Shown here piece after piece: positions 1-41,909 of a stretch of DNA of 41,909 nucleotides. Source of the DNA: a virus; IMG/VR virus record IMGVR_UViG_3300035703_000171, positions 1-41,909 of that record; one strand, written 5' to 3'. Under the pieces are notes generated by a model. The model did no database searches. It saw only the letters and a list, made by a program, of their open reading frames with translations, and was not told the DNA's origin. How positions within the stretch are numbered: position 1 is the first letter of the stretch; each line of letters starts with the position of its first letter. The translations under genes and the position numbers were made by a program.

Positions 1-127
1 GTTCGGCATAGTCGAAATCGGCCGCGCCCTCGGCCACCCGGAAGCGCGAGCGGGGCGCGCCGGTGAAGCTTTGCAGCAGCTCGATCACCTCGTCGGGGGT
101 CTGCACCAGCACCGCGCCTTCGCGGAT
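1..127 (-). pseudogene. dprA: dprA, C-terminal-side fragment (host gene cut by the prophage)
   Basis: The minus strand reads IREGAVLVQTPDEVIELL, then a stretch ending FDYAE at the window edge. This follows the canonical GCNQLIREGA motif of DprA, the RecA-loading single-strand DNA-binding protein of natural transformation. The reading frame enters the phage at the AT of position 126-127, and the matching upstream half lies at 41746..41909. Base composition is much more GC-rich than the phage. With its promoter and N-terminal part 41.7 kb away, this half cannot give a functional DprA. The family call rests on the two halves joining exactly in frame; the gene continues outside the window. Confidence 0.88.
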
Positions 128-147
128 ACGCGTTGTGACAGTAGCAC
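113..147. other. attL, serine-integrase attachment site with AT core at 126-127
   Basis: Left of 126 the sequence is dprA; right of 127 it is phage. Combining bases up to 127 with those after 41784 rebuilds dprA codons for GCNQLIREGA without a gap, which fixes the crossover within AT. The phage arm contains ACAGTAGCAC at 138-147, starting 10 nt after the core. This is the inverted partner of GTGCAACTGT at 41764-41773 (one mismatch), which ends 9 nt before the core at the other end. Symmetric arms around a 2-bp core are what large serine integrases use. Confidence 0.85.
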
Positions 148-180
148 AAAACTCTGGAATGTGCTTTTCTGGAGTTTGCA

Positions 181-1923
181 ATGACAACACCCGCTTACAT
201 CTACGCCCGCTTTTCCAGCATGGAACAGGGCAAAGGCACCTCACTCAAGCGGCAGCTTGAAGGGGCTCGCGATTTTATCAAGCTGCACACTGACTGGGAT
301 TACCCCTTTGACGACCCCCAGGCGCAGCAGGAACGCGACTTCACAGACCAAGGCAAATCCGCATACGCAGGTGTCCACCGTGAACCCGGCGGGGCTTTGT
401 ACGAGCTTGAGCGCAAGGCAGCAGCAGGCCACTTCAAGAATGGCGCAGTTCTAGTCGTTGAGAATTTGGACCGCTTGACGCGGCAAGGCTGGGAGGAAGC
501 CCTCAAGATACTGTCCAACCTGACCCTTGCCGGTGTTACAGTCCACACGATCCACTCTGGCAAAGTTTGGAAAGCTGGCGAGAAGCCAGACATGGGACAA
601 GTCATCACGGTCATCGTTGAAGCCGAAGCTGACCACAAACAAAGCGACGACAAGTCGAAACGAGTTCGCAAAGCGTGGGACTTGAAGATTGCAGCGATTG
701 AGGATGGCGACCGCAAAGCGTTCAGCAAGCACCTACCGGCTTGGTTAGACATTGACCCCAAGACAGGGTTCACCATCGCTAATTCACACCGCGCATCATT
801 GGTCAGGGAAATCTACCAGCTTTATGTCGAGGGGCACGGACTGCCCGCGATTGTCCGCACCATCAACGCTCGCAAAGAGCCTTCATGGGCAAGAGGCAAG
901 CGCAGGGGGGATGGTTGGAACACGGCATACCTACACAAGCTGCTCAAGAACCGTGCAGTCCTCGGTGAGTTCGCCCCCAAGTCCCGCAAACACAGTGAGC
1001 CCTCTCACCACGCCGTGAGCAAGGGCATTGTCATTCCTGACTACTATCCTCAGATCGTCCCCACGGACCTGTTCAACAAAGCACAAGCGGCCAAAGCCAG
1101 TCGCAAGTTCACAGGTGGTGCCGAGGAAAGCAGACTGCGCAACCTGTTTGCTGGTCTGGCTTCCTGCTCCGAATGTGGCTCCAAGATGTATTACCAGCTT
1201 GAGCAGCGCAAAGACCGGATGGTGCCTCACACGACCAAGCACGGTGAGAAACGCCTCTACATCGTGCGGACCGACCGTTCCTCATACAGGTGCAACAGCA
1301 ACCGGCGATCCGCAGGCTGCACGAACAAGACGCGCATCAGATACGAACACCTCGAACAGACCATCCTTGATGTGCTGCTCAACAGCGCACTCGACAATAA
1401 GTCCTTCGCGCTTCCTGACCGCATCGCGGAAATCGAGAACTCCATCGCGGAGAACGAACGGCGCATTGGTCACATGGAGGGACAGACGAGGAACCTGACG
1501 GATAACCTTGCAGTCCGGTTCAGCGAAGCACTGGCAAACAGGCTTGGCGACCTTGAGGATGAGATAGCAGCCGAGAAGAAGAAGGTTGAAGCCCTACGGC
1601 ACGAGCTTGCGGGTGTGAGTGGTAGCGCAAGCCCTGAGCAGCACATCGCCCGCGTTAGGGAGGTACGGGGCAGCTTGGAAGACAAAGACCCTGACACGCG
1701 CTATGCTGCACGAGTGAAAGTCATCCATGCACTGCGGGGCATCATCCACTCAATGACCTGCTATCCTGACAAGCGCACCTACGTTCACACGGACTTGTTC
1801 TCACTGCGCATCAATCAGGATGGCACGTATGATGTCCTAGATGTAATTGAAGAAGCGCAGCGGCACCGGATGGAATTGCCCGCGCAGGTACTTGCGCAGC
1901 TACAGCGAGTTGAAGAGGGATAG
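181..1923 (+). CDS. int: Large serine recombinase (phage integrase)
   Basis: This 580-residue enzyme is expected to join attP and attB through a phosphoserine link. The resolvase domain starts at once: YARFS gives the nucleophile Ser12 with Arg10, and ENLDRLTR at about 94-101 is the second active-site motif. A Recombinase domain spans about 205-275. A zinc ribbon with two Cys pairs follows (CSEC near 328, C-x8-C near 370-381). A coiled-coil segment at about 420-485 is the type that controls synapsis and direction. The ATG has TGGAG seven bases upstream. The gene lies 54 bp inside attL, the usual position next to its own site. A directionality factor is not identifiable. Confidence 0.95.
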   Translation: MTTPAYIYARFSSMEQGKGTSLKRQLEGARDFIKLHTDWDYPFDDPQAQQERDFTDQGKSAYAGVHREPGGALYELERKAAAGHFKNGAVLVVENLDRLTRQGWEEALKILSNLTLAGVTVHTIHSGKVWKAGEKPDMGQVITVIVEAEADHKQSDDKSKRVRKAWDLKIAAIEDGDRKAFSKHLPAWLDIDPKTGFTIANSHRASLVREIYQLYVEGHGLPAIVRTINARKEPSWARGKRRGDGWNTAYLHKLLKNRAVLGEFAPKSRKHSEPSHHAVSKGIVIPDYYPQIVPTDLFNKAQAAKASRKFTGGAEESRLRNLFAGLASCSECGSKMYYQLEQRKDRMVPHTTKHGEKRLYIVRTDRSSYRCNSNRRSAGCTNKTRIRYEHLEQTILDVLLNSALDNKSFALPDRIAEIENSIAENERRIGHMEGQTRNLTDNLAVRFSEALANRLGDLEDEIAAEKKKVEALRHELAGVSGSASPEQHIARVREVRGSLEDKDPDTRYAARVKVIHALRGIIHSMTCYPDKRTYVHTDLFSLRINQDGTYDVLDVIEEAQRHRMELPAQVLAQLQRVEEG

Positions 1924-1950
1924 GCTGCCCGATAAGGGGTCAACAAGGGC
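1924..1950. repeat. 27-nt imperfect direct repeat, copy 1
   Basis: It begins with GCTGCCCGATAAGGGG right after the integrase stop codon. The copy at 9882..9908 differs at 2 of 27 positions. Function is not known; see findings. Confidence 0.7.
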
Positions 1951-1961
1951 GATCAAGGAAC

Positions 1962-1988
1962 GGCCGCAGTCTCGATGCTGCGGCCTTT
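1962..1988 (+). terminator. Terminator after integrase
   Basis: An 8-bp perfect stem GGCCGCAG / CTGCGGCC with an 8-nt loop is followed by TTT. It lies 38 bp after the integrase stop and also faces the end of the minus-strand gene at 2010. Confidence 0.75.
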
Positions 1989-2009
1989 ATCCTGTCATTG
2001 TAGGGTGTC

Positions 2010-2192
2010 TTAGATACGCGGTACTTCGTATTCCTCACCTTCAATCTCAAGCACAAAGTGGTCTTCGAAGCGCTTCACGAAGACAGGTGTTTGGTCAAAC
2101 ATGATGCAAGCTTCATCCTCCAAGAAGTACACAGGGTCAACGTCGTAATGTTCTTGTACCTGTTGGGCGATGAATTCGATGTTGCTGCACAT
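2010..2192 (-). CDS. Small acidic protein of unknown function
   Basis: A 60-residue acidic protein (MCSNIEFIAQQ...) rich in Glu and Asp, with no family recognised. The ATG at 2192 was chosen over the longer upstream start because its leader carries AAGGTACAC, a sequence also found before the start of the minus-strand gene at 4789. It runs convergent to the integrase across the terminator at 1962. Opposite orientation to the integrase and small acidic size would fit a recombination directionality factor or an anti-host protein, but nothing in the sequence proves either. Confidence 0.55.
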   Translation of the reverse strand: MCSNIEFIAQQVQEHYDVDPVYFLEDEACIMFDQTPVFVKRFEDHFVLEIEGEEYEVPRI

Positions 2193-2291
2193 GTCTGTGT
2201 ACCTTCTTCCAGTTGGTACACGGCTATCGAACACCAGACCTTCAGCTAATCAACCAGAAAACACATCTACTGGTAACGGCTCGTCGATCTA

Positions 2292-2298
2292 CTAAGTA
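2292..2298 (+). promoter_or_regulatory. CTAAGTA promoter motif, leaderless start for spanin gene
   Basis: CTAAGTA is followed by 4 nt (GGCG) and the ATG at 2303. No Shine-Dalgarno is visible before that ATG. Confidence 0.65.
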
Positions 2299-2302
2299 GG
2301 CG

Positions 2303-2653
2303 ATGCCAGCCATCCCACTCAAATACATCATCCTAGCAATCGCGGCTCTGAGTATTCTCGGAGGCGCGTACTTCGCTGTCCAGAGTTACAACAGCGCAAT
2401 CGAGAAGGCTGTTACATTGCAGCAGGAGTTAGATGCAAAGGAAGCCGAACTTGAGGCAACGAGAACAACCTATGAATCAATCGTGGGAGGCATGGCAGAT
2501 AACGAGAACGAGAGAGTGCGGATTGTTGAGCGCACCAATACCATTCGGGAGGAAGTCAGTGCCTATCCAATCACGACGCAATGTGTGGAGTCTCCTGCTA
2601 TCCAGCATGTTCTTGGCCGCTTGCGGGACGACCAACAACCCCCCGAGGATTGA
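2303..2653 (+). CDS. Inner-membrane spanin (Rz-like)
   Basis: A 116-residue protein with one N-terminal membrane helix (about residues 7-25) and a periplasmic coiled coil with many Glu and Lys (about 30-85). This is the layout of Rz-type i-spanins, which fuse inner and outer membranes in the last step of lysis. Its partner o-spanin starts inside it in another frame at 2559, a hallmark of spanin pairs. The ATG follows a CTAAGTA motif by 4 nt, so the mRNA may be leaderless. The pair is separated from the endolysin (4912) and the holin-like genes (37 kb), so lysis functions are not in one cassette. Confidence 0.82.
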   Translation: MPAIPLKYIILAIAALSILGGAYFAVQSYNSAIEKAVTLQQELDAKEAELEATRTTYESIVGGMADNENERVRIVERTNTIREEVSAYPITTQCVESPAIQHVLGRLRDDQQPPED

Positions 2654-2816
2654 GTACCCTGCACCCTTGTTCCAATGCCTAGATGCGCCCGATGCTGCTA
2701 AGGTAGAGAATGACAGTCAGTTGGCCGTGTTCATCGCTGAGTTGTCGGGTGCGCACCGAGACTGCCAGAGTAGGCTGCGCAATCTCGAAACAGTGGTGAA
2801 TCAAAAAGGAGGATGA
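2559..2816 (+). CDS. Outer-membrane lipoprotein spanin (Rz1-like), GTG start inside Rz
   Basis: An 85-residue lipoprotein. From GTG at 2559 it reads MPIQSRRNVWSLLLSSMFLAACG: a basic n-region, a hydrophobic core and the lipobox LAAC, so Cys would be lipidated and the rest sent to the outer membrane. GGGAGGAAG sits just upstream of the GTG, which decides this start against the in-frame ATGs at 2433 and 2472; those would put a polar segment before the signal. It overlaps the i-spanin gene for 95 bp and then runs past its stop. The mature part has early prolines (NNPPRIEYPAP), usual for Rz1 proteins. Confidence 0.8.
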   Translation: MPIQSRRNVWSLLLSSMFLAACGTTNNPPRIEYPAPLFQCLDAPDAAKVENDSQLAVFIAELSGAHRDCQSRLRNLETVVNQKGG

Positions 2817-2871
2817 CTTTCAGTCATTCTGGTGTTCGATGTCCCGGTCTCTAAAACCGGAGACAAAAGCA

Positions 2872-3267
2872 ATGAAACTTGAAATCAGACACCTCGCGCA
2901 TTTCAACAATGAGTTGAAGCGCGACATACTCGCAGATGCCCTAGCAAGCCCTGTACGGATGCCAGACCAAGACTTGCTTATGCGAGTTATAGAGTACGGC
3001 AACACCTTCCTTGAGCGGCACAAGGGCGAGGCAGAGGACGCAGGCTGCATTATCTGGTTTGATGTACATTTTGGGGAGCCAGCAGTCATTGGGATGAGCT
3101 GGTCCTACAACCCAAACGCACCTTATGACGACCTCTACGGTGTCCCAGAGTTTTGGCGAATCTGGTCTGAAAACCGCAACCTGGCTGATGGCAAGTCCGT
3201 CTACACCTTGCAGCAGTGCCAGTCAGACATCGCGGACTACCAGATGCAACATTTGGTCAAGGGGTGA
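2872..3267 (+). CDS. Hypothetical protein
   Basis: A 131-residue soluble protein (MKLEIRHLAHFNNELKRD...) with acidic stretches and several Trp; no family recognised. The ATG at 2872 has CCGGAG nine bases upstream. An in-frame ATG at 2839 has no ribosome site and would add 11 residues. A small hairpin (CCGGT / ACCGG, about 2842-2859) lies just before the start. The next gene begins 3 bp after its stop, so both are probably one unit. Confidence 0.65.
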   Translation: MKLEIRHLAHFNNELKRDILADALASPVRMPDQDLLMRVIEYGNTFLERHKGEAEDAGCIIWFDVHFGEPAVIGMSWSYNPNAPYDDLYGVPEFWRIWSENRNLADGKSVYTLQQCQSDIADYQMQHLVKG

Positions 3268-3270
3268 GCG

Positions 3271-3561
3271 ATGTCATACGAACCAACCCCTGAACACCTC
3301 ATCGAAGCCGCAATGTGTCTGTGGGAGGAAGTTACCCTGCACCGCAATACAGAGCCCTTTCTGAGGGCATTCGAGAACATCGGCACTGTTGAGTTACGCC
3401 ATGCAGTTATGGCCCTTGCAGACCCTTGCTGCCGAGAGTGGAATGCACTCACTCAGGACGAGCAGGACAAGTTCGCTCCGTATGACTGGGAATGGTGTCC
3501 CTACTTCCTTAGGGAACGCTGCACTTGGACCCTGACTGGCCCAATCTACCAAACCAAATAG
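3271..3561 (+). CDS. Hypothetical protein
   Basis: A 96-residue protein (MSYEPTPEHLIEAAMCLW...) with five Cys and five Trp spread along the chain; no known domain seen. AAGGGG lies six bases upstream of the ATG, overlapping the end of the previous gene, so the two are translated together. A strong terminator follows at 3608. Confidence 0.65.
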   Translation: MSYEPTPEHLIEAAMCLWEEVTLHRNTEPFLRAFENIGTVELRHAVMALADPCCREWNALTQDEQDKFAPYDWEWCPYFLRERCTWTLTGPIYQTK

Positions 3562-3607
3562 GGTGTAACCAAGGTTTAGTCTCCTTGTTGCACTCCAAAA
3601 CTGTAGA

Positions 3608-3647
3608 CCCCTGTTAGACCCTCGCTCGGCTAACAGGGGTTTCCTTT
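3608..3647 (+). terminator. Rho-independent terminator
   Basis: A perfect 10-bp stem CCCCTGTTAG / CTAACAGGGG with a 12-nt loop, followed by TTTCCTTTT. It ends the unit of the two hypothetical genes and isolates the HNH gene downstream. Confidence 0.88.
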
Positions 3648-3672
3648 TGAGCCCTGTTTTTACCCTACCGAC

Positions 3673-3679
3673 ATAAGTA
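3673..3679 (+). promoter_or_regulatory. ATAAGTA promoter motif, leaderless start for HNH gene
   Basis: The motif is followed by 5 nt (CCGGT) and the ATG at 3685. It lies directly after a terminator, as expected of an independent promoter. Confidence 0.65.
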
Positions 3680-3684
3680 CCGGT

Positions 3685-4197
3685 ATGGTAATACAACGAA
3701 ATAAAGCAGGCCATGAACTCTATCGTACATGGACCATGATGAAGCAGCGGTGCAACAATCCAAACGCGACAAGCGCACCTTGGTACCACGACATGGGCAT
3801 CAAAGTATGCGAGCGCTGGCAACATGACTTTTGGGCATTCGTAGATGACATGGGTCCAAAGCCCCACCCTAGCTACACGCTGGACCGCATCAATAATGAG
3901 GGCGACTACGAACCCGCGAACTGCCGATGGGCAACACGTAGCGAACAGGTCCGCAACGCTCGCAGAGGACTAGGGTTGAAGCACAATAAGCCACGTGGCA
4001 TCCGCACACTGCGCAAGCCTCTGCCGTTCAGAGGGAGGCAGGTAGCAATCTCGGACCTAGCTAGGGAATTAGGATTGGACGAGGCCGAGATAAGGTCCCG
4101 CGTCAGTATTGGATGGACCCTAGAGGAAGCTGTAACGATCCCTAAGGGCATGTGGCGCAGCGCATGGTATCGTGAGAACCCTCGCCCCAACGCATAA
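3685..4197 (+). CDS. HNH homing-type endonuclease
   Basis: A 170-residue protein. Residues about 10-95 match the phage HNH type (RTWTMMKQRCNNPN, WHDFWAFVDDMGPKP, YTLDRINNEGDYEPANCRWAT). About residues 113-150 (FRGRQVAISDLARELGLDEAEIRSRVSIGWTLEEAV) form a helix-turn-helix-like DNA-binding tail. The same tail occurs twice in the gene at 7708. It stands alone between a terminator and a leaderless-type promoter on one side and a bidirectional terminator on the other, as expected of a mobile selfish gene. Target site unknown. Confidence 0.85.
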   Translation: MVIQRNKAGHELYRTWTMMKQRCNNPNATSAPWYHDMGIKVCERWQHDFWAFVDDMGPKPHPSYTLDRINNEGDYEPANCRWATRSEQVRNARRGLGLKHNKPRGIRTLRKPLPFRGRQVAISDLARELGLDEAEIRSRVSIGWTLEEAVTIPKGMWRSAWYRENPRPNA

Positions 4198-4212
4198 GCA
4201 CTAGACACAAAA

Positions 4213-4239
4213 AAGCCCGCTGACATCACCAGCGGGCTT
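4213..4239. terminator. Bidirectional terminator
   Basis: A perfect 10-bp stem AAGCCCGCTG / CAGCGGGCTT with a 7-nt loop, with an A-run on the left and T/C on the right. It serves both the plus-strand HNH gene and the converging minus-strand gene at 4262. Confidence 0.85.
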
Positions 4240-4261
4240 CTCTGTGGGTGGTAGGAAGCTA

Positions 4262-4789
4262 TCAGCTGTCCTTGTTGGCCTCGTAAGCCTTACGCACTTC
4301 ACCCGCGTCCTTGCCGAACTTCTTGTCCAGCAGCTCGTCTGCGCGTTCCTGTCCGTAGCGAGAAAGGTTCCGCCGATAAACCTTCCAAGGTTCAATCTCA
4401 CGAGCAGTCTCCGAGGGAGCCCGCTTCGCAGTAAACGCTTCAACCTGCCCCAACGAAGCCGTGATTGCTGCATCCAACTCACCAGCAGCAACGGAAGCCC
4501 GTGCCTGTGTGTAGAAGTCTGCGAGACGTTCACGCGGTACGAAGAACTCCTCCTCGCCCTTGATCGACAGCTTGCGGGCACCGAGACGCAGGGTCGCTTT
4601 GCTGACCTTGTCCTTGGTGGAATACGCACCGCGCTTCGGGTTGTCCTCGCCTGCCTTAATAGCAGCGAGGGCCTTGTCGATGCTTTCGAGAACCTTTGCA
4701 CGACGAGCGGGCATAACGTCCTTCTCGGGCTTCTTGTTGAACTCCTTGGCCAGCTTGTCGTCTGCGAGCTTGAGAAAATCGAGAGCCAT
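4262..4789 (-). CDS. Hypothetical basic protein
   Basis: A 175-residue protein (MALDFLKLADDKLAKEF...) rich in Lys and Arg with alternating acidic residues, likely helical; no family recognised. Ribosome site GGAAGG lies nine bases before the ATG, with AAGGTACAC in the leader as for the gene at 2192. It is one of the few minus-strand phage genes and lacks the TAARTA motif, so it may be expressed at another time than the plus-strand genes. A DNA-binding regulator is possible, but no helix-turn-helix can be asserted. Confidence 0.65.
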   Translation of the reverse strand: MALDFLKLADDKLAKEFNKKPEKDVMPARRAKVLESIDKALAAIKAGEDNPKRGAYSTKDKVSKATLRLGARKLSIKGEEEFFVPRERLADFYTQARASVAAGELDAAITASLGQVEAFTAKRAPSETAREIEPWKVYRRNLSRYGQERADELLDKKFGKDAGEVRKAYEANKDS

Positions 4790-4899
4790 AACGTGTACCT
4801 TCCTGTTGATCCAAAGTGCGATCTATTCGCCTGGAAACCAAAAGACATGACCTGGTTACATTGTAAAGCCTGAAAGTGAGTAAACGGGACATGGCCTGA

Positions 4900-4906
4900 A
4901 TAAGTA
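4900..4906 (+). promoter_or_regulatory. ATAAGTA promoter motif, leaderless start for endolysin
   Basis: The motif is followed by 5 nt (GGGCT) and the ATG at 4912. No Shine-Dalgarno is visible. Confidence 0.65.
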
Positions 4907-4911
4907 GGGCT

Positions 4912-5409
4912 ATGACACATGTATGGTACGAAGAAGCCCGCCGCCTGATTGGCACGAGAGAGATTAAAGGTCCGAAGCACAATCCCACGATCATGGGATG
5001 GGTCAAGAACCTAGGCAGCAAAGTCCTAGGTATTCAGGTAAAGGATGATGAGACGCCCTGGTGCGGCACGTATGTTGCCCACTGTATGAATGTTGCGGGC
5101 ATTGCTGCTCCACCAGTTGCGGTAAGGGCCAAATCATGGGCAACATGGGGTTCAAACCTCCGCGCAACCCATCTGACCCCTGGAGCAGTGTTGGTGTTTG
5201 AACGCCCTGGTGGCGGGCATGTGGGCTTCTACGTAGCAGAGGATGAAGTTTGCTATCACGTGCTAGGCGGCAACCAATCCAACATGGTCAACATCACCCG
5301 CATCGAAAAGAGCCGCTGTGTGGCCCGTAGATGGCCCAAAGGTGTGAAGTGGAGCGGCGGCCCTGTGTGGGTTAAGAGCAATGGCACAATCAGCAGGGAC
5401 GAAGCCTAA
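4912..5409 (+). CDS. Endolysin, CHAP/NlpC-P60-like (TIGR02594-type) peptidase
   Basis: A 165-residue papain-fold cell-wall hydrolase. TPWCGTYVAHCM (about residues 44-55) supplies the catalytic Cys and GGGHVGFY (about 100-107) the His. The start MTHVWYEEARRLIGTREIKGPKHNP and the pairing of these motifs match the TIGR02594 family often used as phage lysins. No signal peptide is present, so it needs a holin to reach the wall. Its 3' end overlaps the convergent membrane-protein gene by 4 bp. The start follows ATAAGTA by 5 nt. Confidence 0.82.
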   Translation: MTHVWYEEARRLIGTREIKGPKHNPTIMGWVKNLGSKVLGIQVKDDETPWCGTYVAHCMNVAGIAAPPVAVRAKSWATWGSNLRATHLTPGAVLVFERPGGGHVGFYVAEDEVCYHVLGGNQSNMVNITRIEKSRCVARRWPKGVKWSGGPVWVKSNGTISRDEA

Positions 5410-5873
5410 AAGAACAATTCCTTCACAGCTAGCGCAGCCAACATGCAAAGCATCAGCACACCATAAGTCAGAACGGTATAGTGCCAGATTTTGCCCAACA
5501 GTGTCTTGGGCATTTCACGCTCTTTCTGTGCATACTCATTTGCCGACCTAGTTTGCTGGATGAACTCATTGAACCGAGTAGTTTCATCCTTCACAGGTGA
5601 ATCAGCCCATGACATTCCAACAATCCAGATGAGTCCGGTGACGATGATACCAAGACCCATCCAGCTGTTCTCGCTAGGCAGGCTTTCCTTGTAATGCCAC
5701 CAGTCACGGATACCAGTGAGTATGTCTCCAATGAGAACATAACCCATGTAGATCGTGGCAGGGATGCTGGCTAGGAAGACCGGCCAAGCAATGAAGTAGA
5801 AGAGGATGACACGGAAGGTTTTGGCGATGCGCCATTGCCAGAGTTCCCACGTTGTCGCTTCGATACGCTGCAT
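5406..5873 (-). CDS. Integral membrane protein
   Basis: A 155-residue protein with about four membrane segments (roughly residues 18-50, 72-92 and 128-152) and a polar, charged loop between them. The ATG follows GGGGCGATC. It lies convergent to the endolysin and downstream of the tyrosine recombinase with a terminator between them. Superinfection exclusion or an accessory lysis role would fit a small phage membrane protein, but no specific family is recognised. Confidence 0.65.
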   Translation of the reverse strand: MQRIEATTWELWQWRIAKTFRVILFYFIAWPVFLASIPATIYMGYVLIGDILTGIRDWWHYKESLPSENSWMGLGIIVTGLIWIVGMSWADSPVKDETTRFNEFIQQTRSANEYAQKEREMPKTLLGKIWHYTVLTYGVLMLCMLAALAVKELFF

Positions 5874-5913
5874 GATCGCCCCTGTGAATCCTAGAAGGCA
5901 ATCATAGCAAAAA

Positions 5914-5939
5914 GGGCGGAGAATTCAATCTCCCGCCCT
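5914..5939 (-). terminator. Terminator after the tyrosine recombinase
   Basis: On the minus strand GGGCGGGAG pairs with CTCCGCCC around a short AT-rich loop and is followed by TTTTT. It separates the recombinase from the membrane-protein gene. Confidence 0.8.
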
Positions 5940-5961
5940 CTATGCAGCAAAATCTGGAAGC

Positions 5962-6492
5962 CTAAGCCAAGCTGAGCGCATTGCGCATCATGTTGTCAGT
6001 AACGCTGACATACTCCTGCGTGGTGGAAACGTTGCTGTGTCCAAGCACTTTGCTGATGATGAGAATGTTGACGCCGCGCTCCACCAGATTGCTCGCGAGT
6101 GTCCTGCGCCCTGAATAGGCACTCCCAAGCTGTCCTGCCTCGCGATACACCCTCCGCAAAGCATCGCTGATCCCTTGCGCACTAAAGGGCTGATGGCGCT
6201 GGTTCAAAAACACCACACCCTCACGCTCTCCCATGTGTGCAGCCAAGGCTTCAAGGACTTCTGCATCAACGGGCAAGCTACGTCCTGCCTTGCGCTTACT
6301 GTGACCCAAAGGAATGCGCAGTTCGTCACCCCTGAACCACTTACGCTCCAATCCTGCAATCTCCATGGGACGCAAACCTAGCCGCTGAGTGAGGAGCAAC
6401 ATGAGTCGGTACATCTGAGGATTCTGCATGTTCTCCGAGATGTAGGAATAAACCTCTGCAAACTCTTCATTGGTCTTGTTAGGCGCTCTCAT
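5962..6492 (-). CDS. Minimal tyrosine recombinase (catalytic domain only)
   Basis: A 176-residue protein that carries only the catalytic domain of a phage/XerC-type recombinase; the usual N-terminal core-binding domain is absent. Visible motifs are RLGLRPMEI (first Arg), LGHSKRKAGRSLPV (Lys region), YSGRRTLASNL (second Arg) and LGHSNVSTTQEYVSV (His and nucleophilic Tyr). The His normally opening box II (HSGRR in relatives) is Tyr here. AAGGAG lies eight bases before the ATG at 6492, which was chosen over a GTG three codons upstream. Since integration is explained by the serine integrase, this gene is a remnant or has another DNA-rearranging or regulatory role. Confidence 0.85.
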   Translation of the reverse strand: MRAPNKTNEEFAEVYSYISENMQNPQMYRLMLLLTQRLGLRPMEIAGLERKWFRGDELRIPLGHSKRKAGRSLPVDAEVLEALAAHMGEREGVVFLNQRHQPFSAQGISDALRRVYREAGQLGSAYSGRRTLASNLVERGVNILIISKVLGHSNVSTTQEYVSVTDNMMRNALSLA

Positions 6493-6566
6493 CTTCAACA
6501 CTCCTTACTTGCTAGATGTGAGTCGGTAAGGTCTGCTTTTGCTAAGAGCAACCGAAGATTAACCTG

Positions 6567-6573
6567 CTAAGTA
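6567..6573 (+). promoter_or_regulatory. CTAAGTA promoter motif before the early small-gene cluster
   Basis: It lies in the divergent intergenic region between the recombinase and the gene at 6599. The predicted RNA would start near 6578 and give a 21-nt leader with GGGAGACAGG. Confidence 0.55.
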
Positions 6574-6598
6574 TGAGAACACATGGGAGACAGGCAGA

Positions 6599-6835
6599 AT
6601 GAGCAGAGGCAACAGATTACATAGTTGGTTGAACTTCTCTCACGCATTGAAGACGGGACTGCTAGAGCTGCGCTATGGTTTCGCGGCAGATGTCCAAGAC
6701 CCCGCACTAGCAAGCCAAAGCCCTCAGAGCATTATCAACCAGGCCAAAATGTATGACAACTTTGGAGAAGCAGCCCTCAATCCCAAACTAGCCAGACCAC
6801 GCCTCCAGAAAGATGAGTTGGATGATGGTGACTAG
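6599..6835 (+). CDS. Hypothetical protein
   Basis: A 78-residue protein (MSRGNRLHSWLNFSHALK...) with no recognised family. It opens a run of four short, overlapping plus-strand genes that share AT-richer codon use than the structural genes. GGGAGACAGG lies before the ATG. Confidence 0.5.
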   Translation: MSRGNRLHSWLNFSHALKTGLLELRYGFAADVQDPALASQSPQSIINQAKMYDNFGEAALNPKLARPRLQKDELDDGD

Positions 6836-7097
6836 AGCGGACATAATGATCCTTGAAGCAAGGTTGAGAGGTTTGGCCCGTCACATGAATGTGAAGGTGA
6901 CGCATCAACCAAGACAGATGAATACCCAGTATGACAATCCAGTGCTGATTAACTGGGGGAGCAATGGCTTCTACGTTGATGCACAGGACTTAGAAGACTT
7001 GATGGACTTGTTGGACTCAGACCAACAGATAGACGCACCAACATTCCTCCAAGACTATTGGTGGCCATTCCTCAGGAAACATCAGAGCTATCTATGA
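6813..7097 (+). CDS. Hypothetical protein
   Basis: A 94-residue acidic protein (…RADIMILEARLRGLARHMNV…) ending in an aromatic stretch (YWWPFLRKHQSYL). It overlaps the previous gene by 23 bp. Several ATGs lie close together (6813, 6822, 6825) and no ribosome site decides between them, so the start is uncertain. Function not recognised. Confidence 0.5.
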   Translation: MSWMMVTRADIMILEARLRGLARHMNVKVTHQPRQMNTQYDNPVLINWGSNGFYVDAQDLEDLMDLLDSDQQIDAPTFLQDYWWPFLRKHQSYL

Positions 7098-7429
7098 CAC
7101 CGCTCCCAAAGACCCTCCACGTAATCTACAAAGGGACAAGCCCATACCAGGTTAGTTGTGTAATCAATACATTGAAGCAGCAGGAACGAGTTGGTATAGG
7201 AAACCCCCTGCCATTAGCCATGATAAGCTGGATAATCGCAACATGTCACAAAACTGAGTACGAGTTCACTGTGACGACAATCACCAGAGAAGAATACCAG
7301 GGTCCATACCAGCTGAGAGATGAAGATAACTTCCTCCACGTAATCTGGGTGGCATTCAGCAATCCCGTCATGGAACAAAGGTTCAAAGAAGTATTTGCTC
7401 CAAAGTATGATGACGACGATGGCTTCTAG
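7094..7429 (+). CDS. Hypothetical protein
   Basis: A 111-residue protein (MTPLPKTLHVIYKGTSPYQ...) ending in an acidic tail (DDDDGF). The start at 7094 forms an ATGA overlap with the stop of the previous gene, which favours coupling and decides against the longer upstream start. No family recognised. Confidence 0.55.
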   Translation: MTPLPKTLHVIYKGTSPYQVSCVINTLKQQERVGIGNPLPLAMISWIIATCHKTEYEFTVTTITREEYQGPYQLRDEDNFLHVIWVAFSNPVMEQRFKEVFAPKYDDDDGF

Positions 7430-7679
7430 GTTGGCATCAATTATAGTGACGCTAGCAGACTACACGAATGTAAGATCCACGAATGAACTAGCAGGTGCTT
7501 ACATTAGTGGTTTGAATAAGACTCATTGGTTGAACAACTGGGTCAGGGACAGACGCAAAGAAGGTTACATCGTCGTAATCGAGGACTACAAACAACCAGA
7601 TGTAAGGAAGGCGATGGTCCGTGTTAGTATGTATGACACTAGGATGCTCGTTTGGTTGAAGCTTACCATGCCAACCTGA
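7407..7679 (+). CDS. Hypothetical protein
   Basis: About 90 residues; the core reads LADYTNVRSTNELAGAYISGLNKTHWLNNWVRDRRKEGYIVVIEDYKQPDVRK (shown in part: LNKTHWLNNWVRDRR). It overlaps the previous gene by 23 bp, the same overlap as between the first two genes of this run. ATGs at 7407, 7410 and 7419 are all possible starts. No family recognised. Confidence 0.5.
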   Translation: MMTTMASRLASIIVTLADYTNVRSTNELAGAYISGLNKTHWLNNWVRDRRKEGYIVVIEDYKQPDVRKAMVRVSMYDTRMLVWLKLTMPT

Positions 7680-7695
7680 GCATTAAGTGCCCTGA

Positions 7696-7702
7696 CTAAA
7701 TA
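7696..7702 (+). promoter_or_regulatory. CTAAATA promoter motif, leaderless start
   Basis: The motif is followed by 5 nt (CGAAC) and the ATG at 7708. Confidence 0.65.
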
Positions 7703-7707
7703 CGAAC

Positions 7708-8310
7708 ATGAAGATACAAATACCTAAACCAAAGCAGAAACTGAATCGCACACCAGAGCGAGCAGCATGGTTGAACATGCGTAGTAAGGTCAGAACTCCA
7801 GGTGCAACTGGTTATCGGCCCAACACGCCAATCGAACCAGAATGGGAGAAAGACTTCCATTCATTCCTCCGCGATGTTGGTTACAAACCCACACCTAAAC
7901 ATGTCCTGAAGATGATCGACCCTGAACTGGGTTTCGTCAGAGGTAATGTTGAGTGGTATGGCGGTAAGTTCACAAGGTACGTTCCAGCGATGACTCTCAC
8001 CTACATGGGTGAAACTCTCACCTTCAAAGAATGGTCAGAGAGAACCGGTATTCGTGTATCGGCCCTCCAGAGAAGGTTTAAGTGTAAGTGGCCTATTGAC
8101 CAGTTACTTGGTTATGCACCTAGACAGCGACCAAAGAAGTATCGGAGGTATCTAACCCATAATGGAGAGACATTGCCATTGCTTGAATGGAGTAAGAGAA
8201 CCGGCATTGATAGGCTGGTACTCTATTGCAGACATTGCCATGGTTGGACTGATGCACAGGCACTTGGGTTTGAACCACCGCCAAGCCGTAAGCGTACAGG
8301 TAACAAATGA
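7708..8310 (+). CDS. HNH-related DNA-binding protein with degenerate nuclease and two tail repeats
   Basis: A 200-residue protein. The N-terminal part keeps the frame of the phage HNH family (WLNMRSKVRTPG, WEKDFHSFLRDVGYKP), but the active stretch LDRINNEGDYEPANCRWAT of the gene at 3685 is here LKMIDPELGFVRGNVEWYG, so key Asp, Arg, Asn and Cys positions are changed. Two repeats follow: YMGETLTFKEWSERTGI... at about 93-132 and HNGETLPLLEWSKRTGI... at about 149-188. Both are related to the DNA-binding tail of the HNH protein at 3685. The likely reading is a nuclease-dead, DNA-binding derivative. Mean base composition is AT-richer than the virion genes. Confidence 0.7.
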   Translation: MKIQIPKPKQKLNRTPERAAWLNMRSKVRTPGATGYRPNTPIEPEWEKDFHSFLRDVGYKPTPKHVLKMIDPELGFVRGNVEWYGGKFTRYVPAMTLTYMGETLTFKEWSERTGIRVSALQRRFKCKWPIDQLLGYAPRQRPKKYRRYLTHNGETLPLLEWSKRTGIDRLVLYCRHCHGWTDAQALGFEPPPSRKRTGNK

Positions 8311-8412
8311 CTGATTTCAAAAAAAGCACTTGTTGGTTCGCTTGCACTAGCCACTCTGACGTTACTCACAGCTTTGCTGCTTAATTTGTGGCTCTTCCGG
8401 TACCTTACATGA
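8311..8412 (+). CDS. Possible 33-codon membrane micro-ORF directly after a TGA stop
   Basis: Directly after the TGA of the preceding gene, in the same frame, the sequence reads LISKKALVGSLALATLTLL and on through LNLWLFRYLT to a stop. That is two Lys followed by a clear membrane helix. No ATG is present; CTG or ATT would have to start it, or the TGA is read through. It may be chance, but a clean hydrophobic helix exactly in this place is unusual. Confidence 0.25.
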   Translation: MISKKALVGSLALATLTLLTALLLNLWLFRYLT

Positions 8413-8446
8413 AGCCGCTTAACTCATACAAGAAGGAGAGTAAATT

Positions 8447-8719
8447 ATGACAACACGACTATCTAAACCAAACATGAACGCGGCAATCCTCGCTGTTTCA
8501 AACGCGAACTATGACTTAATCCGCAGCCTGTACGATCTAATAACGAAAGAGGTGGAGATACAGAGGCGCTCATCAACATCAAATAACGGCACTGTCAAAC
8601 TGGACGTAGGCTCAATGGATGGTCTGAAACTTGCGTTCGAAGTAGCCGCATACCTCCACCCTTCCGTTGAAGGATCATGGCCCAACTACACGCTTCTTTT
8701 CGACAATCGAAGTGCGTAA
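8447..8719 (+). CDS. Hypothetical protein
   Basis: A 90-residue protein (MTTRLSKPNMNAAILAV...) without a recognised domain. AAGGAGAG lies before the ATG, one of the best ribosome sites in the left part of the phage. The next gene starts within its stop codon (TAATG). Confidence 0.6.
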   Translation: MTTRLSKPNMNAAILAVSNANYDLIRSLYDLITKEVEIQRRSSTSNNGTVKLDVGSMDGLKLAFEVAAYLHPSVEGSWPNYTLLFDNRSA

Positions 8720-9033
8720 TGATTGAAGACCTCCAGAAAGCCTTCGAAGAGGAACGAGCCCGCTTTGCTGCATGGATAAGGAATGATCTCATCGAGAGAG
8801 CGGTTGCTCTACAAAACCCTCCATCCATTGAAGACATCTACCACAGTGCAGATGAGCAGGAAAATGAAGTTATCAATTCAAGTTACCACCAGTATCTGAA
8901 TCTACCAGAGAGTACGCCACAAGCGATGTGCTTTGTAGCTGTCAAAGACATTTGGAAGAAGGCAATGATTCTACACATAGCAGAGACTGAAGGGTTAGAT
9001 GCCGCGATGTTGTGGAAGTTACAACAAGAGTAG
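8719..9033 (+). CDS. Hypothetical protein
   Basis: A 104-residue helical, acidic protein (MIEDLQKAFEEERARFAAW...). The start at 8719 shares the A of the upstream stop (TAATG), which indicates coupling. Many Glu and aromatic residues; no family recognised. It is the last gene before the packaging genes. Confidence 0.6.
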   Translation: MIEDLQKAFEEERARFAAWIRNDLIERAVALQNPPSIEDIYHSADEQENEVINSSYHQYLNLPESTPQAMCFVAVKDIWKKAMILHIAETEGLDAAMLWKLQQE

Positions 9034-9057
9034 GGTTTATCCATCCCGAGGGGATTT

Positions 9058-9064
9058 CTAAATA
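9058..9064 (+). promoter_or_regulatory. CTAAATA promoter motif before terminase small subunit
   Basis: The motif lies inside the palindrome TCTAAATAATTTAGA. A short hairpin ATCCC-gag-GGGAT sits just upstream. The leader to the terS ATG is about 36 nt. Confidence 0.6.
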
Positions 9065-9105
9065 ATTTAGATGACCCAAATTGATTGAGAGAGTGATTGA
9101 GTATT

Positions 9106-9660
9106 ATGGCACAGCGCAAAGCGGAACCACTAACGAAAGGTCAGAAGTCTAGTCTGATCCAGAAGGCTGCTGACCATAAGCGGCTCAAGATGCTGGCAGA
9201 GGAAGCATCCAAGAACCTCAAGCTTACTGATCGCTGGCGGAAGCTTACCGAAGAGCACAAGGAAATCGTTCTCTATCGTTTGTTTGGTGGAGAAACCATC
9301 TCAGCAGCATGTCGCCAGATGGGAATTGATGTGGCGCTCATAAACCAAGCTGCTTACTACGATGAAGAGTTTGGAACCAGACTGGCAATCGCTCGTGCAA
9401 ATGGTCAGGCAACCAGAATCGAGCGTCTAGATGAGATACCTTACGACAACACTCTGAGTGATGCACGAGCAAAGCTGCTCAGCGATAACCTGAAGTGGGT
9501 CGCATCCAGAGCAGACAGAAAGAACTGGGGTGAGAAACTAGACATCACGGGTAAGGTCGAGTCCACGATGGAAATGCCTGATTGGATGTTCGGCAAGATT
9601 GTTGAGGCAGAAGCCCTACCTAAGCCTGATCCTGAGTCTGAACCAGAAGACTCTGAGTAA
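9106..9660 (+). CDS. terS: Terminase small subunit
   Basis: A 184-residue protein. LYRLFGGETISAACRQMGIDVALINQAAYYDEEFGTRLAIAR (key part ISAACRQMGI) is the helix-turn-helix region typical of small terminases. NLKWVASRADRKNWGEKLDITG is the oligomerisation and tail segment seen in many phage TerS proteins. The acidic C-terminus (PDPESEPEDSE) follows. It recognises the packaging site and loads TerL. The ATG at 9106 was taken rather than a TTG three codons upstream. TerL lies 2 kb downstream, separated by non-coding DNA and two minus-strand genes, which is an uncommon split. Confidence 0.82.
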   Translation: MAQRKAEPLTKGQKSSLIQKAADHKRLKMLAEEASKNLKLTDRWRKLTEEHKEIVLYRLFGGETISAACRQMGIDVALINQAAYYDEEFGTRLAIARANGQATRIERLDEIPYDNTLSDARAKLLSDNLKWVASRADRKNWGEKLDITGKVESTMEMPDWMFGKIVEAEALPKPDPESEPEDSE

Positions 9661-9790
9661 GTTCGAACTTCTCGATTACCCTTAGGCTCATCTTACAGTA
9701 GAGCGTGGTATCGCCATGGGTTGAGCTGCATTGCAACCTTAGGCGTTCAATCCGCTCTAAGTCCCCTATGAGTCTATCCCAATCATCCAT
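9620..9790 (-). CDS. Possible small protein antisense to the end of terS
   Basis: A 56-residue ORF (MDDWDRLIGDLERIERL...) with GGCGGAGG eight bases before the ATG, a convincing ribosome site. It overlaps the last 41 bp of terS on the other strand. No family recognised; it could be a chance ORF. Confidence 0.35.
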   Translation of the reverse strand: MDDWDRLIGDLERIERLRLQCSSTHGDTTLYCKMSLRVIEKFELTQSLLVQTQDQA

Positions 9791-9881
9791 GAGCCATACC
9801 TCCGCCCGTCTGCATAACAATCTATGCGATAGAATCAAGAACTCTAGGTATGGTGTGGGAAGCCTATCCAGACCCTGTTTC

Positions 9882-9908
9882 GCTGCCCGCTAAGGGGTCA
9901 ATAAGGGC
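9882..9908. repeat. 27-nt imperfect direct repeat, copy 2
   Basis: GCTGCCCGCTAAGGGG... matches the copy after the integrase (1924..1950) at 25 of 27 positions. Confidence 0.7.
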
Positions 9909-9987
9909 AAGGCCTATCTACCATGCCACCAGAGTGCGAAGAGCAGTTCATCTACCGTGCTGACATGTTTTAGAGGATCGCTCACAT

Positions 9988-10020
9988 CGTCAGCTTTCTG
10001 CGAATAGTTCTTAGAACACT
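9988..10020. repeat. Direct repeat unit A in the terS-terL gap
   Basis: CGTCAG, then TGCGAATAGTTCTTAGA. The partner at 10158..10191 reads CGTCAG, then TGCGAATGGTTCTTAGA, 170 bp away, with the same order and nearly the same spacing. Confidence 0.55.
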
Positions 10021-10157
10021 GGTCCATAGATGCTCTGTGCTGGCGCATGTCTACCGGACGTACCATAGGTAGTCTGAAACTTTTGCTATCATGTAGGGCT
10101 AGATCATTACAGTAGCTGAACTGTTAGAGCGGGTCTTGAATCAAACGTCGCTCGGCT

Positions 10158-10191
10158 CGTCAGTCTAGATGCGAATGGTTCTTAGAGTGTT
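10158..10191. repeat. Direct repeat unit B in the terS-terL gap
   Basis: Second copy of the element at 9988. Here it is bracketed by CTCGGCTCG on both sides (about 10151 and 10196). Confidence 0.55.
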
Positions 10192-10635
10192 GTCACTCGG
10201 CTCGAAAGCTGGAGGTCACACCTCCACATCTAATGTCTAACGCCTAGAAAGAGCAAAGCGACCAGAAAAGTACCAGCAGTGCGATTCTCAGACAATCTTT
10301 TGGAGGTGTTGCTCTAGAGTGGCACCTATCGGCCTCTAGGCATCAGGTCGCTCTATCACTCTACCCATGTAACATCAAAAAGAGCAAAAGCGACTGGTAT
10401 CTACACGACTCGTCGCATTTCTAGGTCTGCTTAATGTATCATAACAAGACCTACAGTGGTTGACGGCTTGGCAGTAGATGCTACCGTATCAATTGTAGAA
10501 GTGTGAGTAGATGACAAGGGTGTGAGTGGTACTGCTCAGAGGATGGCAACCAGATTCAGACCAGGTGTCAACCAGATACCGTGTCAACCGGAAAGAAAGA
10601 AAGAGATTGGTTGACGGATCGGATTGATGAAGGAG

Positions 10636-10667
10636 GGGGTACCCCTACCTCTACAGCCCTAGGGGCT
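10636..10667. other. Two GC-rich palindromes, candidate cos/packaging cleavage site
   Basis: GGGGTACCCC (10636-10645) and AGCCC-ta-GGGGCT (10655-10667) lie 9 bp apart in an otherwise AT-richer stretch. GC-rich self-complementary ends are common at cos sites of siphophages, but cleavage here is only a guess. Confidence 0.3.
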
Positions 10668-10714
10668 CGCCCATGGCCAGAATCACCTATCAAATTTCGA
10701 GTTCTGATTTCGAG

Positions 10715-10987
10715 TTATTTCAAACCCTGCTGTGTAAGCTTGCGCAGCGATGCTTCTATCAATTCGCCCACCTTTAGCAGAGCCCACGTTATCAGACCCC
10801 ACACCGCGCCAACTGCTACCCAGAATGGCATGTGGGTTTGATCCATAATCGTAAAGAGTGGATTAGTGAAAGCGAAATACACCGCGTACATCAACCACAA
10901 TACCAGGGGTATGATGCCTGCCCATACCCAAACCACGGTAACCATTGCCGTAGCAGTATAGAGAAATACTAACACTCGTTCTTTCAT
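10715..10987 (-). CDS. Small membrane protein (moron unit)
   Basis: A 90-residue protein with two or three membrane helices (about residues 4-45 and 53-72) and a charged C-terminus (ELIEASLRKLTQQ). GAGGAA lies before the ATG at 10987; the upstream in-frame start adds a polar leader without a ribosome site. It follows the secreted-protein gene at 11056 on the same strand, 68 bp away. Opposite to all neighbouring virion genes, the pair looks like cargo expressed from the lysogen. Confidence 0.65.
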   Translation of the reverse strand: MKERVLVFLYTATAMVTVVWVWAGIIPLVLWLMYAVYFAFTNPLFTIMDQTHMPFWVAVGAVWGLITWALLKVGELIEASLRKLTQQGLK

Positions 10988-11055
10988 AACTTGTTCCTCT
11001 TGACCCCGTAAAACGCTCAACCATGCCCTTGCAGTATGGCCAAGCACCTTGCCCC

Positions 11056-11604
11056 TTACAGCTCTGATTCAAAGTCCGCACTGACACCTGCGCTGTAGGT
11101 GATCGTATCGTCCTTCGTACTAAGCACAATCAACAGGCCATTTACGTTCCAGCGGTACAAGAACCACTTAGGCGCAACTGCCTCATTGATGCCACACTCT
11201 ATGCGCGACCCAAAGCAAGCTGGTACGAATGAATCCTCCACCACTCGTGGCGTACCGTACTTCATTGTCAGTAGGTCGATGAGTTCCTGCGTCTCACAGT
11301 TATTGTGGATCGTTACGTGGTTCAGTCGCTGAACCTTGTCTTCCTTGTAGAAGGTTAGTTTCGCTCTACCTTCGCATGAAGCACTGATTACCACCTTCTC
11401 TGGCAAGTATCTGTGGCGACCCTCTCCAATTGTGCCAATACCTTCCTCGCCAAGCTTAGGCTTGCGGATTGCGTACATGGCAGCAACCTCAGCTTCGCTC
11501 ATACCTGCTTGTAGGTCTCTGAAGAGCGTAACGGGTTCTTCTGCTCTTGCTCCTGTACTCATTCCCAGTAGCGCAAACGCTGCAATTCCACTTAATACCT
11601 TCAT
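11056..11604 (-). CDS. Secreted protein with signal peptide (moron, lysogenic-conversion candidate)
   Basis: A 182-residue protein. MKVLSGIAAFALLGMSTGARA is a classic signal peptide with an ARA cleavage site, so the protein acts in the periplasm or outside. LFRDLQAGMSEAEVAAMYAIRKP at about 28-50 and LLTMKYGTP further on resemble SmpA/BamE-like small domains, which is a weak likeness only. Four Cys could form disulfides. AGGAGGAAGAC before the ATG is the strongest ribosome site in the window. No TAARTA motif lies upstream; a TTGACT -35-like element on the minus strand near 11660 suggests a host-type promoter, though its -10 is poor. Confidence 0.7.
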   Translation of the reverse strand: MKVLSGIAAFALLGMSTGARAEEPVTLFRDLQAGMSEAEVAAMYAIRKPKLGEEGIGTIGEGRHRYLPEKVVISASCEGRAKLTFYKEDKVQRLNHVTIHNNCETQELIDLLTMKYGTPRVVEDSFVPACFGSRIECGINEAVAPKWFLYRWNVNGLLIVLSTKDDTITYSAGVSADFESEL

Positions 11605-11668
11605 GTCTTCCTCCTAAAGCATCTGCATAATGCCATACCTGCATTTAGTCTACCTTAAGTCAATTTGC

Positions 11669-11675
11669 TTAAATA
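11669..11675 (+). promoter_or_regulatory. TTAAATA promoter motif, leaderless start for terL
   Basis: The motif is followed by 4 nt (CTGG) and the ATG at 11680. No Shine-Dalgarno is present. It sits just upstream of the divergent moron gene. Confidence 0.65.
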
Positions 11676-11679
11676 CTGG

Positions 11680-13041
11680 ATGGAGAAACCTAGATTCAAT
11701 CCCAATCCAATGCAGGTCGAACTTATGCGACTTGCTTGGAACGAACCCAACATTGACAACATACTTCTATACGGTGGTAGCCGTGGAGGTAAGTCCGCTG
11801 GGTTGATGTCACTTGTTATCGCTCGCGCACTCGCTGCACCAAAGACCAAACACGCGGTCTTTCGTCTTACCCTTACATCTTGCAATCGGCAGCTTGGTCC
11901 CGCTCGTGGTACTTTCCCTGACATCATGGAAATGCTCTATCCAGGGTACATGCAGAGGCCAGATGTCACCCTTGCTAAATCTGAGTCTATCTTCACCTTC
12001 CACAATGGTTCGGAGATACTTTTCGAAGGGCTTGATCCTAGCCGCATTGATAAGGTCCTAGGTGCGCAGTACGCTACCGCGTGGGTCAATGAATGTAATG
12101 AAATCTCTGATTATGAAGGGGTAATTCTACAGCTTGCCAGCCGTATGGCCGACAGCAAGCCGATTATGAACCGTGGTAAGAAGGTCATGGGGGAGGATGG
12201 TAAGCCCGTCATGCTTCGTCCGCTTATGCTCTTCGACTGCAATCCTAACGTCAAGGATGACTGGGAGTACAAACTCTTCCAGTTGAAGCAGGACCCACTT
12301 TCCAACCAACCTCTGGATGATGCAGACAATTATGCCAGTCTGCTCGTTCCACCACATGACAATGCTGCTAATCAGGCCCTTGGTTATGCTGATGCACTGA
12401 AACGACGTTACAAACATTCGCCTAAGATGATGGCGCGTTTCGTTGAGGGTATGTGGTCCGACAACAATCCATCAGCACTCTTCCGCCGTGACATGTTCAA
12501 ATACCGCGATGCTCCTGAATCCTTGCTGCGCATTGTTGTTGGTGTCGATCCCGCGGGTTCTAGTGGCAACGGGTCAGACTACACTGGTATCGTCGTTGTG
12601 GGGCTTGATCGCGAAGGTAACGCCTATGTTCTTGAGGATGCCAGCATCAAAGGCACTCCGGAGCAGTGGGCAGCAGAAACTAAGCGAATGTTTGACGAGT
12701 GGGAAGCGGACCTCATCGTAGCTGAACGCAACTATGGGGGTGAAATGGTGGAACACACCATTCGTTCTGCCCACCGCAATCTACCAGTGAAGACTGTCAC
12801 GGCGAGTAGGAGCAAGATTGTTCGTGCTGAGCCTGTTTCCATCGAATACCACAAAGGCCGCGTCTTCCACACAATGCCCTTCAAGGAGTTGGAGGAGCAA
12901 ATGTGCGACTATACTCCTGCGACAAAGAAATCACCGGATAGAATGGACGCGCTCGTTTGGGCACTAACTGAATTGCTCAAACTAAACACGAGCAACCTTG
13001 GGACTGTAACGGTCAAGCACGGCACCGGGGTCTGGCGGTAG
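11680..13041 (+). CDS. terL: Terminase large subunit
   Basis: A 453-residue packaging motor. The ATPase has Walker A GGSRGGKS (about 33-40) and the following RALAAPKTK region. The RNase H-like nuclease has GVDPAGSSG (about 288-296), VAERNYGG (about 346-353) and SPDRMDALVWAL (about 418-429), which supply the acidic metal-binding residues. ATG at 11680 (MEKPRFNPNPMQ...) was chosen because it follows TTAAATA by 4 nt; a TTG-type start five codons earlier has no support. Length is usual for siphophages. Confidence 0.95.
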   Translation: MEKPRFNPNPMQVELMRLAWNEPNIDNILLYGGSRGGKSAGLMSLVIARALAAPKTKHAVFRLTLTSCNRQLGPARGTFPDIMEMLYPGYMQRPDVTLAKSESIFTFHNGSEILFEGLDPSRIDKVLGAQYATAWVNECNEISDYEGVILQLASRMADSKPIMNRGKKVMGEDGKPVMLRPLMLFDCNPNVKDDWEYKLFQLKQDPLSNQPLDDADNYASLLVPPHDNAANQALGYADALKRRYKHSPKMMARFVEGMWSDNNPSALFRRDMFKYRDAPESLLRIVVGVDPAGSSGNGSDYTGIVVVGLDREGNAYVLEDASIKGTPEQWAAETKRMFDEWEADLIVAERNYGGEMVEHTIRSAHRNLPVKTVTASRSKIVRAEPVSIEYHKGRVFHTMPFKELEEQMCDYTPATKKSPDRMDALVWALTELLKLNTSNLGTVTVKHGTGVWR

Positions 13042-13047
13042 AGTAAA

Positions 13048-13054
13048 CTAAATA
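13048..13054 (+). promoter_or_regulatory. CTAAATA promoter motif with SD-hiding hairpin (portal)
   Basis: The motif is followed directly by CCTGAGTT-cttctcc-AACTCAGG (13055-13077). CTCAGG overlaps the ribosome site CAGGGG of the portal gene. A start 4-5 nt after the motif would remove most of the left arm. Confidence 0.65.
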
Positions 13055-13083
13055 CCTGAGTTCTTCTCCAACTCAGGGGCCAC

Positions 13084-14472
13084 ATGACTAACATTAACTC
13101 ACCTACACCCGTTATTGCTGCTGAGCATGAACGTTGGAGAAGCAACCGCGATGCGGTAAAGGGCAAGTATGCTGTCAAAGCAGCGGGCGAACGCTACCTT
13201 CCGAAGCCGCGTAGCGACATGACCCTTGCACAATACCATTCCTATTCGCAGCATGTCAGCTTCTATCCAGCTGTAAGCCGTACTGTTGATGGTATTGTGG
13301 GATTGATGCTCCGTAAGGTGCCAGCTCTTGAAGCGACTGGTATTCTTGAGGAAGTGAAAGGCACAATCACCCGTGATGGCCGCTCTGTCGATGAGTTGGC
13401 TCGCGATGTCGTTCGCGAAACCCTTATAACCAATTTCACGGGCTTGCTGGTGGACTTGCCAGTTGGACGCGCTTCAACAGCCGCAGAAGCCCTAGAGAAC
13501 AACCTACGGCCCTTTGTAGGGGTCTATCCAGCCGAGAGCATCCTAGAGGTGCAGGCAGGGGTTGTACGCGGGCAGAGAGTGCCGGTTCGGGTCCGCTTGC
13601 TGGAGAACGGCGGAAACCAAGTGCGCGAACTGCGCTTGAACGATCGTATGCAGTACGAAGTGGTCCTTCACACCCGTGATACGGACTTTGGCGAGTTTGC
13701 TGCCCTGGCACCAATCGTGCCTACCCTCGATGGTCAGCCACTCAACGCCATTCCGTTCGTACTTGTCAGCACTGAGGCCGGATTTGATCCCAAGCCTGCC
13801 CAGCTGGACCATGCTGTAAACCTCAATTTCGACCACTACCGCACACAGGGCCTTCTTGCCACGGTACACCTGCACCAGAGCAGCCCGATGCTTGTCGCAA
13901 CTGGTGTTGGAAACGCTGAAGAGCAGCAACGCATCTCAATCGCTCCAGGGCAAATCATGTGCTTGGAGAATCCTGAGGCCAAGGTGTTCTACGTTGAACC
14001 GGCCGGCGATGGCATCCCATCCCTAGAGCGTGAACTTGAGCGCATAGAAGACAAGCTAGCTGTCGTCGGTGCGCGCATCCTTGCCCGCCAAAAGAAGGTT
14101 GCAGAAGCTGCCGAGACGGAAGCACTGCGCCAGGGCGCTGAAAATGCCACACTGGCAACTGTTGCCAACGCAATCAGCCGCCGCATGGAAGCTGCGCTGA
14201 ACATTGTTAGTGCTTGGATGCAGGCCGGACCGGTTCAATTCCAACTGAATACTGACTACCTGCCCATGAAAATGGATGCATCTGAGGTCAAAGTCCTACT
14301 CGAAATGCGCATGGCTGACGAGTTGGACGAGGAAACATTCTTCCTCGCCCTGCGTGACCGTGGTGTACTGAACGAGACACTGACTATTGCAGAGTTCCGC
14401 GCTCGCAAAGCTAGAAGCCCTGCGCCAGCACAGCCAGTTGCATCTACGAATAATGACGGACTGACGGTCTAA
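13084..14472 (+). CDS. Portal protein (DUF4055 type)
   Basis: A 462-residue protein. FYPAVSRTVDGIVGLMLRKVP (part: SRTVDGIVGLMLRK) near residue 60 and the long helical C-terminal half are the pattern of DUF4055 proteins, which take the portal position in many siphophages. It follows terL and precedes scaffold and capsid, the canonical order. It would form the dodecameric DNA channel at one capsid vertex. CAGGGG precedes the ATG. The C-terminus is short and Pro/Ala-rich. Confidence 0.87.
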   Translation: MTNINSPTPVIAAEHERWRSNRDAVKGKYAVKAAGERYLPKPRSDMTLAQYHSYSQHVSFYPAVSRTVDGIVGLMLRKVPALEATGILEEVKGTITRDGRSVDELARDVVRETLITNFTGLLVDLPVGRASTAAEALENNLRPFVGVYPAESILEVQAGVVRGQRVPVRVRLLENGGNQVRELRLNDRMQYEVVLHTRDTDFGEFAALAPIVPTLDGQPLNAIPFVLVSTEAGFDPKPAQLDHAVNLNFDHYRTQGLLATVHLHQSSPMLVATGVGNAEEQQRISIAPGQIMCLENPEAKVFYVEPAGDGIPSLERELERIEDKLAVVGARILARQKKVAEAAETEALRQGAENATLATVANAISRRMEAALNIVSAWMQAGPVQFQLNTDYLPMKMDASEVKVLLEMRMADELDEETFFLALRDRGVLNETLTIAEFRARKARSPAPAQPVASTNNDGLTV

Positions 14473-14488
14473 TCGTTACGGTTTTCCA

Positions 14489-15049
14489 ATGCCCTATCTG
14501 TACGCTATTGGATGGACAGCTCTAGACAAGTGGTATCTCGGTTGCCGCTATGCCCCACACAGTGACCCAAGTGACTTGTGGGTATCCTATTTCACCAGCA
14601 GCAAAGTGGTTGCTGAGTACCGCAAGTTGTATGGCGACCCAGACCACAAGGAAATCCTAGCAACTGGCACGCGGGAAGAAATACTAGGTGCTGAGCAAAG
14701 CTACCTTGCCGAATGGAACCTCCACAAAGACCCGCGCTGGTTAAATCAGTCCATTGGAGGTGAGCGCTTTTACAGCACCGGCCCGCTAGACCCCGCAATG
14801 GTTGAGCGCAGGGCAAAATCTCTCAGAGGTCAGAAGCGTACTGACGAGCAGCGCGCACGCATGAGCAAAGCGGCTGAAGGCCGTGCGCCATACAATAAGG
14901 GGCGCAACATCACGGAGAAGCACAGACAAGCTCTCATTGGGATAAAGCGCAAGCCGCGTCCCCCACACTCTTCAGAGACTAGAGCCAAATTGAGTGCAGC
15001 GCGCCGCGCTCGCGAAGCAGCCCGACGCGACAATCCCCAGACCGACTAA
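14489..15049 (+). CDS. GIY-YIG homing-type endonuclease with NUMOD3-like repeats
   Basis: A 186-residue protein. The GIY-YIG module opens the chain (YLYAIGWTALDKWYLGCRY, about residues 3-21), with later conserved Arg (REEILGAEQSYL). From about 108 on, GQKRTDEQRARMSKAAEG, GRNITEKHRQALIGIKR and HSSETRAKLSAARRARE form three NUMOD3-type DNA-binding units as in I-TevI relatives. It stands between portal and scaffold genes as a free-standing intruder. Its TAA stop is part of the next promoter motif. Confidence 0.87.
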   Translation: MPYLYAIGWTALDKWYLGCRYAPHSDPSDLWVSYFTSSKVVAEYRKLYGDPDHKEILATGTREEILGAEQSYLAEWNLHKDPRWLNQSIGGERFYSTGPLDPAMVERRAKSLRGQKRTDEQRARMSKAAEGRAPYNKGRNITEKHRQALIGIKRKPRPPHSSETRAKLSAARRAREAARRDNPQTD

Positions 15050-15052
15050 ATA
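15046..15052 (+). promoter_or_regulatory. CTAAATA promoter motif before scaffold
   Basis: The motif overlaps the stop codon of the endonuclease gene and is bracketed by GACCG / CGGTC. The leader further holds GCTCC-tag-GGAGC. The ribosome site AAGGGG lies before the ATG at 15129. Confidence 0.6.
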
Positions 15053-15128
15053 GACGGTCATTGGTGATGCCAGTGGCAATTCGCTCCTAGGGAGCAACCA
15101 CTAACGGCTAAGGGCCAAAGGGGATTAC

Positions 15129-15764
15129 ATGTCAGAAGAAAATACCGAAACCGTGACAACGGCGACCGCTGATGATTCAGGTCTAAAGAAAAAGAACTCA
15201 GACCTTCTCGCGAAACTCAAGAAAGCACAGGCTGACCTAGCTGCACTCCAAGAAGCGAGTGAATCAGCACAGGAAGAGGCTGAACGCGCCACAGGTGATC
15301 TAGCTGCGCTGGAAAAGCGCCTTAACGACAAATACCAAAAGATGATTGATGCTGAAAAGGCTCGCGCTGACGCTGCTGAAGCAGACTTGCGCACCATCCG
15401 AGTGGACAATGCAATCTCGCAAGCACTCAGCAAGGGCAACGTCGTACCTGACGCAGTAGATGCGCTGGCTGCTTTGTTCAAAGCACAAGCCGTCTACGAA
15501 GATGGACAAGCCACCATCAACGGCAAAGCCATTGATGATGCAATCAGCCTCCACCTGAATAGCAAAGCTGGTGCAGTTTTCCGCCGTGCTGCGGACAACA
15601 CTGGCGCTGGTGCTGCTGGTAGCGAAGGCACCAAGGCTGCAACCTTCACTAGAGAAGACATCCTAGGCGCTAAGTCTACAGAGTTTGCTCAGCTTGCTGC
15701 AAGCAATCCAACAGAAGCAAACGCAATTCTAGACCAAGTAGGTCTATCACAACTGAAAGTCTAA
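15129..15764 (+). CDS. Capsid scaffolding protein
   Basis: A 211-residue protein. A Glu/Lys/Ala-rich coiled coil fills residues about 20-95, followed by a compact C-terminal domain. It lies directly before the major capsid gene. This is the usual make-up of phage scaffold proteins that guide procapsid assembly and then leave. No protease domain is seen, so it is probably released whole or cut by a host enzyme. AAGGGG precedes the ATG. Confidence 0.75.
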   Translation: MSEENTETVTTATADDSGLKKKNSDLLAKLKKAQADLAALQEASESAQEEAERATGDLAALEKRLNDKYQKMIDAEKARADAAEADLRTIRVDNAISQALSKGNVVPDAVDALAALFKAQAVYEDGQATINGKAIDDAISLHLNSKAGAVFRRAADNTGAGAAGSEGTKAATFTREDILGAKSTEFAQLAASNPTEANAILDQVGLSQLKV

Positions 15765-15801
15765 GTAGTTTGGTGGTGTAGGTTCTTCCTACACCACCAA
15801 A
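15761..15801 (+). promoter_or_regulatory. CTAAGTA motif followed by a 14-bp perfect hairpin, upstream of capsid gene
   Basis: CTAAGTA overlaps the scaffold stop. TTTGGTGGTGTAGG (15769-15782) and CCTACACCACCAAA (15788-15801) pair perfectly over a 5-nt loop. The GGTGG core of the stem starts at the predicted transcript start (about 15772). No T-run follows, so it is either a 5' protective hairpin or a weak 3' end for the scaffold mRNA. Confidence 0.6.
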
Positions 15802-15823
15802 AGTAAGCCGAGTACAGGTTAGA

Positions 15824-15830
15824 CTAAATA
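15824..15830 (+). promoter_or_regulatory. CTAAATA promoter motif for major capsid protein
   Basis: Second of two tandem motifs. The hairpin GCCAGC-actggtc-GCTGGC (15836-15854) starts exactly 6 nt after the motif. A second stem, CTCCGA / TCGGAG, lies before the gene. Confidence 0.7.
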
Positions 15831-15905
15831 ACCGTGCCAGCACTGGTCGCTGGCCCGGCTCCGACTGTGAGTCGCGATGTTCACAGATGATCGGAGTCAC
15901 TAAAA

Positions 15906-16847
15906 ATGGCCATTACCAATACTCGTATTACGGACCTGGTTCCTAGCGAAAAGCTGCTTGGCAATACTGTCAACATGCTTCTTCGTACTGAGAATGAACT
16001 AGCCCGCGCTGGCATCCTTGCCAATTCGCCTGAGATTGACGCCGCTGCTTCGGCAATGGGTCCTCGCAAGGCTTTCATTCCATTCCTCAACCCTCTTGAC
16101 GCTACTGTTGTCAACTACAGCACCGACGACATCACTGATGCTGGTGACGTTGGCAAGCTAACTGCCGACGAGTTCTGCGCCGTTCGCCATGACGTAAACT
16201 ACGCATGGGGTACTTCAGACCTGACCCGTATGGTCACTCAGTACGAAGCAATGGGCGGCATTTCAGCTGGCCTTGCAGACTACTGGATGAAGATTCTCAA
16301 GCGTCAGGCTGAGAACGCTCTTCTAGCTGCTGGTTCGAAGTTCACCTTCGGCGCTGGTACCGACGCTTTCTCGTTGGAACTGCTCATTGACGCAGCCGCA
16401 ACCAAGGGAATCTACGCAGACCGCCTAACCGCAATCGTGGTTTCGCCGCTAACCTACGCCAAGATGCAGAAGATGAACGCAGGTAACAACTTCGTTCCAG
16501 CTTCGGCAACTGACCTAGGCTTTGCACAGTTTGCTGGCTTCAACGTAATCAAGTCTGCCCGCGTTGGTAACACCGATTCTATCCTAGTCGGTACTGGTGC
16601 TCTTGCAGTTGGTTACGGTACTGTTCCGGTTCCAATCGAAATCGAGCGCGTTGCAAACGGCGGTAACGGTGGTGGTGGTGACATTCTCCACTCGCGTCAG
16701 AGCCTAATCGTTCACCCACAGGGTCTGAGCTATGGTGCACTGTCGGGCAATCCTGAACTGATGGACGACATTGCAGACGGTTCGCTTTGGACTGTTGCTG
16801 TTCCAGACGAGCAGGTTGCTGTCGTCAACGTACAACACACCGCCTAA
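15906..16847 (+). CDS. Major capsid protein
   Basis: A 313-residue protein placed between scaffold and connector genes. GISAGLADYWMKILKRQAENALLAAG (part: LADYWMKILKRQAENA) is a spine-helix-like stretch, and the C-terminal half is beta-rich with AVGYGTVPVPIEIER and SYGALSG, in line with an HK97-fold coat protein. It is one of the most strongly equipped units: two tandem promoter motifs, 5' hairpins and its own terminator. The codon choice is even and GC-richer than the early genes. HK97 fold is inferred from context. Confidence 0.85.
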   Translation: MAITNTRITDLVPSEKLLGNTVNMLLRTENELARAGILANSPEIDAAASAMGPRKAFIPFLNPLDATVVNYSTDDITDAGDVGKLTADEFCAVRHDVNYAWGTSDLTRMVTQYEAMGGISAGLADYWMKILKRQAENALLAAGSKFTFGAGTDAFSLELLIDAAATKGIYADRLTAIVVSPLTYAKMQKMNAGNNFVPASATDLGFAQFAGFNVIKSARVGNTDSILVGTGALAVGYGTVPVPIEIERVANGGNGGGGDILHSRQSLIVHPQGLSYGALSGNPELMDDIADGSLWTVAVPDEQVAVVNVQHTA

Positions 16848-16866
16848 GCAATTAGACGACTAGAAG

Positions 16867-16897
16867 GCCTCGCTCTCCAAAGGGAGCGGGGCTTTCC
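16867..16897 (+). terminator. Terminator after the capsid gene
   Basis: A 9-bp stem (GCCTCGCTC / GAGCGGGGC, one G-U) is followed by TTTCCC. It closes the capsid unit 20 bp after the stop. Confidence 0.75.
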
Positions 16898-16928
16898 CGT
16901 GAGTCAATAACTAGAAAGCCAACAACTA

Positions 16929-16979
16929 TTAAATAGTTGATGGAGAACGCGCCTTGCACACAGGGGAGATAAGTAGCTG
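16929..16979 (+). promoter_or_regulatory. Tandem TTAAATA and ATAAGTA motifs with a 10-codon leaderless mini-ORF
   Basis: TTAAATA (16929-16935) is followed by 4 nt and an ATG (16940) that opens MENAPCTQGR. Its TAA stop is the TAA of the second motif, ATAAGTA (16969-16975), which is followed by 4 nt and the ATG of the next gene at 16980. Confidence 0.6.
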
Positions 16980-17396
16980 ATGGCAATTCCAACTATTCAA
17001 GCGGCAGACGCCTTCCACACACTCAGAGCCAATACGGCTTGGGAATTGTTGGATACGGATGAAAAGACCGCCGCGCTTTGGAGAGCAGATGACTACCTGT
17101 CTGCGTTCTACCAGTTTGTTGATTATTCGAACGAAGATGCCGCGACCATCCTGAGCAACAATGCTCTGCTTGATACCGCAAAGATCATCCTAGCATTGGA
17201 ATTCCGCACTGCTCAAAGCGTGACCGCTAAGAGCAACATAACGAAAGAGCGCAAGCGCGTTGAAGGCGTGATCGACAAAGAATTCCAGTATGGTGAAGCA
17301 CCTTCCGATCCATACCCCCAAGTGACTGCGATGTTGCGCCCAATCCTAAAACGTGGCCGCTCTAGTCCTTTCGCGGTCCTTAACATTGAGAGGTAA
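16980..17396 (+). CDS. Head-tail connector (adaptor) protein, DnaT-like
   Basis: A 138-residue helical protein after the capsid gene. ALWRADDYLSAFYQFVDY and LALEFRTAQSVTAKSNITKERKRVEGVIDKEF (part: ITKERKRVEGVIDKEF) are the pattern of the DnaT-like/gp6-like adaptors that plug the portal ring. Start at 16980 is fixed by ATAAGTA plus 4 nt. The next gene begins 5 bp after its stop. Confidence 0.72.
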   Translation: MAIPTIQAADAFHTLRANTAWELLDTDEKTAALWRADDYLSAFYQFVDYSNEDAATILSNNALLDTAKIILALEFRTAQSVTAKSNITKERKRVEGVIDKEFQYGEAPSDPYPQVTAMLRPILKRGRSSPFAVLNIER

Positions 17397-17401
17397 CTGA
17401 C

Positions 17402-17641
17402 ATGGCTAGAAAGAAAAAAGAAGTACACACCGGAAAGCTAGCAATTCGTCATAAGGTGAATGGGTTCTCGACTATCATTCCTGCTGACCAGTTTATGGCT
17501 CACGATGAAAACTTCCGAGATGATTGGGACGTTCTAAACGAGTTTCCTGAGCAAGAGCAGTTCGAAGATGAAGCTGATGAAGCCTATGATGAGGCAGAGG
17601 CTTACATTTCAGATGATGATAAACAGGACCCAGTTACCTAA
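17402..17641 (+). CDS. Hypothetical acidic protein of the neck module
   Basis: A 79-residue protein. A basic start (MARKKKEV) is followed by a strongly acidic C-terminus (EQFEDEADEAYDEAEA). It lies between adaptor and stopper-like genes and its stop overlaps the next start (TAATG). Small genes of this kind occur in the connector block of many phages; role unknown. Confidence 0.6.
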   Translation: MARKKKEVHTGKLAIRHKVNGFSTIIPADQFMAHDENFRDDWDVLNEFPEQEQFEDEADEAYDEAEAYISDDDKQDPVT

Positions 17642-17988
17642 TGAGTGACGCCCTAGAAGCCATCGTAGATTTTGATGAAGCGGTAGAGGAATACGGGCAA
17701 ACTGTAACCCTTGAGCGTTCAAGTGCGACCGCAAACAAGCGGACTGGTACCGTAAGCGGTGCAGTCACCTCTACCAGCTTCAAGGCTCTAACCTCCAAGC
17801 CTGTGGTTGTAGAATCAGAAGGTACCCTGACCTACAGCGCAACTGAGTTGAAAGCCCGCCCTACGGTAGAGCCAAAGATTGGCGACATCATCTTGATGGC
17901 TGGTAAGCGGCTTCGCGTCACTGGTGTGCAGTCCTTCACGCTTCAAGGTTTGACAATCTATTACAAGCTGCTCTTAGGCCCACAATAA
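17641..17988 (+). CDS. Putative head-tail stopper (head closure) protein
   Basis: A 115-residue beta-rich protein (GQTVTLERSS...; KIGDIILMAGKRLRVTGVQSF). The order adaptor, stopper, neck, tail terminator fits this assignment, as does the PKIGDIILMAGKRLRV turn seen in head-closure proteins. It is joined to both neighbours by TAATG overlaps. Confidence 0.6.
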   Translation: MSDALEAIVDFDEAVEEYGQTVTLERSSATANKRTGTVSGAVTSTSFKALTSKPVVVESEGTLTYSATELKARPTVEPKIGDIILMAGKRLRVTGVQSFTLQGLTIYYKLLLGPQ

Positions 17989-18389
17989 TGGCCGGTATCA
18001 GGAACCTTCGTGGCATCCAGCGCCAACTCACGAAGGACATTCCGGATCAAATCCGTGAAGTGGTACAAGAGCGCACCCGCAAGCTAGCTAGCGACATTCT
18101 AGTAGGAGTCGTGGATGCAACGCCAGAGGACACAAGCCATGCAGTAGCAAACTGGCAAGTCGGCATTGGTGACGTACCACAGGGCATTCTAGAAGGCACT
18201 GATCCCGATGGTTCCAGTGCAAAAGCAAGCGGTATTGCAGCAATCACAAATGCACCTTTTGGTGCACCTATAAACATCGTCAACAATGTCGAATACATGA
18301 AATTCCTACTTGCTGGCTCCAGCACGCAAGCACCTGCTGACTTTGTAAATAAGGAAGTAGACAAGGCCGTGAGGAGAAACAGTAAGTGA
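17988..18389 (+). CDS. Putative neck protein (HK97 gp10-like)
   Basis: A 133-residue protein. A long N-terminal helix (QIREVVQERTRKLASDILVGVVDATPEDTSHAVANWQVG, part: VVDATPEDTSHAVANW) is the hallmark of the gp10-like tail-completion family: a helix, then a D-x-TPVDTG-like turn with Asn-Trp. The last part (INIVNNVEYMKFLLAGSS) also fits. It starts within the stop of the previous gene. Confidence 0.75.
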   Translation: MAGIRNLRGIQRQLTKDIPDQIREVVQERTRKLASDILVGVVDATPEDTSHAVANWQVGIGDVPQGILEGTDPDGSSAKASGIAAITNAPFGAPINIVNNVEYMKFLLAGSSTQAPADFVNKEVDKAVRRNSK

Positions 18390-18805
18390 GCATCCTAGCA
18401 GATAGAACAGCCCTTACCACTCGCTTTGCGGACATGTGGGAAGCTGACCACCCAACTATTCCCTACTTCGTTGAAAACTTCCCAATGGAAGACAAGCCCG
18501 AAGGTACGTTTGCTCGCTTCATGGTTGACCCTAACGAAGTCTATCACCGCGCAGGTGGTTCCGATGATCCGTTGATTGGCCGTTCAGGTAGGGTAATCAT
18601 TCAAATCTGTGTTCCCGCTGATACAGGAACACAGTTGGTTTGGAACCTAGCAGACTACGCTCATTCGGTATTCCACATGTGGAGAACCGATGATGGTGCG
18701 CTTCGCTGCTCCGATACAGAGATAACAAGACGCGATCCTGTTAGCGCAGACCCTTACTACATCGTCAAGCTAAGTACGGCTTATACATCACTCAAGCGCG
18801 GCTGA
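18386..18805 (+). CDS. Putative tail terminator protein
   Basis: A 139-residue protein (DUF4128-like size and place). GTFARFMVDPNEVYHRAGG and RSGRVIIQICVPADTG are the beta strands expected of tail-terminator rings that stop tube growth. It starts at a GTG within the stop region of the previous gene (GTGA overlap). The CTAAGTA at 18774 inside its coding sequence is not counted as a promoter. Confidence 0.68.
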   Translation: MSILADRTALTTRFADMWEADHPTIPYFVENFPMEDKPEGTFARFMVDPNEVYHRAGGSDDPLIGRSGRVIIQICVPADTGTQLVWNLADYAHSVFHMWRTDDGALRCSDTEITRRDPVSADPYYIVKLSTAYTSLKRG

Positions 18806-18819
18806 CCCCCTTTATCACA

Positions 18820-18878
18820 CTAAATAGACGCGGAGCCCATGCGGCTCTGTAGTCCATTGGATTTTTGAAGGAGCCGCA
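18820..18878 (+). promoter_or_regulatory. CTAAATA promoter motif and leader with competing hairpins (major tail protein)
   Basis: The motif is 18820-18826. A hairpin GAGCC-catgc-GGCTC (18833-18847) starts near the predicted transcript start. TGCGGCTC (18840-18847) is also perfectly complementary to GAGCCGCA (18871-18878), which overlaps the ribosome site AAGGAG. The two pairings exclude each other. Confidence 0.65.
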
Positions 18879-18879
18879 C

Positions 18880-19785
18880 ATGGCCATTAACACTGGTGAT
18901 ACCAGAATTGCAGTAGTAGCCGAGGTAACCCCAGGTGTTACTCCAGCAACTCCTGTTTTCTCAATGCTCGATTATCTACCAGGCTCAGCTGTTCGTGAAG
19001 CTGCTGACACTGGTAACCTGAATACCCGCAAAGCTAACCGCTCGTCTTCAGGACAGTACCTATCAGCCCGCCGCGCAGAAGGTCAGCTAGACGTTGAATT
19101 CAAGCGCGATGCAGCAATTGAATTGCTTCTAGAGTCTGCACTTGGTGGAACATGGACAAGCAACGTCCTCAAGGGTGGAACCGGCCTCAAGAGCCTAACC
19201 GTTGAAGAAACCTTCTACGATGCAGGCACTCCGCAATTCCGCCGCTCAACTGGTTGTATGGTTGACTTCTCACTTGAAGCTGAATTCAACGGTCCAGCAC
19301 AGGCCACCTTCCAAGTTATCGGCCTTGCCGTTTCCTACCCTGGCGCTATCGTAGCTGGTGCTACCTACACTCCATCTTCTTCAAAGCCTGTTATTATGGG
19401 CGAGAAGATCACCAACGTAACCGTTGGCTCGCTAACTGGCATCATCCCAACTGGTATTTCCCTGAGTGTTGCTCACGAGCGTGAAGCAAAGCAAGGCTTC
19501 GGCACACTTGCTGCAAGCTTCATCGGTACTGGTCGTCGTACTGTAGAGGGAATGATCCGTTTCCTTGCAAGCGACCTTCAAGGTATTGCTCTCGGCGGAA
19601 CAACCGTTGCAATCAGCTTCACGATGGAAACTGGTGTAAATGGTTACAGCTTCAGCATCCCAAGCGCATCCATCGGTATGCCTTCGGATAGCGAAGATGG
19701 AACTGCACTAGAAATTGAAATTCCATTCGTTGCAGACTTCAACGTTGCTCAGTCATCTGACATTGTTGTAACCCGCCTGGCTTAA
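18880..19785 (+). CDS. Major tail (tube) protein
   Basis: A 301-residue protein. MAINTGDTRIAVVAEVTPGVTPATP and later LEIEIPFVADFN fit the tail-tube family of siphophages: an early ETTPGTTP-like turn, then a beta-rich body in which Ser, Thr and Gly dominate. It lies between the tail terminator and the tail chaperones, with its own promoter, leader structure and 3' hairpin, as expected for an abundant virion protein. ATG at 18880 has AAGGAG six bases upstream. Confidence 0.85.
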   Translation: MAINTGDTRIAVVAEVTPGVTPATPVFSMLDYLPGSAVREAADTGNLNTRKANRSSSGQYLSARRAEGQLDVEFKRDAAIELLLESALGGTWTSNVLKGGTGLKSLTVEETFYDAGTPQFRRSTGCMVDFSLEAEFNGPAQATFQVIGLAVSYPGAIVAGATYTPSSSKPVIMGEKITNVTVGSLTGIIPTGISLSVAHEREAKQGFGTLAASFIGTGRRTVEGMIRFLASDLQGIALGGTTVAISFTMETGVNGYSFSIPSASIGMPSDSEDGTALEIEIPFVADFNVAQSSDIVVTRLA

Positions 19786-19811
19786 TTCTTAGGAATTTAG
19801 ACTGGTAACTA

Positions 19812-19843
19812 GATGGGGTTGGTTCTCGGGTTCCAACCCCATC
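19812..19843 (+). terminator. Hairpin after the major tail gene
   Basis: A perfect 11-bp stem GATGGGGTTGG / CCAACCCCATC over a 10-nt loop; GTTTTT follows 12 nt later. Probably a partial terminator or mRNA 3' end. Confidence 0.65.
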
Positions 19844-19869
19844 GCCCTGAATACTGTTTTTCTGAGTGG

Positions 19870-19900
19870 CTAAATAAGTGCGCAGTCAAGGAGACTGTGC
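19870..19900 (+). promoter_or_regulatory. CTAAATA promoter motif with 5' hairpin (tail chaperones)
   Basis: The motif is 19870-19876. The 8-bp stem GCGCAGTC-aagga-GACTGTGC (one G-U) spans 19880-19900 and begins 4 nt after it. The ribosome site GAGG follows at about 19907. Confidence 0.68.
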
Positions 19901-19918
19901 CTAACCCGAGGTTGATAA

Positions 19919-20347
19919 ATGACTTTCAATTTTAAGACAGCGCCAGCGCGCAACCCAACTGCTTCTATCGAAGTTTACAACAATGACGGTGACTTCTTCG
20001 GTAAGTTCACGGTACGTGAGCAAAGCCAGTACAGCCCGCTCTTCCTCAAGCGTCTACAGGATGCTCGTAAGACCCTTTCGCCATCTGAGCGCAAGCGCGT
20101 TGAGTCTCCAAAGACAGAAGACGACATTCTTCTAGGTCGTCTCATCATCATCAAGAACTTTGTAGACCACTACCTAGTGGATTGCGAAATCCCAAGTGAT
20201 GGTGACGAAGTTTACACCAGCAAAGATGCTGCAATGGCCTACCTCTCTGAACCAGATAACTTCTGGATTTTCATTGAAGTTGATGGCTTCGCAAGCGAGC
20301 AAGGCAACTTCCGCAAAGAGGCAGTTGAAGAGTCAAAAAACGACTAA
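19919..20347 (+). CDS. Tail assembly chaperone, short form (gpG-like)
   Basis: A 142-residue acidic protein (…YSPLFLKRLQDARKTL…), with size and place of lambda gpG-type chaperones that coat the tape measure before tube assembly. It ends in SKND just after the slippery run at 20335. The major tail and tape-measure genes flank it. Translation without frameshift gives this form. Confidence 0.75.
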   Translation: MTFNFKTAPARNPTASIEVYNNDGDFFGKFTVREQSQYSPLFLKRLQDARKTLSPSERKRVESPKTEDDILLGRLIIIKNFVDHYLVDCEIPSDGDEVYTSKDAAMAYLSEPDNFWIFIEVDGFASEQGNFRKEAVEESKND

Positions 20348-20691
20348 TCGCTAGGCTTGAATGGGCGCTTTCGAGGGAGGCAGCAGAACTGCAAAACCTC
20401 GAAAGTCGCGCCAGCAATCACCCTGGCGCAAAGGCAATGTTGGAAGCAGCGCGAGAACGCATTCCAGAGATCACAATTGATGAAACATTTTGGTGGCACA
20501 CCTACCAAATCCTTCATCGAAGTAGACCAGTTGGAATGGGAGTTTCACCCATACCTTACGAAGCGATAAGCAATTACGCTCTAAGGTATCAAATAGAGGG
20601 TGAGGACTTCGAAGAGCTTCTACATGTTATCGTCGCAATGGACGATGTGCAGATGAAGATTGAACAAGCGAAGCAGCCTAAGCAGAAATAA
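19919..20691 (+). CDS. Tail assembly chaperone, frameshifted form (gpGT-like)
   Basis: A -1 shift on A AAA AAC (20335-20341) moves ribosomes from the G frame to the frame that stays open to 20691. The fusion is 257 residues. The added part reads KRLIARLEWALSREAAELQN at first and later DETFWWHTYQILHRSRP, ending KQPKQK. The second ORF has no good start of its own, and the overlap of frames at the heptamer is exact. This G/GT arrangement is widespread in long-tailed phages. Confidence 0.85.
20335..20341 (+). promoter_or_regulatory. Programmed -1 frameshift heptamer A AAA AAC
   Basis: In the zero frame it reads tcA AAA AAC, the canonical X XXY YYZ form. A 9-bp stem CTTTCGAGG / CCTCGAAAG (20368-20376 with 20397-20405), extended by GGCG / GCGCC after a small bulge, lies 26 nt downstream and may stimulate the shift. 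Confidence 0.85.
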
Positions 20692-20710
20692 AATTGATCC
20701 CCAGGGGGTA

Positions 20711-20737
20711 CTAAATAGGTAGTCGCTTCCTGGGGAG
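20711..20737 (+). promoter_or_regulatory. CTAAATA promoter motif in the loop of an SD-hiding hairpin (tape measure)
   Basis: CCCCAGG (20699-20705) pairs with CCTGGGG (20729-20735), which contains the ribosome site GGGGAG. The motif (20711-20717) lies in the loop, so transcripts from it lack the left arm. Confidence 0.68.
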
Positions 20738-20742
20738 TTTCT

Positions 20743-23700
20743 ATGAGTGAAAATACAGTCCGAGTCGTAGTTGACCCCAGTGAAGCGAAGCGCGGGGCGG
20801 CTCAAAGTGAGCAAGCCCTAAGACGCCTCAGCAATACCATTGGCGATGTTGATAACCGCTTGCGTGGTTTAGATCGAAGCATTGCTGGTGTAGGTAAAGC
20901 ATCCACTACCGCAGACCGTGCTTTCGTTCGTACAGGTGCGAGCGCCCGTCAAATGGCTGCTGGCCTAGCCGCTGCAAACGACAATGCGGTAAAAGCCAAC
21001 GGATCCCTTCTAGCAATGGCTAAATCAGCTGGCCGTGCTGCTATTGCAGTCACAGGGCTAGCGTTGCTTGCTGGGGGCATCTCAGGGCTCGCTGTGGCGT
21101 TTACGAACGCAGCTGACGCGATGAGCAACATGGAAGCCAAGCTGCGCATTGCAGTTGGTTCACAGGCCGCTCTTGCTGGTGCGATGAAGGAAGTCCGTTC
21201 AATTGCGGATAGTACTCGTTCAGGCCTCACTGAGATCGGTACGCTCTACGCAAAGATGGCGACCAACTCAAAGACGCTAGGTATCTCTCAGGCGCAGGTT
21301 GGAACAGCGACTAAGTCGTTTGCGATGATCCTCAAGGTTGGAGGTGCAACAGCCCAAGAAGCTGCATCGTCCATCCTCCAGTTAGGTCAGGCAATGGGCT
21401 CAGGCGTTCTGAACGGTGACGAGTTCAAGAGCCTAGCTGAAAACTCGTCCTTCTTCCTAGACGTACTTTCCAAGAGCATGGGTGTTGCTCGTGGCGAACT
21501 CAAGAAGCTTGGAAGCGAAGGCAAGATCACCGGAAAGGAAATAGCCAAGGCGCTTACCGACCCTGCAATCATCAAGGAAGTTGAAGCCAAGTTTGGCATG
21601 ATCCCTGTCACCTTTGCGGACTTCCGGACTGCGTTCGCCAACGCAGGTATGGGATGGGCCGCAGCCATCATGGCGGGCTTTGGTGTAAATGACAGCTTCG
21701 CAGTTATCCTTGCTCGGTTCCAGAAGTTCGCTCTCGACATAGAGCCTGTCCTCACGAACTTTGCAGCGAAGGTGAAAGAAGCCTTTGCAGTTGTACAGCC
21801 TGCCCTAGCAGCCGTTGCTGGTGTCGTAGGCCCGATCCTAGGTGCTTTGGTCAACAACCTCGACTTGGTTGCTCGCGCAGCAATGGTAGCGGGTGCAGGC
21901 TTCCTCACCTTCAAGGCTGCGACCGCCGCAACCAGCATTGCGTCCACTGTTGGACAGGTAATCGCACTTGAAAAGGCAATGGGCGCTACCAGCGTGATTA
22001 GCGCAGTCTTTAGCGCGTCAATGAAGTTCGCACAGGGCGCAGTCAATGGACTGACTGCCTCGCTCTTGCTCAACCCATTCGTCGCAGTCGCGGTAGCTGT
22101 AGCTGCCGTTGGTGTTGCCCTCTACCAGTTCAGTGATCGCATCCAGATTGGTACCAAGGGGCTAGGTACCTTAGCTGACATGGGCCACGTAGTTTGGGGA
22201 GACATCAAGGCTGGACTTGCTGGAGTGAGCCAGTTCTTCAGCGATGTATGGGGCTCCATTACATCAATGGCAACCGGTGCTTGGAATTGGATTAAGGGCA
22301 TCTTCTCGCCACTTGCTCAGTTCTTTGAAACTGTAACTTCTCCAATCGTTGGCATCTTTGAATTCATGTACGGTGGCATTGGCTTCTCGTTCATGGGTCT
22401 GTTGAAGCTGATTGCGCGAGGCATGGACGTTTGGATTAACCTGTTCATCAATGGCGCAAAGATCATTGGTAACGCCTTTAAAAACATTCCTGCAATCGTA
22501 GGCTCTGCCGTAACTGGTGCTGCAAACTGGGTAATCGGTGGCATTGAAAGCATGATTAATCGTGCGATCAGTGGAATCAACCAGCTTATCAGCCTAGCTA
22601 ACAACATTCCGATGGTTGATCTACCTACACTTGGTAATGTTTCAATCGGAAGAATAAGCGGACCTGCAAACCCAGGGCTAGGATCGCTCACTGAGGGCGT
22701 TGGCTATAACCGCTACGTCGAGGGTTATGTAGACAGCGTTGGTACCCGTTCTGACGCAAGAGCGGCACGCCGTGGTGCTGGTGGTGCTTCTACCAATGCA
22801 GCAAACAACCCTTCACAAGATACCGGCACTCCTACTCCAGCTGGTGCAGGTGGTGGCACTGGTAAGAAGGACACTTCATCCAAGGGTGAGGACGCGCTCA
22901 AGAAGTATGATGAATTCCTGCAAAAGATGCGGGATGAAATCAAGATGGCTGGAATGTTGAAGCATGAAGCTGAAGTCTACAATGCGCAGCTAGAAGCCAA
23001 GAACATCCTAGGTGAGAAGTACACAGAGGTTCAAGCTGCCGAGGTAGCAAGCTTGATGCAACAGAAGCGTCTGCAAGAGAGCCTAGGTACAATCAAGCAA
23101 TCCATCTTCGAAGCTGAAAACCAGTCGAAGATTAATCAGATGAAGCGACTCGGTCTTACCGAGGAAGAAGCTGCCGTTGAAGAGCAGCTAGCCAAGTATC
23201 GCCTAGATGCTCTGAACAAGGGCCTGACGATTGCTGACATTACCAGCGAAACTTGGAAGCTTGAAGAAGATCGTCTGCGCACCATCCTCCTACAGAACGC
23301 TGCCTTTGATGCACAGAATGCGAAAGTGGAGGCCTTGCAGAAGAAGGGCAAAGACCTAATCGCAGATTACAGCAGAGCCGTTGATCCTCGTGCCGCTGCA
23401 AGGCAGGACTTTGAAGATCGCAACTCAGCTATTCGTGCAGCAGCAGGAAGCCGCCCAAGCGATGTAAGCCCTGAGGAATGGACACGCCGAGTTAATCAGG
23501 CCCTAGAGCGTTCAGGTGCAGAACTTGAGAAAGACCTCAAGGAAGTAAGCCAAAAGTTCCGTGACGAACTGATGTCTGGCATCAACGAGGTATCGGGAGC
23601 CCTGACCGACCTACTAGGCGATAAGCTTGGTGGAGCAATTTCTAGCTTGATTAGCGTATTTGATGCAATCGCATCAGGTACCAATGCTCGTCAAACTCCA

Positions 23701-25065
23701 ATCCAACGTCTGTTTGGTGGTTTTGAAGACCTCACAGGAACGATCGGTGACAAACTAGGCGACGTTGGAAAACTATTTGGCAAGGGCGGTGAGTTCTTCA
23801 AAGGACTTTCAAGTGCGCTAGGAAGCCTAGGCGCAGGTGCGACTATAGGTGCCGGTGTTGCTGGCGTAGGTAAGCAACTTTGGGGCAAGTTCTCCAACAC
23901 AGGCTCACAGCTAGGCGGAGCAGCAGGTATGCTCATCGGCGGTCCAATCGGATCGGTGATTGGTTCGGTCCTCGGCGGTGTTGTTGGTGGCCTTGTTAAG
24001 AAGAGCAAGCGCGGAAGCCAGAGCTTCAAGTTTGATGATGAAGGTCAGCTAGTTGCAGGCACCCTGCGTGGTAACTCCAACAAGTTCAAGCAAGCCGCTG
24101 CTGGTGCTGGTAACAGTGTCATCAGCCAGCTCAACGGCATCGCACAGGCGCTTGGTGCAGACTTCCAGGCCATTAACATGGCCAGCATTGGTGTGCGCGA
24201 TGGCAAATGGCGCGTTGACCCAACAGGCAATGGAGTCACCAAGGTTAAGAACGGAGCGATAGACTTCGGCAAGAACGGTGAAGCTGAGGCAATCGCCTAC
24301 GTTATTCAGGACGCGCTTAAGAAGGGCATCCTAACCGGAATGTCTGCTTTCTCAGATCGCATAATCAGGGGCGCAACCACTGGCAACCTAGACGCACAGG
24401 TTAAGCTGGCAGCTAGGTACGAAAGCATCCTGCGCGAACTGACCATGATTGATGATCCGCTAATGGGACCAGTGAAGCTACTCAACGAAGAGTTTGATAA
24501 GCTGCGCCAGCAGATGATTAAAGCTGGAGCAACCACCGCTGAACTAGCCAACGTGGACCGCTACTATCAGGAGCAACGCAAGAAGCTTCTAGATGATTCC
24601 TTGTCCCAGTTGCTAGACTTCCAGGACAAGCTGAACGGCCCAGGTAGCGGTGTTACCTCAGTTAACCGTCTGAACAAGATGCTGCAAGAATTGACTTCCT
24701 TCGAAAATGACATCGCAGCAGGTAAGTCGATTGACCAAAGCAAGTTCACTGAACTTGGCAGCAACATCTTCGACCTAGCGCGTGATCTGTATGGTACCGC
24801 AACATCGGAATTCCAATCCATCCGTAGCCGACTATCGGCAGCAAACGGTGGTGCGATAACCAATGTGGAAGAAGCCATCAACACGCAACAGCCGGTGGTA
24901 GATGCAATCGTCAATAACAACCAGTACCTAATTCAAGGTAACGAGTTGCTAGCAACAAACAACGACTACCTCCGCCAGATTGCTGAATCACTTGCATTGA
25001 ACCAAGGCGGTGGCGGAGTAGTTGGTGGTTTCAACTACGGCGGCAGAAACGTTGAAAACCTCTAA
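20743..25065 (+). CDS. Tail tape measure protein
   Basis: A 1440-residue protein, the longest in the window. Residues about 120-300 match the phage tape-measure N-terminal domain (GTLYAKMATNSKTLGISQAQ, GLGQAMGSGVLNGDEFKSL-like). Alternating hydrophobic helices (about 80-125, 345-460, 540-650) and coiled coils (about 730-950) follow, then a Gly-rich membrane-like part (GGAAGMLIGGPIGSVIG). It sets tail length and may help DNA entry. Length would predict a tail of roughly 200 nm at 1.5 angstrom per residue. The start follows GGGGAG. Confidence 0.93.
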   Translation: MSENTVRVVVDPSEAKRGAAQSEQALRRLSNTIGDVDNRLRGLDRSIAGVGKASTTADRAFVRTGASARQMAAGLAAANDNAVKANGSLLAMAKSAGRAAIAVTGLALLAGGISGLAVAFTNAADAMSNMEAKLRIAVGSQAALAGAMKEVRSIADSTRSGLTEIGTLYAKMATNSKTLGISQAQVGTATKSFAMILKVGGATAQEAASSILQLGQAMGSGVLNGDEFKSLAENSSFFLDVLSKSMGVARGELKKLGSEGKITGKEIAKALTDPAIIKEVEAKFGMIPVTFADFRTAFANAGMGWAAAIMAGFGVNDSFAVILARFQKFALDIEPVLTNFAAKVKEAFAVVQPALAAVAGVVGPILGALVNNLDLVARAAMVAGAGFLTFKAATAATSIASTVGQVIALEKAMGATSVISAVFSASMKFAQGAVNGLTASLLLNPFVAVAVAVAAVGVALYQFSDRIQIGTKGLGTLADMGHVVWGDIKAGLAGVSQFFSDVWGSITSMATGAWNWIKGIFSPLAQFFETVTSPIVGIFEFMYGGIGFSFMGLLKLIARGMDVWINLFINGAKIIGNAFKNIPAIVGSAVTGAANWVIGGIESMINRAISGINQLISLANNIPMVDLPTLGNVSIGRISGPANPGLGSLTEGVGYNRYVEGYVDSVGTRSDARAARRGAGGASTNAANNPSQDTGTPTPAGAGGGTGKKDTSSKGEDALKKYDEFLQKMRDEIKMAGMLKHEAEVYNAQLEAKNILGEKYTEVQAAEVASLMQQKRLQESLGTIKQSIFEAENQSKINQMKRLGLTEEEAAVEEQLAKYRLDALNKGLTIADITSETWKLEEDRLRTILLQNAAFDAQNAKVEALQKKGKDLIADYSRAVDPRAAARQDFEDRNSAIRAAAGSRPSDVSPEEWTRRVNQALERSGAELEKDLKEVSQKFRDELMSGINEVSGALTDLLGDKLGGAISSLISVFDAIASGTNARQTPIQRLFGGFEDLTGTIGDKLGDVGKLFGKGGEFFKGLSSALGSLGAGATIGAGVAGVGKQLWGKFSNTGSQLGGAAGMLIGGPIGSVIGSVLGGVVGGLVKKSKRGSQSFKFDDEGQLVAGTLRGNSNKFKQAAAGAGNSVISQLNGIAQALGADFQAINMASIGVRDGKWRVDPTGNGVTKVKNGAIDFGKNGEAEAIAYVIQDALKKGILTGMSAFSDRIIRGATTGNLDAQVKLAARYESILRELTMIDDPLMGPVKLLNEEFDKLRQQMIKAGATTAELANVDRYYQEQRKKLLDDSLSQLLDFQDKLNGPGSGVTSVNRLNKMLQELTSFENDIAAGKSIDQSKFTELGSNIFDLARDLYGTATSEFQSIRSRLSAANGGAITNVEEAINTQQPVVDAIVNNNQYLIQGNELLATNNDYLRQIAESLALNQGGGGVVGGFNYGGRNVENL

Positions 25066-25066
25066 A

Positions 25067-25083
25067 ATAAGTACCGTGGAGGT
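25067..25083 (+). promoter_or_regulatory. ATAAGTA motif flanked by ACCTC / GAGGT (minor tail gene)
   Basis: The motif is 25067-25073. GGAGG, the ribosome site, would lie at the very 5' end of the promoted mRNA (about 25078). ACCTC at 25058-25062, upstream of the motif, can hide it in read-through mRNA. Confidence 0.55.
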
Positions 25084-25088
25084 ATAAA

Positions 25089-25460
25089 ATGGCATTTGAT
25101 CCGACCCGAGCATCGTTCGCACAGAGAGACTACTCTTACGCTGAATTAAGCGACAGCTTAGTTCAAACGCGCCAGCCGCTTGCGCGTACGATAGAGTTGA
25201 CAACCAACGCTAGTACGGCAGCAACCAACGCGCTTGCAACTGAACTGCTAGCCGACAACTCAGGCTTACCTAGAATCTTCAGCTTTCAAGTTGATGGTGT
25301 CTCGGCTTGCGACCCTACTCAATTCGCAGGTTCACCCCTTAGGTATACGCAAGACTTTGAGGGCTACACTCCTACTGGTGGTCTAACGGGAAGAGTCATT
25401 GATGTAACAATTGACTACAATTCGATGACTACCGAGATAGTCACCAAGGGAGCGATCTAA
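25089..25460 (+). CDS. Minor tail protein
   Basis: A 123-residue protein (MAFDPTRASFAQRDYSYAEL...). Place directly after the tape measure and before a distal-tail-like gene points to a tail-tip component. No catalytic motif is visible. GGAGGT precedes the ATG; the next gene starts in its stop (TAATG). Confidence 0.6.
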   Translation: MAFDPTRASFAQRDYSYAELSDSLVQTRQPLARTIELTTNASTAATNALATELLADNSGLPRIFSFQVDGVSACDPTQFAGSPLRYTQDFEGYTPTGGLTGRVIDVTIDYNSMTTEIVTKGAI

Positions 25461-26245
25461 TGTCTGAGTCTGTCTTTATCGAGCCCTTAAAGCCAACCAT
25501 TGCCACAGTTGCCACAGAGGCAGCTGGTCGCCCTACTACCAACTTGTTGAATGACGAGCCTGGAATGAAGTGGCGCTCCACTGGGGTGACTGCTTCATTC
25601 GTAATGTCCGTTCCGGCTGGTAGCCAGATTGACTCCGTTGCCCTCCTATGGAGCAATCTAAGGGCCACTGATACGGTCAGACTGCGCGCTGCTAACTCAG
25701 CAGCAAACACCACCACCTCGCCCCTGTACGACAGCGGAAACGTTGCTGCATTCTCTGGCGTGAAAGCATCAGGCTTCCAAACCAAGACGATCTTCCTACT
25801 CCCCACAACGAGGACGGAAACTCACTGGCGAATTGACATCACTGCCACAGGCCATCCTGATGGCTATGTCGAAGCAAGCAAGTTCGTGATTGGTAAGAAG
25901 TTCACCACCACCCATGAAATGGACTACAACTGCAAGCAGGTTCTAAAAAATCAAAGCTTGATTACAGAAGGGCCTGGATACGAAGATGTGGACGAGTACA
26001 AGGCTCTACCTGGTTGGATTGCTTCGTTCTCCTACATTCCAATGGGAACGTGGAGAGATAGCTTCTACCCCTTCTTGCTTCGAGCAGGCAACCACAAATC
26101 TATCCTATTCATTCCTGAACCCGCTACCCCAACCACATGGCAGCAGGAAATTGTGTTCGGTCGCATCAAGGTAGATGTAGCAGGTGAATGTCTACACTAT
26201 GATGGCTGGAAGGTTGAACTTACCATCCTAAGCTTGGCCTCATAA
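25460..26245 (+). CDS. Putative distal tail / minor tail protein
   Basis: A 261-residue protein. The N-terminal half looks like a carbohydrate-binding type beta sandwich (GMKWRSTGVTASFVMSVPAG, IDSVALLWSNLRATDTVRLR), and the second half (GWIASFSYIPMGTWRDSFYPF) is common in tail-tip proteins next to the tape measure. Together with the genes on both sides it would form the tip that joins tube and fibre. The assignment is from place and fold-like pattern only. Confidence 0.6.
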   Translation: MSESVFIEPLKPTIATVATEAAGRPTTNLLNDEPGMKWRSTGVTASFVMSVPAGSQIDSVALLWSNLRATDTVRLRAANSAANTTTSPLYDSGNVAAFSGVKASGFQTKTIFLLPTTRTETHWRIDITATGHPDGYVEASKFVIGKKFTTTHEMDYNCKQVLKNQSLITEGPGYEDVDEYKALPGWIASFSYIPMGTWRDSFYPFLLRAGNHKSILFIPEPATPTTWQQEIVFGRIKVDVAGECLHYDGWKVELTILSLAS

Positions 26246-26263
26246 ACTTACTTTTCAGGGCAA

Positions 26264-26298
26264 CTAAATACTGGGTCTGAACACCAGTGTGAGTTGCC
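26264..26298 (+). promoter_or_regulatory. CTAAATA promoter motif with start-hiding stem (tail tip gene)
   Basis: The motif is 26264-26270. GGCAACT (26259-26265) pairs with AGTTGCC (26292-26298), the 7 nt directly before the ATG. A start 5-6 nt after the motif removes the left arm. Confidence 0.68.
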
Positions 26299-29200
26299 AT
26301 GAACCCTTATACCTTCCTTGCTGAAGTAAGCCCTTTCGATCCAGTAGCCAACGCGACTGTAACAGTCTACATGTCACTTGCTGGTAAGCAGACATCATTT
26401 GTCTCTGGCTCAAGCAATCAATGGCTACCTATCCTCACCAGAGTACCTAACATCAATTTCTCCCTGCAAGATGCAGGTGGTTATGGTGGTTTCGATACTG
26501 GTTACACGCCAATCAACCTTCGCTTTCCAGCTGATACCTACCTAGCCGATGGCCGTCCTGTATCGGACTTGAAGGACTTCGATTGGGATGGTGCGCTCTG
26601 TAAGATTTGGATGGGCGACCCCGATGCCAACTTTAGCAGCTTCGACCAGATTATGGAGGGACGTTGTGGCCCTCTAACGATGTCGGACAACCGCGTTAGT
26701 GCGAGCGTTGTGTTCCGTGGCCCAGCCGGTGATTTAGACAAAGACATTCTAACTGAAAGCTACCTAGGAACAGGTGGGCTTAATGGCTCGCCCAATCTAA
26801 AGGGTCTTTTGAAGCCCTGGTGTTCAGGTGTTGCAAAGAACATCACCCCGCTACTAATCGACAACATCAATTGGGTTTACCAATACCACGGTTACGGACA
26901 GACAGAAGCAGTCAACGGTGTTTTCGAGAACGCAATCTCACTAGGCAATCCATCTACTACCGCTTCAACCTATACTGAACTCATTGCTCTTCCACTAGCA
27001 GAAGGCCAATGGGCCGATGCACCAGCAGTTGGTATGTTCCGACTTGGAGCAGAACCAACTGGTCAGATTACTGCCGACGTAACAGGTGCAGTAGATGGTG
27101 GAACAGTACCAACAAGAGTTGGTGAAATCTGTGCCCATCTAATGAAGGACCGCGCAAGTGTTCCTGCATTGAAGCTTTCAACGGCAGCGGCCCTAGATAC
27201 TGCATGGCCCCACGAAACAGGTTACTACGTGACCAACCAAGCCAAGGTCTATGATGTCGTTGCTGAGTTGGTACAAGACATTAACGGCTACATGATTCCA
27301 GATGGCGAAGCTAACTGGATCTTCGGCCGCAACGTCAACACCAAGACACCAATCAACATAGACCTTAATCGTGAGTTTGAACCGCTGGTTCGTTCGGAGG
27401 TTGAGTTGCAAGATGCTCCTTCAAGAGCATGGAAGGTTCGTGTTGGTGGAGATAGAAACTGGACACCTGGTAGCGGCGTTAGTGCAGTCCTTCTTGAAGC
27501 ACTTGAAGACCTTCGCACCAACGTCACTGGTTTCCTAACTAATGAATCCCACACGGTTCCCGCGACATCAGCTGGTGTAGTGACGAGTTGGACTGGTGCC
27601 AGTGGTGCCTTCATCCTGTTCAACAATGCGGATGAAGTGACATCGCAAGCCACCTTCTCCGTTGTTAGCACCAACGCGCTCACGGCAACAATTGACCCAG
27701 TCACCGGCCTCTACAGCGCAACCGCTATGGCCGCAGACGTTGGCACTGTTACGTTCAGGGCAATCTATAATGGCCTTGAAGTTGATAAGACGTTCAGCGT
27801 CACTCGTGCGCTTGCTGGTACCGCTGGTGCTGATGGTGCAGATGGTGCGCCCGGTGAGCAGGGTCCAGAAGGGCCCCAAGGGCCTGCTGGCGTAAATGGG
27901 CAAGCAGGTACAAGCGTTGCCGAATTCAACGTTTATAGACGCTCTGTGGCCCAGCCAGCAGCCCCTTCGGGCGGCAGCTTCAACTTCGGGACTGCAACAC
28001 TCACCGCACCCGTAGATTGGTCGAGCAGCATTCCAGCTGGTGGTGACCCTGTTTGGGTTTCCAGAGGCGTTGCCGTAACCAACACAGTTGGTGGCACAGA
28101 CACCCCTGACTGGAGCGCAGCTTCTCGCGCATTCGAGGATGGCCAATCTGTTGATGCGATTTACCGTCGCTCTGCAACACAGCCTGCGACACCGGCAGCA
28201 TCAAGTGGAACACCAAGCGGCTGGTATTCAACCATTGCGACCGTGCCAGCTGGTAGCGATCCTATCTGGACTAGCTTTGGTCGCAGAGGTTCACCTGTCC
28301 TCAACTGGACTTGGGAAGCACCTGTTCGCATTGAGGGCATCGACGGTGCAACAGGCCCGACCGGACCAACAGGTGCAACGGGTGCAACGGGTGCGACAGG
28401 GCCAGTAGGTCCGACGGGTCCAGAAGGGCCGACCGGACCAACAGGTGCTACCGGTGCAACCGGACCAGCTGGTACTCCTGCTGTCACAGGCCTTCTAACA
28501 AATGAAGCGGCTCAGGTGTTTGCTTACGCGAATGGCGCTGTTGTCAACTACGTTGGTGCAACCGGTAGTTTCAGGGTCTTTCAAGGCACGACCGATGTAA
28601 GCGCCAGTTTCACACTAAGCACACAGGCCAACCCGCAATCCCTGACAGTCAACTATTCCGCGCAGACCTACACGGTGACGAACGGGTTTGATCCAAATGA
28701 GGATACCGCTTCACTCACAATTCGTGCAACTGGCTCCGGTGCCTTCGCAGGGGTGACAATCGACAAGGTATTCACACTGTCCAAGGTCCGAGGCGGTTAT
28801 GAGCTGGTTGCTTCGCTACCCGTAAGTGACTTGTTTGAAGGCCGCGTCGTCTTCCTGACAACGGACGATAAGCTGTATCGTTACACAGGCAGCGCATGGA
28901 CTAGCAGCGTACCTGCCACGGACTTGAGCGGTCAAATTACAGACACGCAAATAGCGGATAATGCAGTTACCGTTGGTAAGATTGCAGCTAATGCCGTGAC
29001 TGCAAATAGCATCGCCGCTGGCGCAATTTCTGCACGCAACATAAGAGTTGGTGGCGTTGGTCTAATTATCGACAACACATTTGAGGCTGGTGCTAGTTCG
29101 TGGACAGGCTTTGTAAGGCGTTTGATCAACACTGACCCAGCAGTTCCAGCCGGTTGTCCTTTAAGACATGCCGCCGAATTCAATGCGAGAGATTGTCTAT

Positions 29201-30411
29201 TTGCTGGCGAATTTGCTGTAGTTCCCGGCGAGCAATACAGACTAAGCGCATGGGTGAATAGAGGCTCAGGTGCAGGAGGCGGTGGCATTGGCCTAGTTGG
29301 TGTCACCGTTGACACCGCTGGTACCACAAGTGGCTTCGTTTGGCCGAGCAGCAGCACAACCGCATCTGGATGGGTGTTCGTGAGCGGTGTTTACACAATT
29401 CCCAATGGCGTAGCGATCCTGAGAGTCGGTCCGTGGGCTGATAGGGCAGCGTATGTTGGTGAAGCTTGGTACACTGGTATCAAGTTGGAAAAGGTAAATG
29501 ATGGCTCGCTAATTGTTGACGGTTCAATAGTAGCCAACAAAATCGCTACCAACGCTATCACGGCGGATAAGATCAACGCCGGTGCGGTTACAGCGGCAAA
29601 GCTAAACGTCACACAGCTATCAGCCATCAGCGCAAACATTGGTGAGGCAACCGCAGGTGTTATCAGAAGCCCATCTGGTAATGCAAAGTTCGACCTCAAT
29701 AACGCGCAGATCATCTTCAACAATGGTACCTACATGAAGGTAACCGGAATTGGCTTTGGTTCCACTAACCAGTTCTTAGAATGGTTTGGTCCGTCGCAAG
29801 CTAACCTTGCGAACTGCACTGAAGCCAACGCTATCCAATACTTGAAGACCAACGGTGATGCTTACTTCGGTGGGTCTTTATCAGCTGGTCTCCTCAAGAA
29901 TGCTGCTCAGAGTTCGAGCCTGCTGTCTAATGCCAGCATCACGATCGGTCCGTTCACCACCAATGGTGCTCCAATTCAAGTGGTTACGAGTTACCTAGTA
30001 GAAAGCGACTTCACCGAGTTTTACCCCCAGACCTTCCAAGGAGTCACTGATTGGAATAACGCTGTAACTGCATGGGGCACCACTCCTCAAGCCGTACAGA
30101 ACGGCGTGAGCAAGGCTATCTCCTGCAATGTCGTGGTTCAGGTAGCGCGCACCGTAAATGGAGTCACGAACTCCACGTGGGCAACACTGACCATCACAGG
30201 TGGTACCGAGTTCCTCTTAGGTTTTCAACCAACTATCGGCGATGCCGATGGGTACCTAGATTACAGCCGAACGATTTCTGGCAGCATCACCAGCACTGAC
30301 AATGTTGGAGGTACACAGACCCGCACCTTCACTGCCACGATTACTACCCGAACAGATGCCGTGCTTGGCAACATCACGAACCAGAGGGTAGGCCTCATCT
30401 CAACGGAGTAA
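26299..30411 (+). CDS. Tail tip / central fibre protein with collagen-like repeats
   Basis: A 1370-residue protein. The first 400 residues are a tail-hub-like part ([18 protein letters not shown]...). Two Gly-X-Y collagen-like blocks follow, near residues 510-540 ([19 protein letters not shown]) and 680-730 ([19 protein letters not shown]). The C-terminal third has the [20 protein letters not shown] pattern of J-like tip proteins and ends in a beta-rich domain. Two sections between the blocks (about 545-675) are similar to each other ([15 protein letters not shown] and [15 protein letters not shown]). It likely forms the central trimeric fibre. Confidence 0.8.
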
Positions 30412-30416
30412 AATAC

Positions 30417-30965
30417 ATGACCACTCAAAGTACAGTACCTTCAAACTACGACATTGACTACATCTTATCCAAGATGACTGCCAATGGGATAATGAACCAC
30501 TACGGCCACAGTTCAACCGAGAACGGCTGGTTGATCGTTTACAGAGCAGAGGACTTCGATACCGTCCAAACCATCTTGGACAACTATCAAACGTCCTATG
30601 CCGAGGAGGTCTTGAAGCCTAAGATGCTCGCTGATGTTGCTGCACTTCGTTGGAATAAGCAGCAGGTGTTCAAGTTGAATGACAGTCCGATGAAAAGCGA
30701 CCCTGAGACAATTAGTTCAATCACAGCCGCAGTCGTGTTGATGGACGTAAATCCAACCAGCCCTCAGACTCGTAGATGGAAAGTTGGACCTAATACATGG
30801 GCTAATCTTTCAAGAACCGATTTGATCGGAATTGGTACAGCAGCAGCTGACCACGTTCAGGCATGTTTCGAGCGCGAGGAGGAATTAGCCCTTCTAATCT
30901 CCCAAGCCACAACGGTAGATGATTTGATGGAGATTGACGTAACCTCCGGATGGTCTGCGGAGTAA
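30417..30965 (+). CDS. Tail fibre assembly-type protein, copy 1 (DUF4376-like)
   Basis: A 182-residue protein (VPSNYDIDYILSKMTANGI...). The C-terminal ALLISQATTVDDLMEIDVTSGW is the DUF4376-like end found in fibre chaperones and fibre-base proteins. It has a paralog at 36319 with the same layout (VPASYDVNFILEEAGY ... DAVNAATTIAELEAVDLESNW). CGGAG lies eight bases before the ATG, 5 bp after the tail-tip gene. Confidence 0.65.
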   Translation: MTTQSTVPSNYDIDYILSKMTANGIMNHYGHSSTENGWLIVYRAEDFDTVQTILDNYQTSYAEEVLKPKMLADVAALRWNKQQVFKLNDSPMKSDPETISSITAAVVLMDVNPTSPQTRRWKVGPNTWANLSRTDLIGIGTAAADHVQACFEREEELALLISQATTVDDLMEIDVTSGWSAE

Positions 30966-30991
30966 CCGCCTCATAATTCCTGGGAGATTTA

Positions 30992-30998
30992 ATAAGTA
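30992..30998 (+). promoter_or_regulatory. ATAAGTA promoter motif, leaderless start
   Basis: The motif is followed by 5 nt (AGAGC) and the ATG at 31004. Confidence 0.62.
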
Positions 30999-31003
30999 AG
31001 AGC

Positions 31004-31393
31004 ATGGCTAATCAGACAATCACAGCGGACACTATCACAGTCCACGGGCGCGGATCGCTAGTTCTTCCTTACAAGGTAAGGGACGCTAGCGGAACGCAGA
31101 TCGACATTTCAGATTGGGTTGTCTTCTTTGAAGTAGACGGCCTCAGCTTTGAAGTAGGAGGTGTCTCTGGTAGCTTTCGAGAACAGCTAGTTTCCGACCC
31201 CAATGACCCTTTGGGACTGCGCATCATTCTAGAGCGCGCACAGATCGCGCAGCTTACCAAGACCCCTATGCGCTTCGCAGTTATCGACGAAACTGATTCA
31301 GCCAGCGACATCTTCCGCGTTCTTTGGGCAGGAACCATCAAACGCGAAGGCTACATCGGCGCACCTGACTCTACTCCAGATGCAGGTGATTAA
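31004..31393 (+). CDS. Putative tail / fibre-base protein
   Basis: A 129-residue beta-rich protein (MANQTITADTITVHGRGSLVLPYKVRD...). Its pattern, with KVRDASGTQIDISDWVVFFEVDG, resembles small phage baseplate-upper proteins that anchor fibres. It is joined to the large fibre gene by a TAATG overlap, which suggests the two products work together. Start fixed by ATAAGTA plus 5 nt. Confidence 0.6.
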   Translation: MANQTITADTITVHGRGSLVLPYKVRDASGTQIDISDWVVFFEVDGLSFEVGGVSGSFREQLVSDPNDPLGLRIILERAQIAQLTKTPMRFAVIDETDSASDIFRVLWAGTIKREGYIGAPDSTPDAGD

Positions 31394-34300
31394 TGTCAGT
31401 TACCACAACCCTTGAAACCGCAACTGTAACCACGCAACTTGGAGCAGATGGAGTATCGACGACCGTTGATGGTTCCACTGTTGAAGTAACGACTGGTGGC
31501 GGTGAGGTAGTTGTTACCGCCTTACAGGGCGCTGCTGGTACAGCAGGTAAGTCTGCCTATCAAATCGCCGTTGACAATGGCTATGTGGGAACGGAAGCGG
31601 AGTGGATTGCCTCCATTGGCTCCACATGGGGGACGATCACTGGCACACTCAGCAGCCAGACTGATCTACAAACTGCTATTAACAGCAAGGCCAATTTGTC
31701 AGGCGGTAACACCTTCACTGGTGATCAAACATTCAATCAAGGCAGAGTTGGCCTCGGAGATACGTCCCCTACCTACAAGATGGAAGTTCGAGGCAGCAAC
31801 GCAACGACAGACAACTCAGCTGCCCTCCGTGTACAAGGCTTCGATGGAGCAGGAAACGCATCTATCCGCCTGATGGAGAACACCGGCAACACTGACAACT
31901 TCGGGTTCTCGATGGAGCATAACGCGGCCGACAACCGCTTCTACCTCCGCAACCATAACAACTCGGTGGCCGGTACTGTTGCGATTTCGGTGGATCGCAC
32001 CACGGCTAACGTGGGTGTCGGTACCAACGCTCCTGCTACGAAGTTACACATCACTGATACAACCGCTCCAACTATTCGGATTGATGCTGGTGCTGCAAGT
32101 ATCGCTGATCCGACGCTCCAGTTCCATTCTGATGGAGAGCAGCGCGCCTTCATTCTAGCGGACCGTGGCGCGGGTGGTGGTCAAGAAGGCTTCCTAGCGT
32201 TTGCTACTCACCCAGCAGGCGGTCCAGGCACACCAGCCACCGAACGTATGCGAATTGATCCGAACGGCAGGGTAGGTATCGGAACGACGGTCCCTACCTC
32301 TGCTCTCGATGTCAGCATCAACGTCTCGTCGATCACACCAGCCTTGCACCTGAACAACTCAAGCAATGGTAGTGACCGTGGCCCTGCGATCCTCTTCTCT
32401 AGTTCAGCAGTAGGGTATGGTACCTCTCTGGCTCAAATTGGTGCCGGTGGTGACAGGTCTTTACGTTTTCAAACGGGGAATGGCGCTTGGACTCTTGTTG
32501 AGGCAATGCGCCTCACCACTGACGGCAATCTAGGCATTGGTACAACTAGCCCAACTTCGAAACTACACGTAGTTGGTGATTCCACCGTAACAGGTACTGT
32601 CAACGGCCTGACACTGCGCACTCAAGGATCATCGGGTATTGGTATTGGTGCAAGCGCACTTGGATCAACGACCGGCCAGCGCAATGTGGCGATTGGGCTT
32701 TCAGCCGGTCAGTTGTTGACCACAGGCGAGTTTAATAACTTCCTCGGTACCTTCTCGGGATACGATGTCTCGTCCGGTAGCAATAACACGATGATCGGCC
32801 ACAATACTGGTCGAGGCATCACTACTGGTTCATGGAACACCGTTGTAGGTGCCAACGTCACTGGCCTGACGGCTGCACTAACTCAGAACATCATCCTTGC
32901 AGATGGCCTCGGGAACATCAGAGCGCAGTGCGACAACTCTGCCCGTTGGACCCTAGGTACTGGAGTTTCCGCAAGCGGCGATGCTTCCTTGTCTACTGGT
33001 AAGACAAACATTGCTCTAATTCGAGTCCACAGCACCAACAACGCAGGTATTGCCGGTGTTCAATTCCAAGGCGCTGGTGATCGCGGCTCGATCTACGGTA
33101 CTTCTGGCTACGAAATCCACATTGAACCAAATGCCCAGTTTGGTCAGGCCGACATTATCATGAACCCGAAAAACGGGACCACGATGAACGTGGGTATTGG
33201 TACGGCTGCTCCCACGGCAAAACTACATGTCGTTGGTACTGGTTTGATTACCGGAGGTGCTCTGGTTGGTACGGCTCCGGACCTAATCACGAACGGTACG
33301 TTCGCGACTGATACCTCTTGGAACAAGGGCACGGGTTGGACTATTAGCAGCAACGTAGCGAATGGTAACATCGCTAGTGGCTTCGCACAGATAGACCAGT
33401 CACTTCCTTCCCTAGTCGAGGGCCAAGCCTACGAATTGACGTTCACCGTTAACGTAGTGTCTGGAGGAGTAGCAGCATTCCTAGGAAGCAGCGGAAGCGC
33501 AGAAGCTTCTTTTGGCAGCGCAATTAATGCCTCAGGAACCTACACCAGAACAGTAGTTTGCCCTGTAGGTCAGCCAAAAGTCCTCCTAATCCGAGCAAAC
33601 AATGATTTCACGGGTACCATTGACAACGTCTCGCTCCGTGCGGTTGCCACTGCTGATCGACTAAGTGTTATCGGCAATGTTGCCGCCGCCGGTACCGTCA
33701 CAGGTAGCAATCTTTCCGGTACCAATACTGGTGATGAAACTGGCGCTGGTATCCTCACCAAACTTGCTGGTGTGAGCGGTGGCGGAACGACCAACTTCCT
33801 ACGCGCAGACGGTACATTCGCTGCACCACCAGCTGGTGGTGGCGGTGGCACATGGGGCTCGATTACCGGCACACTCAGCAACCAGACTGATTTACAAGCT
33901 GCACTGAACGCAAAGGCCAACACATCGCACACTCACGCGATTGCTGACGTTACTGGCCTCCAGACTGCCCTTGATGGCAAACTAAACCTTACCGGTGGTA
34001 GTATCTCCGGTGACATTGACCTCGGCTATGGGGATAGCGTCGGTTTGTTCGCGTCGTCAGATCGTGGCACTTTTGGTGGTGCCTCCTACGCAAACTACGG
34101 GCTAACGTTTGGGTTCGTTGCTACTGGTGACACGGATCCAACCACTGCACTTGCTGGGTTTGGCGGGGTACGTCTTCTCACTGGGGGCGCACCACGTTTG
34201 ACGATTACCTCGTCAGGAACCGTGGCCATAGCATCTTCCACCCTAACAGTTGGTGGTCGTAACGTACTAAACGACATCGACGGTAAGCAACCTCTTGCAA

Positions 34301-35508
34301 CCGTTCTAACGAACACCACTGCAAGCTTTACAACCGCGCAGGAAACCAAACTCGCCGGCATAGCCACAGGCGCGACTGCGAACGCCACTGATGCCCAGTT
34401 GCGCGACCGCGCTACTCACACAGGCAGTCAAGCAATCAGCACCGTTACAGGGCTTCAAACAGCCCTAGACGGCAAGCAGGCAGCTGGCACCTACGCAACT
34501 GGCACTGGTACGGCTTCAGGCACCAATACGGGTGACGAGACCTATTCGACCATTACAACCAAACTAGCTGGTGGTTCGGGTGGCGGAACAACCAACTTCC
34601 TTCGTGCAGACGGAACCTTCGCTGCACCCCCAAGTGGTGGTAGCGTGTCATGGGGTGGCATCACTGGAACCCTCTCCAGCCAGACGGACCTACAGACTGC
34701 TCTAAACGGCAAGGCTAACACCACTCACACTCATGTGATTGCTGATGTAACAGGCTTGCAGACTGCACTTGATGCAAAGGCACCAACTGCATCGCCTACC
34801 CTAACTGGAACAGTTACAGCCAACACCATTACGAGTGCGGCTGCTACTGTTCTCGATGTGACCGCTACTGGTGGTATGAACCTAAGTGTTGGAACTGGCA
34901 ACTTGAGTATCCTACCTAGGGCATCTGGCAATACCGGAATGGCCATTTACTCGAACACTGGGACTACTCCTTACCTAGAGTTCTTCCAAGATGTCACACT
35001 CCGCGGTTCGGTTCTACATAGTAACGCCAGAAACGGCATGGCCCTTACCTCAACTGGCTCTGCGTTCGTTGATGGTGTCTCGGGTGCCAACCTCCAATTC
35101 AATGGAACAACGAGGCTTTCAACAACCAGCACAGGTGTTTCTGTTACCGGAACGTTATCCTCAACGGGAACACTCACCGCACCAAACATTGCTACCAATC
35201 TAAGCGTATTCTGCTCCGGTAACCCCGACGCCAATGAAGTCATTGGCGGTGCAATTATGCCGGTGGCGTTTACCGTCACTCAGGGAAACTGTGTTGCAAA
35301 GGCGACTGTTGCCGCAACCGCAAGCACCGTGTTCACGATCCTAAAGGATGGTGTAACCGTTGGCACTTGCACGTTCGCTGCGGCTGCTACAACTGGAACC
35401 TTCAGCATCACTGCTGGAGGCATTGCAGCAAACCAGCACCTCTACATTCAGGCACCTACAACACCAGACGCGACCCTTGCGAACATCTCCATGCTAGTGA
35501 GGGCTTAA
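31393..35508 (+). CDS. Large tail fibre protein
   Basis: A 1371-residue protein, likely the main host-range determinant. N-terminal GTAGKSAYQIAVDNGYVGTEAEW is a common fibre anchor. The body repeats IGTTSPTSKLHVVGD-type units, and two long near-duplicates near residues 775-870 and 1040-1130 share SGTNTGDET, GGGTTNFLRADGTFAAPP and ITGTLS-QTDLQ-ALN-KAN-HTH. The last 100 residues (VMPVAFTVTQGNC-like, then KDGVTVGTCTFAAAATTGTF) form a jelly-roll-like tip. No S74 peptidase dyad is visible. The repeats invite recombination and length variation. Confidence 0.85.
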   Translation: MSVTTTLETATVTTQLGADGVSTTVDGSTVEVTTGGGEVVVTALQGAAGTAGKSAYQIAVDNGYVGTEAEWIASIGSTWGTITGTLSSQTDLQTAINSKANLSGGNTFTGDQTFNQGRVGLGDTSPTYKMEVRGSNATTDNSAALRVQGFDGAGNASIRLMENTGNTDNFGFSMEHNAADNRFYLRNHNNSVAGTVAISVDRTTANVGVGTNAPATKLHITDTTAPTIRIDAGAASIADPTLQFHSDGEQRAFILADRGAGGGQEGFLAFATHPAGGPGTPATERMRIDPNGRVGIGTTVPTSALDVSINVSSITPALHLNNSSNGSDRGPAILFSSSAVGYGTSLAQIGAGGDRSLRFQTGNGAWTLVEAMRLTTDGNLGIGTTSPTSKLHVVGDSTVTGTVNGLTLRTQGSSGIGIGASALGSTTGQRNVAIGLSAGQLLTTGEFNNFLGTFSGYDVSSGSNNTMIGHNTGRGITTGSWNTVVGANVTGLTAALTQNIILADGLGNIRAQCDNSARWTLGTGVSASGDASLSTGKTNIALIRVHSTNNAGIAGVQFQGAGDRGSIYGTSGYEIHIEPNAQFGQADIIMNPKNGTTMNVGIGTAAPTAKLHVVGTGLITGGALVGTAPDLITNGTFATDTSWNKGTGWTISSNVANGNIASGFAQIDQSLPSLVEGQAYELTFTVNVVSGGVAAFLGSSGSAEASFGSAINASGTYTRTVVCPVGQPKVLLIRANNDFTGTIDNVSLRAVATADRLSVIGNVAAAGTVTGSNLSGTNTGDETGAGILTKLAGVSGGGTTNFLRADGTFAAPPAGGGGGTWGSITGTLSNQTDLQAALNAKANTSHTHAIADVTGLQTALDGKLNLTGGSISGDIDLGYGDSVGLFASSDRGTFGGASYANYGLTFGFVATGDTDPTTALAGFGGVRLLTGGAPRLTITSSGTVAIASSTLTVGGRNVLNDIDGKQPLATVLTNTTASFTTAQETKLAGIATGATANATDAQLRDRATHTGSQAISTVTGLQTALDGKQAAGTYATGTGTASGTNTGDETYSTITTKLAGGSGGGTTNFLRADGTFAAPPSGGSVSWGGITGTLSSQTDLQTALNGKANTTHTHVIADVTGLQTALDAKAPTASPTLTGTVTANTITSAAATVLDVTATGGMNLSVGTGNLSILPRASGNTGMAIYSNTGTTPYLEFFQDVTLRGSVLHSNARNGMALTSTGSAFVDGVSGANLQFNGTTRLSTTSTGVSVTGTLSSTGTLTAPNIATNLSVFCSGNPDANEVIGGAIMPVAFTVTQGNCVAKATVAATASTVFTILKDGVTVGTCTFAAAATTGTFSITAGGIAANQHLYIQAPTTPDATLANISMLVRA

Positions 35509-35511
35509 TCA

Positions 35512-36261
35512 ATGGCCATTAGCTTTGTTGGATCGTTCGCAGGTACCCATGCTGCAACCAGTGCGCAGACCATCAATTTCTTGGCCAACCTGCGCGATGA
35601 GCTCAACAGCGCGCCGTTACTTGAGGAAGGTGATTACGTTCTCGTCGCAGTTGAGAACAGCACGAACGGCGTCAACAGAACACAGGCACAGCTGACGCCT
35701 TCGGGCTACACGGCGCTGCACACCGACGATTATCGCGATGACAGCAACGATTCAAACTTCCTAGTCAGCGGAAAGTTCATGGGTGCAACGCCCGACGCTT
35801 CTGTTGCTATCCCCGCGTCAAATGCCACCACGGCAGGTGTCGCCTACGCGATCTATGTCTTCCGAGGTGTCGATCCGGTCAATCCTATCAACGCCATTGC
35901 AGTCACGGGCGCTATTAACACTGGCGTGGCCAACCCACCTAGCATCGCTCCAACAGCTAGCGGGGCATGGATCGTGGCCTTTGGCGGTGCAGCGGTTGCA
36001 GCTGGTGCGGTCTTCACCAACCCCTCAGGTATGTCCACGACGACCAACCACTTCCGGACAGCGACGATCACCACCACGACCAACGATGCTAACATTGGAG
36101 GCGCGATCTTCACTGGATGGACCAGTGGTGCCTATGACCCTGCGGCGTTCGGTGGTTCGACTACCACCAACACTGGTAGCTGGTCAGCAGTCACGCTTGC
36201 ACTTCGTCCATTTGCGCCAGCAAGCGCTCGCCGGAAACCTCGAACATCCTACATTTTCTAA
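35512..36261 (+). CDS. Phage receptor-binding-associated / virion protein
   Basis: A 249-residue beta-rich protein (MAISFVGSFAGTHAATSAQ...). It has the pattern of a frequent phage protein type encoded next to fibres (MAISF-G, then TTNHFRTATITTTT and W-AVTLALRP near the end). The base composition is GC-richer than that of the neighbouring fibre gene, so it may be a later import. GTGAGGG lies upstream of the ATG. Function in the virion is inferred from position. Confidence 0.6.
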   Translation: MAISFVGSFAGTHAATSAQTINFLANLRDELNSAPLLEEGDYVLVAVENSTNGVNRTQAQLTPSGYTALHTDDYRDDSNDSNFLVSGKFMGATPDASVAIPASNATTAGVAYAIYVFRGVDPVNPINAIAVTGAINTGVANPPSIAPTASGAWIVAFGGAAVAAGAVFTNPSGMSTTTNHFRTATITTTTNDANIGGAIFTGWTSGAYDPAAFGGSTTTNTGSWSAVTLALRPFAPASARRKPRTSYIF

Positions 36262-36267
36262 TAAGTA
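36261..36267 (+). promoter_or_regulatory. ATAAGTA promoter motif
   Basis: The motif follows the stop of the previous gene by one base. GCGTA-cggaaaacc-TACGC lies just after it. CCGGAGAG is the ribosome site before the ATG at 36319. Confidence 0.58.
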
Positions 36268-36318
36268 TGCGTACGGAAAACCTACGCTCTACCCCAATGG
36301 CACATACCGGAGAGCCAC

Positions 36319-36879
36319 ATGACTAATGTAATTCACGACGAGAACAACGCCCGCAGCACTGTACCTGCTAGCTATGATGTCAACTTCATACTTGAGGAAG
36401 CGGGTTACCCTAACCACGCAGGTTGGATGGTCAATCCAGACGGCAGCAAGAGGATAGTCTACCACCCGAACGATCATCAAGCAGTCATTGCCGTGATCGA
36501 CGATTACGAAGCCCTGTTTGTTGAGAAAAAGGGCAAGCCAGACTTGCGCAAGCAGATTGGTACCGTGGGCCGCGCAAAGGTACTGGAGTTCAGCTTCGGT
36601 GGAATGCCCCTCGTCCTCGATGCCAGCACAGAAGCCCGCATCACTGGCGCGGTTGCCTATCTGGAGCGCAATCCAGCAGTCACAGAACTGCACTGGGATT
36701 TAACCGGCGACGGTGACTTTATCACGCTCCCCCGCGAAAACGTCCTTGCCCTTGGTGACGCTGCTGGTGCCCATGTGCAGGCAGTTTTCAGCCACCGCAA
36801 AGACCTCACGGACGCGGTCAACGCTGCAACCACCATCGCTGAACTTGAAGCAGTGGATCTTGAGTCCAACTGGCCGTGA
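36319..36879 (+). CDS. Tail fibre assembly-type protein, copy 2 (DUF4376-like)
   Basis: A 186-residue paralog of the gene at 30417: the same opening (STVPASYDVNFILEE) and the same end (DAVNAATTIAELEAVDLESNW). The middle differs, as expected if each copy serves a different fibre: the first sits after the tail tip, the second after the large fibre. GC content is higher than in copy 1. The next gene starts within its stop (GTGA). Confidence 0.65.
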   Translation: MTNVIHDENNARSTVPASYDVNFILEEAGYPNHAGWMVNPDGSKRIVYHPNDHQAVIAVIDDYEALFVEKKGKPDLRKQIGTVGRAKVLEFSFGGMPLVLDASTEARITGAVAYLERNPAVTELHWDLTGDGDFITLPRENVLALGDAAGAHVQAVFSHRKDLTDAVNAATTIAELEAVDLESNWP

Positions 36880-37094
36880 TTTCGGTACGAGGCTTCCTGA
36901 TTGGCATGACGCAATGGCTCAACGCCACGCTTGGCGGCAACCCTGACCAGCCCTTCTCCGCACGATGCGCAATCGAAGCGGAGAAAGGCGGTCGTGGCTG
37001 GGTCATTACCGAAGCGTTCGTCAACCTGGTGTTCGCCCTTCTGAAGGGCGAGCGCGACCACTGCCGTAGGTCGCTTGCTGGCCCAAACAGCTAA
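36876..37094 (+). CDS. Small conserved phage protein of the pre-lysis position
   Basis: A 72-residue protein. LNATLGGNPDQPFSARCAIEAEKGGRGWVITEAFVNLVF (key parts LGGNPDQPFSARC and W--TEAFVNLVF) and HCRRSLAG match a small protein type found before lysis genes in many temperate phages; its function is unknown. GTG at 36876 overlaps the stop of the previous gene; ATG at 36906 (MTQWLN) is an alternative start. Confidence 0.62.
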   Translation: MISVRGFLIGMTQWLNATLGGNPDQPFSARCAIEAEKGGRGWVITEAFVNLVFALLKGERDHCRRSLAGPNS

Positions 37095-37115
37095 CAGTCC
37101 AACGCACCCATCGGA

Positions 37116-37122
37116 TTAAATA
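37116..37122 (+). promoter_or_regulatory. TTAAATA promoter motif, leaderless start for holin-like gene
   Basis: The motif is followed by 4 nt (GCTG) and the ATG at 37127, the same sequence between motif and ATG as before the adaptor gene at 16980. Confidence 0.65.
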
Positions 37123-37126
37123 GCTG

Positions 37127-37324
37127 ATGGAAAAGTTACGCTGTACAATAGCTTATCTAAAAGCCCGTTTGGGTGAGACTTCCACATGGGCGGGCATTAG
37201 CACCGCGATCATGGGCGCAGCCGCGTTCGAAGGCTGGGAGAAGACTGCACTCATCGTCCTCGGCATCATCGGCGTTTTCGTCCCCACCACCAAATCAAGC
37301 GCAGGGGATGATACCAATGCCTAA
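37127..37324 (+). CDS. Putative holin
   Basis: A 65-residue protein with a short basic start (MEKLRCTIAYLKARLG) and hydrophobic segments at about 20-35 and 40-56 (TALIVLGIIGVFVP), then a polar tail. Such size and one to two membrane passes are typical of phage holins, which time lysis by opening the inner membrane for the endolysin. It overlaps the next membrane gene. No holin family can be named from sequence alone. Confidence 0.6.
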   Translation: MEKLRCTIAYLKARLGETSTWAGISTAIMGAAAFEGWEKTALIVLGIIGVFVPTTKSSAGDDTNA

Positions 37325-37664
37325 CTCAACTACCCTCGTCCCCAGTGCCCCACAGACACCCGATACGGGCAAAGACGACCTCTGGGCTCCCAGCGTCCTT
37401 ATCAGCCTTGTCGTTGCCTTAATGGGGCTCCTAGGGTGGCTGCTAAACCTCCATTACAAGCTGGCAAACCGCAACCGCGATCTGGACGAGGTGATGAAGC
37501 AGGTAGCGCAGCAAAAGACCCACATTGATGCCTTGGAAGTTCGGATGCAGGCCCGCGAATCGCAGGCCAGCCTGCACGGCGAGGTGATGACCCGTCAGGA
37601 CCGGCTGCTCGGAAAGATCGAGGATAAGCTCGACCGGTTGTACGATCTGATGTCGTCGAAATAA
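37317..37664 (+). CDS. Membrane-anchored coiled-coil protein of the lysis module
   Basis: A 115-residue protein with one membrane helix (about 27-45, VLISLVVALMGLLGWLL) and a long coiled coil behind it (about 50-112). The shape is like an i-spanin or an XhlA-type lysis accessory. A true spanin pair exists at 2303, so this may be a holin partner or a second spanin-like protein. GGGGATGATACCA precedes the ATG, and it overlaps the holin-like gene by 8 bp. Confidence 0.6.
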   Translation: MPNSTTLVPSAPQTPDTGKDDLWAPSVLISLVVALMGLLGWLLNLHYKLANRNRDLDEVMKQVAQQKTHIDALEVRMQARESQASLHGEVMTRQDRLLGKIEDKLDRLYDLMSSK

Positions 37665-37666
37665 TA

Positions 37667-37697
37667 AGGGCCAGCCCTTGCGGGCCAGCCCTCTTGT
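37667..37697. terminator. Bidirectional terminator at the end of the virion/lysis block
   Basis: AGGGCCAGCCC-ttgc-GGGCCAGCCCT pairs with two central mismatches and is followed by CTCTTGTTTT. Plus-strand and minus-strand genes converge here. Confidence 0.72.
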
Positions 37698-37698
37698 T

Positions 37699-37884
37699 TT
37701 ACGCCGTTTGCTTACGCTGACGCCTCTCGCGCTGCTGGCGAACGTTGCCGACGAACCGCATGATGCTCACCTCCAACTCCTGAAAGTCCTCATCCGATAG
37801 GTAGGGCTCGACACCCTTGTAATCGGTTTCGAACTTCATTCGGGTCTTGCGCGCTTCGAACGCTGCGGGATTAGTCTTGTCCAT
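37699..37884 (-). CDS. Hypothetical small protein
   Basis: A 61-residue protein (MDKTNPAAFEARKTRM...) with an acidic middle and a very basic end (RQQRERRQRKQTA). ATG at 37884; longer in-frame versions would start in a Pro/Arg-rich stretch without a ribosome site. Last of the minus-strand run that begins at 38488. Function unknown. Confidence 0.5.
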   Translation of the reverse strand: MDKTNPAAFEARKTRMKFETDYKGVEPYLSDEDFQELEVSIMRFVGNVRQQRERRQRKQTA

Positions 37885-37976
37885 GTAATACTCCAATCCG
37901 ACCGCAGCGGGACCACCCCGCTTTGTGTCGATCTTGCCGGTCGGAGTATGGGGCCGGAGTTTCCCCCGGCCCGTTG

Positions 37977-38126
37977 TTAGTCTAGGTCCGCGACTGGAAG
38001 CTCTTCTACGGCCCTTTTCCTCGCCATAAGTTCCTGACTGCGCAGCCACGCCCGCCGCCTCCTACGGGCTTCTAAGGGCTCTCTGGGCCAGTCGAATGCG
38101 CTGCGGTCCACCTTCCATCTGGCCAT
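37977..38126 (-). CDS. Hypothetical small basic protein
   Basis: A 49-residue protein (MARWKVDRSAFDWPREP...) with an Arg-rich middle (EARRRRRAWLRSQ). It starts within the stop codon of the upstream gene (TGATG), which supports translation. Function unknown. Confidence 0.5.
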   Translation of the reverse strand: MARWKVDRSAFDWPREPLEARRRRRAWLRSQELMARKRAVEELPVADLD

Positions 38127-38488
38127 CAGCCGAACCTCAGCTTGAACATGGTTGCATAACCGGCATCCAAGAACTTGATGCGGAAGCCGACGCGCCAATC
38201 ACCTACGGAATCAACCCAGTCCCGCGTCACCTTTGCGTGGAGGACCTTCGACCGCTTAGGTAGCTCGCCAATCCATTCGCCAAGTTCGGTCTGCTCTAAG
38301 ATGACCTTGCGAGCAGCATTCCGGCGGCGGTACTTTACGTCTCGCAACAGCCAGACGGTATGCTCGATTCCACCAGCCTTGCGGCGGCTGATGTGTCCGG
38401 TTTCCGTCAACTCATCGTCCGTGATGGTAACGAGGAATTGCAGCCGGTCTAGCTGCTCCACTCGGAGGGTTTGTAACTCTGTCCTCAT
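38126..38488 (-). CDS. Hypothetical protein, possible head-closure/neck-like fold
   Basis: A 120-residue beta-rich protein (MRTELQTLRVEQLDRLQFLVTITDDELTE in part, ending FLDAGYATMFKLRFG). No family is recognised. It is coupled to the next small gene by TGATG. These minus-strand genes are GC-richer than the early left-arm genes. The ribosome site before the ATG is weak (GAG). Confidence 0.55.
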   Translation of the reverse strand: MRTELQTLRVEQLDRLQFLVTITDDELTETGHISRRKAGGIEHTVWLLRDVKYRRRNAARKVILEQTELGEWIGELPKRSKVLHAKVTRDWVDSVGDWRVGFRIKFLDAGYATMFKLRFG

Positions 38489-38709
38489 TCGCTCAACTCA
38501 TGTAGAAGTACCCCGCAGCCCTAGGGATGCAGGGGGAAGTATCACCGCGATTCTTCCGATCTACACGGGCAAGCGATTCGGCCCATGTAACCCAACCATA
38601 GGCCATGTAGGCTAAAAATTACATAAGAACATAAGGCCTTGCCAGCTATTTTTCTTCCGCTAGGGGACTATACAGCGCGGCCTTGGCTCCTTAGTTAGGG
38701 CCGACATGG
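38489..38709. other. About 220-bp stretch without a convincing gene
   Basis: It contains the upstream region of the minus-strand gene at 38488 and no ORF with a ribosome site. AT-rich patches near 38615-38660 and TATAGT on the minus strand near 38671 could belong to a promoter, but no clear -35 is present. Confidence 0.4.
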
Positions 38710-38736
38710 AAAGCCCCGCCGGTATGGGCGGGGCTT
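38710..38736. terminator. Terminator after the minus-strand gene at 38759
   Basis: AAGCCCCGCC-ggtat-GGGCGGGGCTT forms a strong GC-rich stem 23 bp beyond the stop of the minus-strand gene. Confidence 0.75.
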
Positions 38737-38758
38737 CGCGTCATGTATGAAAGGAGGG

Positions 38759-39280
38759 TTAGAACTTTACGGTCCAAAGCTTCGCAGGGTTGCTGCTATA
38801 ACCGGCTGGCTTCCAGTTGCTGTCGAGGGTAAACCAAACGCCGTTGTGGTATAGGTGAACTACCGGTGCCGAACCCGTGTAGGGTTCAAGGATTGCAGCA
38901 GTGCCGAAGTACATGTCCTTGACTCCGCGCTTTAGGTTATGCGCTCCAGTGCCCGCCATTCCGTTCCACTTGCCGAACGTTACCATGCAGTCTGGATTGT
39001 CGAGTTCGATCACCCGATCAATGACCGCTTCGAGGTGTTTGCGTTCCGCGATTGTAAGCTGCGCGCTCTCCATGTGGTCCGCTAACCACGGAAGGTCCAC
39101 GATGCCGAAATTTAAATTACAGCGCTCGGTGCTGTGGCCAATGTCCCAGAGCAAGCCGTACTGGGTGACCGGCCATTTGCAGTCTGGCCCGTTATGGTAA
39201 AATTCCATGCGCATGGTCGTCTTGGGCTTCGCGGGCTTTGGTGCCTGCGTCTCGTTCGGTACTTCGAATAGTTCGTTCAT
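38759..39280 (-). CDS. Hypothetical protein under structured-leader control
   Basis: A 173-residue protein (MNELFEVPNETQAPKPAKPK...). A Pro/Lys linker follows the first ten residues, then a compact domain with several Trp and His (GPDCKWPVTQYGLLWDIGHS, FGKWNGMAGTGAHNLKRGVKD). No family recognised. ATG at 39280 was chosen over an upstream start because AGGA lies nine bases before it and because the 110-nt region upstream folds into two perfect hairpins rather than coding. It is the only minus-strand gene with the TAAATA promoter motif. Confidence 0.6.
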   Translation of the reverse strand: MNELFEVPNETQAPKPAKPKTTMRMEFYHNGPDCKWPVTQYGLLWDIGHSTERCNLNFGIVDLPWLADHMESAQLTIAERKHLEAVIDRVIELDNPDCMVTFGKWNGMAGTGAHNLKRGVKDMYFGTAAILEPYTGSAPVVHLYHNGVWFTLDSNWKPAGYSSNPAKLWTVKF

Positions 39281-39391
39281 GTTGTCGTGTCCTAATAGAT
39301 TGAACCCCGGAGGGACACGACTCTCTCCGGGGCTCAGGTTAGCATTGCTGCTAGAAACTGGGGTGAAGCACAATGTCGTGTCTTGCTTCAC
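39278..39391 (-). promoter_or_regulatory. Structured leader with two complementary loops and a complementary ribosome site
   Basis: In RNA sense: hairpin 1 has the 8-bp stem GUGAAGCA / UGCUUCAC (39391..39363) with GACACGAC in its loop. Hairpin 2 has the 8-bp stem CCCCGGAG / CUCCGGGG (39332..39305) with GUCGUGUCC in its loop. The ribosome site region reads AGGACACGACAAC then AUG (39293..39278). The hairpin 2 loop is perfectly complementary to both the hairpin 1 loop (8 nt) and the ribosome site (9 nt). Confidence 0.75.
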
Positions 39392-39394
39392 ATC

Positions 39395-39402
39395 TATTTA
39401 TA
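39395..39402 (-). promoter_or_regulatory. TATAAATA promoter motif (minus strand)
   Basis: TATAAATA, identical to the T4 late consensus, 3 nt before leader hairpin 1. It is divergent from the plus-strand motif at 39473. Confidence 0.68.
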
Positions 39403-39438
39403 CAGAAACTCTCCAGTTTGCGGTTTTTGGGGTTTTAA

Positions 39439-39478
39439 TTTTGACAGCGAGGGGCCATTTACCTTAGAAAGATAAATA
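39439..39478 (+). promoter_or_regulatory. TTGACA element and ATAAATA motif before a small RNA
   Basis: TTGACA at 39441-39446 and ATAAATA at 39472-39478. Spacing between the two is longer than the usual 17 bp, so they may be separate promoters. Confidence 0.55.
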
Positions 39479-39583
39479 GATTTGCGGTGACATCGAAAGC
39501 CATCGTAAGATGGATCAGTCACTGCTCAACAGTATAGGCCCACCTTACGGTTTTCGATGTCCCGTAAGGTGGGCTTTTCTTTT
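39479..39583 (+). ncRNA. Candidate small structured RNA with its own terminator
   Basis: Hairpin GTGAC ... CCATC-gtaa-GATGG ... GTCAC (39487-39522) is followed by a perfect 13-bp terminator stem GCCCACCTTACGG / CCGTAAGGTGGGC (39538-39574) and TTTTCTTTT. The terminator loop TTTCGATGTC (39552-39561) is perfectly complementary to GACATCGAAA (39489-39498). Promoter, folded body and terminator in about 100 nt are the signs of a small RNA gene. Conventional protein-coding use of this stretch would put the terminator inside an ORF. Confidence 0.6.
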
Positions 39584-39602
39584 GAGCCCTCCACTTACAT
39601 AC

Positions 39603-40001
39603 TTGGTAATTGTTTTAAACCGCGATAGCCCAGGGCAACTGCTTAACGATCACGAAGCCGAAAGGTGCGAGGATCGGCTAACCAACAGGTTAGTTTGTCA
39701 TCCCAGTAGTGAAAGCCGCGATGAGGGAACCAAGCCCGACTGGTCTGCTTACCCAGCGACCCCTGAGAAGGACAGTTGGGTCAACGCTTCAAGGCTGTTG
39801 AATAAACAACCAAGCAGGAACCAGGATAAAGAAATCGCTCTTATGACTCTGGCACTGGTGTTAATTGATAAATCCACCACCCAGATGCTCAGATGCGCTA
39901 CTTTTGAAAGTGCTGCTAGGAAGGTAACAACTTGGCTTAAATCTGAGACACCGTTGTACGAGGGACCTGACCGCAAGCGGCACAATGCAACCACCGGCTA
40001 G
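39603..40001 (+). CDS. Possible hypothetical protein, start uncertain
   Basis: An open frame of about 130 residues with normal-looking composition (…LLNKQPSRNQDKEIALMTLALVLIDKSTTQMLRC… in part DKEIALMTLALVLIDKS). TTG at 39603 is the first start candidate after the terminator; ATG at 39843 would leave only 52 residues. No clear ribosome site at either. It could be a gene or just open non-coding DNA. Confidence 0.3.
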   Translation: MVIVLNRDSPGQLLNDHEAERCEDRLTNRLVCHPSSESRDEGTKPDWSAYPATPEKDSWVNASRLLNKQPSRNQDKEIALMTLALVLIDKSTTQMLRCATFESAARKVTTWLKSETPLYEGPDRKRHNATTG

Positions 40002-40061
40002 TTACAAACTAGTGTCAGTTCAAAAGGTATGGTGAAAGCTCTTCGGCAAAACCTACTAACT

Positions 40062-40131
40062 CCCCTGATTGGAAAGACAAGATGCCGCTGGTTAATTCCA
40101 GTGGTTCTTTTCTTGTCTTTCCAATCAGGGG
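40062..40131. repeat. 21-bp perfect inverted repeat with inner hairpin
   Basis: Arms 40062-40082 and 40111-40131 (CCCCTGATTGGAAAGACAAG + A and its complement) are perfect. The loop contains CCGCTGG-ttaatt-CCAGTGG. No T-run follows the plus-strand arm, and AT-rich sequence lies beyond it. Confidence 0.75.
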
Positions 40132-40238
40132 GTAAAGGTATGACTCTTGCTCTCGGCAATTACCACATGTTCGCATTCGCTCACATGTTCAGATTATAAT
40201 TTTTAATCATTACTCATGTATTTTCTTCGAACCGATTT

Positions 40239-40305
40239 ACACACCGACAAAGCTAACGAACGTCAGTGAGTGTAGCTGTCGGTGTGTAGCACGAACGTTA
40301 GTTCG
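40239..40305 (+). other. 11-bp stem with loop partly complementary to the next hairpin
   Basis: ACACACCGACA (40239-40249) pairs perfectly with TGTCGGTGTGT (40277-40287). The loop CTAACGAACGT is complementary at 9 of 11 positions to ACGAACGTTAG (40291-40301), which belongs to the following hairpin CGAAC-gtta-GTTCG. Confidence 0.5.
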
Positions 40306-40496
40306 GGCTCCTACTGTATAGAGTACCTCCGAGCAATCTACTCGATTAACGACAAAGCGATGTAACTCATCCTTCCGATCAATCCTAAGAGATTCTGACA
40401 TAAAGACGGGCCTAGCTTTCGCAAGACCCGTCCCTGCAACATGAGCAACCTGGATGGTTTGGTATCGCCGTTGCAAGCGTACCGTCTATTTAACTG

Positions 40497-40503
40497 CTAA
40501 GTA
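40497..40503 (+). promoter_or_regulatory. CTAAGTA promoter motif, leaderless GTG start
   Basis: The motif is followed by 4 nt (TTTG) and GTG at 40508. This decides the start of the endonuclease gene. Confidence 0.62.
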
Positions 40504-40507
40504 TTTG

Positions 40508-40900
40508 GTGACTTGGCAGTATGACCCCAACATTGACCCCTTGCAGTTTGAAGGCTTCGTCTACCTCATTCGGAACCTGACCACCGGTAAGTCCTACATC
40601 GGGAAGAAGTCCGTTTGGGCACGCAAGGGCCGTGGGAAGAAGCAAGTGGTCAAGGAATCTACATGGCGAAACTACTGGTCCAGCAGTGCTGACCTGAAAG
40701 CCGATGTGAAGGCACAGGGCAAGGAAGCCTTTTCCAGACAAGTGCTATGTTGGTGCAGGGACAAGCAAAGCCTTACCTATTGCGAGCAGCGTGAGCAGTT
40801 TGCCCATGATGTCCTGGGTGCAAAGCTTCCAGACGGAACGCCTGCTTTCTATAACAAGAACATCGCTGGTCGCTTCTACCGCGCACCAGACGCTGTTTGA
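40508..40900 (+). CDS. GIY-YIG endonuclease (Seg-like)
   Basis: A 130-residue protein. FVYLIRNLTTGKSYIGKK (about residues 17-34) is the GIY-YIG signature. WRNYWSSSADLKADVKAQGKEAF and the Arg/Glu-containing YCEQREQFAHDVLG follow in the order seen in T4 Seg-type endonucleases. GTG at 40508 was chosen because CTAAGTA lies 4 nt upstream; a longer upstream reading would run through the promoter. Compared with the endonuclease at 14489 it lacks the long NUMOD3 tail. Likely a free-standing homing enzyme. Confidence 0.8.
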   Translation: MTWQYDPNIDPLQFEGFVYLIRNLTTGKSYIGKKSVWARKGRGKKQVVKESTWRNYWSSSADLKADVKAQGKEAFSRQVLCWCRDKQSLTYCEQREQFAHDVLGAKLPDGTPAFYNKNIAGRFYRAPDAV

Positions 40901-40921
40901 ACCACTCTGATAGCCAATCGG

Positions 40922-40944
40922 TATAAATACCTTGCAACACAAGG
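40922..40944 (+). promoter_or_regulatory. TATAAATA promoter motif with SD-hiding hairpin
   Basis: TATAAATA (40922-40929) is followed by CCTTG-caaca-CAAGG (40930-40944). CAAGG is part of the ribosome site AAGGAG. The left arm lies before the predicted transcript start (about 40934). Confidence 0.68.
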
Positions 40945-40953
40945 AGACTACCG

Positions 40954-41124
40954 ATGAAGATTCAGGCAACACCAATTCCAGCGGATGAGAAACTAGACAT
41001 GTTGAAGCAGGACGTTGGTTCGGCTTTGCGCGGAGACAACCGTACCCTTGCTAGTGCCATCGTGAAGGCCATCAAGACACTGGAGCGCAGTGAAGCAGAG
41101 ATTGCAGGTCGCAGGCACGACTGA
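40954..41124 (+). CDS. Small hypothetical protein
   Basis: A 56-residue protein (MKIQATPIPADEKLDMLKQD...) with a helical, charged second half (VKAIKTLERSEAEIAGRRHD). AAGGAGACTACCG precedes the ATG, and a TATAAATA motif lies 24 nt before it, so a gene this short is still well supported. Function unknown. Confidence 0.6.
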   Translation: MKIQATPIPADEKLDMLKQDVGSALRGDNRTLASAIVKAIKTLERSEAEIAGRRHD

Positions 41125-41196
41125 CATCCTTTTCCCCGAATGATACACAGGGTTGTCCACTTGCGTGGGCGGCCCTGTTCTCGTTATGATCCGCCG

Positions 41197-41436
41197 ATGG
41201 GCCACCGCAGATTGACCACCCTCACTGATGTCGCGCGCTATGGCTACTGGCTCAAGGTTCAATGCTTGTGCGGTCACACAGGGCGGCTAGACCCCGTCAA
41301 ACTACTCAACAGGGCCATTGAGAAGCGATGCAGCACCAGGCTTCCTGATCTTCACCAGCTGCTCAAATGCGGGGCCTGTGGCGGGAAGGAATTCGCGGCT
41401 GAACACTGCCTCGCACCAGCTGAGTGGAGCGGATAA
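41197..41436 (+). CDS. Zinc-ribbon-like small protein
   Basis: A 79-residue protein. LKVQCLCGHTGRL and LKCGACGGKEFAAEHC place two Cys pairs as in a zinc ribbon. The opening MGHRRLTTLTDVARYGYWL is a pattern that I associate with small proteins of sphingomonads and their phages. ATG at 41197 starts exactly at that pattern. It could bind nucleic acid or regulate transcription; function not known. Confidence 0.65.
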   Translation: MGHRRLTTLTDVARYGYWLKVQCLCGHTGRLDPVKLLNRAIEKRCSTRLPDLHQLLKCGACGGKEFAAEHCLAPAEWSG

Positions 41437-41513
41437 AAGCACTCTAAAACTGGACAAATAGCCGCAAAAACAGTAGGATGGCCTCTACGGCAATGAAGCC
41501 AAGGAGTGATTCT

Positions 41514-41687
41514 ATGACGAACAAAACTGCACGGAAAAAGAGCGCTCGTAAGCGGAAAAACAACCCCACTCCGGCGACAATAGCCCGAAGGGGCGTTCTC
41601 TTAATTTCACCCTTGGTGCCGCCCCTTCGGGCTATTGTCGCCGGGTGCAAGAACTGCGCTACGCTCCGATTGTACGAAGCTTGCTAG
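41514..41687 (+). CDS. Small basic protein gene interrupted by an inverted repeat
   Basis: A 57-residue ORF. AAGGAGTGATTCT precedes the ATG, and the first 20 residues are very basic (MTNKTARKKSARKRKNN). After that the frame runs through both arms of the 25-bp inverted repeat at 41571, giving PATIARRG and then PLRAIVAG, which look like by-products of the repeat. The original C-terminus may be lost, or the short basic peptide may be all that is needed. Confidence 0.4.
   Translation: MTNKTARKKSARKRKNNPTPATIARRGVLLISPLVPPLRAIVAGCKNCATLRLYEAC
41571..41644. repeat. 25-bp perfect inverted repeat near attR
   Basis: Arms 41571-41595 and 41620-41644 (CCGGCGACAATAGCCCGAAG + GGGCG and its complement) are perfect, with a 24-nt loop. 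It is GC-rich, lies 139 bp from attR, and has no T-run, so it is not a plain terminator. A small non-autonomous insertion is possible. Confidence 0.75.
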
Positions 41688-41745
41688 AACTCGTAAAGAA
41701 GCACGAGGGACTTCTCCCCAGCTACTTTGAGCAAAGCCTTGAAAT

Positions 41746-41909
41746 TCAGTGAGACAAAGCCTGTGCAACTGTAGCTTGCTTTATCAGCTGGTTGCAGCCG
41801 AGGCTGCGGGCATCGAGCGGGGAGCCGGGGATCGCCATCACCTCGCGCCCCGCCTCGCCCGCCAGCCGCGCGGTGATGAGGCTGCCCGATTGCGGCGCGG
41901 CCTCGACCA
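41746..41909 (-). pseudogene. dprA: dprA, upstream fragment fused to a phage-encoded tail
   Basis: The minus strand reads [20 protein letters not shown], then [21 protein letters not shown], the Rossmann-fold core of DprA. At attR it runs into phage DNA and ends after [12 protein letters not shown] at the stop 41746-41748. The missing continuation lies at 1..127. The truncated product lacks the C-terminal part, so natural transformation should be impaired in the lysogen. The gene continues beyond the window edge. Confidence 0.9.
41764..41789. other. attR, serine-integrase attachment site with AT core at 41783-41784
   Basis: Phage sequence ends at the AT of 41783-41784 and dprA begins at 41785 (CAGCTGGTTGC on the plus strand). 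GTGCAACTGT (41764-41773) is the arm that mirrors ACAGTAGCAC at 138-147. Confidence 0.85.

Follow-up and report, generated by a model that had tools for sequence, protein, structure and literature searches.

The window, by which we mean the whole stretch of DNA that was analysed, is a 41,909-base virus record. Both of its ends (1-135 and about 41770-41909) consist of high-G+C dprA codons. The right end gave a dprA family match (...00732, E 1e-9), and the translation of the left end includes ...REGAVLVQTPDEVIELLQSF.... A gene for a large serine recombinase is found at 181-1923. The pieces of dprA at both ends indicate a prophage that has inserted into dprA, with the serine recombinase gene alongside; an earlier note on this DNA had rightly guessed that it is a prophage. 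Judging from the DprA sequence, the host looks alphaproteobacterial. Four free-standing homing-endonuclease-like genes (3685-4197, 7708-8310, 14489-15049 and 40454-40900), of HNH-like, NUMOD3 and SegE GIY-YIG types, are present in this one small prophage. Near the right attachment site, a perfect 25-bp inverted repeat (41571-41644, z -8 to -11.5) sits in a short frame starting MTNKTARKKSARKRKNN.

The gene at 38759-39280 (minus strand) belongs to an accessory region that separates the lysis/tail genes from the attachment site, and the late genes are on the other strand. It codes for an orphan protein of 173 amino acids, for which sequence and family searches gave neither relatives nor families; an AlphaFold model of the single sequence had a mean pLDDT of 36. 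A G+C-rich, terminator-like hairpin, AAGCCCCGCC-N6-GGCGGGGCTT, is located 3' of the gene at 38711-38736 (minus strand). On the other side of the gene is a 1.17-kb non-coding block (39281-40453, minus strand), bounded by the divergent SegE-type GIY-YIG endonuclease gene (40454-40900). No long frame in the block carries a coding signal. Codon-usage scores were negative, including that of the plus-strand ORF at 39510-40001, which we rejected as a gene. In places the block is much more strongly structured than elsewhere in the window, with z of -5.9 at 39461-39580 and -8.2 at 40061-40180. Several near-perfect hairpins occur within the block, which is possibly one large non-coding RNA and has no Rfam match. 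A perfect 21-bp inverted repeat at 40062-40131 has a 28-nt loop enclosing a small hairpin and gives z of -8 to -9 on both strands; its exact pattern was not found in the viral contig collection.

The leader of the 173-residue gene lies at the end of this block (39278-39402, minus strand) and is supported as an element by fold z scores and layout statistics. With its three motifs in brackets, the minus strand from 39402 to 39278 reads ...AUAAAUAGAU GUGAAGCA-A[GACACGAC]AUUG-UGCUUCAC CCCAGUUUC UAGCA-GCAA-UGCUA ACC UGAGCCCCGGAG-AGA[GUCGUGUCC]-CUCCGGGGUUCA AUCUAUU A[GGACACGAC]AAC AUG. Hairpin 1 (39363-39391; -9.5 kcal/mol, z -3.25) begins with a GUG at 39391. Its arms, GTGAAGCA (39391-39384) and TGCTTCAC (39370-39363), form a perfect 8-bp stem that closes a 13-nt loop, A-GACACGAC-AUUG. 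The loop 1 motif GACACGAC, read directly from the sequence at 39382-39375, repeats the ribosome site and is a candidate anti-anti-SD, or decoy. A small middle hairpin, UAGCA-GCAA-UGCUA (39340-39353), separates hairpin 1 from hairpin 3 (39301-39336; -26.0 kcal/mol, z -6.1). The core of hairpin 3, CCCCGGAG/CTCCGGGG (39332-39325 / 39312-39305), consists of 8 perfect, G+C-rich pairs and is lengthened to a 12-bp stem by UGAG/UUCA. Its 12-nt loop is AGA-GUCGUGUCC, in which the loop 2 motif GUCGUGUCC (39321-39313) is the candidate anti-SD. The ribosome site reads UUAGGACACGACAAC-AUG, with the SD core AGGA at 39293-39290 in good spacing to the AUG at 39280-39278. The third motif, GGACACGAC (39292-39284), directly 5' of this AUG, spans the GGA of the SD and most of the spacer. 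Reading of the sequence, a repeat search and folding agreed to the base with the positions and lengths of the three 8-9-mers, and of the two perfect 8-bp stems, that the earlier note had described. We also considered the in-frame GTG frame 39391-38759 as an N-terminal extension of the gene and rejected it; its GTG has no suitably spaced SD, and the motif copies fall in different frames.

The repeat search listed all three repeat pairs as perfect, namely the direct one (39283-39291 / 39374-39382) and the two inverted ones. The sequence GTCGTGTC occurs three times in the whole window, every time in the leader. This confinement to the leader fits a motif that pairs locally better than it fits a shared site. 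A motif found three times in 100 bp and not again in the window could also be read as a DNA operator, with three 9-bp repressor sites, one of them inverted, around a promoter. We consider an operator very unlikely. It leaves unexplained why the copies coincide exactly with two hairpin loops and with the SD region, and both the spacings of 61 and 30 bp and the single non-palindromic half-sites would be unusual. A promoter scan did not reveal the transcript start and found no recognisable promoter beside the three motifs.

The fold of the leader (a 151-nt stretch) was 4.7 standard deviations below those of dinucleotide shuffles (z -4.7), and 0 of 200 shuffles were equally stable. In 20,000 dinucleotide shuffles of the leader, a triple made of an 8-mer, its reverse complement and a second copy (X..rcX..X) never arose. 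The whole window, when shuffled, held 0.06 such triples on average, against two in the real sequence; the second, at 16923-16997, combines a plain hairpin with a copy in coding sequence, and we set it aside for its other layout. We also shuffled the loop 1, loop 2 and ribosome-site segments separately, 100,000 times each. Complementarity of at least 8 between loops 1 and 2 appeared in 62 of the 100,000, between loop 2 and the ribosome site in 82, and both together in none. The joint rate of the two pairings is about 5e-7 if they are assumed to be independent. As a natural-DNA control, we scanned both strands of 800 kb of an alphaproteobacterial Pseudorhodobacter replicon (1.6 Mb in all). This replicon contained 18 strand-wise triples within a span of 150, which indicates that natural DNA is less random than shuffles, but none had both inner motifs in loops. 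With hairpins defined strictly (perfect stems of at least 8, loops of 6-16 nt), no pair of hairpins in the replicon shared 6 complementary loop bases and two pairs shared 5. Neither of those two had a third copy by a start codon, whereas the loops of the leader share 8 bases and such a copy is present. The analysis establishes the sequences of the leader, their complementarities, the predicted hairpins and the non-randomness of the arrangement.

A functionless origin, either by chance or as a relic of local template switching, draws some weight from the many windows that were read before this find and from the lack of a supporting homologue. We rate it as highly improbable. The leader shuffles produced nothing comparable, 1.6 Mb of natural strand lacked even 6-nt loop-loop matches between stems of at least 8, and a joint rate of about 5e-7 holds up against thousands of windows. 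The earlier note had called a three-way repeat in loops very unlikely by chance, and these controls bear it out; chance is an unlikely full explanation even across the thousands of windows read.

The loop 2 motif can pair with loop 1 over 8 bp or with the ribosome site over 9 bp, and never with both. This logic, pointed out in the earlier note, is present in the sequence; loop 2 matches 9 of 9 positions of the ribosome site and 8 of 8 of loop 1, non-randomly, as an anti-SD / anti-anti-SD scheme calls for. We propose that the leader is a cis-acting translational control element for the gene at 38759-39280, an anti-SD / anti-anti-SD switch that operates through loop pairings, and we judge the chances of this proposal to be about even. 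The exact loop placement of all three motifs supports it, as does the statistical improbability of the arrangement. In the off state, loop 2 would pair over 9 bp with GGACACGAC to make an H-type pseudoknot on hairpin 3, and the SD would be hidden. In the on state, loop 2 would kiss loop 1, the copy of the ribosome site, over 8 bp and leave the SD free. Because transcription makes loops 1 and 2 first, the kiss is expected before the pseudoknot. The pseudoknot would then capture the ribosome site unless a ribosome, a closing stem (P1, described below) or a bound factor blocked it. The geometry of the loops appears suited to both kissing and an H-type pseudoknot, with purines on their 5' sides (A in loop 1, AGA in loop 2) and pairing segments of 8-9 nt. 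We infer the formation of both pairings, the on/off assignment and the role of P1 from the sequence.

We compared the energies of the two pairings. As free duplexes, loop 2 with loop 1 (8 bp) gives -11.8 kcal/mol and loop 2 with the ribosome site (9 bp) gives -15.1 kcal/mol. Totals for the two states were obtained from constrained ensembles plus these free-duplex energies. With the loop-closure penalties of kiss and pseudoknot left out of both, the kiss-ready and pseudoknot-ready totals differ by 0.1-3 kcal/mol at all six assumed 5' ends (for example, kiss vs pseudoknot, -57.0 vs -56.3, -61.4 vs -64.4, -75.5 vs -75.4, -121.2 vs -119.1 and -161.1 vs -161.9). Against the switch, the folding program places two weak pairs inside loop 2 that would need to open, and an 8-nt linker across the 12-bp stem would be tight unless the lower pairs fray.

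It may be that only one of the pairings matters. The leader would then be a static pseudoknot that lowers translation to a set-point, or a static, compacting kissing complex, with the third copy neutral or tuning. The 3.3 kcal/mol by which the ribosome-site pairing beats the kiss as a free duplex fits such an element, and since each pairing alone arises in shuffles at 6-8e-4, one of them could be incidental. The joint probability of about 5e-7 speaks against this, as does the clean placement in its own loop of a motif that copies the ribosome site at 8 of 8 positions. We regard a static element as rather unlikely, though worth keeping in mind. For the switch that the earlier note had suggested, the mutually exclusive pairing stands and the two states are nearly isoenergetic in this rough model. 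Its preference for a switch over fixed repression, and for a response to a ligand or protein, found no support; the searches gave no homologue and no Rfam match.

The leader also has a predicted 7-bp closing stem, P1, between AAUAGAU (39392-39398) and AUCUAUU (39300-39294). It forms when the 5' end of the RNA is near 39403-39410. In folding, the probability of P1 was about 1 for RNAs starting at 39403, 0.36 at 39420 and 0.03 at 39490. The drop in longer RNAs arises because P0 and other upstream helices compete with P1. That P1 needs an RNA start near 39403-39420 counts against the switch. P0 pairs AAACUGG (39413-39419) with CCAGUUU (39361-39355) and encloses hairpin 1. Further upstream, a 13-nt anti-P1 segment (39472-39484, minus strand) is 92% complementary to the region of the P1 5' arm (39401-39389; -10.7 kcal/mol); when the 100 nt upstream were shuffled 2000 times, 9 shuffles reached this strength. 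Because AUCUAUU doubles as the 3' arm of P1 and the pseudoknot linker, P1 should be incompatible with the pseudoknot, whereas it can coexist with the kiss. In the proposed switch, the kiss together with P1 would leave the SD free, and loss of P1 or of loop 1 would let loop 2 take the SD. Sequestration of the P1 5' arm by anti-P1 and P0 would bias the leader toward the off state.

The upstream part of the block holds a second pairing between a loop and a downstream segment (39489-39574, minus strand). In this case the loop region (39561-39549) of a perfect 13-bp hairpin (39574-39538) pairs with 39501-39489 at -16.5 kcal/mol, and 0 of 2000 shuffles did as well. The leader might be the expression platform of a new structured RNA of about 1.17 kb (39281-40453) that senses through upstream pseudoknots and P1 strand exchange, with the decoy ribosome-site loop competing for the anti-SD loop and so switching the orphan gene. 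We think this larger version unlikely.

A different kind of control could come from translation of a tiny upstream ORF. A possible 8-codon uORF (39292-39318, minus strand) runs from a GUG in loop 2 (39318) to a UAG over the SD (39294-39292). Its translation would open hairpin 3 and couple to the main AUG, with the loop pairings tuning the coupling, much as in plasmid rep leaders with leader peptides. In its favour, hairpin 3 holds a GGAG 6 nt 5' of the GUG, and the SD AGGA shares bases with the stop codon. Yet the SD and start of the uORF are buried in the most stable hairpin (-26 kcal/mol), mini-ORFs easily arise by chance, and no relative was found that would show conservation. We hold this explanation to be quite unlikely.

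The loops might also pair in trans. An antisense or small RNA, made for instance from the opposite strand, could bind one of them, or loops 1 and 2 could join two copies of the mRNA into a dimer. Antisense RNAs are known to make contact through complementary loops, and the opposite strand carries the same two hairpins with complementary loops. On the other side, no YUNR-type loop motif was seen by eye, a simple scan of the plus strand of the leader found no promoter-like site, and trans pairing leaves the third copy at the ribosome site unexplained. We consider trans pairing extremely doubtful. The cis-acting switch is plausible and specific, and it is drawn from one sequence.

We compared the leader with known RNA switches. 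The Rfam 15 covariance models gave no match in the window at gathering scores, and raising E to 10 added two chance-level matches only, neither of them in the leader. The preQ1-type riboswitches are folded pseudoknots that take in the SD region, and the leader resembles them in its predicted SD-region pseudoknot, without an Rfam match. To our knowledge, an extra loop bearing a copy of the SD is not part of the preQ1-type classes.

The cobalamin riboswitches offer a closer likeness. In env8, the L5-L13 loop-loop kissing helix decides access to the RBS (PMC10907184), and the btuB cobalamin riboswitch follows SD / anti-SD / anti-anti-SD logic (PMC11162775). The leader would likewise tie loop-loop kissing to ribosome-site access, but Rfam found no match in it to the conserved aptamer core. 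Furthermore, the kiss itself hides the RBS in env8, whereas in the leader the kiss would free the RBS and the pseudoknot would hide it. Guanidine-II (mini-ykkC) riboswitches place two hairpins 5' of a gene, with kissing proposed to promote translation and both SD and anti-SD in the model (PMC7544219). Their small, conserved tetraloops kiss with guanidinium, while the loops of the leader are 13 and 12 nt long and share 8 complementary bases, and Rfam gave no match. In the IncI-alpha plasmid gene repZ, a pseudoknot adjoining the ribosome site sets translation, and a competing pairing prevents the pseudoknot (PMC8383071). There the pseudoknot activates and an antisense RNA blocks it; in the leader, the pseudoknot would mask the SD, with a loop of the same leader as its competitor.

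From its sequence, the leader would act like known translational switches and is a member of no known class. The earlier note knew of no described riboswitch with this layout. That statement holds against Rfam 15, and a literature search limited to open papers found no described family with the kiss/pseudoknot layout of the leader. The logic itself, however, follows the common anti-SD / anti-anti-SD scheme, and control of the RBS by kissing loops is known in cobalamin riboswitches and proposed for guanidine-II. What sets the leader apart is that a single anti-SD loop would kiss in one state and form an H-type pseudoknot in the other, the competitor being a copy of the ribosome site carried in a loop. 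If real, this would be a compact switch in which ribosome site, captor and decoy are all single-stranded segments, two of them in hairpin loops, and its state could be set by tertiary pairing alone. The three short segments are independently swappable, in what is so far one instance without relatives. Such a switch would let a prophage gate an accessory gene at translation and could serve as a template for designed riboregulators.

We searched for relatives of the leader. Blastn of the leader and of the whole block against phages and plasmids found none. Searches with the 173-residue protein, the terminase, the capsid and a neighbouring 120-residue protein gave no relative of the leader or its gene. 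DNA patterns for the triple motif, the loop 2/ribosome-site pair and two upstream hairpins gave no relative of the leader in the viral contig collection. No homologue that could show covariation came from phages, plasmids or IMG/VR viral contigs. The triple pattern matched 15 stretches in a genome contig collection. We rejected these as relatives; they comprise repeats in Planctomycetales ZRK34 and in Aggregatilineales, along with single matches, and do not have the hairpin layout. Three viral-contig matches to the two-part pattern were likewise rejected, each being a plain nested hairpin and not a loop pseudoknot. In an unrelated viral contig (1073-1127, minus strand), GTCGTGTCC and GGACACGAC form a plain hairpin over the ribosome site of what appears to be a major capsid gene.
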